Below, in pieces: positions 1 to 64,000 of a stretch of 64,000 nucleotides of DNA (positions within the stretch are counted from its first letter, which is position 1; each line of letters opens with the position of its first letter). The translations under genes were made by a program, and so were the position numbers. A model generated the notes under the pieces. It was not told where the DNA came from, ran no database searches, and saw only the letters and a program-made list of their open reading frames with translations. This DNA comes from Nocardioides marmorisolisilvae (lineage in GTDB: Bacteria > Actinomycetota > Actinomycetes > Propionibacteriales > Nocardioidaceae): contig NZ_RJSG01000005.1 of NCBI RefSeq assembly GCF_003725775.1, positions 867-64,866 on the forward strand, in the 5' to 3' direction.

Positions 1-564
1 ACCCGTCGCGCCCGTGGCACCCGTGGCGCCGGTGTTGCCGGTTGCACCGGTCACACCCTGGGCGCCGGACTGACCCGTCGCACCGGTCGCACCGGTCGCG
101 CCCTGGTTCCCGGTGGCGCCAGTAGCGCCCGTCGCACCGTTGGAACCGTTGTTACCCGTCGCGCCGGTGGCCCCGGTGGCTCCCGTCGCGCCGTTCAAAC
201 CGTTGTTGCCCGTGGCACCCGTCGCGCCCTGCGCACCGGTAGCACCCTTGGCGCCGGTAGCACCGGTCACGCCCTGCGGGCCCGCCTGGCCGGTGGCGCC
301 AGTGGCTCCCGTCTGGCCAACCGCGTTCCAGCTGATGCGGATCTCGATGCTCTTGCAGGCCTCGGCCTGGTCGACGATCCGGACGTCGCCCTTGTAGTAC
401 GGGGCGCCGGGGATCGGCGAGTTGTCCTTCATGTAGCAGGCGTAGATGGTCCCGTCGGGTGACGGGATAGCGGCGATCGCAGCTGCCTGCGTGCCGTACA
501 CCGCGAGGGACGAGAGTCCCATCGTCGCGAGGACAACGTTCTTTGCCTTGGTCCTGAATTCCAC
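1..564 (-). CDS. secreted collagen-like Gly-X-Y repeat protein (3' end outside window)
   Basis: The minus strand reads as a GTG-started protein preceded by GGAGG at good spacing. About 30 N-terminal residues form a basic, hydrophobic signal peptide. A short folded segment with a few Cys follows ([11 protein letters not shown], then [13 protein letters not shown]). From about residue 90 the protein is an uninterrupted collagen-type repeat, mostly GAT, GNN, GAQ and GVT triplets, running off the window edge 188 codons in. Bacterial collagen-like proteins are usually surface or spore filaments. No prolines fill the Y position, so stability would rest on Thr-rich triplets. The repeat DNA is itself highly repetitive and prone to length change. 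Function is otherwise unknown. Confidence 0.85.
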
Positions 565-795
565 CGGGGAACCTCCACGTCGTGAGGTGGGAGCGCTCCG
601 ACGTCTAGAGGCCCCATCCTCAAAGCAATCGGAGCCACAGTAGGACCGAAACACGTTCCCGTCCTGCGCCCGATTTTGTCGGGCTAGACCAGGTTCGATC
701 GGAACCATCCCGGCCGTAACTGTTGTGAGGATGGATCATTCGGACATGTACGACAAACCCCGACAGATATGGGGTCTGAGAGTTAACAAAAGGCG
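565..795. other. intergenic region upstream of collagen-like gene
   Basis: This 231-bp stretch separates the 3' end of the membrane-protein gene from the GTG start of the collagen-like gene, both on the minus strand. It is less GC-rich than its flanks and must carry the promoter of the collagen-like gene. The ribosome-binding site GGAGG lies directly upstream of the start. No convincing -35/-10 pair, RNA gene or open frame was identified. Confidence 0.4.
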
Positions 796-1359
796 TCAGG
801 AGGCCTTAAAGGTCGCCAGAGCCTGTTGACAAGCAGCATTGATCGCAGCGGTCTGGTTCTGGGACTCACACTCGAGGGTCCACGTCACGCCGTTGGCGCT
901 GAAGTAGTACAGGTCCGAGGTCAATGGCAGTCCGTTGAGGGTGCTCTGGACCCGGATCGTCACCATGTCGATGCCGTCGCGGCGGTCGGTCCCCTGGGAC
1001 AGGATCGTCGTGCCGGCGATCTTCGACCAGCTCTTCGGGACGCTCACCTTCAGCCGGGCGATCCCGGTCGGCTTGTTGGCCGTCCGCTTCACATTCAGCA
1101 GGTCGTAGGCACCGAGGCTGCCGATGAACACGTAGCCCTTCGACTCGTCGGTCTTCTCGGCGAACCCGGCCGGGTACTTGAACGAGAAGGAGTTGCCCGG
1201 GGCGGTGAAGGTCTTCGTGGCGACCGCGCCGTCCTTGCCCTTGGTGTCCTTGCTGTCGTCGCGGATGACGAACCAGTAGACGGCGGCCGCCAGCACCAGG
1301 CCGACAATCGTCAGGAGAACGATCGGGTTGATGGCAGAGGACTGGCGTCGCTGATTCAC
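796..1359 (-). CDS. single-span membrane protein with PsbP-like extracellular domain
   Basis: The 187-residue protein starts at a GTG ten bases after the adnB stop, so it is probably co-transcribed with adnAB. Residues about 10-32 (NPIVLLTIVGLVLAAAVYWFVI) form one membrane span with a short cytoplasmic N-terminus. A charged linker leads to an extracellular domain beginning FTAPGNSFSFKYPAGF, resembling PsbP-like or lipoprotein domains of actinobacteria. Two C-terminal Cys (LECESQ and NAACQQ) could form a disulfide. The same frame extends far upstream inside adnB, but that part has shadow-type composition. The link with DNA repair is positional only and the function is unknown. Confidence 0.7.
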   Translation of the reverse strand: MNQRRQSSAINPIVLLTIVGLVLAAAVYWFVIRDDSKDTKGKDGAVATKTFTAPGNSFSFKYPAGFAEKTDESKGYVFIGSLGAYDLLNVKRTANKPTGIARLKVSVPKSWSKIAGTTILSQGTDRRDGIDMVTIRVQSTLNGLPLTSDLYYFSANGVTWTLECESQNQTAAINAACQQALATFKAS

Positions 1360-1369
1360 GTCGTGGAGA

Positions 1370-4300
1370 TTACCGGAGCAGTCCTTCCAAACCGGGCCTA
1401 TCCAGCAAGTCGTCCGGTTCGACCGTTTCTCCGGTGCGCACATAGTGGAACGCCGCGCTGACCTTCTCGACCGGTACGCCGACGAGCTCGGCCCACGCCA
1501 GCCGGTAGACCGCGAGCTGGAGCGGGTCGGCCGAGTCGGCGCGTCCGGTCTTCCAGTCGACCACCAGCCAACGACCGTCGGGCTCGGCGAAGACGGCGTC
1601 GATCCGACCTCGAACCACCTGCCCGGCAAGGACCAGAGCGAACGGCGTCTCGGTCGCGTGCGGGACTCGCTCCGCGAACGGGCCGGCCTCGAACGCCTCG
1701 ATCGCCGCGGCCAGGTCTTCGTCGCTCTCGATGCCGACATCAGCACGGCCGGGAAGGTCGTCCGGGTCGAGAACCTGCTGCTGCCCGAACCGCTGCTCGA
1801 CCCAGGTGTGGAAGCGGGTGCCGAACCGGGCCGCCCTGGACGGCGGCCGCGGCATCGGACGGGCCAGCACCCGGGCGAACGCGTCCGGGTCCTCCGCGAT
1901 CCGGGCGACCGACGTTGCAGCGAGGCTCGTCGGCAGCGGCACCAGCACGTCGGGTGCGGCATCGGCGCGCGCCTCGGCCAGGAGGTGGGCTATCTCCTGG
2001 TCCCAGTCCGCGACCTTGGCCGTCTCGACCATGTCGAGCCCTTCGTCCTCGACCGGACCCCGGTCCATCGCAGCCCGGACCAGCTCGGCGGCGGCGAGCC
2101 GGCGCACCACTTCCGGGGTGTGGGCGACGACCGGCCAGTCCAGCGAGACCTGCTCGGCGTGCAGCGGGTTCGGGGTGCCGTCCGCCGGCTTGTCGGCCCA
2201 GGAGCCGGGCTCCTCGCCCCAGGACCGGATCATCTCCAGGACCGTGCGCTGGTACGGCGAGGGGCCGAGCGGCTTCTGCCTGCTGTCGCGCCAGAGGTAC
2301 GACGAGACGTGCAACAGATGCCGCGCCCGGGTGAAGGCCACGTACCCCAGTCGCAACTGCTCGTCGGCCTCGTTGTCCGCGGCCTCGGCCTTCATCGCGT
2401 CCAGGTCGGCTTTCTCGTAACCACCGAGCCGGGGCTGGTCGGCGGCATCGCCGCGCAGCGCGGTGGGCATCACCTTCGAGACGGTCGTCCACTGGCTGCG
2501 CCCCCGCGTCACCGGGAACCGCTCTTCGCAGACGCCGACGAGGAACACCGAGTCCCACTCCAGCCCCTTGGACCGGTGCACCGTGAGGAGCTTGACCGAG
2601 TCGGACTCCGACGGGGTGGCGACGTCGAGGCCGGTGCCGAACTCGTCCTCCGCGTTCAGCCAGGCGAGCAGGGCCGTCAAGGTCACCTGGCCGTCGACTG
2701 CCTCGAACTCGGCGACCGCCTTGATGAACAGGTCGAGGTTGTCGCGCCTTGCCCGGGCCGCCTTGGACACGGAGGACGCCAGCTCGACGTCGATCCCGGT
2801 GGTGTCGACGATCCGCCGGACCAGGTCGAGCAACGGTTCCCCGACGTGGCGGCGGAGCATCCTGAGCTCCTCGGAGAGCAGCGCGAACCGCTCGCGCCCC
2901 TCGGAGGAGTAGGTGCGCTCACCAGGATCGTCGAGGGCATCCGCCAGCGAGAGCACCTCGGTCGGGTCGGCCCCCGCGACCGCCCTGCTCAGCTCCTCGG
3001 TGACCGTGAGGCTCTCGTCGCGACGGCTGCCGGTGTCGGCCAGTTCACGGGCACGAGCACCGAGCAGGGCCAGGTCGCGGGGACCGATCGCCCAGCGCGG
3101 ACCAGACAGGAGGGTGAGCAGGTCGGCGTTCGCGGTCAGGTCGGTCAGCACCGCGAGAGTCGCGACCACCTCGCTCACCTCCGGCAACCGGAGCAGGCCC
3201 TTGAGGCCGACGATCTCGACGGGGATGTCAGCCTCGGTCAGCGCGTCGAACACGTCGGCAGCGTGCTCGTTGTCACGCGTCAGCACCCCGATCTCGCTCC
3301 AGCCCCGGTCGGCGTCCCAGGCCGCGCGCACCTGGGCCGGCAACCACGCGAGCTCATCTGCATACGTGTTGTGCACATCGGTGCGGACCTCTCCGCGAGC
3401 GGCACCGGGGCGAGCCATCAGCGGTTCGACCACGTCGAACTTGTCGTAGAGCGGTGCAGCCAGCGCGTTGGCGACCTCGAGGATCCGCTCGTCGGAGCGG
3501 AGGTTCGTGGTCAGGTGGTGCACCGCAGGCGGGCCGTCGGCCGGGAAGAAGTCGCCGAAGTTCAAGATGTTGGAGACCGAGGCGCCGCGCCAGCCGTAGA
3601 TGGCCTGGTTCGGGTCGCCGACCGCAGTCACCGGGTGCCCTCGGCCCGAGGCCGGATCCGGGCCGGAGAACAGTGCAGCGAGCAGCTGGGCCTGCGCGAC
3701 CGAGGTGTCCTGGTACTCGTCGAGCAGCACGACGCGATACTTCTCCCGCTCGAGCCGGCCGACGTCGGGGTGCTCGCGGGTGAGCTGCGCGGACAACGCG
3801 ATCTGGTCTGAGAAGTCCATCAACCCGTGGCGCGCCTTGAGTCGGCGGTAGTCCGCAACCAGCGCCAGCACCTCCTCGCGCTCGTCCATCTTGTCGATCA
3901 CGACCTGGATCGGCGCCTTGGCACGCGCCGTCGCGAGAGCAGCCTCGAACTGCGGCCGCTGGATGCGGTGGAACTGTCGGACCTCCTCGATGGTGACCAG
4001 GTGCTCGGCCATCGCGCTGTCGAGGGCGAGCAGGGCATCGATCGCGTGCGAGGGGCTGTCGGTCAGCCGGTCGACCGTGCCGCGGTGCTGGTCGATCGCG
4101 CGGGCCGCGAGCTGGTACCGCGAGGCGTCGGCCATCACCCGGGTGTCCGGCTCGTGACCGATCCGCAGGCCGTGCTCGGCAAGCAGGAGTGCGGCGTAGG
4201 CGTTGTAGGTCGCCACCGTCGGCTCGAGGATCTCGTCCTGCTCGAGGTCCTCGTCGACGGCGAGCGCGGTCAGCCCGGCGTGGTCGAGCGCCTGCTTGAT

Positions 4301-4555
4301 CCGGCGGGCCAGCGACGCTGTCGCTTTGGTGGTGAAGGTCAGCCCGAGGACCTGGTCGGGTCGGACCTGGCCGGTGGCGACCAGGTAGACGACCCGGGAC
4401 GCCATCACCTCGGTCTTGCCGGAGCCTGCTCCGGCGATCACCACGGCCGGCGCCAACGGCGCACGCACCGCCGCGAACTGCTCGTCGCTGAGTGCGAAGT
4501 CGGTCCCCATCAGCCGCTGGAGGGCGGCAGCGTCCTGGATCTGACGGGCGGTCAT
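1370..4555 (-). CDS. adnB: AdnB-type UvrD-like helicase/RecB-like nuclease
   Basis: The 1061-residue protein is probably the second subunit of the AdnAB motor-nuclease that resects double-strand breaks in actinobacteria. The N-terminal UvrD-like motor shows Walker A AGAGSGKTEV, the DEYQDT Walker B box and GDPNQAIYGWRG. The C-terminal RecB-type nuclease shows GRIDAVFAEPDGRW followed by VVDWKTG. The chosen ATG overlaps the stop of adnA in an ATGA, implying translational coupling. An upstream ATG adding 20 residues lies inside adnA and was rejected. Length fits mycobacterial AdnB at about 1100 residues. Assignment as AdnB rather than AdnA rests on gene order, matching Rv3202c then Rv3201c, and on the absence of the iron-sulfur cysteine set seen in the partner. 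Confidence 0.9.
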   Translation of the reverse strand: MTARQIQDAAALQRLMGTDFALSDEQFAAVRAPLAPAVVIAGAGSGKTEVMASRVVYLVATGQVRPDQVLGLTFTTKATASLARRIKQALDHAGLTALAVDEDLEQDEILEPTVATYNAYAALLLAEHGLRIGHEPDTRVMADASRYQLAARAIDQHRGTVDRLTDSPSHAIDALLALDSAMAEHLVTIEEVRQFHRIQRPQFEAALATARAKAPIQVVIDKMDEREEVLALVADYRRLKARHGLMDFSDQIALSAQLTREHPDVGRLEREKYRVVLLDEYQDTSVAQAQLLAALFSGPDPASGRGHPVTAVGDPNQAIYGWRGASVSNILNFGDFFPADGPPAVHHLTTNLRSDERILEVANALAAPLYDKFDVVEPLMARPGAARGEVRTDVHNTYADELAWLPAQVRAAWDADRGWSEIGVLTRDNEHAADVFDALTEADIPVEIVGLKGLLRLPEVSEVVATLAVLTDLTANADLLTLLSGPRWAIGPRDLALLGARARELADTGSRRDESLTVTEELSRAVAGADPTEVLSLADALDDPGERTYSSEGRERFALLSEELRMLRRHVGEPLLDLVRRIVDTTGIDVELASSVSKAARARRDNLDLFIKAVAEFEAVDGQVTLTALLAWLNAEDEFGTGLDVATPSESDSVKLLTVHRSKGLEWDSVFLVGVCEERFPVTRGRSQWTTVSKVMPTALRGDAADQPRLGGYEKADLDAMKAEAADNEADEQLRLGYVAFTRARHLLHVSSYLWRDSRQKPLGPSPYQRTVLEMIRSWGEEPGSWADKPADGTPNPLHAEQVSLDWPVVAHTPEVVRRLAAAELVRAAMDRGPVEDEGLDMVETAKVADWDQEIAHLLAEARADAAPDVLVPLPTSLAATSVARIAEDPDAFARVLARPMPRPPSRAARFGTRFHTWVEQRFGQQQVLDPDDLPGRADVGIESDEDLAAAIEAFEAGPFAERVPHATETPFALVLAGQVVRGRIDAVFAEPDGRWLVVDWKTGRADSADPLQLAVYRLAWAELVGVPVEKVSAAFHYVRTGETVEPDDLLDRPGLEGLLR

Positions 4556-7500
4556 GACAGCACCGTCCCGGCGTTCTTGGCGGGACACAGCGCCGTGAAC
4601 GCGCAGTGCTGGCAAGCCGACCCCGGCCGGGCTTGGAACTCCTCGTCACGGATCAGCCGCACCGCTTCGGCGAGCTGGCGCTCGATCGGCAGGGCGCCGT
4701 CCTCACCGGCCTGCTGCGGCTCCTGACGCTGCACCTTGAGCTCCCCGCGCACGTCCTTGCGCAAGTGCCACAGCTCGGCACCTCCCGCCTCCCCCGGCGC
4801 TTGATGCCCGCGCTCGGCCAGCACCCTGTCGACGGCTCCGTGCGCGACCGCGTGCTGGTACAGCCCGAGCTGCGGGTTCTCGGCGAGCTCCCTGTCGCCC
4901 GGCGGGTACTTGCCGGTCTTCAGGTCGACGACCACCACCCGGCCGTCGGCGTCGATCTCGAGCCGATCAGCGAAGCCGTGCAGCCCGACCTTCTGGCCGT
5001 CCGGAAGCGTGACCTCTGCGGTGACCGGCTGCTCGGTTGCCAGGATCGTGCGCGCACCGGGGCGGGAGTGGTAGGCGACGAACCGGGTCAGCGCGCGCTC
5101 GATCTCGGCGCGTTCACGCTCCCGCGACCACGGCGTCCGGAACGGCAGCTGGTCCCAGACCTGGTCGACGTGCACCATCAGCTCGGCGATCGTGCCGGTC
5201 GAGGCGACCAGGTCACCCCGGGCGATCCGGTCGGCGACCGCGTGCACCACGTTGCCGAACCCTTGGGACTGGCTGGACTTGCTGGAGCCGCCGGCCTCGC
5301 GCTCCAGGAACCACTTGGCCGGGCAGTCCCCAATGCCCGAGAGGGCGCTGGCGGACAGCGACACCGGCGTCTCCACCGCGCGCACCGGCGTCGGCGCGTG
5401 CGACCAGCCCCGCGTTCCCCACCAGGCACCCGGGTTCGCCGTCGGAACGAGAGGACGAGCGCCGTCGTACTCAGCGGCGAGCAGGGCCAGGCGTCGGACG
5501 GCGGCGTCGCGCAACGCGGTCGGAGTCGCCTCGTCGGCCGCCGTGCGACGCAGCTCGCTCACGATCCCGTCCAGCGAGAGCGGTCGCGGCGGCCGACCGG
5601 GGCGGTGCTCCGGCTTCTCCTCGAGCGGCAGCAGCTCCTTGAGGAAACGCGAAGCCTGCTCTCCGTCCTCGTCCGCGGAGTCGACACCGGTGACGACCAG
5701 CAGCTCGCGGGCGCGGGTGCACGCCACGTAGAAGAGCCGGCGCTCCTCGGCGAGGAGCTCGCGGGACGTGACGTCGTCCTGGAGCTCGGCATGGCCGTAC
5801 ACCGACGCGCCGATTCGGCCGGCGCGGAGCAGCGTCGATCGACGACGCAGGTCGGGCCAGCTGCCTTCCTGGACGTGCGCCACCACGACGAGCCGCCACT
5901 CGAGACCCTTGGAACGATGGGCGGTCAGCAGCCGGACCGCTGACCCGCGGACGCCCTTGTCCGCCAGCGTGTCGGCGGGGATCTCCTGACCGGCGATGGT
6001 GTGCAGGAAGGCTCGGACGCTGGCGTGTCCGAGCTGCTCCTCGGCACGCGCAGCCGATTCGAAGAGCGCACAGATCGCGTCGAGGTCGCGGTGCGCGAGC
6101 CGACCGGCCGACCCCGGCCGCTCACTCGCCCGCCGGAGCAGCTCGGGCCAACCGGTACCGTCCCAGATCGCCCAGAGCACCTCCTCGACAGAGCTACCGC
6201 CGTCGATCAGCGCCCGCGCCCGGTGCAGCAGGTCGGCGAGGCGGCGCGCTCGGGTCACGGCCGAGCCCTCGGCTCCGTCGAGCACCGAGGGCTCGACCAG
6301 CGCCGCGCGGATCAGGTCCGGGGAGGAGCGCAGGCTGCGGTTCTCCGCGACCGCGGCGACCTTCTCGGTCGCGCGCAGTGCCCGGGCCAGGGTCCGGACA
6401 TCAGTTGCGTCCAACCCGGCCAACGGTGAGGTCAGCAAACCCTCGGCCCGGGCCGGATCCAGGTAGTGCGGGTCGGAGACGTCCTCAAGGTCGAGCGCGG
6501 TGGCCGCCCGGAGTGCCTCCAGCAGCGGCTGCACCGCCGGTTCCCGGGACAGAGGGGTCTCGTCGGACGCGACCTCGACCGGAACCCCAGCCGTGGTCAA
6601 CGCACGACGCAGCCCGGGGATGGTCGCCCGCCCGGAGCGGACCAGGACCGCCATCTCGGACCAGTCGACGCCGTCCTCGAGGTGCGCCCGGCGCAGAAGG
6701 TCGGCGATCTGCTCGACCTCGGCACGTTCGGTGTCGCAGGTGAAGACCTGGACCCGCCCCTCCGGCTTTCCGGGCTCCACCTGAGGTGCGAGGAACTGCG
6801 CGGCCACGTCGGCGCCGATCGCTCCCGTGAGCGGGATCCGGGCCGCCACCCGCTGGGCCGCGGTGAGGACCCGGGCGCCGAACCGACGGGTTGTGCCGAG
6901 TACGGCGATCGGGGCATGGGAGCCGTCTCGTGCGCGGAACCGATCGGGGAACTCGAGGATGCCGCGGACGTCGGCGCCCCGGAACCCGTATATCGACTGG
7001 TACGGATCACCGACCACGGTCAGGTTCGCACCGTCGCCGGCGATCGCCTGGAGCAGCGCGACCTGACCGGGGTCGGTGTCCTGGTACTCGTCGACGAACA
7101 CGTGCTGGTAGCGCGCCCGGAGCACATCGCGGTGCGACTCCGCGAGGATCACCGCCCGCCGGATCAGGTCGGCGTAGTCGGTGGCCGACTGCTGGTCGAG
7201 GTTGGCCAGGTACTGGTCCAGGAACCAGCCGGCCGCGACGAACTCCTCGATGCCGTGGTCGCGGCCCAGGGCGACGAGCGCCTCTTCATCGAGCCCCTTC
7301 TCCCGGGCACGGGCAAGCACGGCGCCGATCTCGCGGGCGAAACCGCGGGTGCGTGCAGCCACCCGGAGACCCTCGGGCCAGGTGACCGACTCAGGTGAGT
7401 CCTCCAGCAGCTCCGCGATCATCACGTCGGCCTCGGGCGCCGACAGCAGCCGCAGCGGCCCGTCGTACAGGTCGGCCCGGAGCTCGCGCACGATCCCGTA

Positions 7501-7821
7501 GGCGAACGAGTGGAACGTGGAGCTCATCGTGGACGCGGTCGTGCGCGCCAGCCGACCACTGACCCGGTCGCGGAGCTGGTCCGCCGCCTTGCGGCTGAAG
7601 GTCAGGGCGAGCACCGAGGACGGATCGGCACCGCGCACCTCGACCCTGTCGACGATCGCCTCGACCAGCGTCGTGGTCTTGCCGGTGCCCGGGCCGGCGA
7701 GCACCAGCAGCGGACCGCCGGCGTGGTCGACGACCGCCTGCTGCCACTCGTCGAGGACCGGGACCGCGGCTGCCGGCGGAGGCGGCGCGAGGCGGTAGGT
7801 CGGGGCGGTCACGAGGTCCAC
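4552..7821 (-). CDS. adnA: AdnA-type UvrD-like helicase/Fe-S RecB-like nuclease
   Basis: The 1089-residue protein is the probable partner of the downstream AdnB. Its motor has Walker A AGPGTGKTTT, DEYQDTDPGQ and GDPYQSIYGFRG. Its nuclease domain shows HGFADRLEID and VVDLKTGKY. One Cys before the nuclease core (GIGDCPAKW) and three at the C-terminus (CQHCAFTALC) give the C...CxxCx5C arrangement that binds a 4Fe-4S cluster in AddB/Cas4-type nucleases. The GTG start at 7821 has no clear Shine-Dalgarno sequence, and a second in-frame GTG lies three codons later. Together with AdnB it would unwind and trim DNA ends before RecA-dependent or single-strand annealing repair. Confidence 0.9.
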   Translation of the reverse strand: MDLVTAPTYRLAPPPPAAAVPVLDEWQQAVVDHAGGPLLVLAGPGTGKTTTLVEAIVDRVEVRGADPSSVLALTFSRKAADQLRDRVSGRLARTTASTMSSTFHSFAYGIVRELRADLYDGPLRLLSAPEADVMIAELLEDSPESVTWPEGLRVAARTRGFAREIGAVLARAREKGLDEEALVALGRDHGIEEFVAAGWFLDQYLANLDQQSATDYADLIRRAVILAESHRDVLRARYQHVFVDEYQDTDPGQVALLQAIAGDGANLTVVGDPYQSIYGFRGADVRGILEFPDRFRARDGSHAPIAVLGTTRRFGARVLTAAQRVAARIPLTGAIGADVAAQFLAPQVEPGKPEGRVQVFTCDTERAEVEQIADLLRRAHLEDGVDWSEMAVLVRSGRATIPGLRRALTTAGVPVEVASDETPLSREPAVQPLLEALRAATALDLEDVSDPHYLDPARAEGLLTSPLAGLDATDVRTLARALRATEKVAAVAENRSLRSSPDLIRAALVEPSVLDGAEGSAVTRARRLADLLHRARALIDGGSSVEEVLWAIWDGTGWPELLRRASERPGSAGRLAHRDLDAICALFESAARAEEQLGHASVRAFLHTIAGQEIPADTLADKGVRGSAVRLLTAHRSKGLEWRLVVVAHVQEGSWPDLRRRSTLLRAGRIGASVYGHAELQDDVTSRELLAEERRLFYVACTRARELLVVTGVDSADEDGEQASRFLKELLPLEEKPEHRPGRPPRPLSLDGIVSELRRTAADEATPTALRDAAVRRLALLAAEYDGARPLVPTANPGAWWGTRGWSHAPTPVRAVETPVSLSASALSGIGDCPAKWFLEREAGGSSKSSQSQGFGNVVHAVADRIARGDLVASTGTIAELMVHVDQVWDQLPFRTPWSRERERAEIERALTRFVAYHSRPGARTILATEQPVTAEVTLPDGQKVGLHGFADRLEIDADGRVVVVDLKTGKYPPGDRELAENPQLGLYQHAVAHGAVDRVLAERGHQAPGEAGGAELWHLRKDVRGELKVQRQEPQQAGEDGALPIERQLAEAVRLIRDEEFQARPGSACQHCAFTALCPAKNAGTVLS

Positions 7822-7861
7822 TCAATCATCCGCTGCCGACAGATCGGCGCGACGGTCACGG

Positions 7862-7887
7862 GGTTTCGACAGGCTCAACCAACGAGG
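7862..7887 (+). repeat. dispersed GGTTTCGACAGGCTCAACCA repeat
   Basis: This is an intergenic copy of the 20-25 bp repeat found many times in this window. Other copies occur inside the sortase gene, at the start of an ABC transporter gene, and as an inverted pair at 57716-57751. It is followed by the usual CGAGGG. It has no coding role here. Confidence 0.8.
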
Positions 7888-7907
7888 GAGCGGGCTCGAG
7901 AAAAGGT

Positions 7908-7944
7908 GAAGGCCCCGTCCAAGTATGAGTTGCACGGGGCCTTC
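7908..7944 (-). terminator. strong hairpin terminator downstream of alkyltransferase-like gene
   Basis: GAAGGCCCCGT and ACGGGGCCTTC form an 11-bp perfect stem with a 15-nt loop. Read on the minus strand the stem is followed by CACCTTTTCT, a U-rich tail. It would end transcription coming from 8547 and could shield adnA from read-through. The sequence after the stem on the plus strand (GTTTGG) is a weaker tail. Confidence 0.75.
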
Positions 7945-8165
7945 GTTTGGCCTTCGGGTGATGCCTCCGAACCGACCGACTCTTTCACCAGGTCCCCCAC
8001 CGCACATCACTGCGCTGGCGACGAGTTGCCCCGCCGTGTGGAACAGGTTTCCGATCCGATCCCGCTCTCCCCGAAGGGATTGCGTGAGAGATTTCTACGT
8101 CCCGCGCAGACCCCTTGGCAAGGAGTTTTCCCAACTATTTTTGGGAATTCTCGCTGCACGGCGTG

Positions 8166-8215
8166 TCCTCCACAGATCGGCCTTCTCTGTCCACAGGAAA
8201 GCCGAGTTGTCCACC
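8166..8215 (+). promoter_or_regulatory. three DnaA-box-like 9-mers
   Basis: TCCTCCACA (8166-8174), CTGTCCACA (8187-8195) and TTGTCCACC (8207-8215) lie in the same orientation about 20-21 bp apart, roughly two helical turns. The first two fit the relaxed actinobacterial DnaA-box pattern ending in TCCACA. The third differs from the mycobacterial box TTGTCCACA only at the last base. An AT-rich hairpin lies just beside them. A DnaA role is inferred from motif match and phasing only. Confidence 0.4.
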
Positions 8216-8217
8216 GA

Positions 8218-8547
8218 TCAGAGGCCCGGGCTGTGGATATCCGGGGGCAGCCAGACCGCGTTCCTGAGGTCGACCGAACCCGACGGACGCAACGGCGTGC
8301 CCTCCTCGAGATAGGCCTGCCGGGCCTCCGGTCCGTGCGAGTCGGGCAGGGAGCCGTCGGCCCGGACCACGCGCCACCAGGTCACCGATCCGCCGTACTG
8401 CGCCATCACGTTGCCGACCTGGCGCGGCCCACCACGACCGACCGCCTCAGCGATCAGCCCGTACGTCGTCACCCTCCCCCGCGGGATGGCGTCAACGATC
8501 GTCAGCACCTGCTCGACGTAGTCCTCGTGGTCGGCTGAACCCGGCAT
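8218..8547 (-). CDS. alkyltransferase-like protein (ATL)
   Basis: This 109-residue protein has the DNA-binding half of O6-alkylguanine-DNA alkyltransferase: IPRGRVTTYGLIAEAVGRGGPRQVG followed by a strongly conserved active-site region. At the position of the reactive Cys in PCHRVV the sequence is TWWRVV. Trp in place of Cys is the hallmark of ATL proteins, which bind alkylated guanine without repairing it and hand the lesion to nucleotide excision repair. The gene sits beside adnA as Rv3204 does in M. tuberculosis. The ATG start gives a protein of normal ATL length. Confidence 0.88.
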   Translation of the reverse strand: MPGSADHEDYVEQVLTIVDAIPRGRVTTYGLIAEAVGRGGPRQVGNVMAQYGGSVTWWRVVRADGSLPDSHGPEARQAYLEEGTPLRPSGSVDLRNAVWLPPDIHSPGL

Positions 8548-8576
8548 GCGCCGAGGCTACCCACCGGTGCCGACGG

Positions 8577-9437
8577 CTACTTGGCGGAGAAGGCCCGGGT
8601 GCCCTTGACCAGGTACAGGCCCTTGATCCCGCTGTGGCGCTGGGCGAAGACGAGCTCCTTGACGATGTTGCCCATCGTGTTGCTCACCGGCGTCACCGAC
8701 AGACCCACGGAGATCGTCGAGAGCACGCCGACCGGGTGGCCGGCCGCGTCCATGAAGCCGCTCCCGGAGTCACCGGGGATGCCCGGGTTGCCGGTGGTCA
8801 GGGTGTAGGCGAGGCCGCCGCCGACGACACCGGTCACGCTGCCGGACTTGGAGGCCGCGGTGCCGCTGCGCAGTCCCGAGTTGCCCACGGTGTAGATCTT
8901 CGCGCCGGCCTTGAGCAGCGTCGTGCTGATCGCGCTCGGACCACCCCAGACCGGGACGGTCGGGTTCACCTTGCCGACGTAGGCGGGGTCGACCCGGACC
9001 AGCGCCAGGTCGTTGTAGGCGCAGAGCGCCATGCCCTTGGCTCCGATCTTCTGCATCGTGTTCCACGAGCTGTACGCCAGCCTGCCGGTACCCAGCGTCG
9101 TGCCGCCGGAGAGCAGGTTGCCCCCGGTCACGAACTCGACCTTGGTGCCCAGCGGCAGCGACTTGGTCTTGCAGCCGTTGGTGTCGGTCGAGGAGCCGGT
9201 CCCGGCGCAGTGCGCGGCGTACCCGACGTACACGCGGCCGGAGGCGTCCTTGAAGACGAAGTTAGCGGTGCACTGCGCACCGGCGGTGACCATCTGCACT
9301 CCCGGCTTGATGGTGGCCTTGGACTCCGACGCCCAGGTCGAGGCGGCGCCGGCGGTCGGTACGGCGGCCAGGACGGCCCCGACGAGCGTGGCAGCGCCGA
9401 GCAGGGCGGTGATCAGGCGCGGACGTGCAGCAGACAT
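8577..9437 (-). CDS. secreted trypsin-like serine protease
   Basis: The 286-residue precursor has a clear signal peptide (hydrophobic segment LITALLGAATLVGAVLAAV ending in TAGAA). The chymotrypsin-fold catalytic triad is visible as His76 in YAAHCAG, Asp143 in YNDLALV and Ser224 in GDSGSG. Cys pairs, such as QC near residue 55 with C77, suggest disulfides in an exported enzyme. It resembles short actinobacterial S1 proteases without extra domains. The next gene upstream is moeZ on the same strand, but 130 bp containing a hairpin repeat separates them, so it is probably a separate unit. The substrate is unknown. Confidence 0.85.
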   Translation of the reverse strand: MSAARPRLITALLGAATLVGAVLAAVPTAGAASTWASESKATIKPGVQMVTAGAQCTANFVFKDASGRVYVGYAAHCAGTGSSTDTNGCKTKSLPLGTKVEFVTGGNLLSGGTTLGTGRLAYSSWNTMQKIGAKGMALCAYNDLALVRVDPAYVGKVNPTVPVWGGPSAISTTLLKAGAKIYTVGNSGLRSGTAASKSGSVTGVVGGGLAYTLTTGNPGIPGDSGSGFMDAAGHPVGVLSTISVGLSVTPVSNTMGNIVKELVFAQRHSGIKGLYLVKGTRAFSAK

Positions 9438-9526
9438 GCGGTGTATCCCCCGTGCAGCAGTGATGAGTACGGGTTCAACGACAACGGCCGCCCTTTGGCT
9501 ACGAGGACGGCCGCTGTACTTCGAGA

Positions 9527-9555
9527 CGGTTGCTGCGCAACCTCCTCAGCAACCG
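9527..9555. terminator. hairpin repeat downstream of moeZ
   Basis: CGGTTGCTG (9527-9535) pairs with CAGCAACCG (9547-9555) around an 11-nt loop. The element lies 13 bp beyond the moeZ stop and probably ends moeZ transcription. The same wording (TTCGAGACGGTTGCTGCG) looks like a dispersed extragenic repeat of this group rather than a unique terminator. It has no strong T tail. Confidence 0.45.
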
Positions 9556-9567
9556 GACTTCAAAGCG

Positions 9568-10767
9568 TCAGTACGACGGCTGCGAGGGGTCGATCTGGTT
9601 GACCCAGGCCACCACGCCACCGCCCACGTGCACGGCGTCGGAGTAGCCGGCACCCTTCACGATGGCGAGCGTCTCGGCGGACCGCACACCGGTCTTGCAG
9701 TGCATCACGATCTGCTTGTCGGCCGGCAGCTTCTCCAGCGCGGTCCCGTTGAGGAAGTCGCCCTTGGGGATCAGCACCGAGCCGGGGATCTTGTTGATGT
9801 CGTACTCGACGGCCTCACGGACGTCGACCAGCACGAAGTCGCGCTCGCCGTTCTCGCGCTCCTTCAGCATGTGCTCGAGCTGCTGCACCGAGATCGTCGA
9901 GCCGACCGCGGCGTCCGCGGCCTCGTCGGAGATCGCGCCGCAGAAGGTGTCGTAGTCGATGAGCTCGGTGACGGTGGCGTTCTCACCGCACAGCGCGCAG
10001 TTCGGGTCCTTGCGGACCTTCAGCTTGCGGTACTCCATCTCCAGGGCGTCGTAGATCATCAGCTTGCCGACCAGCGGGTCGCCCACACCGGTGAGCAGCT
10101 TGATGGCCTCGTTGACCTGGATCGAGCCGATGCTCGCGCACAGCACCCCGAGCACGCCGCCCTCGGCGCAGCTGGGGACCATGCCCGGGGGCGGCGGCTC
10201 GGGGTACAGGCAGCGGTAGCACGGGGCGTCGTCGACCAGGGTCGGCGCGAACACGCTGGCCTGGCCGTCGAAGCGGTAGATCGAGCCCCACACGTAGGGG
10301 ATCCCGAGGAAGTACGCCGCGTCGTTGACCATGTAGCGGGTGGCGAAGTTGTCGGTGCCGTCGACGATCAGGTCGTAGCCCTTGAAGACCTCGAACACGT
10401 TGTCGTTGTCGAGGCGCTCGTTGTGCAGGACGACGTTCACGTACGGGTTGATCTCGGCGATCGACTCCTGGGCCGAGAGGCCCTTGGGCTTGTCGATGTC
10501 GCTGACGCCGTGGATGACCTGGCGCTGCAGGTTCGACTCGTCGACGGTGTCGAACTCGGCGATACCGAGGGTGCCGACGCCGGCCGCGGCCAGGTAGAGC
10601 AGGGCCGGGCTACCGAGGCCACCGGCACCGATGACCAGCACCTTGGCGTTCTTCAGCCGCTTCTGACCGATCATGCCGACGTCCGGGATGATCAGGTGGC
10701 GGCTGTAACGACGGACCTCGTCGATGGTCAGCTCGTCAGCGGGCTCAACCAGTGCAGGCAGGGACAC
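9568..10767 (-). CDS. moeZ: MoeZ: adenylyltransferase/rhodanese sulfurtransferase
   Basis: The 399-residue protein joins a ThiF/MoeB adenylation domain (RYSRHLIIPDVG, ATP site VLVIGAGGLGSP, DGTDNFATRY) to a C-terminal rhodanese domain with active-site Cys357 in HCKTGVRSAE. Two CxxC pairs (CYRC and CALC) hold the structural zinc. Such proteins activate the C-terminal Gly of ubiquitin-like sulfur carriers (MoaD, CysO, ThiS types) and transfer sulfur to them for molybdopterin, cysteine and thio-metabolite synthesis. Length and order match actinobacterial MoeZ. The position upstream of a TetR/DUF3107 pair recalls Rv3206c. Confidence 0.93.
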   Translation of the reverse strand: MSLPALVEPADELTIDEVRRYSRHLIIPDVGMIGQKRLKNAKVLVIGAGGLGSPALLYLAAAGVGTLGIAEFDTVDESNLQRQVIHGVSDIDKPKGLSAQESIAEINPYVNVVLHNERLDNDNVFEVFKGYDLIVDGTDNFATRYMVNDAAYFLGIPYVWGSIYRFDGQASVFAPTLVDDAPCYRCLYPEPPPPGMVPSCAEGGVLGVLCASIGSIQVNEAIKLLTGVGDPLVGKLMIYDALEMEYRKLKVRKDPNCALCGENATVTELIDYDTFCGAISDEAADAAVGSTISVQQLEHMLKERENGERDFVLVDVREAVEYDINKIPGSVLIPKGDFLNGTALEKLPADKQIVMHCKTGVRSAETLAIVKGAGYSDAVHVGGGVVAWVNQIDPSQPSY

Positions 10768-10802
10768 GACACTCCTCGGTGCGGGTGGATCAGGGGCCGC
10801 TG

Positions 10803-13800
10803 CTAGAACGGCTTCTCGGTCGGTGTAACACCGCCGCTGGGTTCAGTGTTCCCCGCGATCCCGGTCGGGTTGGCCGACGGTCCGTTATTCGGAACGGGCG
10901 TCCGCGTGGGCTGCGGTGTGAACGGCGTCGACGGGGCGAACGGGATCCGCGGCTGCTCGGTCGGCTTCTTCGTCGGCTTCTTGGTCGGCGTCGCCTTGGG
11001 CCCGTTCACGAACGGCTCGTCGGTCACCGGTACGGCGTAGACGACAGAGTTCGACAGGTAGACCGACCCGTTGAAGTCCGAGCAGGTGATCAGCACCAGG
11101 CGGCCGGGGCCCTGCAGGGTGAAGATCGAGGCGGCGTCACGGGCCAGCGTCGCGGTCGAGTAGACGCGCGAACGCTGGACGACGTAGCCGATCCAGCCGG
11201 CATCGGTCCGCACCCGGATGGTGTCGCCGGCGACGAGTTCACCCAGGTGGTCGAACGCGCCACCACCGGTGTGCACGGTGTGACCGGTCACGACGGCCGA
11301 GCCGTTCTCGGCGCCGGCGCCGCGACCCTCCTGCCACCAGCCCAGGACCTGCGGGTCATCCGGCGGCAGCAGCTCGCCGGTCTGACCGCTGATCGGAACG
11401 ACCTGCGAGTCGACCTTGAGCCGCGGGACCTGGACTTCGAGCGGGTCACCGGCCGAGGCCAGGGCGCGGCCGGCCAGCGGGCCACCGGGCTGCTGGATCC
11501 CGACCGGACCGTTGAAGCCACCGGTGTTCGGGTCGATGACCGGGTCGATCACCTGCGGGGTCTGGGCGCTGTCCGGGAACAGGTTCGAGATCGTGGACGG
11601 GACCGCCGGCACCAGGAACGGGACAGCGGCGCACACGCACAGGAAGCCGACGACGGCGATCACCTTGGCGGCCTTCTGCGTGCGGGTCGCCGGACGCTTG
11701 GGGGCGCGCACCAGCGGGATCGCGTTCGCCTTCGCAGCGCGCTTGCGCTCGCGGCGGGTGCGCGGCGGGTGCTCCGGAGCCCAGTCCTCGGGCAGCGAGT
11801 CCTCGGGGTCGGCCTTCGGGTCGATGACCTCGACCGGGTCGTCAGCAGCCGCGATCGGTGCGTCGACGATCGGCGCATTGCCGTGCCGCAGCACGCTGAC
11901 GTCACGCAGGAACCCGGCCGCGAAGTCAGCCGAGTCCTCGTCCGGAACGACAACCACGTGCAGGGCATCGGCCTCGGCGGCGGCTTCCTGAGGAGCTTCT
12001 GCTTCGACGCTGGGTTCCTGCGGTTCCGCAGGCGTCTCGACGGGCTTGGTCTCGGTAGCGCCGAAGAGCGCGGCGAGCTGCGTTGCCCGCCAGGAGTCCG
12101 GGTCCGGGCCGGGCACGCGGCCCTTGCCGACCAGGGACTGGTCAGCCGGCGCTTCCTCCACCGGGGCGTCCTCGACCGGGGCCTCCTCGACCGGCGCCTC
12201 CGCCGCGGGACCGTCCTCGAGCGGCAGCCCGATGACCTCGTCCTCGTCGTCACGCGCGGCCTTCTTGCGACCGAACCACCCGCGCTTCGGCTGGGGCTCC
12301 TCGACGGGCTCGGCGACCTCGGGCTCGGCGACCTCGAGCTCGGCGTCCGCGAGGACGGCCACGGGCTCGGGGGTTTCGACAGGCTCAACCGGCGAGGGTT
12401 GCTCCGGCTCGGTCTCGAGCTGGACCTCAGCCTCGGGCTCCGCCTCGACCGGCGGCGTTGCCGCGGCCTCGACGATCTCGGGCGCAGCCTTCTTGCGCCG
12501 GAACCGACCGCGCTTCTTGGGCTCGTCTTCGATCGCCTGGGGAGCAGGCTCCTCGACGACCTCAACGGGGTGGTCGTCGCGAGGGGCGACGAGGCCGAAG
12601 AACGCGGCGACGTCCGGGTCGAGTGCGGCAGCCGGCGGAGCGTCTACGAGCTCGGGCTCATCTGTCTCGACTGCAGCGGTCGCCTCGGTCGCCTCGGCGA
12701 CGGGCTCGTCGATCGCAGGGGCCTCGACGAGGGCGTCCTCGGCAACCGGAGCTTCCTCGACCCGAGCTTCCTCGGCGGGGGCTTCCTCGACAACCGCAGC
12801 GTCCTCGACGTCCGCCGGAGCGGCGACCTGCTCCTCGGACTCGAGCCCGCTCAGACCAAAGAACGCCGCGACGTTGGAGTCGAGGGAGAGCGCCTCTTCG
12901 ACCTCAGGAGGCGTCTCGACCCGCTTGCTCTTGCGCCACCAGCGACCCTTCGGCACCGGCGCGGGCACTGCCGGGGATGCCGGGGGCGCGGGGGTTTCGA
13001 CAGGCTCAACCAGCGAGGTCGGCTCGGGGGTTTCGACAGGCTCAACCAGCGAGGTCGGCTCGGGGGGTTCGACGAGCTCAACCAGCGAGGCCGGCTCGGG
13101 GGTTTCGACGAACTCAACCGGCGAGAGCTCTTCGGGTTCGACGTACCAGTCAGCCCCGGCGTACGCGGGCTGCTCGGGCTCGACGAACGCGGGCTGCTCC
13201 GGCTCGACGTACGACTCCGGCTCGAAGAAGGGCTCGGGCTCGAAGAAGGGCTCGGGCTCGAAGTACGGCTCCGGCTCTGGCTCCGACTCCGACGGAGCGG
13301 GCGCCAGGAAAGCTGGCGGCTCCCAGACGGGCTCGGGGGTTGAGACGGGCTCGGGGGTTGAGACCGGCTCGGGGGTTTCGACAGGCTCGACCAGTGCGGT
13401 CGGCTCGGGCTCGGCGACCACGGCCGGCTCGGGCCAGTGAGCGGCCGGACCGAACAGCGCAGCCAGGGTCGGGTCCGAGATGAAGGACTCGGGTCCCGGA
13501 GGCGGTGCCGGCTCTGCTTCTGCCTCGACGACCGCTTCAGGGATTTCGACAGGCTCAACCAGCAAGTCGGACTGAGGCTCAACCACCGCGGCCGGCTCGG
13601 GGGTTTCGACAGGCTCAACCGGCACGTCGGGCTCGGGCTCGACCAACGCGGCCGGCTCAGGGGTTTCGACAGGCTCAACCAGCACATCGGGCTCGGGCTC
13701 AACCACCGCGGCCGGTTCGGGGGTTTCGACAAGCTCAACCGGCAAGTCGGGCTCGGGCTCCGGGAGCCGCTGTTCGACGATCGGCGGAGGCGGAGGGATG

Positions 13801-14483
13801 AACGGCGGGGGCGGCGGGGTTTCGACAAGCTCAACCAGCGAATCCGGCTCAGGCTCACCCAGCGCATCAGGCGCGGGCTCCGGAGTGCGCTGCTCGACGA
13901 CGGTAGGCCCCGACGTCATGCCGAAGAGCGCAGCCAGGGTCGCGTCGAGCTCAGCCGGGTCGGGCTGGCCCTCCAGGGGCTCCTCGCTCGGAGGAGCGTC
14001 CGCGTTTCGCGCGCGGCTCAACCAGCGTCGGCGTGGTGCCTCGAGCACGTCGTCCGCCCCCCTTTCCATCTCCGGCGTCTCCGCCTCGCCACCCATCATC
14101 TCGCTGAGACCAACAGTCACGGCAGTGACGTCCGGGTGAATGTTCTTGTGCCGCGTGCGGCGCTGCTGCTCCTCGGCGGTCGGCTCGTTGTCCGTCTCGG
14201 CGGGTGCGGCGCCGTCGAGGGTCACGACGGACCCCTCCGAACCCTCCGAGCGCGGAAGCCCAGCGGTCGGTGACGCGCTGGGCTTCTGCGACTCCGCCGG
14301 GGCGGAGGGTGGTTCAGGTGTGGTGTCGGTCGGTTCGGGTGGAGCCGGAAGGCTCCGGTCCTGTTCCTCCCGACGCCACGGGATCAGCGCCGTGACACCG
14401 ACCACGAGAAGGCTGAGAGCGACGTTGCGAAGTCCCCTCCGAACGCCGCTCCCGGCCTTACTCGAGTCAGCTACGAGAGGCAC
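10803..14483 (-). CDS. giant sortase-domain membrane protein with long disordered region
   Basis: The protein has 1226 residues. The C-terminal part (about 1010-1155) is a sortase fold with His1068 in TGHTVH and Cys1134 in LITCSD. A membrane span (about 941-962) precedes it and a Thr/Pro-rich tail of about 70 residues follows. The first 936 residues are almost entirely Pro/Glu/Ala-rich and disordered. They carry about eleven copies of VE(P/L)VETPEP, five AA(L/F)FG motifs ending at residues 188, 345, 543, 630 and 808, and four Lys/Arg boxes with Trp or Phe (for example PKGRWWRKSKR). No Arg follows Cys1134 at the usual distance. The GTG start overlaps the upstream surface gene by 17 bp. The first 40 residues (including ALSLLVVGVTALI) are uncertain, and a later start near residue 120 is possible. 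It probably cleaves or anchors the neighbouring surface proteins. Confidence 0.75.
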   Translation of the reverse strand: MPLVADSSKAGSGVRRGLRNVALSLLVVGVTALIPWRREEQDRSLPAPPEPTDTTPEPPSAPAESQKPSASPTAGLPRSEGSEGSVVTLDGAAPAETDNEPTAEEQQRRTRHKNIHPDVTAVTVGLSEMMGGEAETPEMERGADDVLEAPRRRWLSRARNADAPPSEEPLEGQPDPAELDATLAALFGMTSGPTVVEQRTPEPAPDALGEPEPDSLVELVETPPPPPFIPPPPPIVEQRLPEPEPDLPVELVETPEPAAVVEPEPDVLVEPVETPEPAALVEPEPDVPVEPVETPEPAAVVEPQSDLLVEPVEIPEAVVEAEAEPAPPPGPESFISDPTLAALFGPAAHWPEPAVVAEPEPTALVEPVETPEPVSTPEPVSTPEPVWEPPAFLAPAPSESEPEPEPYFEPEPFFEPEPFFEPESYVEPEQPAFVEPEQPAYAGADWYVEPEELSPVEFVETPEPASLVELVEPPEPTSLVEPVETPEPTSLVEPVETPAPPASPAVPAPVPKGRWWRKSKRVETPPEVEEALSLDSNVAAFFGLSGLESEEQVAAPADVEDAAVVEEAPAEEARVEEAPVAEDALVEAPAIDEPVAEATEATAAVETDEPELVDAPPAAALDPDVAAFFGLVAPRDDHPVEVVEEPAPQAIEDEPKKRGRFRRKKAAPEIVEAAATPPVEAEPEAEVQLETEPEQPSPVEPVETPEPVAVLADAELEVAEPEVAEPVEEPQPKRGWFGRKKAARDDEDEVIGLPLEDGPAAEAPVEEAPVEDAPVEEAPADQSLVGKGRVPGPDPDSWRATQLAALFGATETKPVETPAEPQEPSVEAEAPQEAAAEADALHVVVVPDEDSADFAAGFLRDVSVLRHGNAPIVDAPIAAADDPVEVIDPKADPEDSLPEDWAPEHPPRTRRERKRAAKANAIPLVRAPKRPATRTQKAAKVIAVVGFLCVCAAVPFLVPAVPSTISNLFPDSAQTPQVIDPVIDPNTGGFNGPVGIQQPGGPLAGRALASAGDPLEVQVPRLKVDSQVVPISGQTGELLPPDDPQVLGWWQEGRGAGAENGSAVVTGHTVHTGGGAFDHLGELVAGDTIRVRTDAGWIGYVVQRSRVYSTATLARDAASIFTLQGPGRLVLITCSDFNGSVYLSNSVVYAVPVTDEPFVNGPKATPTKKPTKKPTEQPRIPFAPSTPFTPQPTRTPVPNNGPSANPTGIAGNTEPSGGVTPTEKPF
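12371..13840 (-). repeat. in-frame cluster of the dispersed GTTTCGACAGGCTCAACC repeat
   Basis: Copies start near 12371, 12993, 13029, 13065, 13110, 13373, 13541, 13601, 13661, 13721 and 13817. All lie inside the sortase gene in the same orientation and frame, and each is read as VE(P/L)VETPEP on the minus strand. The four from 13541 to 13740 are spaced exactly 60 bp apart, a tandem duplication of a 20-residue unit. The same sequence occurs outside genes at 7862 and 57716-57751. Confidence 0.85.
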
Positions 14484-15588
14484 CTCGGACCGGACGCAGG
14501 CCCAGACCGCCGGCGACCACCATCATGATCATGCCGGAGACGAGGAGGGCCAGGCCCTGCTCGCTGCGCAGGTCGTTGGTGACGGTCGTACCGGTCAGAC
14601 CGGCGTGGACGACGGTCGGCGTGGCAACCGACGGGGTGGCCGTCGGAACGTCGACCACATCGCAGTCGCCGACCTCGGCGAAGGTGTGCTCCCAGTGCGT
14701 CTGAGCACCCTCGGCGAGGACGTTCGGGTCGATCGCAGTCGCGTCAACGTCCACGGTGCCGCCGGGGACCAGGTCGCCGGTGACGACGTAGTGCACGCCG
14801 TCGACGTCCTTGGTCTCGATCTCCGGGCCGGCAACCTTCTTCTCCGGGACGGGGATCTCGGTGACCGGAGCCGGGTCCGGCAGGATGACGGCCGGGTCGG
14901 TGTCACAGGTCGGCTCGGTGAACTCCGGGGCGACCGGGGTGACCTCGGTCGGCGGGATCACGATGTCGCAGATCTCGGCCGCGTCGAAGTCGCCCTGGAT
15001 GACGAGCTGGGTCTGGTCCGCACCGTCGAAGGTGAAGCCCTGGTCGGCGGTGAAGGTGACGACCCAGTGGCCGCCCGGAGCCGAGCTGCCGCTGACGACG
15101 TAGGTCGCGTTCTGAGCGATCGGGTCGAGGCTCGGGGTGTTGTCGTTGTCGCAGTCCGGCTGCGTGACGTCGACGTCAGCGTTGGCCCGCGGGGTGTCGC
15201 CGTCGCAGCTCGCGGCGGTGATGTCACCGTCGTACTCGTGGAAGTTGCCCTGGTCGTCGGTGAAGGAGCCGATCAGGTCCGGCTTCGGGTCACCGGCGCT
15301 GTGGGCCTTGCCCTCGAAGGTGCCGTCGCTCTTCCACTTCTTGTTCGGGTCCTCGCGGTGCTGGAGGTGACCCTTGAGCTTGACCGAGTCGTCGTCGACG
15401 GAGATGAAGACGTACGGGTTCGAGTCAGAGCTGGTCGCGTGACAGATGCCGACCTTGTTCGCTGCCGCGTCCGCCGAGGTGGCGGTGGCCAGCAGCGCGA
15501 CGCCGCTGGACATGGTCAGCGCGCCGAAGGCGGCGATAACGGTGGCTACGCGACGCATGCGCGGACGCGTGGACTTCTTAATCCCCAT
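14467..15588 (-). CDS. secreted surface protein A of the sortase cluster
   Basis: The precursor has 373 residues and a signal peptide (ATVIAAFGALTMSSGVALLATATSA, then DAAAN). The mature N-terminus carries the domain ICHATSSDSNPYVFI...GHLQHREDPNKKWKSDGTF, also present in protein B. Two Cys-bracketed beta-domains follow; the last shares HYVVTGDL and THWEHTF with protein C. The C-terminus reads PTVVHAGLTG, then RSEQG, a hydrophobic span, and RPVRGASRS, a sorting-signal layout without LPxTG. The gene overlaps the sortase start by 17 bp, so the two are co-translated. Ligand and role are unknown. Confidence 0.8.
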   Translation of the reverse strand: MGIKKSTRPRMRRVATVIAAFGALTMSSGVALLATATSADAAANKVGICHATSSDSNPYVFISVDDDSVKLKGHLQHREDPNKKWKSDGTFEGKAHSAGDPKPDLIGSFTDDQGNFHEYDGDITAASCDGDTPRANADVDVTQPDCDNDNTPSLDPIAQNATYVVSGSSAPGGHWVVTFTADQGFTFDGADQTQLVIQGDFDAAEICDIVIPPTEVTPVAPEFTEPTCDTDPAVILPDPAPVTEIPVPEKKVAGPEIETKDVDGVHYVVTGDLVPGGTVDVDATAIDPNVLAEGAQTHWEHTFAEVGDCDVVDVPTATPSVATPTVVHAGLTGTTVTNDLRSEQGLALLVSGMIMMVVAGGLGLRPVRGASRS

Positions 15589-15782
15589 GTTGTGTGCCCC
15601 AGATCAGTAGTGCGGTACGGAAGTGCCCCCCAGGGCACGTAGTGACTTATCGAATGCCTCAACGAGTGGTTGCGGCAAAGGGTGATACACGCGGTCTAGT
15701 CCGCAAATCCGGACAAACCGCTACCAAACGCTTCGATACGTTTGGAATCAACTAGTTCTCGGCCTCAGGCGGGCATGCCGAA

Positions 15783-15812
15783 GTGGCGCACGGCACGTCT
15801 GCCGTGCGCCAC
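15783..15812 (-). terminator. hairpin terminator downstream of surface protein B
   Basis: GTGGCGCACGGCA and TGCCGTGCGCCAC form a perfect 13-bp stem with a 4-nt loop (CGTC), beginning 12 bp after the stop of the minus-strand surface gene. There is no T tract, as is common in high-GC actinobacteria. It separates surface protein B from surface protein A. Confidence 0.7.
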
Positions 15813-15823
15813 CTCGACAAGGG

Positions 15824-16642
15824 TCAGCGGCGGGCGCCCCGCGGCCGGGCGAGGCCGGCAGCAGCCACCATCAGCAGCAGGCCCGAGGCCAGCAGCGCCA
15901 TGCCCTGCTCGGTCCGCAGGTCCGAGACCGTCACCGGGGTGCCGATCAGACCGGCGTGCACGACCGTCGGGGTCGCGACCACCGGCGGCTTCGGCTCGGT
16001 CGGCGGAGTGACGGTGCAGTCCGCGGCGTCGCTGAAGGTGTGATCGAACTGGAGCTCCTGGGCGTCGTCGGCGAAGGTGTAGCCGTCGTCGACGGTCGCG
16101 GTCACGGTGACCGACTCACCCGGAGCAACGGTGCCTTCGAGCGCGAAGGTCACGTGGTCGCCCTCGGTCGAGTACGACGGGCTGTTGTCGTTGGCGCAGC
16201 TCGGGTCCACGAACGTCGCGCTCGCGGTCGTCTCGACCGGCGGCGGGACGTCCTGGTTGCCACAGGTCTCGGAGTTCACCACACCGTCCAGCACGACCAG
16301 GTTGCCCTCGGGGTCGGTGTAGTCACCGATGATGTCCGGCTTCGGCTGACCCTTGGTGTGCGCGACGCCGTTGAAGGTGCCGTCCGACTTCCACCTCTTG
16401 TTGGGGTCGTTGCGGTGCTTCAGGTGGCCCTGCAGCTTCACGGAGTCGTTGTCCACCGTGATGAAGGTGTACGGGTTCGAGTCCGAGCTGGTCGCGTGGC
16501 AGATGTTCACGGGCGTCTTGTCCGCGTTGGCCGCCGGTGCCGCGGCGAGCAGGACGACCCCGCTGCCCATCACCAGGGTGCCGAGCGCCGCGACGAAGGT
16601 CGCGATCCGCCGGCGCGAGCGCTGCTGTGATCTCGTGGTCAT
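15824..16642 (-). CDS. secreted surface protein B of the sortase cluster
   Basis: The protein has 272 residues. The start ATG (MTTRSQQ) follows GGGGGC. The signal peptide contains ATFVAALGTLVMGSGVVLLAAA and ends near ANADK. The first domain is a close paralogue of that in protein A (NICHATSSDSNPYTFITVDNDS, GHLKHRNDPNKRWKSDG). One Cys-bracketed beta-domain follows, with DHVTFALEGTVAPGESVTV and FDHTFSDAADC, matched in protein C. The tail is PTVVHAGLIG, RTEQG, a membrane span and RPRGARR. Strong conservation of the tail across three otherwise diverged neighbours suggests a shared processing signal. Confidence 0.8.
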   Translation of the reverse strand: MTTRSQQRSRRRIATFVAALGTLVMGSGVVLLAAAPAANADKTPVNICHATSSDSNPYTFITVDNDSVKLQGHLKHRNDPNKRWKSDGTFNGVAHTKGQPKPDIIGDYTDPEGNLVVLDGVVNSETCGNQDVPPPVETTASATFVDPSCANDNSPSYSTEGDHVTFALEGTVAPGESVTVTATVDDGYTFADDAQELQFDHTFSDAADCTVTPPTEPKPPVVATPTVVHAGLIGTPVTVSDLRTEQGMALLASGLLLMVAAAGLARPRGARR

Positions 16643-16896
16643 GTGGTGCCCCCAGACGTTCGAGTGAAGAGAGTGAGTAGAGGGAGGTAGAGCCCCGCCC
16701 GAACGACGCCTCCTGCCATGGAAATCCGTGGCGCTGACTACCAGCAATGACCCTCTTGGGTGGTATCCACAGGACGATCCCGACATACCGGGACCAAGCG
16801 TTCTCCACAGCCCGCACCGTGGGACCTCCCTCGGACTGCGGTGACTCCGGAGTAGGCTCGCGCCACCTCGACACCCCGACAGCACGGAGGCCCTGC

Positions 16897-17556
16897 GTGA
16901 CCACCCCGGCGACCTCGGCCGACGGCGACCGGCCGGCCACCCGCGGAGCCCGTCTGCCGCGCCGTGCCCGACGGGCCCAGCTGCTCGAGTCGGCCCTCGA
17001 GGTCTTCGTGGCCCAGGGCTACCACTCGGCAGCGATGGACGACATCGCCGAGAACGCAGGGGTCTCCAAGCCGGTGCTCTACCAGCACTTCCCCGGCAAG
17101 CTCGACCTCTACCTCGCGCTGCTCGACCAGGCCGTCGACAAGGTGATCACCGGGACCCGCGAGGCACTGGAGTCGACCGAGGACAACAAGCAGCGCGTCG
17201 CGGCCACGATGAGCGCCTTCTTCTCCTACGTGGCCAGCGAGCAGGGCGAGTTCCGCCTGGTCTTCGAGTCGGACCTGACCAACGAGCCCGCCGTGCGGGA
17301 GCGGATCGACCGGGTGACCAAGGACTGCGCGGACCTGATTGCGCACGTCATCCACGACGACACCGGCCTGCCGGACGAGGCCTCCCAGCTGCTGGCCGTC
17401 GGCCTGGTGGGAATGGGTCAGGTCAGCGCCCGGTTCTGGCTCCAGGACCGTTTGCGCGGGAGTGACACCATCGAGCAGGCAGCTGCTGGGAACCTGGTGG
17501 CAGGCCTGGCCTGGCGCGGGATCCGGGGATACCCGCGGAACGACGACAACGTCTGA
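16897..17556 (+). CDS. TetR-family regulator (Rv3208-like)
   Basis: The GTG start follows GGAGG with a 6-nt spacer and gives 219 residues. The helix-turn-helix is seen in ALEVFVAQGYHSAAMDDIAENAGVSKPVLYQHFPGK. The remainder is an alpha-helical TetR ligand-binding domain (VFESDLTNEPAVRERIDRVTKDC). It is followed 90 bp downstream by DUF3107, the same pair as Rv3208/Rv3208A. The upstream gap of about 250 bp is shared with the divergent surface protein B, so TetR could control that promoter. No clear palindromic operator was recognised there. Confidence 0.88.
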   Translation: MTTPATSADGDRPATRGARLPRRARRAQLLESALEVFVAQGYHSAAMDDIAENAGVSKPVLYQHFPGKLDLYLALLDQAVDKVITGTREALESTEDNKQRVAATMSAFFSYVASEQGEFRLVFESDLTNEPAVRERIDRVTKDCADLIAHVIHDDTGLPDEASQLLAVGLVGMGQVSARFWLQDRLRGSDTIEQAAAGNLVAGLAWRGIRGYPRNDDNV

Positions 17557-17561
17557 CCCTT

Positions 17562-17957
17562 CGACAGGCTCAGGGGAACCGGCACACTGTCCCCCAGCAG
17601 CACCGAGACCACATTTCACGCACCACACTTCAGGGAGGTCCTCCGGATGGAGGTCAAGATCGGCGTCCAGAACGCCAACCGCGAGCTCACCGTCGACACC
17701 GATCTCGACGCTGACGCCGTCGAGAAGCAGATCGCCGCGGCACTGTCGGGCGGCGGGCTGCTGACGCTGACCGACGCCAAGGGCCGCCGGGTCGTCGTAC
17801 CGGTGGAGAAGCTGGCGTACGTCGAGATCGCGAACAGCACGGCCGGACAGGTCGGCTTCCGCAGCTGATCGAGGACGCGCCAGCGGACTCGATCGTCGGT
17901 GGTTGAGCAGCGAGGGCGACTGAGGGACGAAGTCGCCACCGAGCGTGTCGAAACCGG
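17562..17957. repeat. degenerate fragments of the dispersed repeat flanking DUF3107
   Basis: CTTCGACAGGCTCAGG (17562-17577) is a partial copy just after the TetR gene. GGTTGAGCAGCGAGG (about 17900) and CGAGCGTGTCGAAACC (to 17957) form a longer degenerate copy after DUF3107, with an inner GGCGACT...AGTCGCC inverted repeat. They flank, but do not interrupt, the DUF3107 gene. Confidence 0.5.
17647..17868 (+). CDS. DUF3107 small protein
   Basis: This 73-residue protein begins MEVKIGVQNANRELTVDTD behind a strong ribosome-binding site (AGGGAGG). It matches DUF3107 throughout, including the ALSGGGLLTLTDAKGRRVVVP core. The family is actinobacteria-specific, with Rv3208A (TB9.4) as the mycobacterial member, and is always next to a TetR gene. 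The fold is expected to be a small beta-rich domain. Its molecular role is unknown. Confidence 0.92.
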   Translation: MEVKIGVQNANRELTVDTDLDADAVEKQIAAALSGGGLLTLTDAKGRRVVVPVEKLAYVEIANSTAGQVGFRS

Positions 17958-17964
17958 ACAAGCA

Positions 17965-18002
17965 AGCGGGGGCGGTACGGCGAACGCCGTACCGCCCCCG
18001 CT
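17965..18002. terminator. strong bidirectional terminator
   Basis: AGCGGGGGCGGTACGGCG and its reverse complement form an 18-bp stem with only two unpaired bases, followed on the plus strand by GCTTTGTC. It lies between DUF3107 (plus) and surface protein C (minus), which converge here, so it can serve both. It is one of the strongest hairpins in the window. Confidence 0.8.
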
Positions 18003-18008
18003 GCTTTG

Positions 18009-19301
18009 TCACCGGCGGTTCACGCTGCTGGGGCGCAACCCGAGGCCACCGGCGAGAACGAGCAGCGCCACTCCCAGCGCTACCAGGACCCGGCCCTGCT
18101 CGGTCCGCGGGTCCACCGAGGGAACCGCTCCGATCAGGCCGGCGTGGACGACGGTCGGCGCGACCACCACGGTCGGGTCGACCACCGGCGGCGAGACCGC
18201 CGGGCAGTCCTCCGGAACCGTGAAGGTGTGCTCCCAGTGCGTCGGCTCGCCTTCTCCGATCACGAACCCGGGCAGCGCGCTGGCGTCGACGTACGCGGTC
18301 TCACCGGCCTTGAGGCTGCCGCTGACCACGTAGTGCACGCCCTCGGCATCCGAGGTCAGGATCACCGGACCGGTCGCCTTCTTGCCCTCGGACGGCGGGT
18401 CGTTCGGCACGAAGACCGAGCCGTCGGTCGTGCAGGTCGGGTCGGTGAACGACGGGTCGGTCGGTACCGCCAGGGTCGGCTCGGCGCAGTCCTCCGGAGT
18501 CACGGCCGGCCCGAAGGTGTGCTCGAACCCGATCGAGGTCGAGTGGTCGGAGTACTCGTACGGGAACACCGTGTGCGCCGTCACTGTCACCGTCTCGCCT
18601 GGTGCCACGGTGTCACCGTCGGCCAGGTCGAAGGTGGAGTGGTCGCCGCTCGTGCTGTACGACGGGGTGCTCTCGTTGGCGCAGCTCGGGTCGACGAAGG
18701 TGACCTCGGGGTCCGGTGCGATGCACTCGTCGACCGGGATCTGGGTGCTCTTCTTCCCGATGATGATGACCTTGCACGGGTCCTCGCACTCGTTCCAGTC
18801 GCCGTTCTTGTGCTTGCTCAGGATCGGCGGGCACGGGTTGCAGTCGCCGTTGTGGTGGCTGCTCACGCTCTGCTTCAGCGGCGGCTGCTCGTCGCACCCT
18901 CCGCAGTCGCCCTTGTGCTTGCTGACGCTCTTGCCCTTGTCGTCCCAGCAGCCACCGCCGCAGTCGCCGCGGTCGCTCTTGTGCTTGCCGAAGTTCTTGT
19001 CGTCGTCGTTCCAGCATCCGCCGCCACAGTCGCCGTCGTCGTCGCCCTTGTGCTTGGCGACCGACTTGCGGTCGTCATCGCCACCCCAGCAACCACCACC
19101 GCAGTCGCCGTCATCGCCGCGGTCCTTGGCAACGGTCTTGTGGTGCTCGTCATCGCCTCCGCAGTTGCCGCCGCGGTCGGACGAGCTCGCGTTCGCCGGT
19201 GCGGCCACGATCAGGGCCACACCGGTCGACAGCAGGAGCATGCCGAACAGGGCGAACACCGCCGCAGCGGCGCGCAGGTGTCGGTTCACAGAAACACTCA
19301 T
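18009..19301 (-). CDS. secreted surface protein C with Cys/Gly-rich repeats
   Basis: The precursor has 430 residues; the ATG at 19301 follows GGGAG. After a signal peptide (AAAVFALFGMLLLSTGVALIVAA), residues about 45-150 are imperfect repeats of GDCGGGCW, acidic residues, then K(S/N)V(A/S)KHKGD. The repeats are very rich in Cys, Asp, Lys and His. Two Cys-bracketed beta-domains follow, one homologous to protein B (SGDHSTFDL...VAPGETVTV) and one to protein A (HYVVSGSL...THWEHTF). The tail is PTVVHAGLIG, RTEQG, a membrane span and RPSSVNRR. The repeats could bind metal or form a disulfide-linked rod. The gene is separated from A and B by TetR and DUF3107 on the opposite strand. Confidence 0.8.
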   Translation of the reverse strand: MSVSVNRHLRAAAAVFALFGMLLLSTGVALIVAAPANASSSDRGGNCGGDDEHHKTVAKDRGDDGDCGGGCWGGDDDRKSVAKHKGDDDGDCGGGCWNDDDKNFGKHKSDRGDCGGGCWDDKGKSVSKHKGDCGGCDEQPPLKQSVSSHHNGDCNPCPPILSKHKNGDWNECEDPCKVIIIGKKSTQIPVDECIAPDPEVTFVDPSCANESTPSYSTSGDHSTFDLADGDTVAPGETVTVTAHTVFPYEYSDHSTSIGFEHTFGPAVTPEDCAEPTLAVPTDPSFTDPTCTTDGSVFVPNDPPSEGKKATGPVILTSDAEGVHYVVSGSLKAGETAYVDASALPGFVIGEGEPTHWEHTFTVPEDCPAVSPPVVDPTVVVAPTVVHAGLIGAVPSVDPRTEQGRVLVALGVALLVLAGGLGLRPSSVNRR

Positions 19302-19557
19302 CACAACTCCCCAGAAATCAGTCGTGCAGGCGCACCGCTGTCAGCGGTGTCGAGTGCTGCGTCCCGGGCCCCAGACCGGCCGCAGCGCGAGCCAGAATCG
19401 TGGAGTCGGATCGGCACCCGCCGGTACCGGAGCCGGTTGTCTAGCCAGACGAATCACGACGAAGTGGGCATGCGGCGCGAAAGCACCCAGAACTCTGACC
19501 GAACGGACGAGGCAGGTCCTGGACGACCGGGAGCCTGTCTATCGGTCGGACGCCCGA

Positions 19558-20271
19558 TCAGGACGCGAGACCGAGCTCCGCCATCCGATTGGCGTGGTTC
19601 TCGGTGAGCCGGCTGAACATCCGGCCGAGCGCGGCCAGGTCCAGTCCCGGACGGTCGACGCCCCCGGCGAGCAGGGCCGCCAGGGAGTCCCGCTCGGCCG
19701 CGACCCGCTGGGCCTGGGAGAGCGCCTCCCCCATCAGCCGGCGGCCCCACAGCGCGAGCGCGCCGGCGACACGGTGGTCGGCGACGATCGCCTGCCGGAC
19801 CCGGTCGACGACGAACTCGGAGTGGCCGACGTCGGAGAGCGAGGTGACCACGGTGGTCCGGGTCTCGGCGTCGAGGAACGCGGCGACCTCGATGTAGAAG
19901 TCGGCGGCGAGACCGTCACCGACGTAGGCCTTGATCAGTCCCTCGAGCCAGTTGCTCGGCGCTGTCCGGGCGTGGAAGGCGTCGAAAGCCTTCACGAAGG
20001 GCGCCATCGCCTCCATCGGCTCCGAGCCGAGCTCGGCGATCCGGGCGATCAGCGGCTCGACGTGGTTGAACTGGACCGCAGCCATCTTCCCCAGGGCCAG
20101 CTTGTCGGCCAGGGTCGGCGCCAGCTTGGCGTCCTCGGCGAGGCGCTCGAACGCCGAGATCTCGCCGTACGCGATGGCGCCCAGCAGGTCCACGACGGCG
20201 GCCCGGTAGCCAGGGTCCTGGAAGGCGACCGGGGTGTCCCCCGCGGAGCCGGAATCGGCGATTTCGGTCAT
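19558..20271 (-). CDS. ferritin-like fold protein (Rv3210c-like)
   Basis: The 237-residue all-helical protein starts at MTEIADSG. Helices contain ferritin-type acidic/His patterns: LLGAIAYGEISAFERLAEDAK, KMAAVQFNHVEPLIARI, AAFLDAETRTTVVTSLSDVGHSEF. It matches the actinobacterial ferritin-like family found beside rhlE (Rv3210c in M. tuberculosis), related to the diiron fold of MiaE. An earlier in-frame ATG would add 24 residues of low-quality sequence and was rejected. There is no obvious ribosome-binding site, so expression may be leaderless. The substrate is unknown. Confidence 0.78.
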   Translation of the reverse strand: MTEIADSGSAGDTPVAFQDPGYRAAVVDLLGAIAYGEISAFERLAEDAKLAPTLADKLALGKMAAVQFNHVEPLIARIAELGSEPMEAMAPFVKAFDAFHARTAPSNWLEGLIKAYVGDGLAADFYIEVAAFLDAETRTTVVTSLSDVGHSEFVVDRVRQAIVADHRVAGALALWGRRLMGEALSQAQRVAAERDSLAALLAGGVDRPGLDLAALGRMFSRLTENHANRMAELGLAS

Positions 20272-20414
20272 AGGGGGAGCGTACCGATAGACTGAGACCG
20301 GCAGACGGCCCCCGTCAGCGCCCGGACACGACCGGGGATCCAACCTGGACGAAACCGCTCAGGCGAACGGGGCACACGGCCGCGCCTTCCGATTTCACAC
20401 AGAACGGCAAGATC

Positions 20415-21899
20415 CTGACTACCTTCCGAGAGCTCGGGGTACTCCCCGAGATTTGCGATGCGCTCGAGCGCGTCAACATCACCACCCCGTTCGCCATCCA
20501 GGAGATGACCCTCTCGGTCGCCCTGATGGGGACCGACCTGATCGGCCAGGCCCGCACGGGCACCGGCAAGACCCTCGCCTTCGGCATCCCGGTGCTGCAG
20601 CGCTCGGTCGCTCCGCACGACCCGGACTACGAAGAGCTCGTCGCCCCCGGCAAGCCGCAGGCCCTGATCGTCGCCCCGACCCGTGAGCTCGCGCTCCAGG
20701 TCTCCGGCGACCTGGCGCTCGCCGGCGCCGACCGCGGCATCCGCGTCCTGACCGTGTACGGCGGCGTCGCCTACGAGCCGCAGCTGGAGGCCCTCGAGGC
20801 CGGCGTCGAGGTCGTCGTGGGTACGCCGGGTCGCCTGATCGACCTGATGAACCGCAAGGCCCTGGACATCTCGCACGTGAAGAGCCTGGTCCTCGACGAG
20901 GCCGACGAGATGCTGGACCTGGGCTTCCTGCCCGACGTCGAGCGGCTGCTGGCCAAGACGCCGGAGACCCGCCAGACGATGCTGTTCTCGGCGACGATGC
21001 CGGCCGCGATCGTGGCCCTGGCCCGCACCCACATGCGGCACCCGATGAACATCCGCGCGGAGTCCTCCTACGAGAACGCGACCGTGCCGGCCACGGCCCA
21101 GTTCATCTACCAGGCGCACGACCTGGACAAGCCGGAGATGATCGGCCGCATCCTGCAGGCCGAGGGCTCCGGGTTGACGATCATCTTCACCCGCACCAAG
21201 CGCCAGGCGCAGCGCGTGGCCGACGACCTGACCGAGCGCGGCTTCGACGCGAGCCCGCTGCACGGTGACATGGCTCAGGCAGCCCGGGAGAAGGCGCTGA
21301 CCAAGTTCCGCGAGAACAAGCTGCGGGTGCTCGTCGCCACCGACGTCGCCGCCCGCGGCATCGACGTCACCGGCGTCACCCACGTCATCAACTACACCTG
21401 CCCCGAGGACGAGAAGACCTACGTCCACCGGATCGGTCGCACCGGGCGCGCCGGTGCCACCGGTGTCGCGATCACCTTCGTCGACTGGGCGGACCTGCAC
21501 CGCTGGAAGATGATCAACAAGGCGCTCGACCTGCCGTTCGACGAGCCGGCCGAGACCTACTCCAGCTCCGAGCACTTCTTCCACGACATGGGGATCGCGC
21601 CCGGCACCAAGGGCCGCCTGATCCCCGAGGGTCAGATCGTCATCCCGCGCGAGCCGCGCAAGGACGACCGTGGCCGCTCCGGCGGCAACCGCTCCGGCGG
21701 TGGCCGTGGCCAGGGTGGCGGTCGCGGTGAGGGCGGTCGCGGCGAGGGCAACCGTGGCGGCTCCCGCAACCGGGGCCAGCAGGGCGAGACCGCCTCGGCC
21801 GGTGCCGAGGGTGGCGACAAGCCGGCCCGCCCGCGCTCGCGCAACCGTCGTCGCACCCGCGGCGGTGGCGGTCAGTCCCCGGCTGCTGCCGCGGAGTAA
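20415..21899 (+). CDS. rhlE: DEAD-box RNA helicase (RhlE type)
   Basis: The protein shows all DEAD-box motifs: Q-motif region FRELGVLPEICDALERVNITTPFAIQ, Walker A ARTGTGKT, PTRELA, DEAD in LDEADEMLDLGF, SAT, and HRIGRTGRAG. A C-terminal tail rich in Arg and Gly (GRSGGNRSGGGRGQGG) should bind RNA. The conserved Q-motif lies upstream of the first ATG (20505). No in-frame ATG or GTG precedes it, so a CTG at 20415 (L-T-T-F-R-E-L) is proposed as the start, giving 494 residues. It would act in RNA unwinding and ribosome or mRNA maintenance. Gene order matches Rv3211. Confidence 0.88.
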   Translation: MTTFRELGVLPEICDALERVNITTPFAIQEMTLSVALMGTDLIGQARTGTGKTLAFGIPVLQRSVAPHDPDYEELVAPGKPQALIVAPTRELALQVSGDLALAGADRGIRVLTVYGGVAYEPQLEALEAGVEVVVGTPGRLIDLMNRKALDISHVKSLVLDEADEMLDLGFLPDVERLLAKTPETRQTMLFSATMPAAIVALARTHMRHPMNIRAESSYENATVPATAQFIYQAHDLDKPEMIGRILQAEGSGLTIIFTRTKRQAQRVADDLTERGFDASPLHGDMAQAAREKALTKFRENKLRVLVATDVAARGIDVTGVTHVINYTCPEDEKTYVHRIGRTGRAGATGVAITFVDWADLHRWKMINKALDLPFDEPAETYSSSEHFFHDMGIAPGTKGRLIPEGQIVIPREPRKDDRGRSGGNRSGGGRGQGGGRGEGGRGEGNRGGSRNRGQQGETASAGAEGGDKPARPRSRNRRRTRGGGGQSPAAAAE

Positions 21900-21905
21900 C
21901 CGGGC

Positions 21906-22634
21906 CTAGGCGACGACGACGACCTCGGTCCCCGTCGTCGCGAAGCTCCACATCCGCTCGGCGTCGGTGAGCTTCTGCCGGATGCAGCCGTGCGACTGCG
22001 GCGTGCCCAGCTGACTGATCTTCTGCAGCGGCTTCCCGAGCTTGGTCGGGATGCTGTGGAACCCGATGGCGGCCTGGGGTCCGTGCGCGAACCGCACGAA
22101 GTACTGCATCACGCCGGAGTCGTCGACACCGACGGCCCAGCGCGAGCGCGAGTACACGTGGTACTTCCCGGGCTCCAGGTTGTTCGTGACGCTGCCGGAG
22201 ACCAGGTACGTCGAGAGCGGCGTGCCCTGCGAGCTGACCAACCAGACCCGCTGGGCGCTCTTGGAGAACACGACCCGCTTGCCGGTCCCCGACGAGGTCG
22301 GCAGCTTCGTCGACGTCGTCGAGGTGGTCTTCGCCGGAGCCTTGCCCGTCGTGGTCCTGCCCGACGTCGTGCCGGTGCCGCTCGACCCGGTCGGGGTGCT
22401 CGTCTCGCCCAGGTCTGTGCCCCTGCTTCTGGTGCCCGGGTCCTGGGGCGCGCCGACGCCGACCACCGTGTCGGCCAGGTCGCGGGTCGCGGCGCTCCCG
22501 GCGCCGCCGAGCGGGATCACCCCGGCGGCTCCCAGCAGAGCAACGGTGGTGATCACCGTCGACACGGACGCGGCAGCGATCCGGCGCAACCGCGGGCGCA
22601 CCCGGCGCGGCGACTGCTTGCGGTGCGTCGACAT
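21906..22634 (-). CDS. L,D-transpeptidase (YkuD domain)
   Basis: The 242-residue protein has an N-terminal membrane anchor or signal (ASVSTVITTVALLGAAG), a Thr/Ser-rich linker and a YkuD domain beginning KRVVFSKSAQRVWLV. The catalytic motif is present as Cys217 in SHGCIR, with the conserved His in IGFHSIP. These enzymes form 3-3 crosslinks in peptidoglycan or attach proteins to it. The ATG lies two bases after the stop of the parA-like gene, so the two are one operon. Its 3' end nearly abuts the convergent rhlE. Confidence 0.88.
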   Translation of the reverse strand: MSTHRKQSPRRVRPRLRRIAAASVSTVITTVALLGAAGVIPLGGAGSAATRDLADTVVGVGAPQDPGTRSRGTDLGETSTPTGSSGTGTTSGRTTTGKAPAKTTSTTSTKLPTSSGTGKRVVFSKSAQRVWLVSSQGTPLSTYLVSGSVTNNLEPGKYHVYSRSRWAVGVDDSGVMQYFVRFAHGPQAAIGFHSIPTKLGKPLQKISQLGTPQSHGCIRQKLTDAERMWSFATTGTEVVVVA

Positions 22635-22636
22635 CG

Positions 22637-23401
22637 TCAGTCCCGCGCCAGCAGGTTCGCGGCGACCTGGCGGTAGGCCTCGGCGCCCTTGTTGGTTCCC
22701 GCCGTGGAGAGGATGGAGCGGCCCGCAGCAGGAGCCTCCGCGAAGCGGATCGACTTCGGGATCGGCGGCTCGATCACGGCGAGGTCGTAGGTCTCGGAGA
22801 TGTTCTCGAGCACCGCGCGGGCGTGCGTCGTGCGGCCGTCGTACAGGGTCGGCAGCACGCCCCAGACCTCGAGGTCGCGGTTGGTGAAGCGACGGACGTC
22901 GTGCACCGTGTCGAGCAGCTGGCCGACGCCGCGGTGCGAGAGCGTCTCGCACTGGAGCGGGATCAGCACCCCGTTGGCCGCGGTCAGCGCTGCGACGGTG
23001 AGCACTCCCAGCGACGGCGGGCAGTCCAGCAGCACCCAGTCGTACTCGTCGAGCTCCTCGACGACCGTGCGGATGACGTACTCGCGGCCGGTCCGGGTGA
23101 GCAGATCGGCCTCGGCACGGGCCAGCTCGATCGTCGCCGGCAGGATGTCGACGCCGTCCTCGGTGGTGGCCATCACCTCGGTGGCGGGAACGCCCTTGGT
23201 GAGCACGTGGTGGATCGACAGGTCCAGGTCCTCGGGGTCGATGCCGAGGCTGAACGTCAGGCACGCCTGGGGGTCCAGGTCGACCAGGAGCACCCGCTGA
23301 CCGAGCTCGGCGAGCGCCGAGCCCAGGGAGGCGACGGTGGTCGTCTTGGCCACGCCACCCTTCTGGTTGGCGACGGCAATCACACGGGTCGAGGACATCA
23401 C
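22637..23401 (-). CDS. ParA/Soj-like ATPase (Rv3213c-like)
   Basis: The 254-residue protein has the deviant Walker A of ParA/MinD ATPases (NQKGGVAKTTT), DLDPQACLTFSLG, and Walker B VLLDCPPSLG. No parB follows; the next gene is an L,D-transpeptidase. It is therefore an orphan ParA like Rv3213c, probably positioning a cell-wall or other complex rather than the chromosome. The start is ATGATG; either codon is possible. The pairing with a peptidoglycan crosslinker is only positional evidence for a cell-wall role. Confidence 0.85.
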   Translation of the reverse strand: MMSSTRVIAVANQKGGVAKTTTVASLGSALAELGQRVLLVDLDPQACLTFSLGIDPEDLDLSIHHVLTKGVPATEVMATTEDGVDILPATIELARAEADLLTRTGREYVIRTVVEELDEYDWVLLDCPPSLGVLTVAALTAANGVLIPLQCETLSHRGVGQLLDTVHDVRRFTNRDLEVWGVLPTLYDGRTTHARAVLENISETYDLAVIEPPIPKSIRFAEAPAAGRSILSTAGTNKGAEAYRQVAANLLARD

Positions 23402-23460
23402 CCACCATCATGCCGCACCCACCTTGCCGGTGCCGACCTCGTCCGTGAATGCTGGGCGGC

Positions 23461-24240
23461 ATGTCGCCGACCTCAGCCCCTCGCCCTGTCGCCCTGGTCA
23501 CCGGCCCCACCGCGGGCATCGGCCTGGAGTTCGCCCGCCAGCTCGCCGCCTCCGGTCACGACCTCGTGCTGGTGGCCCGCAACGAGACCCGGCTCAACGA
23601 GGTCGCCCTCCAGCTGCACCAGGACCACGGCGCCCACTGCGAGGTGCTGGTCGCCGACCTGGCCGACCGGGAGCAGCTCGCCCAGGTCGAGGCCCGCCTG
23701 GCTGATCCGGCCGGCCCGATCGACCTGCTGGTCAACAACGCCGGCTTCGGGCTCAAGGAGCGGTTCCTGGTCAACAGCGTCGAGCAGGAGCAGATGCTCC
23801 TCGACGTGCTCGTCACCGCAGTCATGCGGCTCTCGCACGCAGCGCTCGGCCCGATGTCGGAGCGCGGGTCGGGAGCGATCCTGAACGTCTCCTCGGTGGC
23901 CGACTTCATGCCGCGCGGCACCTACTCGGCAGCCAAGGCCTACGTCACCCGGTTCAGCGAGTGGGCCCACAACGAGTACGGCCCGGCCGGCGTGCAGGTG
24001 ATGGCGCTGTGCCCGGGCTTCATCCGCACCGAGTTCCACGAGCGGATGGAGGTCGGGCAGGACACCGTGCCGTCCTACCTCTGGCTGGAGTCGCCCGACC
24101 TGGTCACCGCAGCGCTCGCGGACCTGGCCGCCGGGAAGGCGATCTCGGTGCCGAGCCTGCGCTACAAGGCGATCGTCGCCGGCGCGAAGTACGTGCCGAC
24201 CGGGCTGCTGCAGCGGCTGCAGAAGCTGGGGCGCGACTAA
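23461..24240 (+). CDS. short-chain dehydrogenase/reductase
   Basis: The 259-residue classical SDR has the nucleotide site TGPTAGIG near the N-terminus, NNAG, catalytic Ser in LNVSSVADF, and YSAAK (Tyr and Lys). The sequence VARNETRL after beta-2 favours NADP(H), as Arg follows the strand. The chosen ATG follows GGGCGG; another ATG four codons upstream is possible. It resembles the DltE/YqjQ type of SDR with unknown carbonyl substrate. The stop overlaps that of convergent marC by 3 bp. Confidence 0.85.
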   Translation: MSPTSAPRPVALVTGPTAGIGLEFARQLAASGHDLVLVARNETRLNEVALQLHQDHGAHCEVLVADLADREQLAQVEARLADPAGPIDLLVNNAGFGLKERFLVNSVEQEQMLLDVLVTAVMRLSHAALGPMSERGSGAILNVSSVADFMPRGTYSAAKAYVTRFSEWAHNEYGPAGVQVMALCPGFIRTEFHERMEVGQDTVPSYLWLESPDLVTAALADLAAGKAISVPSLRYKAIVAGAKYVPTGLLQRLQKLGRD

Positions 24241-24842
24241 CCCTCGCCGGCGATGAACGCCCGGACGGCGTTCGCCACCATCTGCACCGCGATCGCAGAC
24301 AGCAGCAGACCTGCGATCCGGGTGACGAGCAGGACACCGCTCTCCCGGATGACCCGCAGGATCGGCAGCGAGAACCGCATCGCCAGCCAGATCGAGATGT
24401 GCACCGCGATGACGCCCAGGGCGACCGCGGCGAACTGCTTGAAGTCGTCGACCTGCTTGCTGAACACCATGGTCGCGACGATCGCGCCCGGGCCGGCCAG
24501 CAGCGGGGTGCCGAGCGGGACCAGCGCGACGTTGGTCTCGGCCGCCGCGGTCGGCTCGGACTCCTTGCCGGTCAGCAGCTCGAGGGCGACGAGCAGGAGC
24601 AGCAGGCCGCCGGCGCACTGGAGCGCGGGCAGCGAGATGTGCAGGTAGGACAGGATCTGCTGGCCGAAGAACGCGAAGGCGCTGATGACGCCGAACGACA
24701 CGGTCACGGCCTGCCAGGCCAGCCGGCGCGACACCTGCGGCGACCGGCCACCGGTCAGCGAGAGGAAGATCGGGATCGTTCCGACCGGGTCCATGATCAC
24801 GAAGAGCGTGACGAACACGCTCGTGAAGAGGACCCCATCCAT
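24237..24842 (-). CDS. MarC-family (UPF0056) membrane protein
   Basis: The 201-residue protein has six predicted membrane spans. It carries the family's signature near the start (VTLFVIMDPVGTIPIFLSLT) and the second half-signature PLLAGPGAIVATMV. MarC proteins were once linked to multiple antibiotic resistance, but that role was not confirmed and the function is unknown. It stands alone, ending on the stop codon of the neighbouring SDR gene. Confidence 0.9.
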   Translation of the reverse strand: MDGVLFTSVFVTLFVIMDPVGTIPIFLSLTGGRSPQVSRRLAWQAVTVSFGVISAFAFFGQQILSYLHISLPALQCAGGLLLLLVALELLTGKESEPTAAAETNVALVPLGTPLLAGPGAIVATMVFSKQVDDFKQFAAVALGVIAVHISIWLAMRFSLPILRVIRESGVLLVTRIAGLLLSAIAVQMVANAVRAFIAGEG

Positions 24843-24942
24843 AGCTCACCAGGGTAGAGGTCGGCGGCCTGCGGGAACGAACCCGAACGGGGTCAGAACG
24901 AACACTCTCGGGTCCGAGACATTTGCCGCCTGACCAGCGGTT

Positions 24943-25578
24943 TCACCAGGTCGGGCGGGCCCCGCCGAACGGCATCTCGAGGGCTTCGGGACCGAAGCCG
25001 GTGACATCGGCGAGCAGCCACTCGTCGCGCAGCAGCAGGGCCGCCGAGGCCGGCCGGATGACCAGCCACAACCAGCGGCCGTCGGCCTCGCCGGCGAAGA
25101 CCGACTTGGCGAAGAGGTCGTCCTCGATCGAGGGGTCGACGGTCCACATCGGCACGGTGCGACCGCCCGCACGGACGTGGATCGCGTGCGGTCCCAGACC
25201 GATCTGCTCACCCGGGTCGTCGTACGCCGTGCCCGCGCAGCGCGAGCCGAGCCCGACGCCGGGGTCCTCCGAGATCACCGTGACCTCGACCGGGCCGTCC
25301 AGGTCGCTGGTGCCGACGGTCGTCGTCACCGTGGCGAAAGCCTTCTCGGTGTTGGCGACGCACCCGAAGTCAGCGATCGACCACCCGGGGCTCATCGGCC
25401 ACGGCAGGTAGGTCGGCAGGTCGTCGGCCGCGCGGTTCACCAGCTCCGCGAAGGACTCGTAGCTCGCCTGCTGCGGCCGCCACAACGGGTGGATGCTGCC
25501 GTGCACCGAGCACGTCCAGGCACCGTCACCCTCCGTGATGGGCGCGGTGCAGCGGGGACAGGAAGCCGCTAGTGACAC
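24943..25578 (-). CDS. zinc-ribbon protein (DUF6758-like)
   Basis: The GTG start gives 211 residues beginning SLAASCPRC. CPRC followed by CSVHG forms a CxxC...CxxH zinc ribbon. The core has PWPMSPGWSIADFGCV, GVGLGSRCAGTAYDDPG and the C-terminal block LWLVIRPASAALLLRDEWLLADV. This fits the actinobacterial family often labelled phosphotransacetylase or DUF6758, found near adnAB in Streptomyces. No catalytic site for phosphate transfer is visible, so that label is doubtful. It lies 16 bp after the histidine phosphatase on the same strand. Confidence 0.75.
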   Translation of the reverse strand: MSLAASCPRCTAPITEGDGAWTCSVHGSIHPLWRPQQASYESFAELVNRAADDLPTYLPWPMSPGWSIADFGCVANTEKAFATVTTTVGTSDLDGPVEVTVISEDPGVGLGSRCAGTAYDDPGEQIGLGPHAIHVRAGGRTVPMWTVDPSIEDDLFAKSVFAGEADGRWLWLVIRPASAALLLRDEWLLADVTGFGPEALEMPFGGARPTW

Positions 25579-25594
25579 TGGCTCAGGGTAGTCA

Positions 25595-26164
25595 TCAGGC
25601 GTTCCAGCGCGCCACGACCGCGGTCTCGTGCTCGTAGCCGAGGACCGAGACCGTCGCGGTGTCCAGGCGCAGCAGCCGGCCCTCGGTGACCGGAAGCCCG
25701 AGCCACCGACAGGCCAAGGCTCGGGAGGCGTGCCCGTGCCCGAAGACCAGCACCCGACCGCCGTGCGCACGCGCCTTGGCGACCACCCGGTCCAGCCGGG
25801 CACCGACCTGGTCGGCGGTCTCGCCGCCCGGGCACGGGTCGGTCCAGACGGTCCACGCCGGAACGCGCTGGCGGATCTGCGCGGTGGTGATGCCCTCGTA
25901 GTCGCCGTAGTCCCACTCGGCCAGGTCGTCCTCGACGTGGGCGTGCGGGAACCCCGCCAGCTCCGCCGTACGCCGGGCGCGCTGGCGCGGCGAGGTCAGC
26001 ACCAGCCCGAACTCGACGCCGGCCAACCGGTCGGCCAGGCGCGCGGCAGCCTGCTCGCCGGAGGCAGTCAGCGACACCTCCGTCCGCGAGGTGTGCCGGC
26101 CGTCGCGGCTCCACTCGGTCTCTCCGTGCCGGACGATCCAGAGCTCGTCGGGTTGCGCGGTCAT
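25595..26164 (-). CDS. histidine phosphatase (phosphoglycerate-mutase superfamily)
   Basis: The 189-residue protein has the phosphohistidine motif RHGETEWS near residue 12 and the second conserved His in FGHGHASRAL. SPRQRARRTAELAG and LAEWDYGDYEG are typical of the branch-1 acid phosphatase group. It is too short and lacks the features for a glycolytic mutase, so a small-molecule phosphatase is more likely. The divergent MFS gene starts close upstream, so they share a promoter region of about 30 bp. Confidence 0.88.
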   Translation of the reverse strand: MTAQPDELWIVRHGETEWSRDGRHTSRTEVSLTASGEQAAARLADRLAGVEFGLVLTSPRQRARRTAELAGFPHAHVEDDLAEWDYGDYEGITTAQIRQRVPAWTVWTDPCPGGETADQVGARLDRVVAKARAHGGRVLVFGHGHASRALACRWLGLPVTEGRLLRLDTATVSVLGYEHETAVVARWNA

Positions 26165-26192
26165 GGAGCAAGCCTTCTGTGATCATGAGCCG

Positions 26193-27383
26193 GTGACAAG
26201 TGGAGAGGTCTCGGACCCGCCGGAGCTGCACCGCACCCGGCTCGCGGTCGCCGCCGCGTTCGCCACCCAGGGCGGGGTCTTCATCAGCCTGACCACCCGG
26301 CTGCCGGACTTCCAGGACAAGTACGACCTGTCCAACGGCGAGCTCTCCGGGCTGCTGCTGATGATGGTGCTGCTGGCCGGCGGGGGCTCGGTCCTGGCGG
26401 AGACGCGCGCCAAGGCGCTGTCCTCAGCCAGGCTGCTCCGCACCGGACTGGTCGGCCTGACGGTCGGCGCCGCCCTCATCGGGGCCAGTCAGTCGCTGTC
26501 GTTCTTCATCGCGGCGATGGCGACGTACGGCCTCTCTCTCGGCATGGTCGACGCCACCACCAACATGCAGGCGGTCGCGCTCGAGCACCGCTACGGGCGG
26601 CCGATCCTGCCGTCCTTCCACAGCGCCTGGACCTTCGGCGGCCTGATCGGGGCGGCGCTGGCCCTGGCGACCTCGCACCTCGACGTGGGCTGGGTCGGCC
26701 TGGTCGCGGTCGTGCCGCTGGCCGTGCAGTTCGCGCCGTTCCTCGCGGGCATCGGCGACCCGGCGCAGGAGTCTCCGGCTCCGGTGATCCCGTGGCGCCC
26801 GATCATCCTGGTCGGCATCGGGATGGTGCTCTTCTACATGGTCGACACCGCGGCCTTCACCTGGGGACCGCTGTTCCTCAAGAACGTCTTCGACGACACC
26901 CCGTCCGGGCTGTTCGCGCTGGCGGTGTTCCCCTACCTGCTCTCCAGCGGCGCCATGCGGTTCGCCGGCGACGGCCTGGTCGCCCGGTACGGCGCGGTGC
27001 CGATCCTGCGCATCGGCGCGGTCGTCGCTTCCGCGTCGCTGGCCGTCGTCGTGTTCGCTCCGGCGTGGCCGATCGCCGTGCTGGGCTTCCTGGTGCTCGG
27101 CAGCGGCGTCGGCGTGATCGCCCCGCTCAGCTTCTCCGCCGCGGCCCGCATCGCCGGCGGCGAGGAGGAGGACCCGGCGACCCGTCAGCGCCGGGTCGAC
27201 GCGGTGATCGGGCGCTTCAACCAGTTCAACTACGTCGGCGCGCTGATCGGCTCGGTGCTGACCGGCGCGGTCGGCGAGCACGACCTGCGGGTCGGCTTCG
27301 CGGTCCCGATGGTGCTGATCCTGGGGATCCTGCCGCTGGCAAGGGCGTTCGCGCCGGGCGAGGTTTCTCTAGGCAAGACGTGA
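26193..27383 (+). CDS. MFS transporter
   Basis: The protein has 396 residues and about 12 membrane spans, beginning RTRLAVAAAFATQGGVFISLTTRLPDFQ. The pattern resembles the YbjJ/fucose-permease-like group of MFS proteins with an even 6+6 layout and a central loop. The GTG at 26193 was chosen because an upstream ATG at 26163 overlaps the start of the divergent phosphatase gene. The stop codon lies inside a long inverted repeat. The substrate is unknown. Confidence 0.78.
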   Translation: MTSGEVSDPPELHRTRLAVAAAFATQGGVFISLTTRLPDFQDKYDLSNGELSGLLLMMVLLAGGGSVLAETRAKALSSARLLRTGLVGLTVGAALIGASQSLSFFIAAMATYGLSLGMVDATTNMQAVALEHRYGRPILPSFHSAWTFGGLIGAALALATSHLDVGWVGLVAVVPLAVQFAPFLAGIGDPAQESPAPVIPWRPIILVGIGMVLFYMVDTAAFTWGPLFLKNVFDDTPSGLFALAVFPYLLSSGAMRFAGDGLVARYGAVPILRIGAVVASASLAVVVFAPAWPIAVLGFLVLGSGVGVIAPLSFSAAARIAGGEEEDPATRQRRVDAVIGRFNQFNYVGALIGSVLTGAVGEHDLRVGFAVPMVLILGILPLARAFAPGEVSLGKT

Positions 27384-27441
27384 AACCGGCACTACCGACC
27401 CGAAGCATCGGGTCGTTCGCGAAGATTCACGTCCTGCCTAG
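27369..27441. terminator. nested inverted repeat between convergent genes
   Basis: CTAGGCAAGACGTGAA (27369-27384) pairs with TTCACGTCCTGCCTAG (27426-27441) with one mismatch. Inside it CGACCCG/CGGGTCG (27396-27415) makes a second stem. The outer arm contains the TGA stop of the MFS gene. It can terminate both the MFS gene and the convergent MaoC-like gene, although neither side has a T tract. Confidence 0.6.
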
Positions 27442-27456
27442 GGAATCCGACCCGCC

Positions 27457-27990
27457 TCAGGCCTCGGACGTACCGGGCCAGTTCTTGTCGGGCTGCGGGG
27501 TCGGACGACCGGGCTGCTCGCCGCCGCGCTCGGCGAGGTAGCTGTTCTTCGGCACCATCACCTTGCGGCGGAAGATGCAGACGACCTTGCCGTCCTGGTT
27601 GTAACCGATGGTCTCGACGTAGACGACGCCACGGTCGTCCTTCGACTTCGACTCGAACTTGTCGAGCACGGTGGTCTCGCCGTACAGGGTGTCCCCGTGG
27701 AAGGTCGGCGCGACGTGGCGCAGCGACTCGACCTCGAGGTTGGCGATGGCCTTGCCGGAGATGTCGGCGACCGACATGCCGAGCAGGATCGAGTAGACGT
27801 AGTTGCCGACCACGACGTTCTTGCCGAACTGGGTGGTCTTCTCCGCGTAGTTCACGTCCATGTGCAGCGGGTGGTGGTTCATCGTCAGCAGGCAGAACAG
27901 GTGGTCGTCGTACTCGGTGACCGTCTTGCCGGGCCAGTGCTTGTAGGTCGCACCGACCTCGAACTCCTCGTAGCTACGACCGAACTGCAT
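27457..27990 (-). CDS. MaoC-like (R)-hydratase/dehydratase
   Basis: The 177-residue hot-dog-fold protein has the hydratase-2 motif TMNHHPLHMDVNYA, in which Asp and His are catalytic, plus PTFHGDTLYGETTV. The ATG at 27990 follows AGAAGG at 8-nt spacing; an upstream GTG is too close to that site. Such proteins hydrate enoyl-CoA or dehydrate 3-hydroxyacyl-CoA in fatty-acid or mesaconyl-type pathways. It resembles the mesaconyl-CoA hydratase/MaoC group common in actinobacteria. It is monocistronic. Confidence 0.85.
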   Translation of the reverse strand: MQFGRSYEEFEVGATYKHWPGKTVTEYDDHLFCLLTMNHHPLHMDVNYAEKTTQFGKNVVVGNYVYSILLGMSVADISGKAIANLEVESLRHVAPTFHGDTLYGETTVLDKFESKSKDDRGVVYVETIGYNQDGKVVCIFRRKVMVPKNSYLAERGGEQPGRPTPQPDKNWPGTSEA

Positions 27991-28085
27991 GCTCACACCT
28001 TCTCTACTGGCTGGTAACCGTCACATCGTGCCGAAAGAAGGGCGGCTCGGGCGAGTCCGGAGCGCGTGGGATACCTCACGCAGCG

Positions 28086-28268
28086 TTACGAACCGCCGCC
28101 ACCGGCCTTGCGACGGTGCATCTTCGGAGCTCCGCCGACGACCTCCGAGCCGTGCGCCTTCTCCTTGGACGGCCCGTCCTTCGGCACCCCGCGGTCGTTG
28201 GACTTCTTGCGGTCGAGGGCCTCACGCATCTTGGCCTTGAGGTCGTCGTTGGCGTGGTTGTCGGTCAT
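28086..28268 (-). CDS. DUF5302 small protein
   Basis: The 60-residue protein is MTDNHANDDLKAKMREALDR followed by KKSNDRGVP, GPSKEKAHGSE and a basic/glycine end (PKMHRRKAGGGGS). It matches the actinobacterial DUF5302 family of short, charged, probably disordered proteins. There are no Cys residues or membrane segments. The function is unknown. It stands alone between a MaoC-like gene and the LicD-like gene. Confidence 0.85.
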   Translation of the reverse strand: MTDNHANDDLKAKMREALDRKKSNDRGVPKDGPSKEKAHGSEVVGGAPKMHRRKAGGGGS

Positions 28269-28400
28269 GCGACCACCTTGCCACCGGCGTGGTGGCGCGT
28301 CGACCCGGTTTGGGCCGAACCGCCCACGAGCGAGTTCCGGAATGCGTAATCTGGGCAGCCAAGGGCAAACGCGGCCAAACCTGCCGAGAAGGGACCCGCT

Positions 28401-29897
28401 GTGGGGGTTCGCATCGACGAGCGCGGGATCCGGATCACCGGATCGCTCAAGGGTGCCCTCGACGAGCCGCTCGACCTCCGCCTCGACGGCCACCGGGTCT
28501 GGTCCTTCCGACCGCGCCGCGATGGCTTCAAGGTCGGCCGCGGCCTGCTGGTGCCGTGGCCGGAGGCGCTGACGGGCGTGCTCGACGGCAGGGCCGAGAT
28601 CGACGTCGTCCGGCACGACGGCGGTGCCTCGTTCTTCTCCGGCGCCTTCCTCTTCGGCGAGTCGGACGACCCGGTCGTGCTCACCGACGACCTGGGCAAC
28701 CGGCTCTCGATCGACAAGGTCGGGCAGCTGCAGCGCTCCTTCGAAGCCGAGCCCGGGCCGGCGCGCAGCGAGCTGGCCCAGGAAGCGCGGCGGATCGTCG
28801 ACGACCTGCGCGAGCACTGCGATCTGGACGCCTTCCTCTGCCACGGTGGTCTGCTCGGCGCAGCGCGCGACGGCCACCTGGTCGGCCACGACGTCGACCT
28901 GGCGTTCTACTCCTCCTTCCGGCACCCGTTCGACGTGATCCGCGAGACCCGCCATGCCGAGCGGACGCTGAGCCGGCTCGGCTGGCAGGTGGTGCGGATG
29001 TCGGGGGCGAGCTTCAAGGTCTGGGTCGCCCTGCCGAGCGGCAAGCGCGGCTCGATCGACGTGCTCGCCGCGTTCCACGTCGGCACGACCTTCCACCTGG
29101 CCGGTTCGCTCAGCGGTGATCTCGATCGACGACACCTGCTGCCGCTGCGCGAGATCGAGCTCGAGGGCACCTGCTTCCCGGCCCCGGCGAACGTGCGCAA
29201 GGTCCTCGAGTTCACCTACGGGCCGGGCTGGTCGGTGCCCGACCCGGCCTTCCGCTTCGACCACCCGCCGGGGCACGTGCGCAAGATGGCGCAGTGGTTC
29301 CGCGGCAGCCGGGCCCGGCTTCCGTACTGGCAGGACCTGCACCGCCGGCAGCAGGCGCGCCAGGAGCCCTCGGAGTTCGCCGAGTGGGTGGACGCCCGCA
29401 CGGAGCCGCACAGTCGGATCCTCGAGCTCGGCGCCGGCGACGGCCGCGACACGATCTGGCTCAGCGAGCAGGGGCACGTCGCGACCGGGACCGACTTCTG
29501 CGGCGCCGCCCGTACGACGGCCAACCAGGCGGCCCGCGATGCCGGCGTACCAGTCACCTTCACGGCCCTGAACCTGGAGTCGCTGCACTCGCTGCTGACC
29601 ATCGCGGCGCGCACCGCCGCGGCGCACGAGGTCACCCACGTCTACGGACGCCGGCTGATCGACGTACTGGCGCCGTCCGGGCGCGACGGCCTGTGGCGCT
29701 TCTGCGCGATCGTCGGTCGGCGCGGAGGCCGCACGTTCCTGGAGTACCGCAAGGAGAACGAGCCCGAGACCCTGTACGCCGAGATCGAGCGGTACGGCGG
29801 CCGGGTCGTCGACAAGGTGGTGCGGCGCGGGCTCGCACCGGTCGGCAAGGAGGACCCCGTGATCATCCGTCTCGTCCTGACCTGGGAGAAGCCATGA
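28401..29897 (+). CDS. LicD-like transferase fused to SAM methyltransferase
   Basis: The 498-residue protein starts with GTG behind AGAAGGGAC. Residues about 1-120 are a beta-rich region. Residues 125-270 resemble the LicD/nucleotidyltransferase family: CHGGLLGAARDGHLVGHDVDLAFY fits the G-(L/x)-L-G-x-x-R-x-G...D(x)D metal site. From about residue 325 there is a class I methyltransferase (ILELGAGDGRDTIWLSEQG, TGTDF). LicD proteins transfer phosphocholine or related groups to cell-wall glycans, so a role in decorating a surface polymer is likely. The stop overlaps the next small gene (ATGA). The fusion order LicD-like then methyltransferase is unusual. Confidence 0.75.
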   Translation: MGVRIDERGIRITGSLKGALDEPLDLRLDGHRVWSFRPRRDGFKVGRGLLVPWPEALTGVLDGRAEIDVVRHDGGASFFSGAFLFGESDDPVVLTDDLGNRLSIDKVGQLQRSFEAEPGPARSELAQEARRIVDDLREHCDLDAFLCHGGLLGAARDGHLVGHDVDLAFYSSFRHPFDVIRETRHAERTLSRLGWQVVRMSGASFKVWVALPSGKRGSIDVLAAFHVGTTFHLAGSLSGDLDRRHLLPLREIELEGTCFPAPANVRKVLEFTYGPGWSVPDPAFRFDHPPGHVRKMAQWFRGSRARLPYWQDLHRRQQARQEPSEFAEWVDARTEPHSRILELGAGDGRDTIWLSEQGHVATGTDFCGAARTTANQAARDAGVPVTFTALNLESLHSLLTIAARTAAAHEVTHVYGRRLIDVLAPSGRDGLWRFCAIVGRRGGRTFLEYRKENEPETLYAEIERYGGRVVDKVVRRGLAPVGKEDPVIIRLVLTWEKP

Positions 29898-30112
29898 AGC
29901 GGAAGTCGGCCCGGATCGCCGAGCTGGAGGCGCAGGTCGCCGAGCTGATGGAGTCGGTGGAGGAGAACCGCCGGCTCAACGAGCGGCTCGCGGACGTGCT
30001 CGACGTGATCACCGAGCTGCTGGTGCCGGTTGCCGGTCGTGACGACCCGCGGGTCGACGCCGCGCTGGAGAAGCTGGAGAAGAGCAAGAAGCGGGTCACC
30101 CGCAAGAGGTGA
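29894..30112 (+). CDS. small coiled-coil protein (DUF6752-like)
   Basis: The 72-residue protein is a nearly continuous amphipathic helix (IAELEAQVAELMESVEENRRLNERL) with a basic C-terminus (KSKKRVTRKR). It starts inside the stop of the LicD/methyltransferase gene, so it is translationally coupled. Short coiled-coil proteins of this type accompany glycosyltransferase and surface-glycan genes in Nocardioides relatives. A scaffold for the upstream enzyme is a guess. The family name is tentative. Confidence 0.6.
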   Translation: MKRKSARIAELEAQVAELMESVEENRRLNERLADVLDVITELLVPVAGRDDPRVDAALEKLEKSKKRVTRKR

Positions 30113-30134
30113 CCCGCTTCTTCGCCGGTTCTTG

Positions 30135-31334
30135 CTAGCTCTTGGTCTTGTAGTCCTTGAGCATCGCCTTGCCGATGATCTGCTTCTGGATGTCGGTGGT
30201 GCCCTCACCGATCAGCATGAACGCGACCTCGCGGTAGAGGCGCTCGATCTCGTACTCCTTGGAGTAGCCGTAGCCGCCGTGGATCCGGAAGGAGTCCTCG
30301 ACGACCTCGTGCGCGTACTCGGAGGCGATCATCTTGGCCATGCCGGCCTCGACGTCCATGCGCTGGCCGGTGTCCTTCATCCGCGCGGCCTTCACCATCA
30401 TGGTGTGGGCCACCTCGACCTTGGTGGCCATCTCGGCGATGCGGAACAGGATCGCCTGGTGCTGGGCGATCGGCTTGCCGAAGGTCTCGCGCTGCTGGGC
30501 GTACTCGACGCCGAGCTCGAAGCCCCGCCAGGCCAGGCCGCAGGCACGGGCGGCGACGTTGACGCGGCCGACCTCGACGCCGTCCATCATCTGGTAGAAG
30601 CCCTTGCCCGGCTCGCCACCGAGGATCTGGTCGGCACGGACCGGGTGGCCGTCGAGCACCATCTCGGTGGTCTCGACGCCCTTGTAGCCCATCTTGTCGA
30701 TCTTGCCCGGGATGGTGAGGCCGGGAGCGGTCTCACCGAAGCCGGCCTCCTTCTCGATCAGGAAGGTCGTCATGTTCTTGTAGACCGAGTCGGCGCCCTC
30801 GTCGGTCTTGCACAGCGTCGCGACCAGGCGCGACTCGCCGCCGTTGGTCAGCCACATCTTCGAGCCGGTGATCTTGTAGCTGCCGTCGTCCTGCTTCACG
30901 GCCTTGGTCGCCACCGCAGCCACGTCGGAACCCAGACCCGGCTCGGACATCGAGAAGGCACCGCGCATCTCGCCGGTGGCCATCTGCGGCAGGTACTTCT
31001 GCTTCTGCTCCTCGGTGCCGTGCTGCATCACCATGTACGCCACGATGAAGTGGGTGTTGATGACGCCGGAGACGCTCATCCAGCCGCGGGCGATCTCCTC
31101 GACGCAGAGCGCGTAGGTGAGCAGCGACTGACCGAGGCCGCCGTACTCCTCGGGGATCATCAGACCGAAGACGCCGAGCTCCTTGAGACCCTCGACGATC
31201 TCGGTCGGGTACTCGTCGGCGTGCTCGAGCTCCTGGGCGACCGGGATGATCCGCTCGTTCGTGAACTCACGAACGGCCTTGAGGATCTCTTCCTGGATGT
31301 CGTCGAGACCTTCGGTCTCGCACAGTCGAGGCAT
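30135..31334 (-). CDS. acyl-CoA dehydrogenase
   Basis: The 399-residue flavoprotein has the family's motifs: MSEPGLGSDVA (FAD site), KITGSKMWLTNGG, QRETFGKPIAQHQAI, and the C-terminal RIHGGYGYSKEYEIERLYRE and EGTTDIQ. In the GYGYSKE/EGTTDIQ region the catalytic Glu is expected at EGT, as in short- and medium-chain enzymes. The start MPRLCETE follows GGAAGG; frames further upstream are spurious. The divergent acetyltransferase gene begins about 80 bp away. Chain-length preference cannot be read from the sequence. Confidence 0.93.
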   Translation of the reverse strand: MPRLCETEGLDDIQEEILKAVREFTNERIIPVAQELEHADEYPTEIVEGLKELGVFGLMIPEEYGGLGQSLLTYALCVEEIARGWMSVSGVINTHFIVAYMVMQHGTEEQKQKYLPQMATGEMRGAFSMSEPGLGSDVAAVATKAVKQDDGSYKITGSKMWLTNGGESRLVATLCKTDEGADSVYKNMTTFLIEKEAGFGETAPGLTIPGKIDKMGYKGVETTEMVLDGHPVRADQILGGEPGKGFYQMMDGVEVGRVNVAARACGLAWRGFELGVEYAQQRETFGKPIAQHQAILFRIAEMATKVEVAHTMMVKAARMKDTGQRMDVEAGMAKMIASEYAHEVVEDSFRIHGGYGYSKEYEIERLYREVAFMLIGEGTTDIQKQIIGKAMLKDYKTKS

Positions 31335-31412
31335 GGTGATGCAGTCCTTCCGGTGACGATCAGGTCGGTCGATATTACCCGTCAGTACACACCGGGGCCG
31401 ACCGTAAAGACC

Positions 31413-32006
31413 ATGACACAGGTCACCCCGCCCCGGCACAGTGACCGAGTGCTGATCGCGACCACCCCACGCCTGGAGATCCGACCGTGGACCCTCGAGG
31501 ACGCTCCTGCGGCGCTGGCCATGCTCAGCAGGATCGAGGTGGTCCAGTGGCTCGGCGACGGCGACCCGGTCCTGACCAAGGACCTCGACGAGGCCCGGAT
31601 GAAGGTCGAGACCTGGCGGGGTCGGGACAACCCGCCGCTGGGGCACTGGGCCGTGGAGGTGACCGATGGCGGTCCGCTGCACGGCCGGACGATCGGCACG
31701 GTGCTGCTGCTGACGCTGCCCAACGACGAGCACGGCGAGGTCGAGATCGGCTGGCACCTGCACCCGGACGCGTGGGGCAACGGCTACGCGCCCGAGGCCG
31801 CCACCGCGATCCTGGAGCGAGGCTTCAGCGGCGGCATCGAGGAGATCTTCGCGGTGACCGACCTGGACAACGTCAACTCGATGAAGGTCTGCACCAAGAT
31901 CGGCATGGAGCACCGCGGCACCATCGACAAGTGGTACGCGACGCCCTCGCAGTTCTTCGTGATCACGCGGGAGCAGTGGCTGGCTCAGCAGGCGGAGCGG
32001 ACCTGA
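31413..32006 (+). CDS. GNAT N-acetyltransferase (RimJ/RimL type)
   Basis: The 197-residue protein begins TPRLEIRPWTLEDAPAAL, the usual N-terminus of RimJ-type GNATs. The acetyl-CoA loop region is GWHLHPDAWGNGYAPEAA. VTDLDNVNSMKVCTKIGM is the typical motif B. An internal GTG at 31449 is an alternative start and would remove 12 residues not typical of the family. The 3' end overlaps the convergent EamA gene by 44 bp. The substrate is unknown. Confidence 0.85.
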   Translation: MTQVTPPRHSDRVLIATTPRLEIRPWTLEDAPAALAMLSRIEVVQWLGDGDPVLTKDLDEARMKVETWRGRDNPPLGHWAVEVTDGGPLHGRTIGTVLLLTLPNDEHGEVEIGWHLHPDAWGNGYAPEAATAILERGFSGGIEEIFAVTDLDNVNSMKVCTKIGMEHRGTIDKWYATPSQFFVITREQWLAQQAERT

Positions 32007-32856
32007 CGACCATCGCGATACCCGCGAGGATCAGGACCAGCCCCGCCACCGCACCTGCCTCGGGAACCTGGCCGAGCCAGGCCGCCGCGATGAGCGACGC
32101 CCCCGGGATCTCCAGCAGGATCGCCATCGAGGTGACCATCGGCGAGAGCCGGCCGAGCAGGTAGTTGAAGACCGAGTGGCCCAGCAGCTGGGCCGTCGCG
32201 GTGAGCAGCAGCAGCTTGAGCCACGCCTCCCGGTCGTAGCCGCCGAGGGCCTGGCCGCGGGCGACCGCGGCGACCAGCAGCACCACCGCGCAGGTTCCGT
32301 AGCAGATCAGCGTGTACGACGTCGTGCTCAGCTGCTGCCGGACCCGGCCGCCGATGACCGCGTACGCCGCCACCGCGACGCTGCCGACCAGGGCGAGCGC
32401 GTCGCCCGCCAGAGCGCGCGTCGAGATGCTCAGGTCGAACCCCGAGACCACGATCGCGCCCGTCGTCGCGGCGAGCACCCCGAGCAGCACCGGACGTCCG
32501 AGGACCGTGCCCTGGGACCGGTCCCAGGCGATCACCCAGATCACCTGGAGCGAGACGATCGCCGTGCTCGAGGCGACCGAGGTCATGCCGAGCGAGGTGA
32601 TCCAGAAGCCGAAGTGGGCCGCCAGGCAGCAGCCGGCGACCACGACGCCGAGCACCTGGCGCGCCGTCAGCCCGGCCAGCTCACCGCGCTGACGGACCGC
32701 CGCGACCGGCGCGATGGCCGCGGTGGCGAACGCCGTGCGCCAGAACGCGATCGCCAGGGCCGGGACCGCGGTGGCGGCGATGAGCGGAGCGGCGAGCGAG
32801 ACCGCCCCGACCCCGACGGCCAGCAGCGCGAGCGTGCGCAGGTCGATCCGGTTCAC
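31963..32856 (-). CDS. EamA/DMT-family transporter
   Basis: The 297-residue protein has ten predicted spans in two EamA repeats, for example ALAIAFWRTAFATAAIAPV early and NYLLGRLSPMVTSMAILLEIPGASL late. The C-terminus ends in a short Ala/Pro tail. The GTG start overlaps the stop of the PhzF-like gene (GTGA), so the two form an operon. Members export amino acids, nucleosides or drugs. The substrate cannot be inferred here. Confidence 0.85.
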   Translation of the reverse strand: MNRIDLRTLALLAVGVGAVSLAAPLIAATAVPALAIAFWRTAFATAAIAPVAAVRQRGELAGLTARQVLGVVVAGCCLAAHFGFWITSLGMTSVASSTAIVSLQVIWVIAWDRSQGTVLGRPVLLGVLAATTGAIVVSGFDLSISTRALAGDALALVGSVAVAAYAVIGGRVRQQLSTTSYTLICYGTCAVVLLVAAVARGQALGGYDREAWLKLLLLTATAQLLGHSVFNYLLGRLSPMVTSMAILLEIPGASLIAAAWLGQVPEAGAVAGLVLILAGIAMVVRSAPPAEPATAPA

Positions 32857-33689
32857 GGCACCCGGATCTCGCCGCGGGCGATCGGGTGCACCTGCCCGGC
32901 AACGCTGATCCGCTCGCCGACGGTGCCGAGCAGCCGGGACGGCCGGCCCATCTCGATGCCCTGGCGGATCCGGTAGCGGTCGCCGTCCGCAGCCAGTCCA
33001 CGCGCCCGCAGCGCCATCCCGAGCCCCGCGGCAGCAGACCCGGTGGCGGGGTCCTCGGGGACTGCGAGGTCGGGGACGAAGACCCGGCTGTGCACCTCGA
33101 GGTCTGCGGTCACCGAGTACAGGTTGATGCCGCCGATCGGATCCCCGGTCGGCGGGAGGTGCGGCAGGGTGCGCGCGATGCCGGCCCGGGCCACGGCGTC
33201 GTCGCGGACCGGGACGTGCGCGAAGGTGAGGCCGGTGCCGGCCAGCCAGGCGTCGCCGTCACGGTCCTCGGCCGTCAGACCGACCGCGTGCAGCACCCCG
33301 GCGACGACGTCGTGATCGAGCGGGCCGACCAGATCACGCGGGACGGCGGACAGCTCGACCGCGTCCTCCACGAACCGCACCCCGACCTCGCCGGCGGCGC
33401 ACTCCTGGACGACCTGCGCGCTGTCGAGGTCACCCCGCTCGCGCAGCACCCAGGCGGTTCCCAGGGTCGGGTGGCCGGCGAACGGGATCTCCCCGCCGGG
33501 GGTGAAGATCCGCACCGAGTAGCGGTCCCCGGCGATCGGCGTGGGGAACGTGGTCTCGGAGAAGTTGAACTCCCGGGCGAGGGTGAGCAGCTGTTCGTCG
33601 CTGAGCCCAGCGGCCCCGTGCACGACCGCAAGCTGGTTGCCCGCGAACGGCTTCTCCGCGAAAACATCCACCACGTCGTAGGTCAGCAC
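32853..33689 (-). CDS. PhzF-family isomerase
   Basis: The 278-residue protein begins TYDVVDVFAEKPFAGNQLAVV, the PhzF N-terminus. The catalytic Glu lies in NFSETTF, followed by TPGGEIPFAGHPTLGTAWVL. The second lobe has DPATGSAAAGLG. The start is a GTG (33689); an earlier frame start runs into the promoter region. PhzF-like proteins are isomerases of uncertain substrate outside phenazine makers, and no phenazine genes are present. It is coupled to the downstream EamA transporter. Confidence 0.9.
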   Translation of the reverse strand: MLTYDVVDVFAEKPFAGNQLAVVHGAAGLSDEQLLTLAREFNFSETTFPTPIAGDRYSVRIFTPGGEIPFAGHPTLGTAWVLRERGDLDSAQVVQECAAGEVGVRFVEDAVELSAVPRDLVGPLDHDVVAGVLHAVGLTAEDRDGDAWLAGTGLTFAHVPVRDDAVARAGIARTLPHLPPTGDPIGGINLYSVTADLEVHSRVFVPDLAVPEDPATGSAAAGLGMALRARGLAADGDRYRIRQGIEMGRPSRLLGTVGERISVAGQVHPIARGEIRVP

Positions 33690-33738
33690 CGTCCCATCGT
33701 CCCAAAACGGGTCGCCCGCGCCGATAGGCTGGTGTCTC

Positions 33739-34998
33739 GTGAGCACGACACCGACCCGCGTCTACGCAGCCCGGCTCGCCGGGCTGCCGGTGTTCGACCC
33801 CCAGGGCGACCAGGTGGGCAAGGTCCGGGACGTCGTCGTCGTGCTCCGCGCCGGATCCGGCCAGCCGCGCGTGGTCGGCCTCGTCATCGAGGTCTTCGGC
33901 AGGCGCCAGGTCTTCGCGCCGATGACCCGGGTCACCAACATCGACGTCGGCCAGGTGATCACCACCGGCCTGCTCAACATGCGCCGGTTCGAGCTGCGCA
34001 GCACCGAGACGCTGGTGATCGGCCAGATGCTCGACCGCGCGGTGACCATCAAGAGCAGCGGCGTCGTCGGCAGCGTCTTCGACGTGGCGATGGAGCAGAC
34101 CCGGACCCGCGACTGGGTGCTCTCCCGCGTCGCCTTGCAGGAGCCGAGCAAGAGTTTCCGCCGGCGCGGCCAGACCCACGTCGTCGAGTGGGACGAGGTC
34201 GACGGCCTGCACAAGCGCGAGCCGAACCAGGGCGCCACCCACCTGATCGCCTCGCTGGCCGAGCTGAAGCCCGCCGATGCGGCGAACGTGATCCACGAGC
34301 TCCCGGCCGAGCGGCGTACCGAGGTCGTCGCGGCGATGGACGACGAGCGCCTGGCCGACGTCCTCGAGGAGCTGCCCGAGGAGGACCAGGTCGAGATCCT
34401 CGAGCACCTCTCCCACGAGCGCGCCGCCGACGTCCTCGAGGAGATGTCGCCGGACGACGCTGCCGACCTGATCAACGACCTGCCGCCGGAGACCGCTCGG
34501 CACCTGCTCGAGCTGATGGAGCCCGAGGAGGCCGAGGACGTCCGTCGCCTGATGAGCTACGGCGAGGAGACCGCGGGCGGCATGATGACGCCCGAGCCGG
34601 TGATCCTGTCCCCCGACGCCACCGTCGCCGAGGCGCTCGCCCGGGTCCGCAACGAGGAGCTCACCCCGTCGCTGGCCGCACTCGTCTACGTCTGCCGCGC
34701 GCCGCTGGAGACCCCGACCGGCAAGCTGCTGGGCATCGCGCACATCCAGCGCCTGCTGCGCGAGCCCCCGAGCGAGCTGGTCGCCGGCGTCCTGGACACC
34801 GGTGTCGACTACCTGCACGCCGACGCGACCCTCGAGGACGTGGCGATCTTCCTGGCGACGTACAACCTGGTCGCCGCTCCGGTGGTCGACGACGACGGCC
34901 GCCTGCTGGGCACCGTCACCGTCGACGACCTGCTCGACCACCTGCTGCCCGAGGGCTGGCGCGACCGCAAGGTCGGCCAGGGAACGGCCAGGGGGTGA
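33739..34998 (+). CDS. PRC-barrel/MgtE-N/CBS protein without transporter domain (Rv1232c-like)
   Basis: The 419-residue soluble protein has an N-terminal PRC-barrel-like domain (VFDPQGDQVGKVRDVVVVL), a MgtE N-domain of acidic helical repeats (LADVLEELPEEDQVEIL, ADVLEEMSPDDAADLI), and two CBS motifs starting near MMTPEPVIL. There are no membrane spans, so it cannot be the Mg2+ channel itself. It resembles Rv1232c. The next gene overlaps its stop (GTGA) and encodes a DUF1003 membrane protein, a possible partner. Regulation by Mg2+ or nucleotides is inferred from the domains. Confidence 0.85.
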   Translation: MSTTPTRVYAARLAGLPVFDPQGDQVGKVRDVVVVLRAGSGQPRVVGLVIEVFGRRQVFAPMTRVTNIDVGQVITTGLLNMRRFELRSTETLVIGQMLDRAVTIKSSGVVGSVFDVAMEQTRTRDWVLSRVALQEPSKSFRRRGQTHVVEWDEVDGLHKREPNQGATHLIASLAELKPADAANVIHELPAERRTEVVAAMDDERLADVLEELPEEDQVEILEHLSHERAADVLEEMSPDDAADLINDLPPETARHLLELMEPEEAEDVRRLMSYGEETAGGMMTPEPVILSPDATVAEALARVRNEELTPSLAALVYVCRAPLETPTGKLLGIAHIQRLLREPPSELVAGVLDTGVDYLHADATLEDVAIFLATYNLVAAPVVDDDGRLLGTVTVDDLLDHLLPEGWRDRKVGQGTARG

Positions 34999-35606
34999 GC
35001 CTGGTGACCCCGGAGAAGAAGCCCGACAAGAAGGTCGAGGCCACCCCGAAGCAGGACGACCGCCCGCGCGTCCGGCTCGACCAGCCGCGCGAGCTGCGCC
35101 GCAACCTGGTCACCAACCCGTTCCGCGGCAGCAGCGACACCGACCGCTTCGGCCGCTTCGCCGAGCAGTTCGCGCGCTTCATGGGCACCGCGCGCTTCCT
35201 CATCTACATGACGTTCTTCGTCGCCGTCTGGGTCGGCTGGAACTGGCTGGCGCCCGACAGCTGGCGCTTCGACGACTACCCGTTCATCTTCCTGACCCTG
35301 ATGCTCAGCCTGCAGGCGTCGTACGCCGCGCCCCTGATCCTGCTCGCGCAGAACCGCCAGGAGGTCCGCGACCGGGTCGTCACCGAGCAGGACCGCAAGA
35401 ACGCCTCGCAGCAGCAGGCGGACATGGAGTTCCTGGCTCGCGAGGTCGCCTCGCTGCGGATGGCGCTCGGCGAGGTCGCGACCCGCGACTTCCTGCGCTC
35501 GGAGCTGCGCGGCCTGCTCGAGGACCTGGAGGAGCGCGCCGCCGAGGAGCCCGAGGGTGACGAGCCTCTCGTCCCCGCGGACGAGAGCGGTCCGCAGCCC
35601 ACCTAG
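34995..35606 (+). CDS. DUF1003 membrane protein
   Basis: The 203-residue protein has a basic N-terminus and the DUF1003 signature: MGTARFLIYMTFFVAVWVGWN, then DDYPFIFLTLMLSLQASYAAP in two membrane helices. A helical tail (QQQADMEFLAREVASLRMAL) and acidic end follow. The start GTG overlaps the previous stop. DUF1003 proteins are common next to MgtE-N/CBS proteins in actinobacteria. The function is unknown, though the pairing suggests a membrane partner for the CBS protein. Confidence 0.9.
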   Translation: MSLVTPEKKPDKKVEATPKQDDRPRVRLDQPRELRRNLVTNPFRGSSDTDRFGRFAEQFARFMGTARFLIYMTFFVAVWVGWNWLAPDSWRFDDYPFIFLTLMLSLQASYAAPLILLAQNRQEVRDRVVTEQDRKNASQQQADMEFLAREVASLRMALGEVATRDFLRSELRGLLEDLEERAAEEPEGDEPLVPADESGPQPT

Positions 35607-35616
35607 ACTGGAGTCC

Positions 35617-36780
35617 ATGACTTCACCGCTCCTCGAGCCGGTTCGTGCTGCCCTGGCGACCGTGAACGACCCCGAGATCAAGCGCCCGATCACCGAGCTC
35701 GGCATGGTCGAGTCCGTCGAGGTCGACGACACCGGCAAGGTCGACATCACCGTGCTGCTCACGGTCGCCGGCTGCCCGCTCAAGGACACCATCAACCGCG
35801 ACGTGACCGCGGCCGTCTCGGCCGTCCCCGGCGTCACCGGCATCCAGCTAGAGCTCGGCGTGATGACTGCCGAGCAGCGCGCCGGCCTGAAGGACGTGCT
35901 CTCCGGCGGCCAGGCCCAGCGGGAGATCCCCTTCGGCAAGCCGGACTCGTTGACCAAGGTCTACGCGATCGCCTCCGGCAAGGGCGGCGTCGGCAAGTCC
36001 TCGGTCACCGTGAACCTGGCGATGGCCCTGGCCGCCCAGGGCCTCAAGGTCGGGGTCATCGACGCCGACATCTACGGCCACTCGATCCCGGCGATGTTCG
36101 GCATCGCGGACACCCGGCCGACCCAGGTCGAGGACCTGATCATGCCGGTGCCGACCGCCAGCGGCGTCTCGGTGATCTCGATCGGCATGCTCAAGCCGCG
36201 CCGCGACCAGGTCGTCGCCTGGCGCGGCCCGATGCTCGACCGCGCGCTGGTGCAGATGCTCGCCGACGTCTACTGGGGCGACCTGGACGCGCTGCTGCTC
36301 GACCTCCCCCCGGGCACCGGCGACGTCGCGATCTCGCTGGGCCAGCACCTGCCGAGCGCCGAGGTGATCGTGGTGACCACGCCACAGGAAGCCGCCGCGG
36401 AGGTGGCCGAGCGCGCCGGCACGATGGCCTCGATGATGCACCAGCGGGTCATCGGCGTCGTCGAGAACATGAGCTACCTGGCCTGCCCGCACTGCGAGGC
36501 CGAGGGCAAGGACCACAAGCTCGAGATCTTCGGAGCCGGCGGCGGTGCCCGGGTGGCCGAGACCCTCTCGACGCGCTTCGGGTACGACGTCCCGGTGCTC
36601 GGCGAGGTACCGCTCGACGTCTCGCTCCGGGAGGGCGGCGACGCCGGCAAGCCGGTGGTCGAGGCCAACCCGACCGCGTCCGCCGCGAAGGCCCTGACCG
36701 CGATCGCGACCAAGCTCGCCGGCCGTGGTCGTGGACTCGCCGGGATGCAGCTCGGGCTGACTCCCTCCGGTCGTCTCTGA
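35617..36780 (+). CDS. mrp: Mrp/NBP35-family iron-sulfur carrier ATPase
   Basis: The 387-residue protein has an N-terminal MIP18-like domain (LEPVRAALATVNDPEIKRPI, GCPLKD) joined to a ParA-like ATPase with ASGKGGVGKSSV and DLPPGTGDVAISL. A CPHC pair near residue 290 (SYLACPHCEAEG) is where Mrp proteins hold a bridging Fe-S cluster. It would deliver Fe-S clusters to apoproteins. Gene order (MgtE-N/CBS, DUF1003, mrp) matches Rv1232c-Rv1229c. It begins 11 bp after the DUF1003 gene. Confidence 0.92.
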   Translation: MTSPLLEPVRAALATVNDPEIKRPITELGMVESVEVDDTGKVDITVLLTVAGCPLKDTINRDVTAAVSAVPGVTGIQLELGVMTAEQRAGLKDVLSGGQAQREIPFGKPDSLTKVYAIASGKGGVGKSSVTVNLAMALAAQGLKVGVIDADIYGHSIPAMFGIADTRPTQVEDLIMPVPTASGVSVISIGMLKPRRDQVVAWRGPMLDRALVQMLADVYWGDLDALLLDLPPGTGDVAISLGQHLPSAEVIVVTTPQEAAAEVAERAGTMASMMHQRVIGVVENMSYLACPHCEAEGKDHKLEIFGAGGGARVAETLSTRFGYDVPVLGEVPLDVSLREGGDAGKPVVEANPTASAAKALTAIATKLAGRGRGLAGMQLGLTPSGRL

Positions 36781-36800
36781 GTCGAACGTAGACTCCAGCC

Positions 36801-37148
36801 ATGTTCGGAGTCGGCCTGCCCGAGATGGCAGTGATCCTCGTGGTGGGGATCATCGTGTTCGGGCCCGACAAGCTCCCGGACTACGCGCGCCAGGCCGGCC
36901 GGATGCTGCGGCAGCTGCGGCAGTTCGCGCAGTCTGCGCAGAACGACCTGCGCAAGGAGCTGGGTCCTGAGTTCGCGGACCTCAAGCTGACCGACCTCGA
37001 CCCGCGCGTCGCGATCCGGAAGCACATCCTGGACGCGATGGACGAGGACGACCTCGCCGAGGCGCAGAAGTCGATGATGGCGCCGCGGACCGGCGGGCCT
37101 GACCTCAAGCCGGGCGAGAGCCCGCCGTTCGACGCCGAGGCCACCTGA
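36801..37148 (+). CDS. tatB: TatB, twin-arginine translocase subunit
   Basis: The 115-residue protein has a single N-terminal span (GLPEMAVILVVGIIVFGPDKLPDYAR) followed by an amphipathic helix (GRMLRQLRQFAQSAQNDLRKEL) and an acidic tail. FGPDKLP is the TatA/B hinge signature; the length and tail favour TatB over TatA. It sits between mrp and a small membrane-protein gene, as in the sigE-htrA-tatB order of mycobacteria, here split by the hypothetical gene. TatA and TatC lie elsewhere. Confidence 0.92.
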   Translation: MFGVGLPEMAVILVVGIIVFGPDKLPDYARQAGRMLRQLRQFAQSAQNDLRKELGPEFADLKLTDLDPRVAIRKHILDAMDEDDLAEAQKSMMAPRTGGPDLKPGESPPFDAEAT

Positions 37149-37149
37149 C

Positions 37150-37656
37150 GTGGCCCTGTGGCGACGCCCGTTCGAGCTGACGATCCCGGCGCCGTCGGAC
37201 GCGGTCCTCGCGGCGGCGTCTGCCGTGGACCCGAACACGCTGCACGACGCGCAGGGCTTTCTCAACCGGGGCTACGGGCTCGACATCGCTGTCGTGGGAG
37301 CGTCCGCATTCACCGCGAACGTCTGGTCGCCGGCCGGTCAGAACAGCTACCGCGGCCCGCGTCTGCGCGCGACCGCCGAGAGCGACGGCAGCCGCACCCG
37401 TCTGGTCGGCGAGCTGTGGTGGCAGCGGCTGCAGATCTCGTTCACCGCGATGCCACTGATGGTCGTGGCCGCGATCTACGGCGGCTTCTGGGGTGCCCGG
37501 CGACGGCCGGACGAGGTGGCGTTCAGCCATTGGTTCTTCTGGAGCATCGCCGCTGCCCTGACCCTCTTGATCGTCTTCGCGTGGCGACGCCTCCCGCAGC
37601 GGATGGCGAAGGAGGAGACCCAGCTCAAGGATGCGTTGCTGCGCGACCTGAGCTAG
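37150..37656 (+). CDS. hypothetical two-span membrane protein
   Basis: The 168-residue protein starts with a GTG one base after tatB, so it is likely co-transcribed. Residues about 15-95 are a soluble beta-rich domain (LTIPAPSDAVLAAASAVDPN). Two membrane spans follow (FTAMPLMVVAAIYGGFWG and HWFFWSIAAALTLLIVFAW) and a short basic tail. The N-domain resembles a START or lipid-binding-like fold only vaguely. The gene is not recognised. Confidence 0.65.
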   Translation: MALWRRPFELTIPAPSDAVLAAASAVDPNTLHDAQGFLNRGYGLDIAVVGASAFTANVWSPAGQNSYRGPRLRATAESDGSRTRLVGELWWQRLQISFTAMPLMVVAAIYGGFWGARRRPDEVAFSHWFFWSIAAALTLLIVFAWRRLPQRMAKEETQLKDALLRDLS

Positions 37657-37718
37657 CTGCTTCTGACCGATCTGGCTGCGAATTGAGCTCTCAGCGAGCC
37701 AGATCGATCAGAATCGGG

Positions 37719-39215
37719 TCAGCCCGTCTTGGCGAGCAGGCCGACCTTGATCTTCAGGGTCTTGCTGCCGCGCTTCACCGTCAGCGTCACGGTGTCGCCC
37801 GCCTGGTGCGAGCGGATCGCCACCACGACGTCGGTCTGGCCGGTGACCGGGTGGTCGTCGACCGCGGTGATGATGTCGCCGACCTTGAGGTCGGACTTCG
37901 CGGCCGGCGTACCGGCGTTGATCTCCTTGACCTCGGCACCCTCGTTGTTCTCGGTGCCCCGCACCGAGACGCCGATGACCGGGTACTCCGCGTGGCCGGT
38001 GCGCAGGATCTGACCGGCGGTGACGAGCACCTGCTCGATCGGGATCGCGAAGCCGACGCCGATGTTGGCGGACTCGCCGCTGGAGTCCGAGGACCCGATC
38101 GAGGCGATCGCGGAGTTCACGCCGATGACCTGGCCCTGCAGGTTGGCCAGCGGGCCGCCGGAGTTGCCCGGGTTGATCGCGGCATCGGTCTGCACGGCGT
38201 TGATGAACGAGGCGTCGTTGCCGTCACCGGTGGTCACCGGGCGGTTCTTGGCGCTGACGATGCCGCTGGTGACGGTGGCCGACAGCGCCAGCGGCGAGCC
38301 GACGGCGACCACGGTCTCGCCGACCTGCATCTGCGCGGCGGAGCCGAAGGCGACCGGCTGGAGCTTCTCGGCCCCCTCGACCTTGAGCACGGCCAGGTCG
38401 TAGACCGGGCTGCGGCCGACCACGGTCGCCTTGTGGTGGGTACCGGACTGGTCGATCACGTCGATCGGGCCCTTGTCGGCAGCCGCGTCGGCGACCACGT
38501 GGTTGTTCGTGATGATGTGGCCCTTGTCGTCGAAGACGAACCCGGACCCGGTCGCACCCTGGGCGCGACCCTTGTACTCGGCCACGATCTGGACCGTGCT
38601 CGGCAGCAGCTTGGCCGCGACCGCGGCAACGCTCTGGTTGCCGGCCTTCAGCGGAGCCTTGCGCACCGGGATGTTCACGACGGTGTCGCCGCCGGAGCTG
38701 GCGTTGTCGTCGTTGACCAGCGAGGCGCCGATCGCGCCACCGCCGATGCCGAGGAGCAGCGAGAGGACCGCGATGAGCGGCCAGGTCCACCCCGGCAACC
38801 GCGACTTCTCCGGGGTGCTGGTCTCGGTCGTGGTCGGGGGCAGGGGGTAGGCCGACGGCTCGGTCGGCTGCGCGACGCCGTACTGGGCCGGGTAGGCAGG
38901 GGGCTGCGTCGGCGGCGGGGCGTACGCGGGCTCCTGGTACGCGGGCGGCTGGTAGGCCGGAGCGGCGGGCGGCTGGTAGGCCGGAGCCGGCGGCTCGTAC
39001 GCCGGGGGCTGGTAGGCCGGCGGCGGGTACGACGGAGCGGCCGGGGGCGGCGTCGGCGGGGCGAAACCCGGGAGCGGCGTGGTCGGCTCGGTCGGCGCAG
39101 GCTCGTTCGGGAGTGCGGCCGGGGTCTCGGCCGGACCCGTCTCGATCGGCGTCGTCGGCTCGTCGCCGTTGCCGCTCTGGTCTGCGCTGGATCCCGGGAA
39201 ATCGGTGTCGCTCAC
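37719..39215 (-). CDS. htrA: HtrA-family serine protease with PDZ domain
   Basis: The 498-residue protein has a cytoplasmic Pro/Tyr/Gln-rich region of about 140 residues (repeats of AYQPPAYE type), one span (WPLIAVLSLLLGIGGGAIGASL), a trypsin-like domain and a C-terminal PDZ domain. The triad is His239 (TNNHVV), Asp273 (YDLAVL) and Ser352 (GNSGGP). The PDZ region contains VGDIITAVDDHPV. It degrades or refolds misfolded envelope proteins. It follows the anti-sigma gene by 4 bp, so it belongs to the sigE-rseA-htrA operon. Confidence 0.93.
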   Translation of the reverse strand: MSDTDFPGSSADQSGNGDEPTTPIETGPAETPAALPNEPAPTEPTTPLPGFAPPTPPPAAPSYPPPAYQPPAYEPPAPAYQPPAAPAYQPPAYQEPAYAPPPTQPPAYPAQYGVAQPTEPSAYPLPPTTTETSTPEKSRLPGWTWPLIAVLSLLLGIGGGAIGASLVNDDNASSGGDTVVNIPVRKAPLKAGNQSVAAVAAKLLPSTVQIVAEYKGRAQGATGSGFVFDDKGHIITNNHVVADAAADKGPIDVIDQSGTHHKATVVGRSPVYDLAVLKVEGAEKLQPVAFGSAAQMQVGETVVAVGSPLALSATVTSGIVSAKNRPVTTGDGNDASFINAVQTDAAINPGNSGGPLANLQGQVIGVNSAIASIGSSDSSGESANIGVGFAIPIEQVLVTAGQILRTGHAEYPVIGVSVRGTENNEGAEVKEINAGTPAAKSDLKVGDIITAVDDHPVTGQTDVVVAIRSHQAGDTVTLTVKRGSKTLKIKVGLLAKTG

Positions 39216-39219
39216 GCGA

Positions 39220-39696
39220 CTATCTTGACCTACCGCCGAATGCGGCGTTCTCGATGTCCGCAGTCAACCCGGTGCCCGGGTCGTTGCGCGTGGTGCCACC
39301 GATCATCGCGGGCCCCGGAGAACCCGGCACCTCACCGCGACCCACCGGCGGCGTGGTCACCGACATCACCGCGAGCACGGCGACCCCGACCGAGCTGGCA
39401 CCGACCAGCGCGACGGCGGCCCGGCGACGCTTGGAGCGACGCTCGATCTCGTCGACGGTCGCCCAGGCGTCCACGTCGTACAGGGAGCCGAGCAGCGCCG
39501 GCGGTGCGGCCAGCACGCTCGGACCGGCGAGACCGGCCAGGCGCTGCTTGATCCAGCCCTCGCGCTCCACCAGCCGACGACAACCGGCGCAGCCCAGCAC
39601 GTGCTGCCAGGCGCGCTCCTCGTCGGAGGGTGAGAGCTGGCCGTCGACGAGCGCCGAGGCGTTCGAGCCGATGTGGCCGGAGAACCAGAGCATCAC
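39220..39696 (-). CDS. rseA: zinc-type anti-sigma factor RseA
   Basis: The 158-residue protein has the zinc-binding anti-sigma motif HVLGCAGC near residue 32, within an N-terminal helical domain (NASALVDGQLSPSDEERAW) that holds the sigma factor. One membrane span (AVALVGASSVGVAVLAVMS) separates it from a short extracytoplasmic tail. It lies between sigE and htrA as in M. tuberculosis. The start is GTG with ATG immediately after; either is possible. Cleavage by a site-1/site-2 protease cascade is expected but not visible here. Confidence 0.9.
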   Translation of the reverse strand: MMLWFSGHIGSNASALVDGQLSPSDEERAWQHVLGCAGCRRLVEREGWIKQRLAGLAGPSVLAAPPALLGSLYDVDAWATVDEIERRSKRRRAAVALVGASSVGVAVLAVMSVTTPPVGRGEVPGSPGPAMIGGTTRNDPGTGLTADIENAAFGGRSR

Positions 39697-39718
39697 CGTG
39701 AGCTACTCCCCGTCCCTG

Positions 39719-40312
39719 TCATCCGACCCGGCCGGCCAGCTGCGGACCGGCGACGCGGACGCGCCCGGCCGTCGGGGCCCGGTGGGCCAGGGCCTTGCGG
39801 AGCATGGAACGGCCGCGGTGGATGCGCGACCGGACGGTGCCCATCTTCACGCCGAGGACGTCGGCGATCTCCTCGTAGGAGAGTCCCTCGACGTCGCAGA
39901 GCACGACCGCGGCACGGAAGTCCGGCGGCAGCGCGGCCAGGGCGGCCTCGACGTCGGCGTCGAACATCTGGTTCAGGTAGGCGGCGTCCGGGGTCGCGAT
40001 CGGGCTGGGCAGCCGGTTGTCGGCGTCCTCGGGCAGCGCGTCGAAGCGGATCCGGCTCTTGCGGCGGGCCTGGTCCAGGAACAGGTTCGTGGTGATCCGG
40101 TGCAACCAGCCCTCGAAGGTGCCCGGGGTGTAGGTGTGCAGCGACCGGAAGACCCGGACGAAGACCTCCTGGGTGAGGTCCTCGGCGTCGTAGGCGTTGC
40201 CGGTCAGCCGATAGGCGAGCCGGTAGACCCGGGCGGAGTGGAGCTCGACGATCTGGTCCCAGGTGGGCACGCCGTTCTCAACGGGCTCGTTGCTCTGCAC
40301 GGGCGCGCTCAT
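39719..40312 (-). CDS. sigE: ECF sigma factor SigE
   Basis: The 197-residue ECF sigma factor has region 2 ([22 protein letters not shown]), a [11 protein letters not shown] linker and region 4 ([20 protein letters not shown]). The ATG follows AAGGAG at ideal spacing; an upstream in-frame start lies across the promoter region and was rejected. It heads the operon sigE-rseA-htrA and has an ECF-type promoter about 120 bp upstream, implying autoregulation. It responds to envelope stress in relatives. Confidence 0.93.
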
Positions 40313-40434
40313 GGAAGGCTCCTTGCTGTTCTGGTTCGCACTGTGACGACGGACCATCGACTGCTGGGACCTCCACGCTAGGAAGAGTTGTTGAGAGTCT
40401 GCTGAGACCCCACTAAGGGGTACCTGTCGAGAAC

Positions 40435-40461
40435 AACGGGCGAGGTGCCCGAAGTGTTCCC
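40435..40461 (-). promoter_or_regulatory. ECF-type promoter upstream of sigE
   Basis: On the minus strand GGGAAC (40461-40456) and CGTT (40438-40435) are separated by 17 bp. This matches the GGAAC...CGTT class recognised by SigE/SigH-like ECF factors. It lies about 120 bp upstream of the sigE ATG and also close to the divergent O-methyltransferase start. Autoregulation is inferred. Confidence 0.6.
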
Positions 40462-40517
40462 GTTCGCAAGCGTGTCACGGCGGTAAAGTCCCCTCAACCG
40501 TTCATGAGGAGGGCGTC

Positions 40518-41168
40518 ATCGTCACCGCACCGAAGCCTGCGAGCTGGACCTACTCCGAGGCGTACGTCGCCGAGGACACCGTGCTGGCGAACGCCCGGGC
40601 CCGCGCCGAGGAGGTCGGGGTCGCCCCGATCGGCTCCGGTGGCGGCGCCGCCCTCCGTTTCCTGGCCTCCGTGCTGGACGCCCGCGCGGTCGTCGAGATC
40701 GGCACCGGCACCGGCGTCTCGGGCCTGTGGCTGCTGCGCGGCATGCGTCCCGACGGCGTGCTGACCTCGGTGGACACCGAGGCGGAGCACCAGCGCCTGG
40801 CGCGGGAGACCTTCACCGAGGGCGGCATCCCCGCCCAGCGCTCCCGGCTGATCCCCGGCGCGGCGCTCGAGGTGCTGCCCCGCCTCACCGACGGGCACTA
40901 CGACATCGTCTTCTGCGACGGCGACAAGCAGGAGTACCCGGAGTACCTGGCCGAGGCGCTGCGGCTGCTGCGTCCCGGTGGCGTGGTGGTCTTCGACAAC
41001 GCCCTGTGGCACGACCGGGTCGCCGACCCGGCCCAGCGCGATCCGGACACCATCGCGATCCGCGAGCTGTGCCGCGTCGTCGGGGAGCACGAGTCGCTGG
41101 TGCCGGTGCTGCTGCCGGTCGGCGACGGACTGCTCGCCGCGAAGAAGGTCTGGCTGCCCGAGGGCTGA
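40518..41168 (+). CDS. O-methyltransferase (Rv1220c-like), probable ATC start
   Basis: The 216-residue class I methyltransferase has the SAM site VVEIGTGTGVSGLWLLRG, an acidic strand VLTSVDTEAEH and DIVFCDGDKQEYPEY. Homology continues upstream of the first GTG (40581): WTYSEAYVAEDTVLANAR is the usual N-terminus. No in-frame ATG, GTG or TTG lies before it. AGGAGG (40507-40512) is ideally placed for an ATC codon at 40518. The family methylates catechol-like or other hydroxyls; the natural substrate is unknown. It is divergent to sigE as in M. tuberculosis. Confidence 0.8.
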   Translation: MVTAPKPASWTYSEAYVAEDTVLANARARAEEVGVAPIGSGGGAALRFLASVLDARAVVEIGTGTGVSGLWLLRGMRPDGVLTSVDTEAEHQRLARETFTEGGIPAQRSRLIPGAALEVLPRLTDGHYDIVFCDGDKQEYPEYLAEALRLLRPGGVVVFDNALWHDRVADPAQRDPDTIAIRELCRVVGEHESLVPVLLPVGDGLLAAKKVWLPEG

Positions 41169-41173
41169 CCGCC

Positions 41174-42760
41174 CTAGCGCACGGGGATCTGCCACTCCAG
41201 CAGCGTTCCGTGCGGCTCCTCCGAGCCGATCCGGAAGGTGCCGCCGTGCTCGACGGCACGTCGGCGCACGTTGCGTAGGCCGCTCTCGGAGATCTGTCCG
41301 TCGATGCCACGGCCGTTGTCGGAGATCCGCAGCAGCAGGCGCTCCTGCCCGACCTCGACCTCGACGATGCACGCGTCGGCCTCGGCGTGCCGCGCCACGT
41401 TGGACAGGGCCTCGCGCAGGGTGGCCATCAGGTGGTCGGCGACCTCGGAGCTGACGCCGGAGTCGAGCGGTCCGCGGATCCGGACGAACGGCGTGAAGCC
41501 GAGGACCGGCACGTACTCCTTGGCCAGGGCCCGTACGTCGGACTTGAGCGAGCTGCCGTCGTCGTGGCGCAGCTCGAAGATCGTGGAGCGGATGTCGCGG
41601 ATGGTGGTGTTGAGCTCGGCCACGGCATCGTCGAGCCGGGAACGGACCTCGTCGAGGACCACGATCCGGCGCAGGCCTTGGAGCTGGAGGGCGGTGGCGA
41701 ACAGCCGCTGGATCACCGAGTCGTGCAGGTCGCGCGCGATCCGGTCGCGGTCGGCGATCAGCAGCAGCTCCTGCCGCTCGGCCAGCGCCGCGGTGCGGTC
41801 CAGGGCCAGCGCCGCCTGGTCGGCGAACGCGGTCAGCAGGACCGGGGCGAGCTCGCCGGCGACCGGGTCGACGCCGTCGGTGAGCACGAGGAGCACGTGC
41901 CCGGGCACGAGCTTGGAGTTCAGCGGCACCACGAACCCGTCGGTGTTCTCGATCCGCGGCAGCGCCAAGGTGCGGCCGTTGGCCTCCGCCTCGATCAGCA
42001 CCGGGGTCGCGACCTCGAGCACCTTGTCCAGGTCGGCGAGCAGCGGGTGCACCGAACCGTCGTCGAGGGCGACCACGCCGTGGGTGCCCTCGAGGTCCGC
42101 GACGACGGCGACGGTCGCGGATCCGGAGACCTGGCGCAGGTGCCGGGCCACTGCCTGCAGCGCATCGGGAAGCTCGGCGGTGTTCTGCAGCTCCTCGGAC
42201 ATCGCGACCCCGGCCTCGAGCCAGCGCTGCCGCCGCTCACTGGCCTGGTGGGTCCGCGCGTTGGCGATCACCGACCCGGCGATCTCGGCCAGCACCTGGA
42301 GGAGCGACTCGTCCTCGGCGGTGAACTGGGCGCCGCCGGCCTTCTCGGTCAGGTAGAGGTTCCCGTAGACCTTGTCGTCGACCAGCACCGGGACGCCGAG
42401 GAACGAGGACATCGGTGGGTGGTTCGGCGGGAAGCCCATCGACCGCGCATGGTCACCGACGTCGACGAGGCGCAGCGGCTTCGGGTCCTCGACCAGGACA
42501 CCGAGCACGCCCTCGCAGGTCGGCAGCGACGCGATCCGGCCGGCGGTCTCGGCGTCGACCCCGTGGATGACGAAGTCGTTGACCACACCGTCGGCGTCCA
42601 GGAGACCGATCACGCCGTACCTGGCGTCGGTCAGCGCGCACGAGGCTTCGACGAGCCGGTGCAGCGAACCGCGGAGGTCGAGACCGGCACTGATCAGCTG
42701 GACGGCGTCGAGCAGCCTGCTCGCGCCTGCGCCGATGCCCCCGTGTGCTCCCTCAACCAC
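41174..42760 (-). CDS. GAF-domain histidine kinase (DosS/DevS-like)
   Basis: The 528-residue soluble kinase has two GAF domains (about residues 20-165 and 190-325), a HisKA_3 dimerisation helix with phospho-acceptor His346 in RIARDLHDSVIQRLF, and a HATPase domain with SNVARHA and SDNGRGI. The layout matches the NarL-type two-GAF kinases DevS/DosT of mycobacteria. Whether the first GAF binds heme cannot be decided from this reading. No response regulator gene adjoins it. The GTG start is preceded by the TATG of the promoter region. Confidence 0.88.
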   Translation of the reverse strand: MVEGAHGGIGAGASRLLDAVQLISAGLDLRGSLHRLVEASCALTDARYGVIGLLDADGVVNDFVIHGVDAETAGRIASLPTCEGVLGVLVEDPKPLRLVDVGDHARSMGFPPNHPPMSSFLGVPVLVDDKVYGNLYLTEKAGGAQFTAEDESLLQVLAEIAGSVIANARTHQASERRQRWLEAGVAMSEELQNTAELPDALQAVARHLRQVSGSATVAVVADLEGTHGVVALDDGSVHPLLADLDKVLEVATPVLIEAEANGRTLALPRIENTDGFVVPLNSKLVPGHVLLVLTDGVDPVAGELAPVLLTAFADQAALALDRTAALAERQELLLIADRDRIARDLHDSVIQRLFATALQLQGLRRIVVLDEVRSRLDDAVAELNTTIRDIRSTIFELRHDDGSSLKSDVRALAKEYVPVLGFTPFVRIRGPLDSGVSSEVADHLMATLREALSNVARHAEADACIVEVEVGQERLLLRISDNGRGIDGQISESGLRNVRRRAVEHGGTFRIGSEEPHGTLLEWQIPVR

Positions 42761-42787
42761 CCGGACATACTAGACCCAAATGCCCGT

Positions 42788-43243
42788 TTAGTCGGAAATA
42801 GCGAGGTTGAACCTGGCTAGACCTCGGGCGAGCTCGTGGATGTTGTCAGCGTCCCAGCCGGCCAGCTTGGCGCCGAACTCCTCGCGGCGCTGGTCGGCCA
42901 GCTCCGCGAGACGCTGGCGTCCCTTCGCGCTCATCTGGAGGATCGAGGCGCGCCCGTCGTTGGGGTCGGGCGTCCGCTCGATCAGGTCGAGCTCGAGGAG
43001 CTGGTGCACGACCCGGCTGACCGCGCCCTTGTCGAGGGCGAACAGGTCAGCCAGGTCCGCGGCCCGGTGCGGCCCGAACTCGTTCAGCGTGATCAGCAGC
43101 GGGTAGGCGGTCGCGTTCAGCGACGGGTCGACCAGGGCCGCCCGATCGGTCAGCCCGCGACGCACCCGCCGCAGCAGCTTGCCGATCTCGTGCTCGAGGT
43201 CGCGAATGGCCTCGTCGCGCTCTGCCTCCATGGTGATCATCAT
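42788..43243 (-). CDS. MarR-family regulator of the DHA2 exporter
   Basis: The 151-residue winged-helix protein has the MarR core ADLADLFALDKGAVSRVVHQLLELDLIERTPDPNDGRAS. Its ATG overlaps the exporter stop (ATGA), so it is the second gene of the exporter operon. The overlapping GTTG-N7-CAAC sites upstream of the exporter are its likely operator. It would release the DNA when it binds the exporter's substrates. Confidence 0.88.
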   Translation of the reverse strand: MMITMEAERDEAIRDLEHEIGKLLRRVRRGLTDRAALVDPSLNATAYPLLITLNEFGPHRAADLADLFALDKGAVSRVVHQLLELDLIERTPDPNDGRASILQMSAKGRQRLAELADQRREEFGAKLAGWDADNIHELARGLARFNLAISD

Positions 43244-44796
43244 GCCGCGACGACCTCCGGCTCGCGTGCTTCGGCCTCGACCTCGAGCGTCGTGCGCAGC
43301 GGCACCTCGCGGATGAAGAGGACGGCCACCAGGGCTGCCAGCGCGAACGGCGCGGCGACCAGGAACAGCTCGCCGGTCGCCGTACCGAAGGCGTGCTCGA
43401 AGACCGCGCGCACGGGCGCCGGCAGGGCGGAGAGGTCCGGGATCTCGTGGCTCTGCGCACCGGAGGTCGGGACGCCGATCGCCGTCAGGCCGGCCGTGAC
43501 CTTGTCGGAGACCTGCGCGCTCAGCAGGGCGCCCAGGGCGGAGACCCCGATCGAGCCGCCCATCGAGCGGAAGAACGTGACCACTGCACTGGCGGTGCCC
43601 ATCTCGGACTGGGCCGCGTTGTTCTGCACGGCCAGCACGAGGTTCTGCATCGTGGAGCCGAGGCCGACGCCGAGGATCGCCATGAAGGCGCCGACGACGA
43701 CCAGCGAGGTCTTCTCGTCGATCGTGCTGAGCAGGAACAGGCCGACCACGACCAGGGCCATGCCGCCGACCAGGAACCGCTTCCAGAGACCGGTCCGGGT
43801 GATCACCCGGCCGCTGACGATGCTGGAGACGAGCAGCCCGCCGACCATCGCGATCGACATCAGGCCGGCGTGCGTCGGGGTCATGCCGCGGGCGATCTGG
43901 AAGTACTGCGAGAGGTAGACGGTGGCACCGAACATCGCGACACCGACGAGCACGCTGGCCACCGTGGCCAGGGCCGTGGTGCGGTCGCGGAACATCTGCA
44001 CCGGGATCACCGGCTCGACGGCGACCTTGAGCTCGACGTAGACGGCTGCGACCAGGAGGACCAGGCCGAGGGCGACCAGGCCGTAGCTGGTGGCCGAGCC
44101 CCAGCCGAAGTCGTTGCCCGCCAGGGAGACCCAGATCAGCAGGGTGGAGACGCCGCCGACGATCAGGCCCGCGCCGAGGTAGTCGATGTTGACCTCGCGC
44201 TTGACCACGGGCAGGTGCAGCTTCTTCTGGAGCACCACGAAGGCGAGTGCGGCGATCGGGATGCCGACGTAGAAGCAGGAGCGCCAGCCCAGGCCGGGGA
44301 CGTCGACCAGGACACCGCCGATGAGCGGACCGCTGACGGTCGCGACGGCGAAGACCGCGCCGATGTAGCCGGAGTACCGGCCGCGCTCGCGAGGCGGGAC
44401 CATCGAGGCGATGACGACCTGGACCAGCGCGGTCAGGCCGCCGACGCCGAGGCCCTGGAAGGCACGGGCACCGATCAGCACGCCCATCGACGGAGCGGTG
44501 GCGGCGATCAGGGAGCCGATGACGTAGATGACGAGCGCGCTCTGGACCAGCACCTTCTTGTTGAACTGGTCGGCGAGCTTGCCCCAGATCGGGGTCGAGG
44601 CGGTCATCGTCAGCAGCGTCGCGACGACCACCCAGGTGTACCCGGACTGGCTGCCGTGCAGGTCGGTGACGATCCGCGGCAGTGCGTTGGAGACGACGGT
44701 GCTGGAGAGCATCGCGACGAACATGGCGAGCAGCAGTCCGCTGAGCGCCTCGAGGATCTCCCGGTGGCTCATCGGACGGGTTGTTTCAGAAGTCAT
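43240..44796 (-). CDS. DHA2-family (EmrB/QacA) multidrug exporter
   Basis: The 518-residue transporter has 14 predicted spans and DHA2 motifs: LSSTVVSNALPRIVTDL near the start, WGKLADQFNKK (motif A) and VSGPLIGGVL (motif C). It is followed by its marR. It is preceded by a 200-base leader with a 12-codon open frame and several hairpins, and by overlapping palindromic sites that reach the start codon. The ATG at 44796 has no clear Shine-Dalgarno sequence, and a TTG at 44811 is an alternative. Substrates are probably hydrophobic drugs. Confidence 0.88.
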   Translation of the reverse strand: MTSETTRPMSHREILEALSGLLLAMFVAMLSSTVVSNALPRIVTDLHGSQSGYTWVVVATLLTMTASTPIWGKLADQFNKKVLVQSALVIYVIGSLIAATAPSMGVLIGARAFQGLGVGGLTALVQVVIASMVPPRERGRYSGYIGAVFAVATVSGPLIGGVLVDVPGLGWRSCFYVGIPIAALAFVVLQKKLHLPVVKREVNIDYLGAGLIVGGVSTLLIWVSLAGNDFGWGSATSYGLVALGLVLLVAAVYVELKVAVEPVIPVQMFRDRTTALATVASVLVGVAMFGATVYLSQYFQIARGMTPTHAGLMSIAMVGGLLVSSIVSGRVITRTGLWKRFLVGGMALVVVGLFLLSTIDEKTSLVVVGAFMAILGVGLGSTMQNLVLAVQNNAAQSEMGTASAVVTFFRSMGGSIGVSALGALLSAQVSDKVTAGLTAIGVPTSGAQSHEIPDLSALPAPVRAVFEHAFGTATGELFLVAAPFALAALVAVLFIREVPLRTTLEVEAEAREPEVVAA

Positions 44797-44797
44797 G

Positions 44798-44833
44798 GTT
44801 GTATTCTGCAACTATTTAGTTGCGTTGTGCAAC
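44798..44833 (-). promoter_or_regulatory. overlapping GTTG-N7-CAAC operator sites
   Basis: GTTGTATTCTGCAAC (44798-44812) and GTTGCGTTGTGCAAC (44819-44833) flank GCAACTATTTAGTTGC (44808-44823), which is 7-bp arms around TT. Half-sites recur every 10-11 bp, so a protein could bind one face of the helix cooperatively. The array reaches to within two bases of the exporter ATG. The downstream MarR gene is the natural candidate binder. Confidence 0.65.
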
Positions 44834-44864
44834 CTTTTGTGACCGGGGTCACCGGAGACGCAGC

Positions 44865-45005
44865 GACCCGCAGGCGTGAGTCGGGTGACTCACCCCGGTG
44901 GACTACCGGTTCGCCTGCGGGTCGGGTGGCTGCTGTTGGATTCGCCGGCAGCCGGCCGGCGTCGCCCCTACGGAAGAGGCCGGGTGCTGCTAACGAGCAG
45001 CCACC
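44865..45005 (-). promoter_or_regulatory. attenuator-like hairpins between leader peptide and exporter
   Basis: On the minus-strand RNA, GGUGGCUGCU inside the leader frame (45005-44996) can pair perfectly over 10 bp with AGCAGCC ACC (44934-44925). Alternatively AGCAGCC can pair with GGCUGC at 44953-44948. A 12-bp perfect stem (44912-44923 with 44865-44876) encloses two smaller stems (44876-44882/44887-44893 and 44895-44899/44905-44909), a three-way junction. Translation of the leader would block the first pairing. There is no U tract, so control could be at termination or at translation. Confidence 0.6.
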
Positions 45006-45028
45006 TCACGCGTCCTAGTAGAAATCAT
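44990..45028 (-). CDS. 12-residue leader peptide MISTRTREVAAR
   Basis: The frame ATG-to-TAG encodes MISTRTREVAAR and has a near-perfect Shine-Dalgarno sequence (AAAGGAGGTGG, 9-11 nt upstream), far better than that of the exporter it precedes. Its last codons (V-A-A) form one arm of the long-range stem described at 44865-45005. Such an arrangement is typical of ribosome-mediated attenuation, where a stalled ribosome changes folding downstream. It is too short to be a functional protein by itself. Confidence 0.65.
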   Translation of the reverse strand: MISTRTREVAAR

Positions 45029-45052
45029 TTCTTGGACCACCTCCTTTCCCGT

Positions 45053-45082
45053 GTACGCCGAGGCTACGTCGCCCCGGCGTAC
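45053..45082. promoter_or_regulatory. palindrome over a possible exporter promoter or ABC terminator
   Basis: GTACGCCG (45053-45060) and CGGCGTAC (45075-45082) form an 8-bp perfect inverted repeat 11 bp after the ABC gene stop. It can act as that operon's terminator. On the minus strand TTGTCC, 17 bp, then TAGCCT overlaps it and could be a weak promoter for the leader/exporter unit. Confidence 0.4.
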
Positions 45083-45093
45083 CGGACAACGGG

Positions 45094-47133
45094 TTAAACA
45101 GCCTCCCCGACAGCGGCCGCGAACTGCGCGTTGTAGAGGCGGGCGTAGGCGCCCTCAGCAGCGAGCAGCTCCTCGTGGGTGCCCTGCTCGACGATCGCGC
45201 CGTCCTCCATCACCAGGATGAGGTCGGCGTCGCGGATCGTGGAGAGCCGGTGCGCGATGACGAACGAGGTGCGGTCGCTGCGCAGAGCCGCCATCGCCTG
45301 CTGGAGGAGCAGCTCGGTGCGGGTGTCGACCGAGCTGGTCGCCTCGTCGAGGATCAGCAGTGCCGGGTCGGACAGGAACGCGCGCGCGATGGTCACCAGC
45401 TGGCGCTCACCGGCGGAGAGGTTCGAACCTTCCTCGTCGATCACCGTGTCGTAACCGTCGGGCAGCGAGTGCACGAAGCGGTCCACGAAGGTCGCCCGCG
45501 CGGCCTCGAGGATCTGCTCCTCGGTCGCCCCCGGACTGCCGTAGGCGATGTTGTCGCGGATGGTCCCCTCGAAGAGCCAGGTGTCCTGCAGCACCATGCC
45601 GGTCTGCGAGCGCAGCACCGAGCGCGGCATCGCGGCGATGTCCACGCCGTCCAAGGTGATCCGGCCGGCCTGCACGTCGTAGAAACGCATCACCAGGTTC
45701 ACCAGCGTGGTCTTGCCGGCACCGGTCGGGCCGACGATCGCGACCGTGTGGCCCGGGTTGGCGACCAGGGAGAGGTCGCCGATCAGCGGCCGCTCGGGGT
45801 CGTAGCTGAAGGACACGTTCTCGAAGCGGACCTCACCGCGGCGCAGGTCGGGAGCCACCGGCGACGCGGTGCCGTCGGCCGGCTCCTCCGGGGCGTCGAG
45901 CAGCTCGAAGACCCGCTCGGCCGAGGCGACGCCGGACTGCATCAGGTTCGCCATCGAGGCGACCTGCGACAGCGGCTGGGTGAACTGGCGGGTGTACTGG
46001 ATGAAGGCCTGCACCTCCCCCAGCGTCAGGGCGCCGCTGGAGACCCGCAGCGCTCCGAGCACCGCGACCAGCACGTAGTTGAGGTTCCCGACGAACATCA
46101 TGATCGGCATGATCAGGCCGCTGACGAACTGCGCCGAGAACGAGGCCTTGTAGAGCTCCTCGTTCTCCTCGGCGAAGATCCGCTCGGACTCTGCCTGCCG
46201 ACCGAAGACCTTGACCAGGGCGTGCCCGGAGAAGTTCTCCTCGATGTGCGCGTTCAGGCGACCGGTACGTCGCCACTGCTGGATGAACATCCCCTGGGAC
46301 CGCTTCATCACCCGGCCGGTGATCACCATCGAGATCGGCACCGAGATGACGGCGATCAGCGCCAGCAGCGGCGAGATCCAGATCATCATGGTGAGCACCG
46401 CGAGCACGGTGAGCACCGAGGTCAGCAGCTGGCTCAGCGTCTGCTGCAGCGACTGGGAGAGGTTGTCGATGTCGTTGGTGACCCGCGAGAGCAGCTCACC
46501 GCGCGGCTGCTTGTCGAAGTACGACAGCGGCAAGCGATTCACCTTGTCCTCGACGTCGGCGCGCATCCGCAGGATCGTCGACTGCACCACGTCGTTGAGC
46601 AGGTAACCGGCCAGCCAGGCCAGGAACGCCGCCCCGAGGTAGATGCCGAGCACGATCATCAGCACGTGGCCGACCGCGTCGAAGTCGACGCTCTGGCCCG
46701 GCACCAGGTCGAGCGAGGAGACCAGGCTGGCGACCTTGTCGTTGCCCTGGTCGCGCAGGTGCTGGACCGCCTCGGCCTTGGTGACGTCGGCCGGCAGCTT
46801 CCCGCCGATGAGGCCGGCGAAGATCAGGTCGGTGGCCCGGCCGAGGATCCGCGGGCCGATCGCCGTCAGGGTCACGCTGCACACCGTCAGCACCATGACC
46901 GCGCCGAGCTTGATCCGCTGCGGCCGCATCCGGGCGAGCAGGCGCTTCGCGGACGGCTTGAAGTTCGAGGCCTTCTGGCCGACGATCCCGCCGCCGAAGG
47001 GGCTGCGGCCGGGACCGGGGCCGGCGACGACCCGCTCGGTCTCCTTGAGCTGACCACCCTCGCTGGTTGCGCCCGAGCCCTCGCTGGTTGCGCCCGAGCC
47101 GTTGCTGGTCGAGCCTGTCGAAACCTCGCTCAT
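45094..47133 (-). CDS. ABC exporter half-transporter with consensus catalytic Glu
   Basis: The 679-residue protein has a type IV (ABCB-like) membrane domain and an NBD with Walker A VGPTGAGKTT, signature LSAGERQ and Walker B ILDEATSSVD, including the catalytic Glu. A large loop (about 110-150) lies between spans 1 and 2. The first 27 residues are low-complexity (GSGATSEGSGATSEGG) encoded by copies of the dispersed repeat. The ATG overlaps the partner's stop (ATGA). The pair probably forms a heterodimeric drug exporter. Confidence 0.9.
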   Translation of the reverse strand: MSEVSTGSTSNGSGATSEGSGATSEGGQLKETERVVAGPGPGRSPFGGGIVGQKASNFKPSAKRLLARMRPQRIKLGAVMVLTVCSVTLTAIGPRILGRATDLIFAGLIGGKLPADVTKAEAVQHLRDQGNDKVASLVSSLDLVPGQSVDFDAVGHVLMIVLGIYLGAAFLAWLAGYLLNDVVQSTILRMRADVEDKVNRLPLSYFDKQPRGELLSRVTNDIDNLSQSLQQTLSQLLTSVLTVLAVLTMMIWISPLLALIAVISVPISMVITGRVMKRSQGMFIQQWRRTGRLNAHIEENFSGHALVKVFGRQAESERIFAEENEELYKASFSAQFVSGLIMPIMMFVGNLNYVLVAVLGALRVSSGALTLGEVQAFIQYTRQFTQPLSQVASMANLMQSGVASAERVFELLDAPEEPADGTASPVAPDLRRGEVRFENVSFSYDPERPLIGDLSLVANPGHTVAIVGPTGAGKTTLVNLVMRFYDVQAGRITLDGVDIAAMPRSVLRSQTGMVLQDTWLFEGTIRDNIAYGSPGATEEQILEAARATFVDRFVHSLPDGYDTVIDEEGSNLSAGERQLVTIARAFLSDPALLILDEATSSVDTRTELLLQQAMAALRSDRTSFVIAHRLSTIRDADLILVMEDGAIVEQGTHEELLAAEGAYARLYNAQFAAAVGEAV
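47030..47133 (-). repeat. dispersed repeat in the ABC transporter N-terminus
   Basis: GAGCCTGTCGAAACCTCGCT (from about 47111) and two copies of CTCGCTGGTTGCGCCCGAGC (from about 47060) lie inside the first 30 codons of the ABC gene. They are read as EVSTGSTSNG and GATSEGSGATSEG. This shows the repeat extending a protein N-terminus in a different frame from the one used in the sortase gene. Confidence 0.65.
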
Positions 47134-48863
47134 GCCGCCTCCTCCGCGCTCAGCTGGGACGCGACGATCTCCTGGTAGGTCTGGTTCGACTCCAGCAGCT
47201 CGTGGTGGGTGCCGCGGCCGACGACCTCGCCGTCCTCGACGACGAGGATCAGGTCCGCGTCGCGGATCGTGGACACCCGTTGGGCCACGATCACCACCGT
47301 GGCATCGGACGTCACCGGTTTCAGCGCCGCTCTCAGGCGGGCGTCGGTGGCGAGGTCGAGCGCCGAGAACGCGTCGTCGAACAGGTAGATCTCGGGCTTG
47401 CGGATCACCGCGCGGGCGATCGCCAGTCGTTGCCGCTGGCCACCGCTGACGTTGGTGCCGCCCTGGGTGATCGGTGCCTCGAGACCCTCCGGCATCGCCG
47501 TGACGAAGTCCTTCGCCTGGGCGATCTCCAGCGCCGCCCACATCTCCTCCTCGGTCGCGTCCGGCTTGCCGTAGCGGAGGTTGGAGGCGACCGTGCCGGA
47601 GAACAGGAACCCGCGCTGCGGGACCAGGCCGAGCTTGGACCAGAGGACCTCCGGCTCCAGGTCCCGTACGTCGACCCCGTCGACGAGGACCTGGCCGCCG
47701 GTGGCGTCGAAGAGCCGCGGCACCAGGTTCACCATCGTCGACTTGCCGGCGCCGGTGGACCCGATGATCGCGACGGTGCTGCCCGGGGCTGCCTCGAACG
47801 AGACGCCGCGCACCACCGGCACGGTCGCTCCCGGGTAGCAGAACTCGACGTCGGCGAAGCGCAGGGTGCCGCGCTCGCTGACCTCGGTGACGCCGTTCCT
47901 CGGAGGCGCGACCGAGCTCTCGGTGTCGAGGACCTCCGCGATGCGATCCGCGCAGACCGTCGAGCGCGGGATCATCATCATCATGAAGGTCGCCATCATC
48001 ACCGACATGACGATCTGCATCAGGTAGGACAGGTAGGCGGTCAGGTCGCCGACGTTCATGTTGCCGGACTCGACCCGGTGACCGCCGAACCAGAGCACGC
48101 CGACCGAGGCGACGTTCGCCACCAGCATCACCGTCGGGAACATCCCGGCCAGCCAGCGCCCGGCCCGGATCGAGACCCCGGTCAGGTCCTCGTTGGCCTC
48201 GGCGAAGCGCTTCGTCTCGTGCTGCTCGCGGACGAAGGCGCGCACCACCCGGACGCCGGTGATCTGCTCGCGCAGCAGGCGGTTGACCTCGTCGATGCGC
48301 TCCTGCATCCGGGCGAAGCTCGGCACCATCCGGGTGACGATGAAGCCGATCGAGGTCGCCAGCACCGGCACCACCGCGACCACCAACCAGGACAACCCGG
48401 CGTTCACGTGCACGGCCATCACCACGCCGCCGATCATCATGATCGGCGCGGAGACCATCAGGGTGCCGCCCATCAGCACCAGCATCTGGACCTGCTGGAC
48501 GTCGTTGGTCTCGCGGGTGATCAGCGACGGTGCCCCGAAGTGCTGGACCTCGCGGGCCGAGAAGCCGCCGACGCGGTGGAAGATGCCCGCGCGCAGGTCG
48601 CGCCCGAAGGCCATCGCCGTGCGGGCCGAGAACCAGACCGCGGTCACCGAGCACAGCACCTGCAGCAGCGAGACCGCGAGCATCAGGCCGCCGCGACGGA
48701 TGATGTAGCCGGTGTCGCCGAGGACGATGCCCTTGTCGATGATGTCGGCGTTGAGCACCGGCAGGTAGAGCATCACCATCGTGCCGACGAACTGCAGCCC
48801 GACGACGATCGCGAGCTGCTGCTTGTAGGGCCGCAGGTGCTCACGGATGATCCGGATCAGCAT
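47130..48863 (-). CDS. ABC exporter half-transporter with degenerate catalytic site
   Basis: The 577-residue ABCB-like protein has Walker A IGSTGAGKST, signature VSGGQRQR and Walker B IYLFDDAFSALD. The residue after Walker B is Asp instead of the catalytic Glu, as in one subunit of heterodimeric exporters (BmrC, TM287 type). Its partner is the next gene, with the usual Glu. The ATG overlaps the TGA of tetR by one base. The operon tetR-ABC-ABC suggests drug-induced export. Confidence 0.9.
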   Translation of the reverse strand: MLIRIIREHLRPYKQQLAIVVGLQFVGTMVMLYLPVLNADIIDKGIVLGDTGYIIRRGGLMLAVSLLQVLCSVTAVWFSARTAMAFGRDLRAGIFHRVGGFSAREVQHFGAPSLITRETNDVQQVQMLVLMGGTLMVSAPIMMIGGVVMAVHVNAGLSWLVVAVVPVLATSIGFIVTRMVPSFARMQERIDEVNRLLREQITGVRVVRAFVREQHETKRFAEANEDLTGVSIRAGRWLAGMFPTVMLVANVASVGVLWFGGHRVESGNMNVGDLTAYLSYLMQIVMSVMMATFMMMMIPRSTVCADRIAEVLDTESSVAPPRNGVTEVSERGTLRFADVEFCYPGATVPVVRGVSFEAAPGSTVAIIGSTGAGKSTMVNLVPRLFDATGGQVLVDGVDVRDLEPEVLWSKLGLVPQRGFLFSGTVASNLRYGKPDATEEEMWAALEIAQAKDFVTAMPEGLEAPITQGGTNVSGGQRQRLAIARAVIRKPEIYLFDDAFSALDLATDARLRAALKPVTSDATVVIVAQRVSTIRDADLILVVEDGEVVGRGTHHELLESNQTYQEIVASQLSAEEAA

Positions 48864-49459
48864 CAGTACTCTCTCCCTCGCTCGGTCATCAGACCGAGCA
48901 GCACGGTGTCCACGATCTCTTCAGGGGTCATCAGCTCGCCGTCGGTGATCTCGGCGTGGCTGCCGGCGAAGACCAGCAGGCGCAGGGCCCGCGTCACCTC
49001 GTCCGGGGGGACGCGCAACAGGTCGGCGTCCGGTTCGATCAGCGCGGTGATGGCGTGCGCGACGTGACGGCGCCAGTCCCGGCGCCGGTCGGCGTCGGCC
49101 TTGACGATGTCCGGCGGGCCCATCATCCCGAGCGCCCGGATCAGCCCGAACGAGGAGATGAAGCGCTCCTGCATCAGGGCGGCGATCTCGACCAGCCGGT
49201 CCCGCAGCGGCAGCGTCGTGTCGACGCCGGCGAGCTGGTCGACGAACGTCCCGGACCGGAACGCGTGGATCACCGCCTCGTCGACGAGCTCGTCCTTGCT
49301 GTTGAAGACGCGGAAGATCGTGCCCTCGGCGACACCCGCGGCGTCCGCGATCTGGCGCGTGGTGACGTTGCGCCCGTGCTGGTGCAGCAGGGGCAGCGTC
49401 GCCTCGATCAGGGCCAGCCTGCGCTCGGACGCAGGCAGGGCGGGTGCACGTGGTGTCAC
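48863..49459 (-). CDS. TetR-family regulator of the ABC exporter
   Basis: The 198-residue protein has the TetR helix-turn-helix HGRNVTTRQIADAAGVAEGTIFRVFNSKDEL. The GTG at 49459 is preferred because the earlier GTG (49489) sits inside the palindromic operator. It is the first gene of the tetR-ABC-ABC operon and overlaps the first ABC gene. It most likely represses its own operon by binding the palindrome at 49474-49493. Confidence 0.88.
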   Translation of the reverse strand: MTPRAPALPASERRLALIEATLPLLHQHGRNVTTRQIADAAGVAEGTIFRVFNSKDELVDEAVIHAFRSGTFVDQLAGVDTTLPLRDRLVEIAALMQERFISSFGLIRALGMMGPPDIVKADADRRRDWRRHVAHAITALIEPDADLLRVPPDEVTRALRLLVFAGSHAEITDGELMTPEEIVDTVLLGLMTERGREY

Positions 49460-49473
49460 CCGCCCTACCTTAA

Positions 49474-49493
49474 GTGAGTGAGCACTCACTCAC
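49474..49493 (-). promoter_or_regulatory. TetR operator palindrome
   Basis: GTGAGTGAG and CTCACTCAC surround CA, giving 9-bp perfect arms. TGAGTGAGTGCTCACTCA-type palindromes are typical of TetR regulators of efflux operons. It lies 15-34 bp upstream of the chosen tetR start, so bound repressor would block transcription. Confidence 0.75.
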
Positions 49494-49511
49494 AAATGGT
49501 TTTCCGCGGCG

Positions 49512-51233
49512 CTACTTCACCACCCCGTACGCGTTCACGATCCCGGCCCCGTAGAAGCCGTTGAACGCGGTGGTGCCCACGCAGGTCGCGGTGTAGCTGT
49601 CGTCGCGGCCCTCCTGGGTGTAGCTCTGCACGCCTCCGGGCGGGCAGGCGTGGTCGGTCGCCGTCTTCTGCATCAGAGCCAGCACCGCGTCCGGAGCCAT
49701 CGCGAACCCGAACTTGCCCATGGTGTGGCCGTGCCTCGAGACCGCGAGCGCGGCCACGCCCGCGGCGTGCGGGCTGGCCATCGAGGTGCCCTGCAGGAAC
49801 TGGTAGTACCCACAGGCGTCCGCACCCGGGTCCGGCGTGGCCGGGCACACCTTCTGCACCCCGAGCGCGGCACCGGCCGGCGTGACGTTGCCGTCCGCGT
49901 CGATGGTCCCCTCGGCCAGGCCCACGTTGTGCGGGTACGTCGAGAGGATCAGGTTGCCGTTGGTCCGGAAGCTCGGCGTACCGAAGCCGTCGCGGAACCA
50001 GCCGCCCGGTGCGGAGAGGTCGACCTCACCCGAACCCGGCTCCGTCGTGTAGTTGGAGAAGTCCGACTTCTTGCCGGACGGGCCGAGCGCGTCGACGCCG
50101 ATCACGTACGGGTTCTCGGTCGGCAGGTTGACGCAGGTCGCGTTGTCGATGGTCCGCTGGTGCGGGTCGGTGCCGTAGTCCGGGCTGGAGAAGTCGTCGG
50201 GCGGGTTCGCCAGGTCGCTGTTCTCGTTGCCCGAGGCCGCCACCAGGGTCACCTTGCGGTCGTGGGCGTACTTCAGGGCCCGGTTCATCGCGGTGATGAT
50301 GACGTTCTGCTCGGCCGCCTGCTCCGGGGTGTCCTCCGGCGCTCCGCCGAGGCAGTTGTAGAGCCACGGGTCGACGTAGAAGCTCATGTTCACCACGTCG
50401 ATGCCCGCGTCCGCCGAGTAGGTCAGCGCGTCCACGGTCGGCTGCAGGAAGAAGTAGCCGCTGTCCTGACCGGCCCGCACCTCGACGATGTCGACGTTCG
50501 GGGCGACGCCGCTGACACCGAAGCCGTTCATCGCGGCCGCGATGGTGCCGGCCACGTGCGTGCCGTGACCGTCGTCGTCCTCGCCGACCGGGTCCTTGCA
50601 ACCCAGCTCCGGGTGCTCGCACGTGGCGCCGTCGATGTCCGCCATGTCGGTCACGAAGTTGCGCGACAGGCCGTAGTCGAAGTTGGCGTGCAGGTCCGGG
50701 TGCGAGGCGTCGACGCCGGTGTCCATGATGCCCACGCGGACCTTCTTGGAGCCCAGCGTGATCGCGTGCGCCTTGCCGGCGTTGATCATCGACATGCCCC
50801 ACAGCTGGGTGTCGAGCGGGTCGCTCGGCCCGGTGCCGGGAGTCGGCGGCTTCTTCTTCGCGGCCTGCTTGGCCAGGGTGGCAGCAGCACCGCGCGGGAC
50901 GGCGATCGGCTTGGCCTTCGGGGCGTGCCCGATCGACTGGTCGCGCGCCACGCCGTAGACGCCGGACAGCCGGCCGGCCCTGCTGCGGAAGTTCGCGTCC
51001 TTGCTGGTCACGGTGACCAGCCCGATGTCGGTGTTGACCCGCTTCACGCTGGCGCCGAGGGCCTTGAGCCTCGTGGCGAGCGCGTGGGCCGAGCCCGCGT
51101 CCTGGGCGAGAACCACGTACCTCGTGGGTGCGGAGCTCGCGTCGGCCGACGGGGCGAAGGTGCCGCTGACGAACGCAGCGGCGATCAGACAGGCGATCGA
51201 TGATGCGACCGCGATGATCCGAGATCTGTGCAT
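49512..51233 (-). CDS. secreted subtilisin-like protease (S8)
   Basis: The 573-residue precursor has a signal peptide (IIAVASSIACLIAAAFVSG), an inhibitor-I9-like propeptide (RYVVLAQDAGSAHALATRLKALG) and a subtilase domain. The triad is Asp171 (IMDTGVD), His223 (GHGTHVAG) and Ser484 (GTSMASPH), with the oxyanion Asn in ASGNEN. Extra Cys pairs, for example CEHPELGC, suggest disulfides. There is no C-terminal anchor, so it is released. The gene is alone between tetR and pdxH. Confidence 0.92.
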   Translation of the reverse strand: MHRSRIIAVASSIACLIAAAFVSGTFAPSADASSAPTRYVVLAQDAGSAHALATRLKALGASVKRVNTDIGLVTVTSKDANFRSRAGRLSGVYGVARDQSIGHAPKAKPIAVPRGAAATLAKQAAKKKPPTPGTGPSDPLDTQLWGMSMINAGKAHAITLGSKKVRVGIMDTGVDASHPDLHANFDYGLSRNFVTDMADIDGATCEHPELGCKDPVGEDDDGHGTHVAGTIAAAMNGFGVSGVAPNVDIVEVRAGQDSGYFFLQPTVDALTYSADAGIDVVNMSFYVDPWLYNCLGGAPEDTPEQAAEQNVIITAMNRALKYAHDRKVTLVAASGNENSDLANPPDDFSSPDYGTDPHQRTIDNATCVNLPTENPYVIGVDALGPSGKKSDFSNYTTEPGSGEVDLSAPGGWFRDGFGTPSFRTNGNLILSTYPHNVGLAEGTIDADGNVTPAGAALGVQKVCPATPDPGADACGYYQFLQGTSMASPHAAGVAALAVSRHGHTMGKFGFAMAPDAVLALMQKTATDHACPPGGVQSYTQEGRDDSYTATCVGTTAFNGFYGAGIVNAYGVVK

Positions 51234-51293
51234 GGGAGATGTTCCCTCCGTTGCTTCCGGTCGACCCCGATGGCGACCGGTCTGCTCAGCAAC

Positions 51294-51941
51294 CTAGGGC
51301 GCGAGACGGTGGATGGTCCACCCCTGCGGCGTACGGCGGTAGACGAGGCGGTCGTGCATCCGGCCGCGGCGTCCCTGCCAGAACTCGACGCTGCTCGGCA
51401 CCACCCGGTAGCCGCCCCAGTGCGGCGGCGCGAACACGGGTCCGTCCCCGAACCGCTCGACCACGGCGGCGTACCCGGCGTCCAGCTCCTCGCGTGAACC
51501 GACCTCCTCGGACTGCGGCGAGGCCCAGGCGCCGAGCTGGGAGTCGCGCGGCCGGGTGGCGAAGTACGACTCGGTCTCCTCGCGGGTCACCTGCGTCGCG
51601 GTGCCCTCGACGCGCACCTGCCGCTGGAGCGGGTACCACCCGAACAGCAGGGTGCAGCGCGGGTCGGCAGCGAGCTCGGAACCCTTCCGGGAGGTGTAGT
51701 TGGTGAAGAAGACGAATCCGTCGTCGACGCCCTTGAGCAGCACCGTGCGGCTGGCGGGAGTCCCGTCCGCGGCGACCGTGCCGAGGACCATCGCGTTGGC
51801 CTCGACCAGCCCACCGCCCCGGGCCTGGTCGAACCAGAGGGAGAACTGGGCGAGCGGGTCGGGGGCCAGGTCGGCCTCGTCCAGACCACCGAGCTCGTAC
51901 TCCGCGCGCAGGGCCGCGAGGGCGTCCGGATCCAGTTCCAT
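51294..51941 (-). CDS. pdxH: pyridoxamine 5'-phosphate oxidase
   Basis: The 215-residue FMN enzyme has the PdxH motifs GLVEANAMVLGTV, SRTVLLKGVDDGFVFFTNYTSRKG, LFGWYPLQRQVRVEG and the C-terminal LVYRRTPQGWTIHRLAP. It makes pyridoxal phosphate from PMP or PNP. Length is standard. It is divergent to the citrate synthase gene, with about 100 bp for both promoters. Confidence 0.94.
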   Translation of the reverse strand: MELDPDALAALRAEYELGGLDEADLAPDPLAQFSLWFDQARGGGLVEANAMVLGTVAADGTPASRTVLLKGVDDGFVFFTNYTSRKGSELAADPRCTLLFGWYPLQRQVRVEGTATQVTREETESYFATRPRDSQLGAWASPQSEEVGSREELDAGYAAVVERFGDGPVFAPPHWGGYRVVPSSVEFWQGRRGRMHDRLVYRRTPQGWTIHRLAP

Positions 51942-52046
51942 GGAGCGAGGTTAGAACGTGTTCTGCGGATACGGCAGAATGCGAACGACGTCGTCGACGC
52001 CGCGACCCGGTGCGACGACCCAGGACAGGACGAAGGAGTTCACACG

Positions 52047-53153
52047 ATGACCGAGGTACACCACGGACTCGAGGGCGTCGTCGCCTTCGAGTCGGAGATC
52101 GCCGAGCCGGACAAGGAAGGCTCCGCCCTCCGCTACCGCGGCGTCGACATCGAGGAGATCGTCGGCCGGATCCCGTTCGAGAAGGTCTGGGGCCTGTTGG
52201 TCGACGGCGCCTACGACCCCGGCCTGCCGCCGGCCGAGCCGTACCCGCTGCCGGTGCACTCCGGTGACATCCGCGTCGACGTGCAGAGCGCGATCGCGAT
52301 GCTCGCGCCCGCCTGGGGCATCCAGCAGACCTACGACATCGACGACGTCCAGGTCCGCGAGGACCTCGGCCGCGCCGCGGTGATGGTGCTGTCCTTCGTC
52401 GGCCAGGCGGCGCGCGGCGTCGGCCAGCCGATGGTGCCCCAGCGCGAGGTCGACAAGGCTTCCACGATCGCCGAGCGGTTCATGATCCGCTGGCAGGGCG
52501 AGCCCGACCCGCAGCACGTGAAGGCGATCGACGCCTACTGGTCCTCGGCTGCCGAGCACGGCATGAACGCGTCCACCTTCACCGCCCGGGTGATCACCTC
52601 GACCGGCGCGGACGCCTGCGCGGCGCTCTCGGGCGCGGTCGGCGCGATGTCCGGCCCGCTGCACGGCGGCGCCCCGGCCCGGGTGCTGAGCATGATCGAG
52701 GACGTCGAGCAGGCCGGCGACGCCACGGCGTACGTGAAGAAGCTGCTCGACGACGGCGAGCGCCTGATGGGCTTCGGCCACCGCGTCTACCGCGCCGAGG
52801 ACCCGCGCGCCCGGGTGCTGCGGCGCACGGCGCGCGAGCTGAACGCGCCCCGCTACGAGGTCGCCGAGGCGCTGGAGAAGGCCGCGCTGGCCGAGCTCCG
52901 CGAGCGCCGTCCGGACCGCGTGCTGGAGACCAACGTCGAGTTCTGGGCGGCCATCGTCCTGGACTTCGCGCAGGTCCCGCCGCACATGTTCACCTCGATG
53001 TTCACCTGCGCCCGTACGGCGGGCTGGTCGGCGCACATCCTGGAGCAGAAGCGCACCGGCCGGCTGATCCGCCCCTCGGCGATCTACACCGGTCCGGCCA
53101 GCCGCAAGGCCTCTGAGGTCCCGGGCTACCACGAGGAGTGGGCGCTCTCCTGA
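52047..53153 (+). CDS. citrate synthase (type II-like, 368 residues)
   Basis: The protein has the short N-terminal domain of the single-domain CitA/GltA2 class (GLEGVVAFESEIAEPDKEG), GPLHGGAPARVLSMI, GFGHRVYRAEDPRA and RPSAIYTGP. The catalytic His lie in the HGGA and FGHRVY motifs. The ATG follows AAGGAG. It feeds acetyl-CoA into the TCA cycle. Its companion is likely the divergent pdxH, an arrangement also seen in Streptomyces. A 2-methylcitrate synthase role cannot be ruled out. Confidence 0.9.
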   Translation: MTEVHHGLEGVVAFESEIAEPDKEGSALRYRGVDIEEIVGRIPFEKVWGLLVDGAYDPGLPPAEPYPLPVHSGDIRVDVQSAIAMLAPAWGIQQTYDIDDVQVREDLGRAAVMVLSFVGQAARGVGQPMVPQREVDKASTIAERFMIRWQGEPDPQHVKAIDAYWSSAAEHGMNASTFTARVITSTGADACAALSGAVGAMSGPLHGGAPARVLSMIEDVEQAGDATAYVKKLLDDGERLMGFGHRVYRAEDPRARVLRRTARELNAPRYEVAEALEKAALAELRERRPDRVLETNVEFWAAIVLDFAQVPPHMFTSMFTCARTAGWSAHILEQKRTGRLIRPSAIYTGPASRKASEVPGYHEEWALS

Positions 53154-53161
53154 CAGACGCC

Positions 53162-53239
53162 GACCCGGCAGAAACTCACGCTTCGCTGACGTGAGCTTCT
53201 GCCGGGTCGTTGCTCGTCCAGGTGAGTTTCTGCCGGGTC
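53162..53239. terminator. palindromic GACCCGGCAGAAACTC element after citrate synthase
   Basis: GACCCGGCAGAAACTCACG (53162-53180) and its near-complement (53190-53208) form a 19-bp stem with one mismatch. A third copy of one arm lies at 53222-53239. The element probably terminates citrate synthase and the convergent DedA gene. A related element with GACCCGGCAAAACTC lies at 62954-63026, so this is a repeat family. Confidence 0.65.
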
Positions 53240-53242
53240 AGC

Positions 53243-53899
53243 TCAGTCCGGCCCGTCACCGAGGGCTTCGTCGACCTCGTCCTCGAGGTCGTCGATCCGC
53301 TTCTCCGAACGCACCCGCCACACCACCAGGGCGACCACCACGATCACCGCGAGACCGCCCGCGAAGCCGCGCCCGACCAGCTTCTCGACGTGGTGGTAGG
53401 AGTTGCCGGCCAGGTAGCCGAGGGTCACGAACACCGAGCCCCAGACGATCCCACCGAGCGCGTTCCAGAGCAGGAACTTCCGGTAGTGCATCTCGGAGGC
53501 TCCGGCCAGCGCGGGCATCATCGCGCGGAAGAACGCGGTGAACCGGCCGAGGAACACCGCCCCTCCCCCGCGCCGCCGCAGGAAGTCCTGGGCCTGGTCG
53601 ATCCGGGGTCGGTGCTTGTCGAGGAAGCGCATCCGGTCCAGCGCAGGGCCGAGCCAGACCTTGCCCACCTCGTAGCCGACCGAGTCGCCGATGATCGCGG
53701 CCGCCACGATGACGATGATCGCCGCCGCGAGCGGGACGTGGTCGACGCCGGCGGCCACGCCGGCCAGCACCGCGGCGGTCTCGCCCGGGACCACGAAGCC
53801 GACGAACACGGCGTCCTCGGCGAAGACCAGCAGGCCGGCGACCAGGAGCAGCCAGAACGGGTCCAGGTTGAGGATGTTGTCGAGGATCCCGCTCAGCAC
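53243..53899 (-). CDS. DedA-family membrane protein
   Basis: The 218-residue protein has the DedA/SNARE-associated layout: FAEDAVFVGFVVPGETAAVLAG near the N-terminus, and FLGRFTAFFRAMMPALAGASEM with the conserved F/GRF...R. The GTG start removes a low-quality N-terminal extension. The C-terminus ends in a charged cytoplasmic tail (EKRIDDLEDEVDE). DedA proteins are now linked to flipping of phospholipids or undecaprenyl phosphate. A second DedA gene follows 4 bp upstream on the same strand. Confidence 0.85.
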   Translation of the reverse strand: MLSGILDNILNLDPFWLLLVAGLLVFAEDAVFVGFVVPGETAAVLAGVAAGVDHVPLAAAIIVIVAAAIIGDSVGYEVGKVWLGPALDRMRFLDKHRPRIDQAQDFLRRRGGGAVFLGRFTAFFRAMMPALAGASEMHYRKFLLWNALGGIVWGSVFVTLGYLAGNSYHHVEKLVGRGFAGGLAVIVVVALVVWRVRSEKRIDDLEDEVDEALGDGPD

Positions 53900-53903
53900 G
53901 TGC

Positions 53904-54524
53904 CTAGTCTGCCCGAGGCTCCGGCACGTCCGCTGAACGACGCCGCAGCACCAGGACGACACCGAGCACCGCGACCGCGATCAGGCCCACCGCGCCCCAG
54001 GTCACCGGACTGCTCTTCGAGAGCTCGAGCAGCGAGGTGCCACCCACGAACCCGGACCCGACCGAGACGGCCGCCCAGGCGAGTCCGCCGACGAGGTTGC
54101 CGACCAGGAAGCGCCGCTGGTCGATGCCTGAGGCGCCCGCCAGGGAGGGCAGGATCGCCCGCAGCGCGGCCACGTAGCGGCCGCCGATCATGGCTACGAG
54201 CACCCGGCGGTGCAGCAGCGCCTGGGCCGACTCGACCTTCGCCCGGCGCTTGACCAGCGCCTTGTGGCCGAGGAGCCGCGGACCCTGGGCCCGGCCGATC
54301 AGGTAACCGACCGCGGAGCCGGTCACGATCGCGGCCGCGATCGAGGAGTAGGAGAGCCACAGCGGCAGGTGCCCGAGGCTCGCGGTCAGCCCGGTCAGGA
54401 ACGCGGCCTTGCCACCGGGGATGAAGATGCCGATCACCAGCGCCGCCTGGAGGAACACCAGCCCGGCCGCGGCGGCCAGCAGGACACCGGGCTCGAGAGC
54501 GGTCAGGTCGGGGAAACCGGGCAC
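53904..54524 (-). CDS. DedA-family membrane protein
   Basis: The 206-residue paralogue has LQAALVIGIFIPGGKAAFLTG and GGRYVAALRAILPSLAGASGI, the DedA signatures. It is the first gene of a two-gene dedA operon. The GTG start is shared with the promoter region of the divergent PEP-mutase gene. Two tandem copies suggest a heteromeric complex or specialised lipids. The substrate is inferred only. Confidence 0.85.
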   Translation of the reverse strand: MPGFPDLTALEPGVLLAAAAGLVFLQAALVIGIFIPGGKAAFLTGLTASLGHLPLWLSYSSIAAAIVTGSAVGYLIGRAQGPRLLGHKALVKRRAKVESAQALLHRRVLVAMIGGRYVAALRAILPSLAGASGIDQRRFLVGNLVGGLAWAAVSVGSGFVGGTSLLELSKSSPVTWGAVGLIAVAVLGVVLVLRRRSADVPEPRAD

Positions 54525-54560
54525 GCGCCAAGTCTGACAGCGAGGGCTACATTGCCACGC

Positions 54561-55340
54561 ATGCGCGCTGCTGAATTCTTGGAGATGCACCGTCCGGGGG
54601 CCGGCTTCATCCTCCCGAACGCCTGGGACGGCGGCTCGGCCCGGATCCTCGAGCAGGCCGGCTTCGCCGCCATCGCCACGACCAGCGCCGGGATCGCGTT
54701 CAGCCGCGGCCGTCCGGACGCCTCGATGCCGCGCGACGAGATGCTCGAGGAGATCGCCCGGATCGTCGCGGTCGTCGACTGCCCGGTGAGTGCCGACCTC
54801 GAGTCTGGCTACGGCGACGTGGCCGGCACCTTCGCGGCGGCGGTCGAGATCGGCGTGCTCGGCGCCAACCTCGAGGACGCCGGACCGGACGGGCTGTTCA
54901 GCGTCGAGGAGTCGGTCGAGCGCGTCCAGGCGGCGCGGGCCGCAGCACCCGCGGGGACCTTCGTGCTGAACGCCCGCACCGACCCGTACATGGTCAAGCA
55001 CCCCGACGCGTTCGCCGAGAGCGTGCAGCGCGCGCACCGCTTCCTGGAGGCCGGCGCCGACTGCATCTTCGTGCCCGGGATCAGCGACGCTGCGGAGATC
55101 GGCCGCCTCGTCGCCGAGATCGGCGCCCCGGTCAACGTGGTTGCCGGCCTCACCGACCCGGTGATCGACGCCGCGACGCTGCGGGCGGCCGGGGTGGCGC
55201 GGATCAGCCTCGGCGGCACCATCACCCGCGCCGCGCTGACCCAGGTCGACGCCTTCGCGCGCGAGATGCTCGACCACGGCACCTTCGACTTCGCGGTCGG
55301 CGCGATCGCCTACGGCGAGTTCCAGCGGCGGTTCGGCTAG
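54561..55340 (+). CDS. isocitrate lyase/PEP mutase superfamily enzyme
   Basis: The 259-residue TIM-barrel protein has LPNAWDGGSARILEQAGF, the metal-binding DLESGYG motif and LNARTDPY. It resembles the oxaloacetate-decarboxylase-like members more than isocitrate lyase, because the KKCGH loop is absent. The stop overlaps that of the convergent GNAT gene by 3 bp. Possible activities include carbon-carbon lyase on oxaloacetate or 2-methylisocitrate. The true substrate is unknown. Confidence 0.82.
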   Translation: MRAAEFLEMHRPGAGFILPNAWDGGSARILEQAGFAAIATTSAGIAFSRGRPDASMPRDEMLEEIARIVAVVDCPVSADLESGYGDVAGTFAAAVEIGVLGANLEDAGPDGLFSVEESVERVQAARAAAPAGTFVLNARTDPYMVKHPDAFAESVQRAHRFLEAGADCIFVPGISDAAEIGRLVAEIGAPVNVVAGLTDPVIDAATLRAAGVARISLGGTITRAALTQVDAFAREMLDHGTFDFAVGAIAYGEFQRRFG

Positions 55341-55816
55341 AGCACCCGGGCCAGGCACCGGTTCAGCGGCGAGTCCCGGTAGTAGCCGAAGCCCGGGATC
55401 GGCTGGTAGCCGGCGGAGGCGTAGAGCTCGAGCGCCTCGGGTTGTGCCGCCCCCGTCTCCAGGATCATCACCTCGGCCCCCGCGGCTGCGGCGGTCAGCT
55501 CGAGGTGGGCGAGCATCGCGCGAGCCAGGCCGCGTCGCCGGCCCGCCGGGGCGACGTACATCCGCTTGATCTCGGCCGAGGCCGCGTAACCCAGCGCCTC
55601 CACGTCGGTACGCCGGCGCCAGGCACCGGTCGCGACCGGCACCTCGTCGAGGTAGCCGACGAAGAAGGAACCGCCCGGGAGCTCGAAGTAGCCGGGCTGG
55701 AGCGGGGTCTCGTCACGGCTGCCGTAGCGGGCGACGTACTCGAGCTGGACCTGCTCGACCAGCGCGGCCGCGTCGGGGTGGGTGATCGGCAGCAGCTCGA
55801 TCCGCCAGCTGTCCAA
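55337..55816 (-). CDS. GNAT N-acetyltransferase
   Basis: The 159-residue protein has the GNAT core IKRMYVAPAGRRRGLARAMLAHLE, with the acetyl-CoA loop RRRGLA, and the C-terminal LYASAGYQPIPGFGYY. A TTG start at 55816 follows GAAGGG at good spacing; the frame upstream runs into the serC promoter region. It resembles small GNATs with amine substrates. It is divergent to serC with under 100 bp between starts. Confidence 0.82.
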   Translation of the reverse strand: MDSWRIELLPITHPDAAALVEQVQLEYVARYGSRDETPLQPGYFELPGGSFFVGYLDEVPVATGAWRRRTDVEALGYAASAEIKRMYVAPAGRRRGLARAMLAHLELTAAAAGAEVMILETGAAQPEALELYASAGYQPIPGFGYYRDSPLNRCLARVL

Positions 55817-55872
55817 CTTCTCGTCCCTTCCCCTAACTCCGTTGGGGTGTGCTGACACAATAGGGACCCTGA

Positions 55873-57033
<1,161 letters not shown>

Positions 57034-57052
57034 ACCCCGGTAGGTTCTCCGC

Positions 57053-57679
57053 ATGGCCACTGTGACCTCCTCGGAGGGTCTGAGCTTCAAGCAGCTCGCG
57101 TTCTCCGACCTGGACCGCTACCGCCCGGGCGAGAAGGGCTGGCTGAAGTTCTTCGCCCGCGGGATCTCCAACCCGGGCCTGTTCGCCTGCTTCGTGCTGC
57201 GCAAGCAGCAGGTGGCGTTCCGCAAGGGCAAGGTGCGCCGGTCGTTCCTGTGGCGCAGCGTCGGCATGTACCTGTTCAGCGCCGACTTCGTTCCGGGCAT
57301 GGACATCGGTCCCGGCTTCTTCCTGCCGCACCCGGCCGGCACGGTCATCGGCAACGGCCTGCGGATCGGCGCCAACGTCACCTTCGGCGGTGCGGTCACC
57401 GCGGGCGTCAAGCAGCCGGACACCCCGGCCGGTGAGGACGACTACCCGGTGATCGGCGACGGCGCGATCGTGCTCGCCAACGCGGTCCTGGTCGGGCCGG
57501 TCGAGATCGGCAACTACGCGCAGGTCGGCGCCAACTCGGTGGTGCTCTCCGACGTGGCCGACTTCGCCTGCGTCTTCGGCGTCCCGGCACGCAAGGTGGC
57601 CGAGCGCCGCGGCATCCTCCCGGGTTCGATGGAGGTGCTGGCCGAGCCGCCGGCCAAGGAGCCGAAGCCCGAGGCCTGA
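57053..57679 (+). CDS. left-handed beta-helix acyltransferase (CysE-like)
   Basis: The 208-residue protein has a helical N-domain and hexapeptide repeats from about residue 85: GPGFFLPHPAGTVIGNGLRIGANVTFGGAVTAGV, with the HPAG trimer interface seen in serine acetyltransferases. It lies 19 bp after serC, so coupling of serine synthesis with O-acetylserine formation is plausible. The helical N-domain is shorter than in classical CysE, so the acceptor may differ. Confidence 0.78.
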   Translation: MATVTSSEGLSFKQLAFSDLDRYRPGEKGWLKFFARGISNPGLFACFVLRKQQVAFRKGKVRRSFLWRSVGMYLFSADFVPGMDIGPGFFLPHPAGTVIGNGLRIGANVTFGGAVTAGVKQPDTPAGEDDYPVIGDGAIVLANAVLVGPVEIGNYAQVGANSVVLSDVADFACVFGVPARKVAERRGILPGSMEVLAEPPAKEPKPEA

Positions 57680-57715
57680 GCCTGTGCTGGTTGCTTGTGC
57701 TGAGCCTGTCGAAGT

Positions 57716-57751
57716 GAGCCTGTCGAAACCTCACCGGGTTTCGACAGGCTC
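57716..57751. terminator. inverted pair of the dispersed repeat as terminator
   Basis: GAGCCTGTCGAAACC and GGTTTCGACAGGCTC form a perfect 15-bp stem with a 6-nt loop between two convergent acyltransferase genes. Both arms are copies of the dispersed repeat placed head to head, and partial copies precede it from about 57680. It probably ends transcription on both strands. Confidence 0.75.
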
Positions 57752-57768
57752 AACCAGCAAGCGAACCG

Positions 57769-58452
57769 TTACCAGGTCGGGTTCGCGCAGATCTCGCAGG
57801 CGCTCGCATCCGGGTCGTGCTTCCGCACGAACTCGGCGACCTCCGGCGAGTGGATCTGGTCGCCGTGCGCCCGGACCTTCGCCTGCTCCCAGTCCCACCA
57901 GGCGATCCGGAGCAGTGCCTCGCGGGTCGGCTCGTCGAACCGGAACTTGATGTGCTTGGCCGGGTTGCCGCCGACGACCGAGTACGGCTCGACGTCCTTG
58001 GTGACCATCGCCCGCGCGGCAACAGCCGCGCCGTGGCCGATCTTGATGCCGGAGAGGATGACGGCCTCGAAGCCGACCCAGACGTCCGAACCGACCACGA
58101 CCGGGCCGCGGTCGATGACGTGGTTGTCCTGGGTCTCCCAGTTGCCGTCCTCACCGACGTGCGCGTGCAGCAAGCTCACCCAGTCGAGGTGGTGCTCACC
58201 GCCGGTGATGATCGTCGTCGTGTAGTGGAAGCCCGAGTACGCCCCCAGGTGCACCGAGGCACCCTGCCCGGGGATCGACTCCAGCATCCGCACCGTCGCG
58301 TACGCCGGCTCGTCCCAGGTCAGGTGGTTGCGCGGGTCGTCGAAGTGCAGGAGCTCGGCACCGTCGACCCAGAAACGGACCTTGGCCTTCATCTTCTCGA
58401 CGATGCGGCGACGGAACCCGGTGCGCTTCGGTCGGGGCATGCTGGCGTCCAT
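57769..58452 (-). CDS. CatB-like (xenobiotic) acetyltransferase
   Basis: The 227-residue hexapeptide-repeat protein has NHVIDRGPVVVGSDVWVGFEAVILSGIKIGHGAAVAARAMVT and VVGGNPAKHIKFRF, then a C-terminal helix IAWWDWEQAKV typical of the CatB/Vat group. The active-site His is expected in the HVGEDGNWETQDNH region. Start ATG 58452 or 58440 are both possible. It could acetylate chloramphenicol, streptogramins or a natural sugar. A C-terminal CEIC pair is unusual. Confidence 0.82.
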   Translation of the reverse strand: MDASMPRPKRTGFRRRIVEKMKAKVRFWVDGAELLHFDDPRNHLTWDEPAYATVRMLESIPGQGASVHLGAYSGFHYTTTIITGGEHHLDWVSLLHAHVGEDGNWETQDNHVIDRGPVVVGSDVWVGFEAVILSGIKIGHGAAVAARAMVTKDVEPYSVVGGNPAKHIKFRFDEPTREALLRIAWWDWEQAKVRAHGDQIHSPEVAEFVRKHDPDASACEICANPTW

Positions 58453-58516
58453 GCGCGCGACGGTACTGGTTGCCCGGTGACCGGCGTTGCCGATTCCGCC
58501 TTTCAGACGGGCAGCG

Positions 58517-59017
58517 TCACAGCGCGCTGATCCGACGCTCCAGCACGACGTACGCGCGATCGCCGAAGGCGACCATCCGGGCCTCCTCGACCTGGGTCGG
58601 CGTCTCCTCCAGCGTGTCGACGGCCGCCGCCACCGCGTCGTCCAGCGGCCACCCGTAGACGCCGGCCGAGACGAGCGGGAACGCCACCGACCGGGCGCCC
58701 AGCTCGTCGGCGACGGCGAGCGCGCCCGAGTAGCAGGAGGTCAGCTTGCTGCGGTCGGTGTTGCCGGCGTTGAGGTTCGGGCCGACCACGTGGATCACCC
58801 AACGCGCCGGCAGGTCTCCCGCCGTCGTCAAGCCCGCCTCGCCGGTGCGGAGGCCGTTCGGGAACCTCGCGATGCAGTCCTCGAGGATCGCGGGGCCACC
58901 GGCGGCGTGGATGGCGCCGTCGACTCCCCCGCCGCCGCGCATGCGCTCGTTCGCGGCGTTGACGACGGCGTCGACCTGCTGGGTGGTGATGTCGCCACGG
59001 ACGACGGTGATCCTCAT
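58517..59017 (-). CDS. macro-domain protein
   Basis: The 166-residue protein has the macro fold: RGDITTQQVDAVVNAANERMRGGGGVDGAIHAAGG, and GVYGWPLDDA before the C-terminal helix. Such domains bind ADP-ribose and may remove it from proteins or from O-acetyl-ADP-ribose. The start overlaps the stop of the upstream exported protein gene (ATGA). No ADP-ribosyltransferase gene adjoins it. Confidence 0.88.
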   Translation of the reverse strand: MRITVVRGDITTQQVDAVVNAANERMRGGGGVDGAIHAAGGPAILEDCIARFPNGLRTGEAGLTTAGDLPARWVIHVVGPNLNAGNTDRSKLTSCYSGALAVADELGARSVAFPLVSAGVYGWPLDDAVAAAVDTLEETPTQVEEARMVAFGDRAYVVLERRISAL

Positions 59018-59913
59018 CGTGCTCGCCTCCTCGTCCACCACAGTGCCACGCCCGCGAGCACCAGGGCGCCCGCACCGTACGCCCACGGCCCGGCGGGACT
59101 GGTGCCGTCGTCCTTCGCCAGGACCGGCGTTTCCGGCCTGGGCGGCAAGGCCTTCGGCGGTTCGAGCAGATCCGTCACCCGGGCCGGCAGCGCGATCTGC
59201 AGCACCGGGCTGTGCACGCCCTCGGAGCTGAGCCGGACCCGGTGACCCGGACCGACCGAGATGCCCTCGCCCTGCTGCTGGCCGGGCAGGTCGAACCCGG
59301 CGACCTTCTGGTAGCCGGGGTAGGTCAGCACCTCGGCGCTGCCGTAGCCGCGCACCAGGATGTGCTTGCTGCCGAGCATCGCCGCATCGGTCGCCCACTC
59401 GGTGACCACGCCGACGGCCTTCAGCCGGTTCACGTTGTTCGGGTCGAGCGGCCGCGGAGCGACGTAGATCTTGCCGCCGAGCACGCCCTTGGTGATCACG
59501 TAGAGCCGACCGCCGGGCGCGATCAGGGACTCGGCGTCGTGCGGTCCGTCGGGGTAGACCAACCGGTACGACGGCACGTCGACGTGCCGGACGCCCCTGC
59601 CGATCGGCACCCGGTGCACCTCGATGAACGGCCGCGTCTCGGTGTTGTCGCCGATGTCCCCGGCCCAGACCGCGTCCTTCCCGGCGGGTGCCAGCGCCTC
59701 GACGTCCACGGCCGAGCGCGCGTAGAAGGTCTTCCCGACGGTGCGGCCCGTCCGCGGGTCGATCACGTAGAGCACGGCGTCGTCGCCGGAGTCGTTGGTC
59801 GTCACCATCAGCGAGCCGAGGTCGACCAGGCCGCTGGACTCGGTGATCGCGGGATCGGTGAACGAGAACAGCACCCGGCTCGCCACCGCGAGCACGACGA
59901 GCAGGGCGTTCAC
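59014..59913 (-). CDS. membrane-anchored beta-propeller protein
   Basis: The 299-residue protein has an N-terminal signal (NALLVVLAVASRVLFSF) and a C-terminal span with an Arg-rich end (GALVLAGVALWWTRRRAR). The middle has repeated propeller blades such as SGLVDLGSLMVTTNDSGDDAVLYVIDPRTGRTVG and GLKAVGVVTEW-like loops. No catalytic motif was recognised. It overlaps both the macro-domain gene and the upstream methyltransferase gene, so it is in a coupled operon. Confidence 0.75.
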   Translation of the reverse strand: MNALLVVLAVASRVLFSFTDPAITESSGLVDLGSLMVTTNDSGDDAVLYVIDPRTGRTVGKTFYARSAVDVEALAPAGKDAVWAGDIGDNTETRPFIEVHRVPIGRGVRHVDVPSYRLVYPDGPHDAESLIAPGGRLYVITKGVLGGKIYVAPRPLDPNNVNRLKAVGVVTEWATDAAMLGSKHILVRGYGSAEVLTYPGYQKVAGFDLPGQQQGEGISVGPGHRVRLSSEGVHSPVLQIALPARVTDLLEPPKALPPRPETPVLAKDDGTSPAGPWAYGAGALVLAGVALWWTRRRAR

Positions 59914-61097
59914 CCGAGCAGCTCCGCCAGCTTCGGGTGGACGCCCCAGGCCGAGGCGAGCTCGTCGTACTCCGCGTCGTCGGCCGCCGCGCCGGTGCGC
60001 GCGGCCCGGAGCAGGGTGTTCCGCGGGGTGTGGGCACTGTCGACGAACTCGACGACCTCGACCCGGTAGCCGCGCGAGCGCAGCAGGGCGGCGCGCAGGG
60101 CGTCGGTGAGGGTGTCGGCGGTGCGCTCGCGCAGGATCCCGTCGCGCGTCAGTCCCGAGTACGGCACCGGCGGCGGGTTGTCGCGCAGCTGGCGGGAGAT
60201 GTCCTGGTGGCAGCAGGGCGCGGCCAGGATCAGCGCGGCGTCCCAGCCGATACCCCGGGCCAACGCGTCGTCGGTGGCGGTGTCGCAGGCGTGCAGGGCC
60301 AGCACCACGTCCGGCGCGGTGGCGAGCTCGACGTCGGCGATGCCACCGACTTCGAAGCTGACCTCGTCCTCGATGCCGAGCTCGGTGGCGACCTGGGTGT
60401 TGTGGTCGCGCGACTGCTGCTTCACGTCCACGCCGACGACCCGGACCGGCAGGCCGCGCTCACCGGCGAGCCAGGCGTGCGCGGCGAAGGTGAGGTAGGC
60501 GTTCCCGCAGCCGAGGTCGACGACCTGGAGCGGACGGTCCGCCGTGGGCGCGATGCGCCCCGAGGCCAGCGCGTCCTCGACGGTGGCCGCGAGCTCGCGC
60601 AGGAACTCCTCGACCTGGCGATACTTCGCCTGGCGGCTCGGCTTCACCCGGCCCTGGGCGTCGCTGATCCCGAGTGCGCGCAGCACCGGGGAGTCCTCGG
60701 GCAGCAGCCGCTGCTTGGCGCGGTCGTGCGCCCGGTCCGGGACGCTGCCCGGACCGGCCTGAACGCTGATCGCGGCCTCGCCGCTCTTGGTGACCCGCAC
60801 CTGGAGGGTCTCGGTGGCCGTCTCCACGTGCCAGTTGCCGAACGGTTCGGCGAGCAGGGCGCCGAGCGCGTCGTCGAGCGCACCGGCCGGGTGGTTGGAG
60901 ACGTGCGCCTGGGTGTCGTCGTACCGGGTGATCTGCAGGTGCCGGCCGGCCTTGAGGTCGACGTAGCGCAGCTCTGCGCGGCGCCAGGCGGGCTGGTGGC
61001 CCTTGCGGCGGCCGGCGGCGACCGCCCGGATCAGCTGCTCGTCGTCCTCGACGAGGTTGCGGACCTTGTCGAGCGCCTCGGCCAGTGGGACCGGCAT
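59910..61097 (-). CDS. class I SAM-dependent methyltransferase
   Basis: The 395-residue protein has an N-terminal domain with ELRYVDLKAGRHLQITRYDD and a class I methyltransferase from about residue 190: VVDLGCGNAYLTFAAHAW, VGVDVKQQ, PDVVLALHACDTATDD and LAAPCCHQD. The APCCHQ motif is found in a family related to the C-terminal part of human GSTCD/METTL25, acting perhaps on RNA or protein. It starts in the stop of the 28-residue peptide gene (TGATG). Confidence 0.82.
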   Translation of the reverse strand: MPVPLAEALDKVRNLVEDDEQLIRAVAAGRRKGHQPAWRRAELRYVDLKAGRHLQITRYDDTQAHVSNHPAGALDDALGALLAEPFGNWHVETATETLQVRVTKSGEAAISVQAGPGSVPDRAHDRAKQRLLPEDSPVLRALGISDAQGRVKPSRQAKYRQVEEFLRELAATVEDALASGRIAPTADRPLQVVDLGCGNAYLTFAAHAWLAGERGLPVRVVGVDVKQQSRDHNTQVATELGIEDEVSFEVGGIADVELATAPDVVLALHACDTATDDALARGIGWDAALILAAPCCHQDISRQLRDNPPPVPYSGLTRDGILRERTADTLTDALRAALLRSRGYRVEVVEFVDSAHTPRNTLLRAARTGAAADDAEYDELASAWGVHPKLAELLG

Positions 61098-61183
61098 CAG
61101 TGCAGCAGCTTCGCGACCACGACGATCAGGATCAGGCCTGCAAGTGCGCCGGTGATCACCAGTCGTCGGTAGCGGGGGTTCAC
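61097..61183 (-). CDS. 28-residue membrane peptide between MFS and methyltransferase
   Basis: The GTG frame encodes MNPRYRRLVITGALAGLIL followed by IVVVAKLLH, a basic N-terminus and one membrane span. Its start overlaps the MFS stop (GTGA) and its stop overlaps the methyltransferase start (TGATG). This double coupling within an operon strongly suggests it is translated. It could be a small regulatory subunit of the transporter. No homologue is recognised. Confidence 0.65.
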   Translation of the reverse strand: MNPRYRRLVITGALAGLILIVVVAKLLH

Positions 61184-62469
61184 GCAGCGAGAGTACTAGC
61201 GGGCTCCGCGTCGGCCGAGGTCAGCCGCCGCCAGCGCGCCGGACTGGTCCCGCCGCCGAAGAGCGCCGCGGCGAGCAGCACGCCGAAGACCGACATCGCG
61301 CCGCCGCCGATCAGTGTCCAGCGGGCCCCGAAGGTCGCCCCGACCCAGCCGACGATCGGCGCCCCGATCGGGGTCCCGCCCATCACCAGCATCATGTAGA
61401 GCGCCATCACCCGGCCGCGCATCGACGGGTCGGTGCTGAGCTGCACCGTGGTGTTCGCGGAGTTCAGCATGGTGAGCAGGCTCAGCCCCAGCAGCGGGGT
61501 GCACAGCGCGAACGCCAGGTACGTCGGCATCAGGCCCAGCCCGATCTCGATCGTCCCGAAGGCGAGCCCGGCACCGATCACCCAGTGCGGGCGCGGCTTG
61601 CCGACCCGGCGTGCGCCGAGCAGCGCGGCGGTCAGCGAGCCCAGCGCCAGGGTCGAGCCGAGCAGTCCGTACTCGCCCGAGCCCTTGTGGAAGACCTGGG
61701 TCGCCATCAGGGCCGAGGTCATCTGGAAGTTCATGCCGAAGGTGCCGGCGAAGAACCCCGCCATCAGCACCATCTTCAGATCCGGGCGGCTGCGCACGTA
61801 GCGGATGCCGTCGCGCACCATGCCCTTGCCGCGCGGTGCCCGCGGGACGGGCGACAGCTCGCTCTCCCGCATCAGCCGCAGCGCGCTGATCACGGCGAGG
61901 TAGCTCAGGCCGTTGGCCAGGATCACCACACCGGTGGCCCGCTCGCCCGAGCCGAGCAGCGCGATCAGGAAGCCGGAGAGCGCCGGCCCGACGACGCGGG
62001 CCAGGTTGAAGGAGGCCGAGTTGAGGCCGACGGCGTTGGTCAGGTCGTCGGGACCGACCATCTCGCTGACGAAGGACTGGCGGGCCGGGGCGTCGAACGC
62101 GGCGCCGAGGCCGAACAGGAAGGCGCAGACGAAGACCATCCAGGACTCGACGACGCCGGTGAGCGCCAGGGCGGCGAGCGCGACGGCGACCAGTCCCATC
62201 CAGGCCTGGGTCAGCTGGAGCAGCCGGCGCTTGGGCATCCGGTCGGCCACCAGGCCGGCGTACGCGGAGAAGAGCAGGATCGGCAGGAACTGGAGTCCGG
62301 TGGTGACGCCCAGCGCGGCGCTGGCATCGGCCGCGCTGCCGTGGTGCAGGACCAGCACCAGCCAGTCCTGGGCGACCCGCTGCATCCAGGTGCCCGTGTT
62401 CGACACCACGCCACCGACGGCGTAGAGCCGGTAGTTGCGGATGCGTAGCGCGCGGAACGTGGGACTCAA
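61180..62469 (-). CDS. MFS exporter (EntS-like MFS_3)
   Basis: The 429-residue transporter begins FRALRIRNYRLYAVGGVVSNTGTWMQRVAQDWLV, the EntS/MFS_3 signature, and has 12 predicted spans. The start is TTG overlapping the MarR stop (TTGA). GLNSASFNLARVVGPALSGFL is the family's fifth-span motif. EntS-like proteins export siderophores or drugs. MarR control is likely. Confidence 0.85.
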   Translation of the reverse strand: MSPTFRALRIRNYRLYAVGGVVSNTGTWMQRVAQDWLVLVLHHGSAADASAALGVTTGLQFLPILLFSAYAGLVADRMPKRRLLQLTQAWMGLVAVALAALALTGVVESWMVFVCAFLFGLGAAFDAPARQSFVSEMVGPDDLTNAVGLNSASFNLARVVGPALSGFLIALLGSGERATGVVILANGLSYLAVISALRLMRESELSPVPRAPRGKGMVRDGIRYVRSRPDLKMVLMAGFFAGTFGMNFQMTSALMATQVFHKGSGEYGLLGSTLALGSLTAALLGARRVGKPRPHWVIGAGLAFGTIEIGLGLMPTYLAFALCTPLLGLSLLTMLNSANTTVQLSTDPSMRGRVMALYMMLVMGGTPIGAPIVGWVGATFGARWTLIGGGAMSVFGVLLAAALFGGGTSPARWRRLTSADAEPASTLAA

Positions 62470-62915
62470 GAAGCGTTCGCCAGTCTTTCGATGATCGGGA
62501 CGACCTTGCGGAGCAGGTCGCGTTCGTCCGGGGTCAGGGTGCGCAGCTGCTGGGCGAGCCAGGCGTCGCGCCGGCGGCGGTCGGCCAGGAGCGTGTCCCG
62601 GCCCTTGTCGGAGAGCGCCACGATCACCGACCGGCCGTCGTCCGCCGACGCGCGGCGCTGGACGTAGCCGTCGGCGGTCAGCGCCGCCACGGTGCGCGTC
62701 ATCGACGGGGGTTGCACCCGCTCGTGGGCGGCGAGCTGGCCGATAGTCAGGTCGCCCTCGCGGATCAGCACGCCGAGGACGCTGATCGCGGCGGTGCTCA
62801 GCTCGTTGCTCGGTTCCCGCTCGTTGCGGAGCCTGCGCGTCAGCCGGACGAGGGACACCCGGAGCTGGCTGGCCAGCCCGGTGTCGGTGCGCGTGGCGGA
62901 TTCGATGGTCGGCAT
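62466..62915 (-). CDS. MarR-family regulator
   Basis: The 149-residue winged-helix regulator has the MarR core IGQLAAHERVQPPSMTRTVAALTADGYVQRRASADDGRS. It is first in a four-gene operon with an MFS exporter, small peptide and methyltransferase. It probably represses through the palindrome just upstream of its start. Confidence 0.88.
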   Translation of the reverse strand: MPTIESATRTDTGLASQLRVSLVRLTRRLRNEREPSNELSTAAISVLGVLIREGDLTIGQLAAHERVQPPSMTRTVAALTADGYVQRRASADDGRSVIVALSDKGRDTLLADRRRRDAWLAQQLRTLTPDERDLLRKVVPIIERLANAS

Positions 62916-62924
62916 GTCGTTACT

Positions 62925-62944
62925 CTAACTAGTTAGCGCAACTA
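62925..62944 (-). promoter_or_regulatory. palindromic MarR operator
   Basis: CTAACTAGTTAG (62925-62936) is a perfect 12-bp palindrome 10 bp from the marR ATG, and TAGTT/AACTA halves recur across AGCGC to 62943. The same TAGTTGC/GCAACTA half-sites occur at 44808-44823 for the other MarR-linked exporter, suggesting related specificity. Confidence 0.65.
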
Positions 62945-62953
62945 AATATTTCG

Positions 62954-63026
62954 TCGACCCGGCAAAACTCGAAGGCCCCAAAGCGCCGAGTCGGTGCTTT
63001 GAGGCCTCGAGTTTGTGCCGGGTCGA
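62954..63026. terminator. palindromic GACCCGGCAAAACTC element before the purine permease
   Basis: TCGACCCGGCAAAACTCGA and the following AGGCCCCAAAGC pair with GCTTTGAGGCCT and CGAGTTTGTGCCGGGTCGA with small mismatches, a stem of about 30 bp. It follows the permease stop at 63030 directly and would end its transcription. The outer 15 bp match the element at 53162-53239. Confidence 0.7.
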
Positions 63027-63029
63027 GGT

Positions 63030-64000
63030 TTAGGTGAGCCAGCGGGTGAGCGGGTCGATCGCGAAGTACACGACGAACAGCGCGGAGATGATCCAGAGCA
63101 GCTGGTGCACCTCGCCGAGCTTGCCGCGGACCGCCTTGATCAGCACGTAGGTGATGAACCCGGCGCCGATGCCCACGGTGATCGAGTAGGTGAACGGCAT
63201 CAGCACGATCGTGAGGAACGCGGGGATGGCGATCTCCAGGTCGTCCCAGTCGATGCCCTTGACCTGCTGCATCATCAGGAAGCCCACCAGGACCAGGGCC
63301 GGCACCGCGGCTTCGCTCGGGATGATCTGCACCAGCGGGGCGAAGAAGATCGCCGCCAGGAACAGCACGCCCGTGACCACCGACGCGAGTCCGGTGCGAG
63401 CACCCTCACCGACGCCGGAGGCCGACTCGATGTAGGAGGTGTTCGAGGAGACGCCCGCGGCGCCACCGGCGACCGCAGCCAGGGAGTCGACGATCAGGAT
63501 CTTCTGGGTGTTCGGCGGGGTGCCGTCCTCGTCGAGCAGGCCGGCCTCGGCGCCGATGGCGGTCATCGTGCCCATGGTGTCGAAGAAGTCGGCCAGCATC
63601 AGGGTGAAGATCAGCAGGATCACCGTGACCGTGCCGGCGTCGCCCCACGAGTCGAGCAGGTTGAAGTGCCCGATGGTGTGGAAGTGCGGGGTGTCGAAGA
63701 CCTTGTCCGGCCACTTCGGCGTGACGAGGCTCCAGCCGAGCGGGTTCTTGTCGGACTTGCCCCCGAAGTCGCCGATCGACTCGACGATGATCGCCAGGAT
63801 CGTGGTGGCGATGATCGAGATGAGGATCGCGCCCTTGACCTTCCGGACCCACAGCGCGATCACGAGCAGCAGTCCGATGACGAAGACCAGCACCGGCCAG
63901 CCGGCGAGCTCCCCGGTCGGGCCGAGCTGGACCGGAGTACCGGAGCCGGGGCGGGTGAAACCGGCGTCGAAGAAGCCGATGAACGTGATGAAGAGGCCGA
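63030..64000 (-). CDS. NCS2/AzgA-family purine permease (5' end outside window)
   Basis: The C-terminal 323 residues are present, and the reading frame is open to the window edge. The family's motifs are clear: DFFDTMGTMTAIGAEAGLLDEDG, NTQKILIVDSLAAVAGGAAGVSSNTSYIESASGVGEGARTG and PALVLVGFLMMQ. The internal ATG at 63893 is not the start. AzgA-type carriers import adenine, guanine or hypoxanthine by proton symport. The gene is downstream of an independent MarR operon. Confidence 0.92.
   Translation of the reverse strand, partial: GLFITFIGFFDAGFTRPGSGTPVQLGPTGELAGWPVLVFVIGLLLVIALWVRKVKGAILISIIATTILAIIVESIGDFGGKSDKNPLGWSLVTPKWPDKVFDTPHFHTIGHFNLLDSWGDAGTVTVILLIFTLMLADFFDTMGTMTAIGAEAGLLDEDGTPPNTQKILIVDSLAAVAGGAAGVSSNTSYIESASGVGEGARTGLASVVTGVLFLAAIFFAPLVQIIPSEAAVPALVLVGFLMMQQVKGIDWDDLEIAIPAFLTIVLMPFTYSITVGIGAGFITYVLIKAVRGKLGEVHQLLWIISALFVVYFAIDPLTRWLT

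Follow-up and report, generated by a model that had tools for sequence, protein, structure and literature searches.

A PTx[VI]xAG tail beside a class-F-like sortase as a probable non-LPxTG sorting signal in actinobacteria

The window, a stretch of 64,000 nt from Nocardioides marmorisolisilvae, contains a gene for a sortase-domain protein and three genes for secreted proteins with very similar C-termini that lack a known sorting motif. This raises the question whether these tails are a sorting signal for the adjoining sortase, and whether such a signal is present beyond this locus. For the sortases of classes A to E, sorting signals have been tabulated (PMC5148588), while class F has been described as unknown in its function or physiological roles (PMC6998099; PMC13251363).

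The sortase locus and its three tail proteins

The features of the locus are listed in Table 1. As described in the earlier note, the three secreted proteins A, B and C are encoded next to the sortase gene and end in PTVVHAGL[TI]G, R[ST]EQG, a hydrophobic span and a basic end. The pattern L[PA]xT[GA] was present in none of them, in agreement with the claim that LPxTG and LAxTG are absent. The mature parts also proved to be a mosaic of common domains, with 62% identity for the CHAT domain in A and B, 57% for module I in B and C, and 54% for module II in A and C. None of the three proteins matched a Pfam or NCBIfam family above the cut-off. The reading frames of protein A and the sortase overlap by 17 nt, and a scan for promoters and terminators revealed nothing exceeding chance.

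Table 1. Features of the sortase locus. Coordinates are positions within the 64,000-nt window of Nocardioides marmorisolisilvae, contig NZ_RJSG01000005.1 (GCF_003725775.1).
Feature	Position	Strand	Remark
Sortase-domain protein	10803..14483	-	1226 aa, opened from GTG
Sortase catalytic domain PF04203	11025..11435	-	residues 1017-1153
Asn1145 codon	11049-11051	-	occupies position of usual catalytic Arg
Cys1134 codon	11082-11084	-	sortase catalytic residue
His1068 codon	11280-11282	-	sortase catalytic residue
Membrane span ahead of catalytic domain	11589..11663	-	basic stretch before span; sequence inspection
Portion of sortase Pro/Glu-rich linker	12373..13832	-	in-frame copies of dispersed genomic repeat (E-P-V-E-T)
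Tail protein A	14467..15588	-	373 aa: signal peptide, CHAT domain, modules I + II, tail
PTVVHAGL of protein A	14596..14619	-	
Tail protein B	15824..16642	-	272 aa: signal peptide, CHAT domain, module I, tail
PTVVHAGL of protein B	15947..15970	-	
Tail protein C	18009..19304	-	431 aa: signal peptide, Gly/Asp/His/Cys-rich repeats, modules I + II, tail
PTVVHAGL of protein C	18135..18158	-	

From the N- to the C-terminus, the sortase comprises a hydrophobic stretch, a Pro/Glu-rich linker of about 900 aa, a membrane span and the sortase domain. With 67 bits on PF04203 (curated cut-off 26.6) it belongs to the sortase superfamily. The catalytic His and Cys were invariant in an alignment of 44 rows. 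The usual catalytic Arg is absent and replaced by Asn, a change that was described for actinobacterial class F (PMC6998099); of 70 class F domains, 66 have Asn at this alignment position. Among window-type domains, His and Cys were conserved in 103/103 and Asn in 102/103, which argues for selection on this type of enzyme.

The best-scoring family was the class F model NF033748, whose members have the same His, Cys and Asn. The window sortase reached only 61.9 bits on this model, and together with five relatives the range was 50-92 bits, versus a curated cut-off of 166. We therefore refer to it as class-F-like and did not file it as class F. On the class E model it scored 26 bits (cut-off 160). 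At 24 aligned positions, a residue present in more than 75% of the window-type domains occurred in less than 15% of the class F domains; residues specific to the window's clade include those of GHTVHTGGG and TCxDW. The window-side sortases were also divided from the NCBI class F sortases by a single branch (SH-aLRT 97) in a tree built from 156 sortases. A search of the PDB with the single sortase sequence gave no match. A profile of the window's clade matched many sortases; the match to 5uus, which we take to be the Cutibacterium acnes class F enzyme, was weak (E 1.8e-4). The entry 5uus is termed class F in PMC8361268.

Conservation of the tail motif

In eight proteins from seven genomes, the tail core was more conserved than the remainder of the proteins. 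The mean column identity was highest in PTVVHAGL (0.89); the signal peptide reached 0.70 and the mature part 0.57 (0.81 in its best 8-residue window), compared with 0.58 in the stretch from motif to span and 0.68 across the span and basic end.

Strict PTx[VI]xAG was present in 72 of the 77 relative tails that we compared, and shuffling (mean 0.09, largest 2) ruled out plain chance as its source. The distance from PTxVxAG to the span was about 8 to 23 residues in 76/77 tails. LPxT[GA] occurred in one of these tails, LAxTG in none and the loose pattern [LNSP][PA]xT[GA] in seven. The Thr of the motif is not absolute, as one relative has PQVVHAGL. The earlier note had described both PTVVHAGLxG and R(S/T)EQG as shared elements of the protein ends. 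Since PTx[VI]xAG is common beside the relatives, we consider this the general core; R(S/T)EQG was confined to the window's sortase lineage, and even the looser R[STG][EQ][QR]G was found in only 6/77 relative tails, all from that lineage.

When 87 motif proteins were grouped by their mature parts at E 1e-6, six multi-member groups and nine singles resulted (three of the nine too short to judge), and common descent of one protein therefore fails to explain the tail. Domain scans of the tail proteins of relatives revealed no informative domain.

Linkage of tail and sortase

The earlier note had proposed to check the co-occurrence of tail and sortase. In 24 genomes of the genus, including the window's own, strong tails (E 1e-4 or better) and the orthologous sortase (68-75% identical) were present in the same 9 genomes, and the other 15 had neither (Fisher p 7.6e-7). 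Six weak matches (E 0.003 to 0.009) were also obtained. On translation, the match in G038 was a true tail. Those in the window's genome, where the profile otherwise detected just the three sites of A, B and C, and in G019 lie in a purL-like gene, and the other three appear unrelated (all judged by eye).

For 58 genomes of the order we used a general tail profile and considered motif-covering matches up to E 1e-4. Of 61 such matches, 54 were located less than 10 kb from a sortase of the window's clade, four adjoined another sortase, and three were alone, though such a sortase was present elsewhere in the genome. A tail widespread without the sortase, the outcome that would speak against a sorting signal, was thus seen neither in the genus nor in the order sample. 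One genome (G028) had a tail but no sortase of the window's clade; this tail is near another class F sortase. Conversely, 10 of the 59 window-type sortases in the 58 genomes had no tail match within 10 kb at E 1e-4, and among the 35 genomes that have a window-type sortase, four (G020, G026, G034, G057) gave no match at this threshold anywhere. We inspected five of the ten sortases, and four adjoin weaker or variant tails (VPTAVEAG, PPSEIDAG, PPTAIVGG, PTEFPGG); inspection around the sortase of G014 revealed no tail. In 5/8 relatives, substrate and sortase were paired although no other tested flanking gene of the window is nearby.

We also compared the loci of the best 80 of 140 named sortase relatives. 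At 76 of these 80 loci, a same-strand neighbour had P[TS]x[VILF]x[AS]G followed by a C-terminal span. The motif was absent from all 117 control frames with span and basic end from the same loci (0/29 same-strand farther, 0/88 opposite-strand), which are mechanical open frames and not all genes. The four exceptions were a span-ended neighbour without the motif (L143), the variants VPLEVDAG (L148) and VPNQVAAG (L155), and a locus with no upstream DNA (L103). In the sortase tree, 94 of the 106 rows on the window's side of the branch have PTxVxAG neighbours. On the other side 3/50 have motif-matching neighbours and nine have PxxVxAG, so that the motif is not wholly exclusive.

In a second family (f21), such a sortase was present in 13/22 genomes. 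A tail protein was found at 10 of these 13 loci, eight with the full motif, one with TSIPAG (first residue cut off) and one with VPTAIPAG; the remaining three contain no DNA upstream of the sortase. In a phylum-wide sample of 296 genomes at least two had a match, the window's own (G000) and G079 (111 bits), the latter with a sortase neighbour lacking the motif (L183). This count is a lower bound because scoring was limited to 13 candidates per genome. A scan of public genomes with the 57-aa window tail alone gave 53 pattern matches, none of which was confirmed; the query was probably too short for confirmation.

Proposed mechanism and alternative explanations

We propose that A, B and C are substrates of the adjoining sortase and that PTx[VI]xAG, spacer, span and basic end together form a non-LPxTG cell-wall sorting signal, and from the sequence evidence we assign this reading a probability of about 0.83. 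The earlier note's interpretation as a sorting signal is supported by these data; it was too narrow, as the signal belongs to the whole sortase clade. Because the same code adjoins most of the examined relatives of the sortase, this sortase group very probably recognises PTxVxAG as the mark of the proteins that it fixes to the cell wall. The signal peptide would export each tail protein, and span and basic end would retain it in the membrane. When bound by the membrane-set sortase, whose catalytic domain would lie outside, the motif would place Val/Ile at P3, Ala at P1, Gly at P1' and Pro-Thr at P6-P5. The active Cys would cleave the Ala/Gly bond, keep the protein as thioester and hand it to an amino group of a wall precursor, so that the Cys-bracketed modules would be wall-bound on the outside. 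We infer the topology and the transfer to the wall, as well as register and cut site, the latter two because [VI]xA-G resembles [VPAM]xT-G of the class F neighbours and LPxT-G. A role of the tail proteins in adhesion or coat formation is our guess from their domain make-up.

Beside NCBI class F sortases, too, there are secreted proteins, which carry at the C-terminus a signal other than LPxTG, approximately P-x-G-x-[VPAM]-x-[TA]-G-x-G-G; PTx[VI]xAG occurred in 0/44 tails beside class F enzymes. The class E enzyme SrtE1 of Streptomyces coelicolor is likewise actinobacterial, its N-terminal part is cytoplasmic and its signal lacks Pro at P3; it differs by its LAxTG signal, Thr at P1 and the presence of the catalytic Arg (PMC5148588). 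In the literature searched, LPXTG was the only signal reported for class F, for Cutibacterium acnes (PMC7913060). The genes for SrtF1 and SrtF4 of Actinoplanes missouriensis also adjoin genes for secreted proteins with span and basic end, AMIS_11010 and AMIS_36440; the authors found no pentapeptide motif in them, yet suspect that they are substrates (PMC13251363). Somewhat more tentatively than for the window's own clade, we favour the view that the class F and class-F-like sortases of actinobacteria use, in place of LPxTG, a code of two dialects of their own. NCBI class F enzymes would read P-x-G-x-[VPAM]-x-T|G-x-G-G, and the window's clade P-T-x-[VI]-x-A|G, with Ala accepted for Thr at the cut site. 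Clade and dialect would change together.

The presence of several substrates beside one sortase, and of Cys-bracketed modules repeated in A, B and C, would also fit a pilus-like assembly, in which the sortase links the three proteins together instead of or before fixing them to the wall; class C clusters contain two or three pilins. We consider this unlikely, since two or more motif tails were present at only 9/80 relative loci, no pilin family of Pfam or NCBIfam matched A, B or C, and the sortase scored 17.2 bits on the class C model (cut-off 160) versus its 61.9 bits on class F. The tail could also be a mere membrane anchor, for which span and basic end suffice; A, B and C would then be plain membrane proteins, and the sortase, with Asn in place of Arg, would be inactive or have other substrates. 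An anchor needs neither PTxVxAG at a limited distance ahead of the span nor a strong preference for the vicinity of one sortase clade, and the conserved active site indicates an enzyme under selection, which makes this explanation still less probable.

The paralogy of A, B and C is clear, and the within-genus sequences alone would be compatible with tails that are alike through recent shared ancestry, next to a sortase that is there by chance. This is the least probable explanation: in other genera the same motif is attached to dissimilar mature domains, the pair of sortase and tail stays together at different genome places, and the co-occurrence in the order sample gave a Fisher p of 5e-11, not a true probability since the genomes are related.

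Two likely class F substrates were set aside in PMC13251363 because no pentapeptide was found. A defined motif makes this gap testable and lists of substrates for soil actinobacteria possible. If sorting by PTx[VI]xAG is true, it would widen the range of sortase cleavage sites to Ala|Gly and could supply a ligation enzyme orthogonal to SrtA.

Tail proteins and sortase of the cluster

The cluster lies in a genome of 3.83 Mb (G000) and comprises the genes for three tail proteins, A, B and C, and for one sortase. The open frames of tail gene A and the sortase gene overlap by 17 nt. Each tail protein begins with a signal-peptide-like sequence and contains Cys-bracketed modules of about 70-90 aa, combined differently from protein to protein. 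The tail described in the earlier note (PTVVHAGL(T/I)G, R(S/T)EQG, a membrane span and a basic end) was indeed present at the C terminus of all three. An LxMSSGxAL-like stretch, conserved more strongly than the mature parts, is common to the signal peptides of the three proteins and their relatives; it is reminiscent of the specialized signal peptides known from other sortase substrates. The top NCBIfam model for the TetR gene was FasR (238.6 bits vs a cut-off of 330), and this gene was retained beside the cluster in the related genomes G007 and G008.

Genes of the cluster and their positions in the window
Feature	Position	Strand	Remark
Sortase gene	10803-14483	minus	
Tail gene A	14467-15588	minus	
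Tail gene B	15824-16642	minus	
TetR gene	16747-17556	plus	between tail genes B and C
Tail gene C	18009-19304	minus	

The catalytic domain of the sortase is C-terminal (PF04203, 67 bits) and preceded by a membrane span. N-terminal to the span lies a very long Pro/Glu-rich part, which should be intracellular because of its basic flank. In its long inner part, the enzyme resembles SrtE1, whose cytoplasmic tail is described as important in vivo (PMC5148588). The open frames of the eight orthologues found in related genomes ranged from 305 to 807 aa. Among the best 80 of 140 confirmed relatives, the closest sortases from named genomes included those of Nocardioides pocheonensis, N. marmoriginsengisoli and Marmoricola isolates.

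The 15-mer GAGCYTGTCGAAACC occurred 120 times in the 3.8-Mb genome, and its reversed control 0 times. When one mismatch is allowed, its first 14 bases are present 14 times in the window (0.02 expected); 9 of these copies lie in frame within the sortase gene, between 12373 and 13832 on the minus strand, and encode the E-P-V-E-T core of the linker repeats. A dispersed genomic repeat was thus apparently incorporated into the protein. Two other sortase-domain proteins of this genome, L005 (G000:C4:204117-204476) and L006 (G000:C4:2001723-2002028), lack the catalytic Cys and His, as judged by eye. Each is encoded directly upstream of a phosphate-ABC-ATPase-like gene, and the gene on its own upstream side specifies a protein ending in a span; they are possibly non-catalytic sortases linked to phosphate uptake.

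Co-occurrence of tail and sortase

In its own genome, the tail profile matched A, B, C and, weakly, a purL-like gene. Among 58 related genomes, strong matches (E 1e-4 or better) were obtained for the own genome and for G004, G007, G008, G012, G016, G017, G019 and G021. A separate sortase-domain search of the 58 genomes revealed orthologues with 68-75% identity in the same eight and in no other, the next best reaching at most 54%. Within the genus sample, 9/24 genomes had both tail and sortase and 15/24 had neither (Fisher p 7.6e-7, which is not a true probability, since the genomes are related and a few are incomplete). Such co-occurrence was the check on the proposal in the earlier note that the tail is a sorting or processing signal for the adjoining sortase, and it came out in its favor.

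A more general profile was built from 29 diverse tails encoded next to window-type sortases (the clade of the window's enzyme), some of them from the same 58 genomes. Across the 58 genomes, it gave 61 motif-covering matches up to E 1e-4, of which 54 had a window-type sortase within 10 kb, 4 adjoined another sortase and 3 stood alone. The proteins with the lone tails looked secreted, carried the complete signal and came from genomes with a window-type sortase elsewhere, as would be expected for substrates in trans. Both partners were present in 31 of the 58 genomes, only the sortase in 4, only the tail in 1 and neither in 22. A tail match at E 1e-4 within 10 kb accompanied 49/59 window-type sortases. 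Five of the ten sortases lacking such a match were inspected: four had a weaker or variant adjoining tail (VPTAVEAG in G020, PPSEIDAG in G026, PPTAIVGG in G034, PTEFPGG in G057), and no tail was found in the inspected neighborhood of the G014 sortase.

We also compared the mature parts, excised by a crude rule, of 87 motif proteins from relative loci. At E 1e-6, they formed six groups (42, 15, 11, 4, 3 and 3) and nine singles, including three of insufficient length for a judgement. Relaxing the threshold to E 1e-3 left 10 groups, the largest with 73 members, though low-complexity sequence may merge groups. As judged from these mature parts, the shared tail is more than common descent of one protein. 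G007 and G008 had the flanking genes of the window on both sides of the cluster. In G004, G012, G016, G017 and G019, substrate and sortase were together and the other flanking genes tested were absent from the 16-19 kb examined (the G004 stretch stops at a contig end shortly past the sortase); the G021 contig was too short to tell. The pair therefore persists while its surroundings change.

The core motif and its relation to class F signals

At 76 of the 80 named loci, the best 80 of the 140 confirmed relatives, one consistent rule identified a same-strand neighbor in which P[TS]x[VILF]x[AS]G precedes a C-terminal span and basic end (75/80 with an earlier filter). The misses were a sortase at a contig edge (L103), a neighbor without the motif (L143) and the variants VPLEVDAG (L148) and VPNQVAAG (L155). 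The motif was found in 0/29 same-strand and 0/88 opposite-strand other frames with span and basic end at these loci, these controls being mechanical open frames, some of which are not genes. The substrate was upstream of the sortase in 82/85 cases.

In its loose form, Pxx[VIFL]x[AS]G, the motif was present in 77/77 tails (shuffled mean 2.3, largest 8); because this form also served to align them, the constancy of P and G is partly built in. At the other motif positions, T occurred in 73 tails, V in 69, I in 7 and L in 1, A in 75 and S in 2. The stricter PTx[VI]xAG was present in 72/77 (shuffled mean 0.09, largest 2), LPxT[GA] in 1/77, LAxTG in 0/77 and the loose [LNSP][PA]xT[GA] in 7/77. Neighbors of more distant sortases had the same core in different surroundings. 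Thus the PTx[VI]xAG core of the originally described tail proved general, while R[STG][EQ][QR]G was restricted to 6/77 tails, all from the window's own lineage. In a second family of the class, 13/22 genomes had a window-type sortase, and 10 of the 13 loci encoded a tail protein within reach. Of these proteins, 8 had the full VPT[EAS]IPAG, one TSIPAG (first residue cut off) and one VPTAIPAG; the remaining 3 loci had no DNA upstream of the sortase. Across a whole-phylum sample, at least 2/296 genomes matched by shallow scoring, one being the window's own.

The best match of the window's sortase was the NCBI class F model (NF033748; 61.9 bits, cut-off 166), to which five further clade members scored 50-92 bits. 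Sortases above this cut-off were present in 53/118 sampled genomes of the class, and a tail protein was in reach at 44 of 70 such loci examined. These 44 tails contained [TA]GxGG in 33 cases (shuffled mean 4.1), and PTxVxAG and L[PA]xTG in 0; their consensus by eye was P-x-G-x-[VPAM]-x-[TA]-G-x-G-G (loci L065-L094, L245-L284). His, Cys and Asn are common to window-type and class F domains, but 24 positions hold a residue present in >75% of the former and <15% of the latter (103 and 70 sequences).

In a quick tree of 156 sortase domains, one branch (SH-aLRT 97) separated 106 domains on the window's side from 50 others. Neighbors of the 106 had PTxVxAG (94), PxxVxAG (3), xTGxG (1), another sequence (1) or no tail found (7, including the window's own sortase, for which the stretch used was too short). 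Neighbors of the 50 had xTGxG (15), PxxVxAG (9), PTxVxAG (3), another sequence (5) or none (18). The 3 PTxVxAG and 9 PxxVxAG tails on this side show that the two signals intergrade. Sortases intermediate between the clades (L188-L193) had intermediate signals, e.g., SPTSVNAGNSG, APSMVKAGTGG and APGAVHAGEVG. It appears as if the signal code drifted stepwise between the clades.

Earlier publications list sorting signals for sortase classes A to E (PMC5148588), describe class F as without designated function and, in Actinobacteria, with Asn in place of Arg (PMC6998099), and term its roles unknown, noting that neighbors of srtF1 and srtF4 have a span and a basic end and lack any known motif (PMC13251363). 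LPXTG recognition is described for Cutibacterium acnes SrtF (PMC7913060). No paper with the string VPTAVDAG together with a sortase was found in the openly licensed literature, and the novelty of the signal is claimed relative to that literature.

Proposed processing of the substrates

The own genome encodes two window-clade sortases with four predicted substrates adjoining. Alignment of the two signals, [VI]xA↓G and [VPAM]xT↓G, with LPxT↓G suggests Val/Ile at P3, Ala at P1 and Gly at P1'; in this register, the sortase should cut between Ala and Gly. The catalytic Cys1134 would then carry the cleaved protein, which would be transferred to a wall precursor. The wall acceptor in Nocardioides may be the Gly of an LL-diaminopimelate-Gly bridge.
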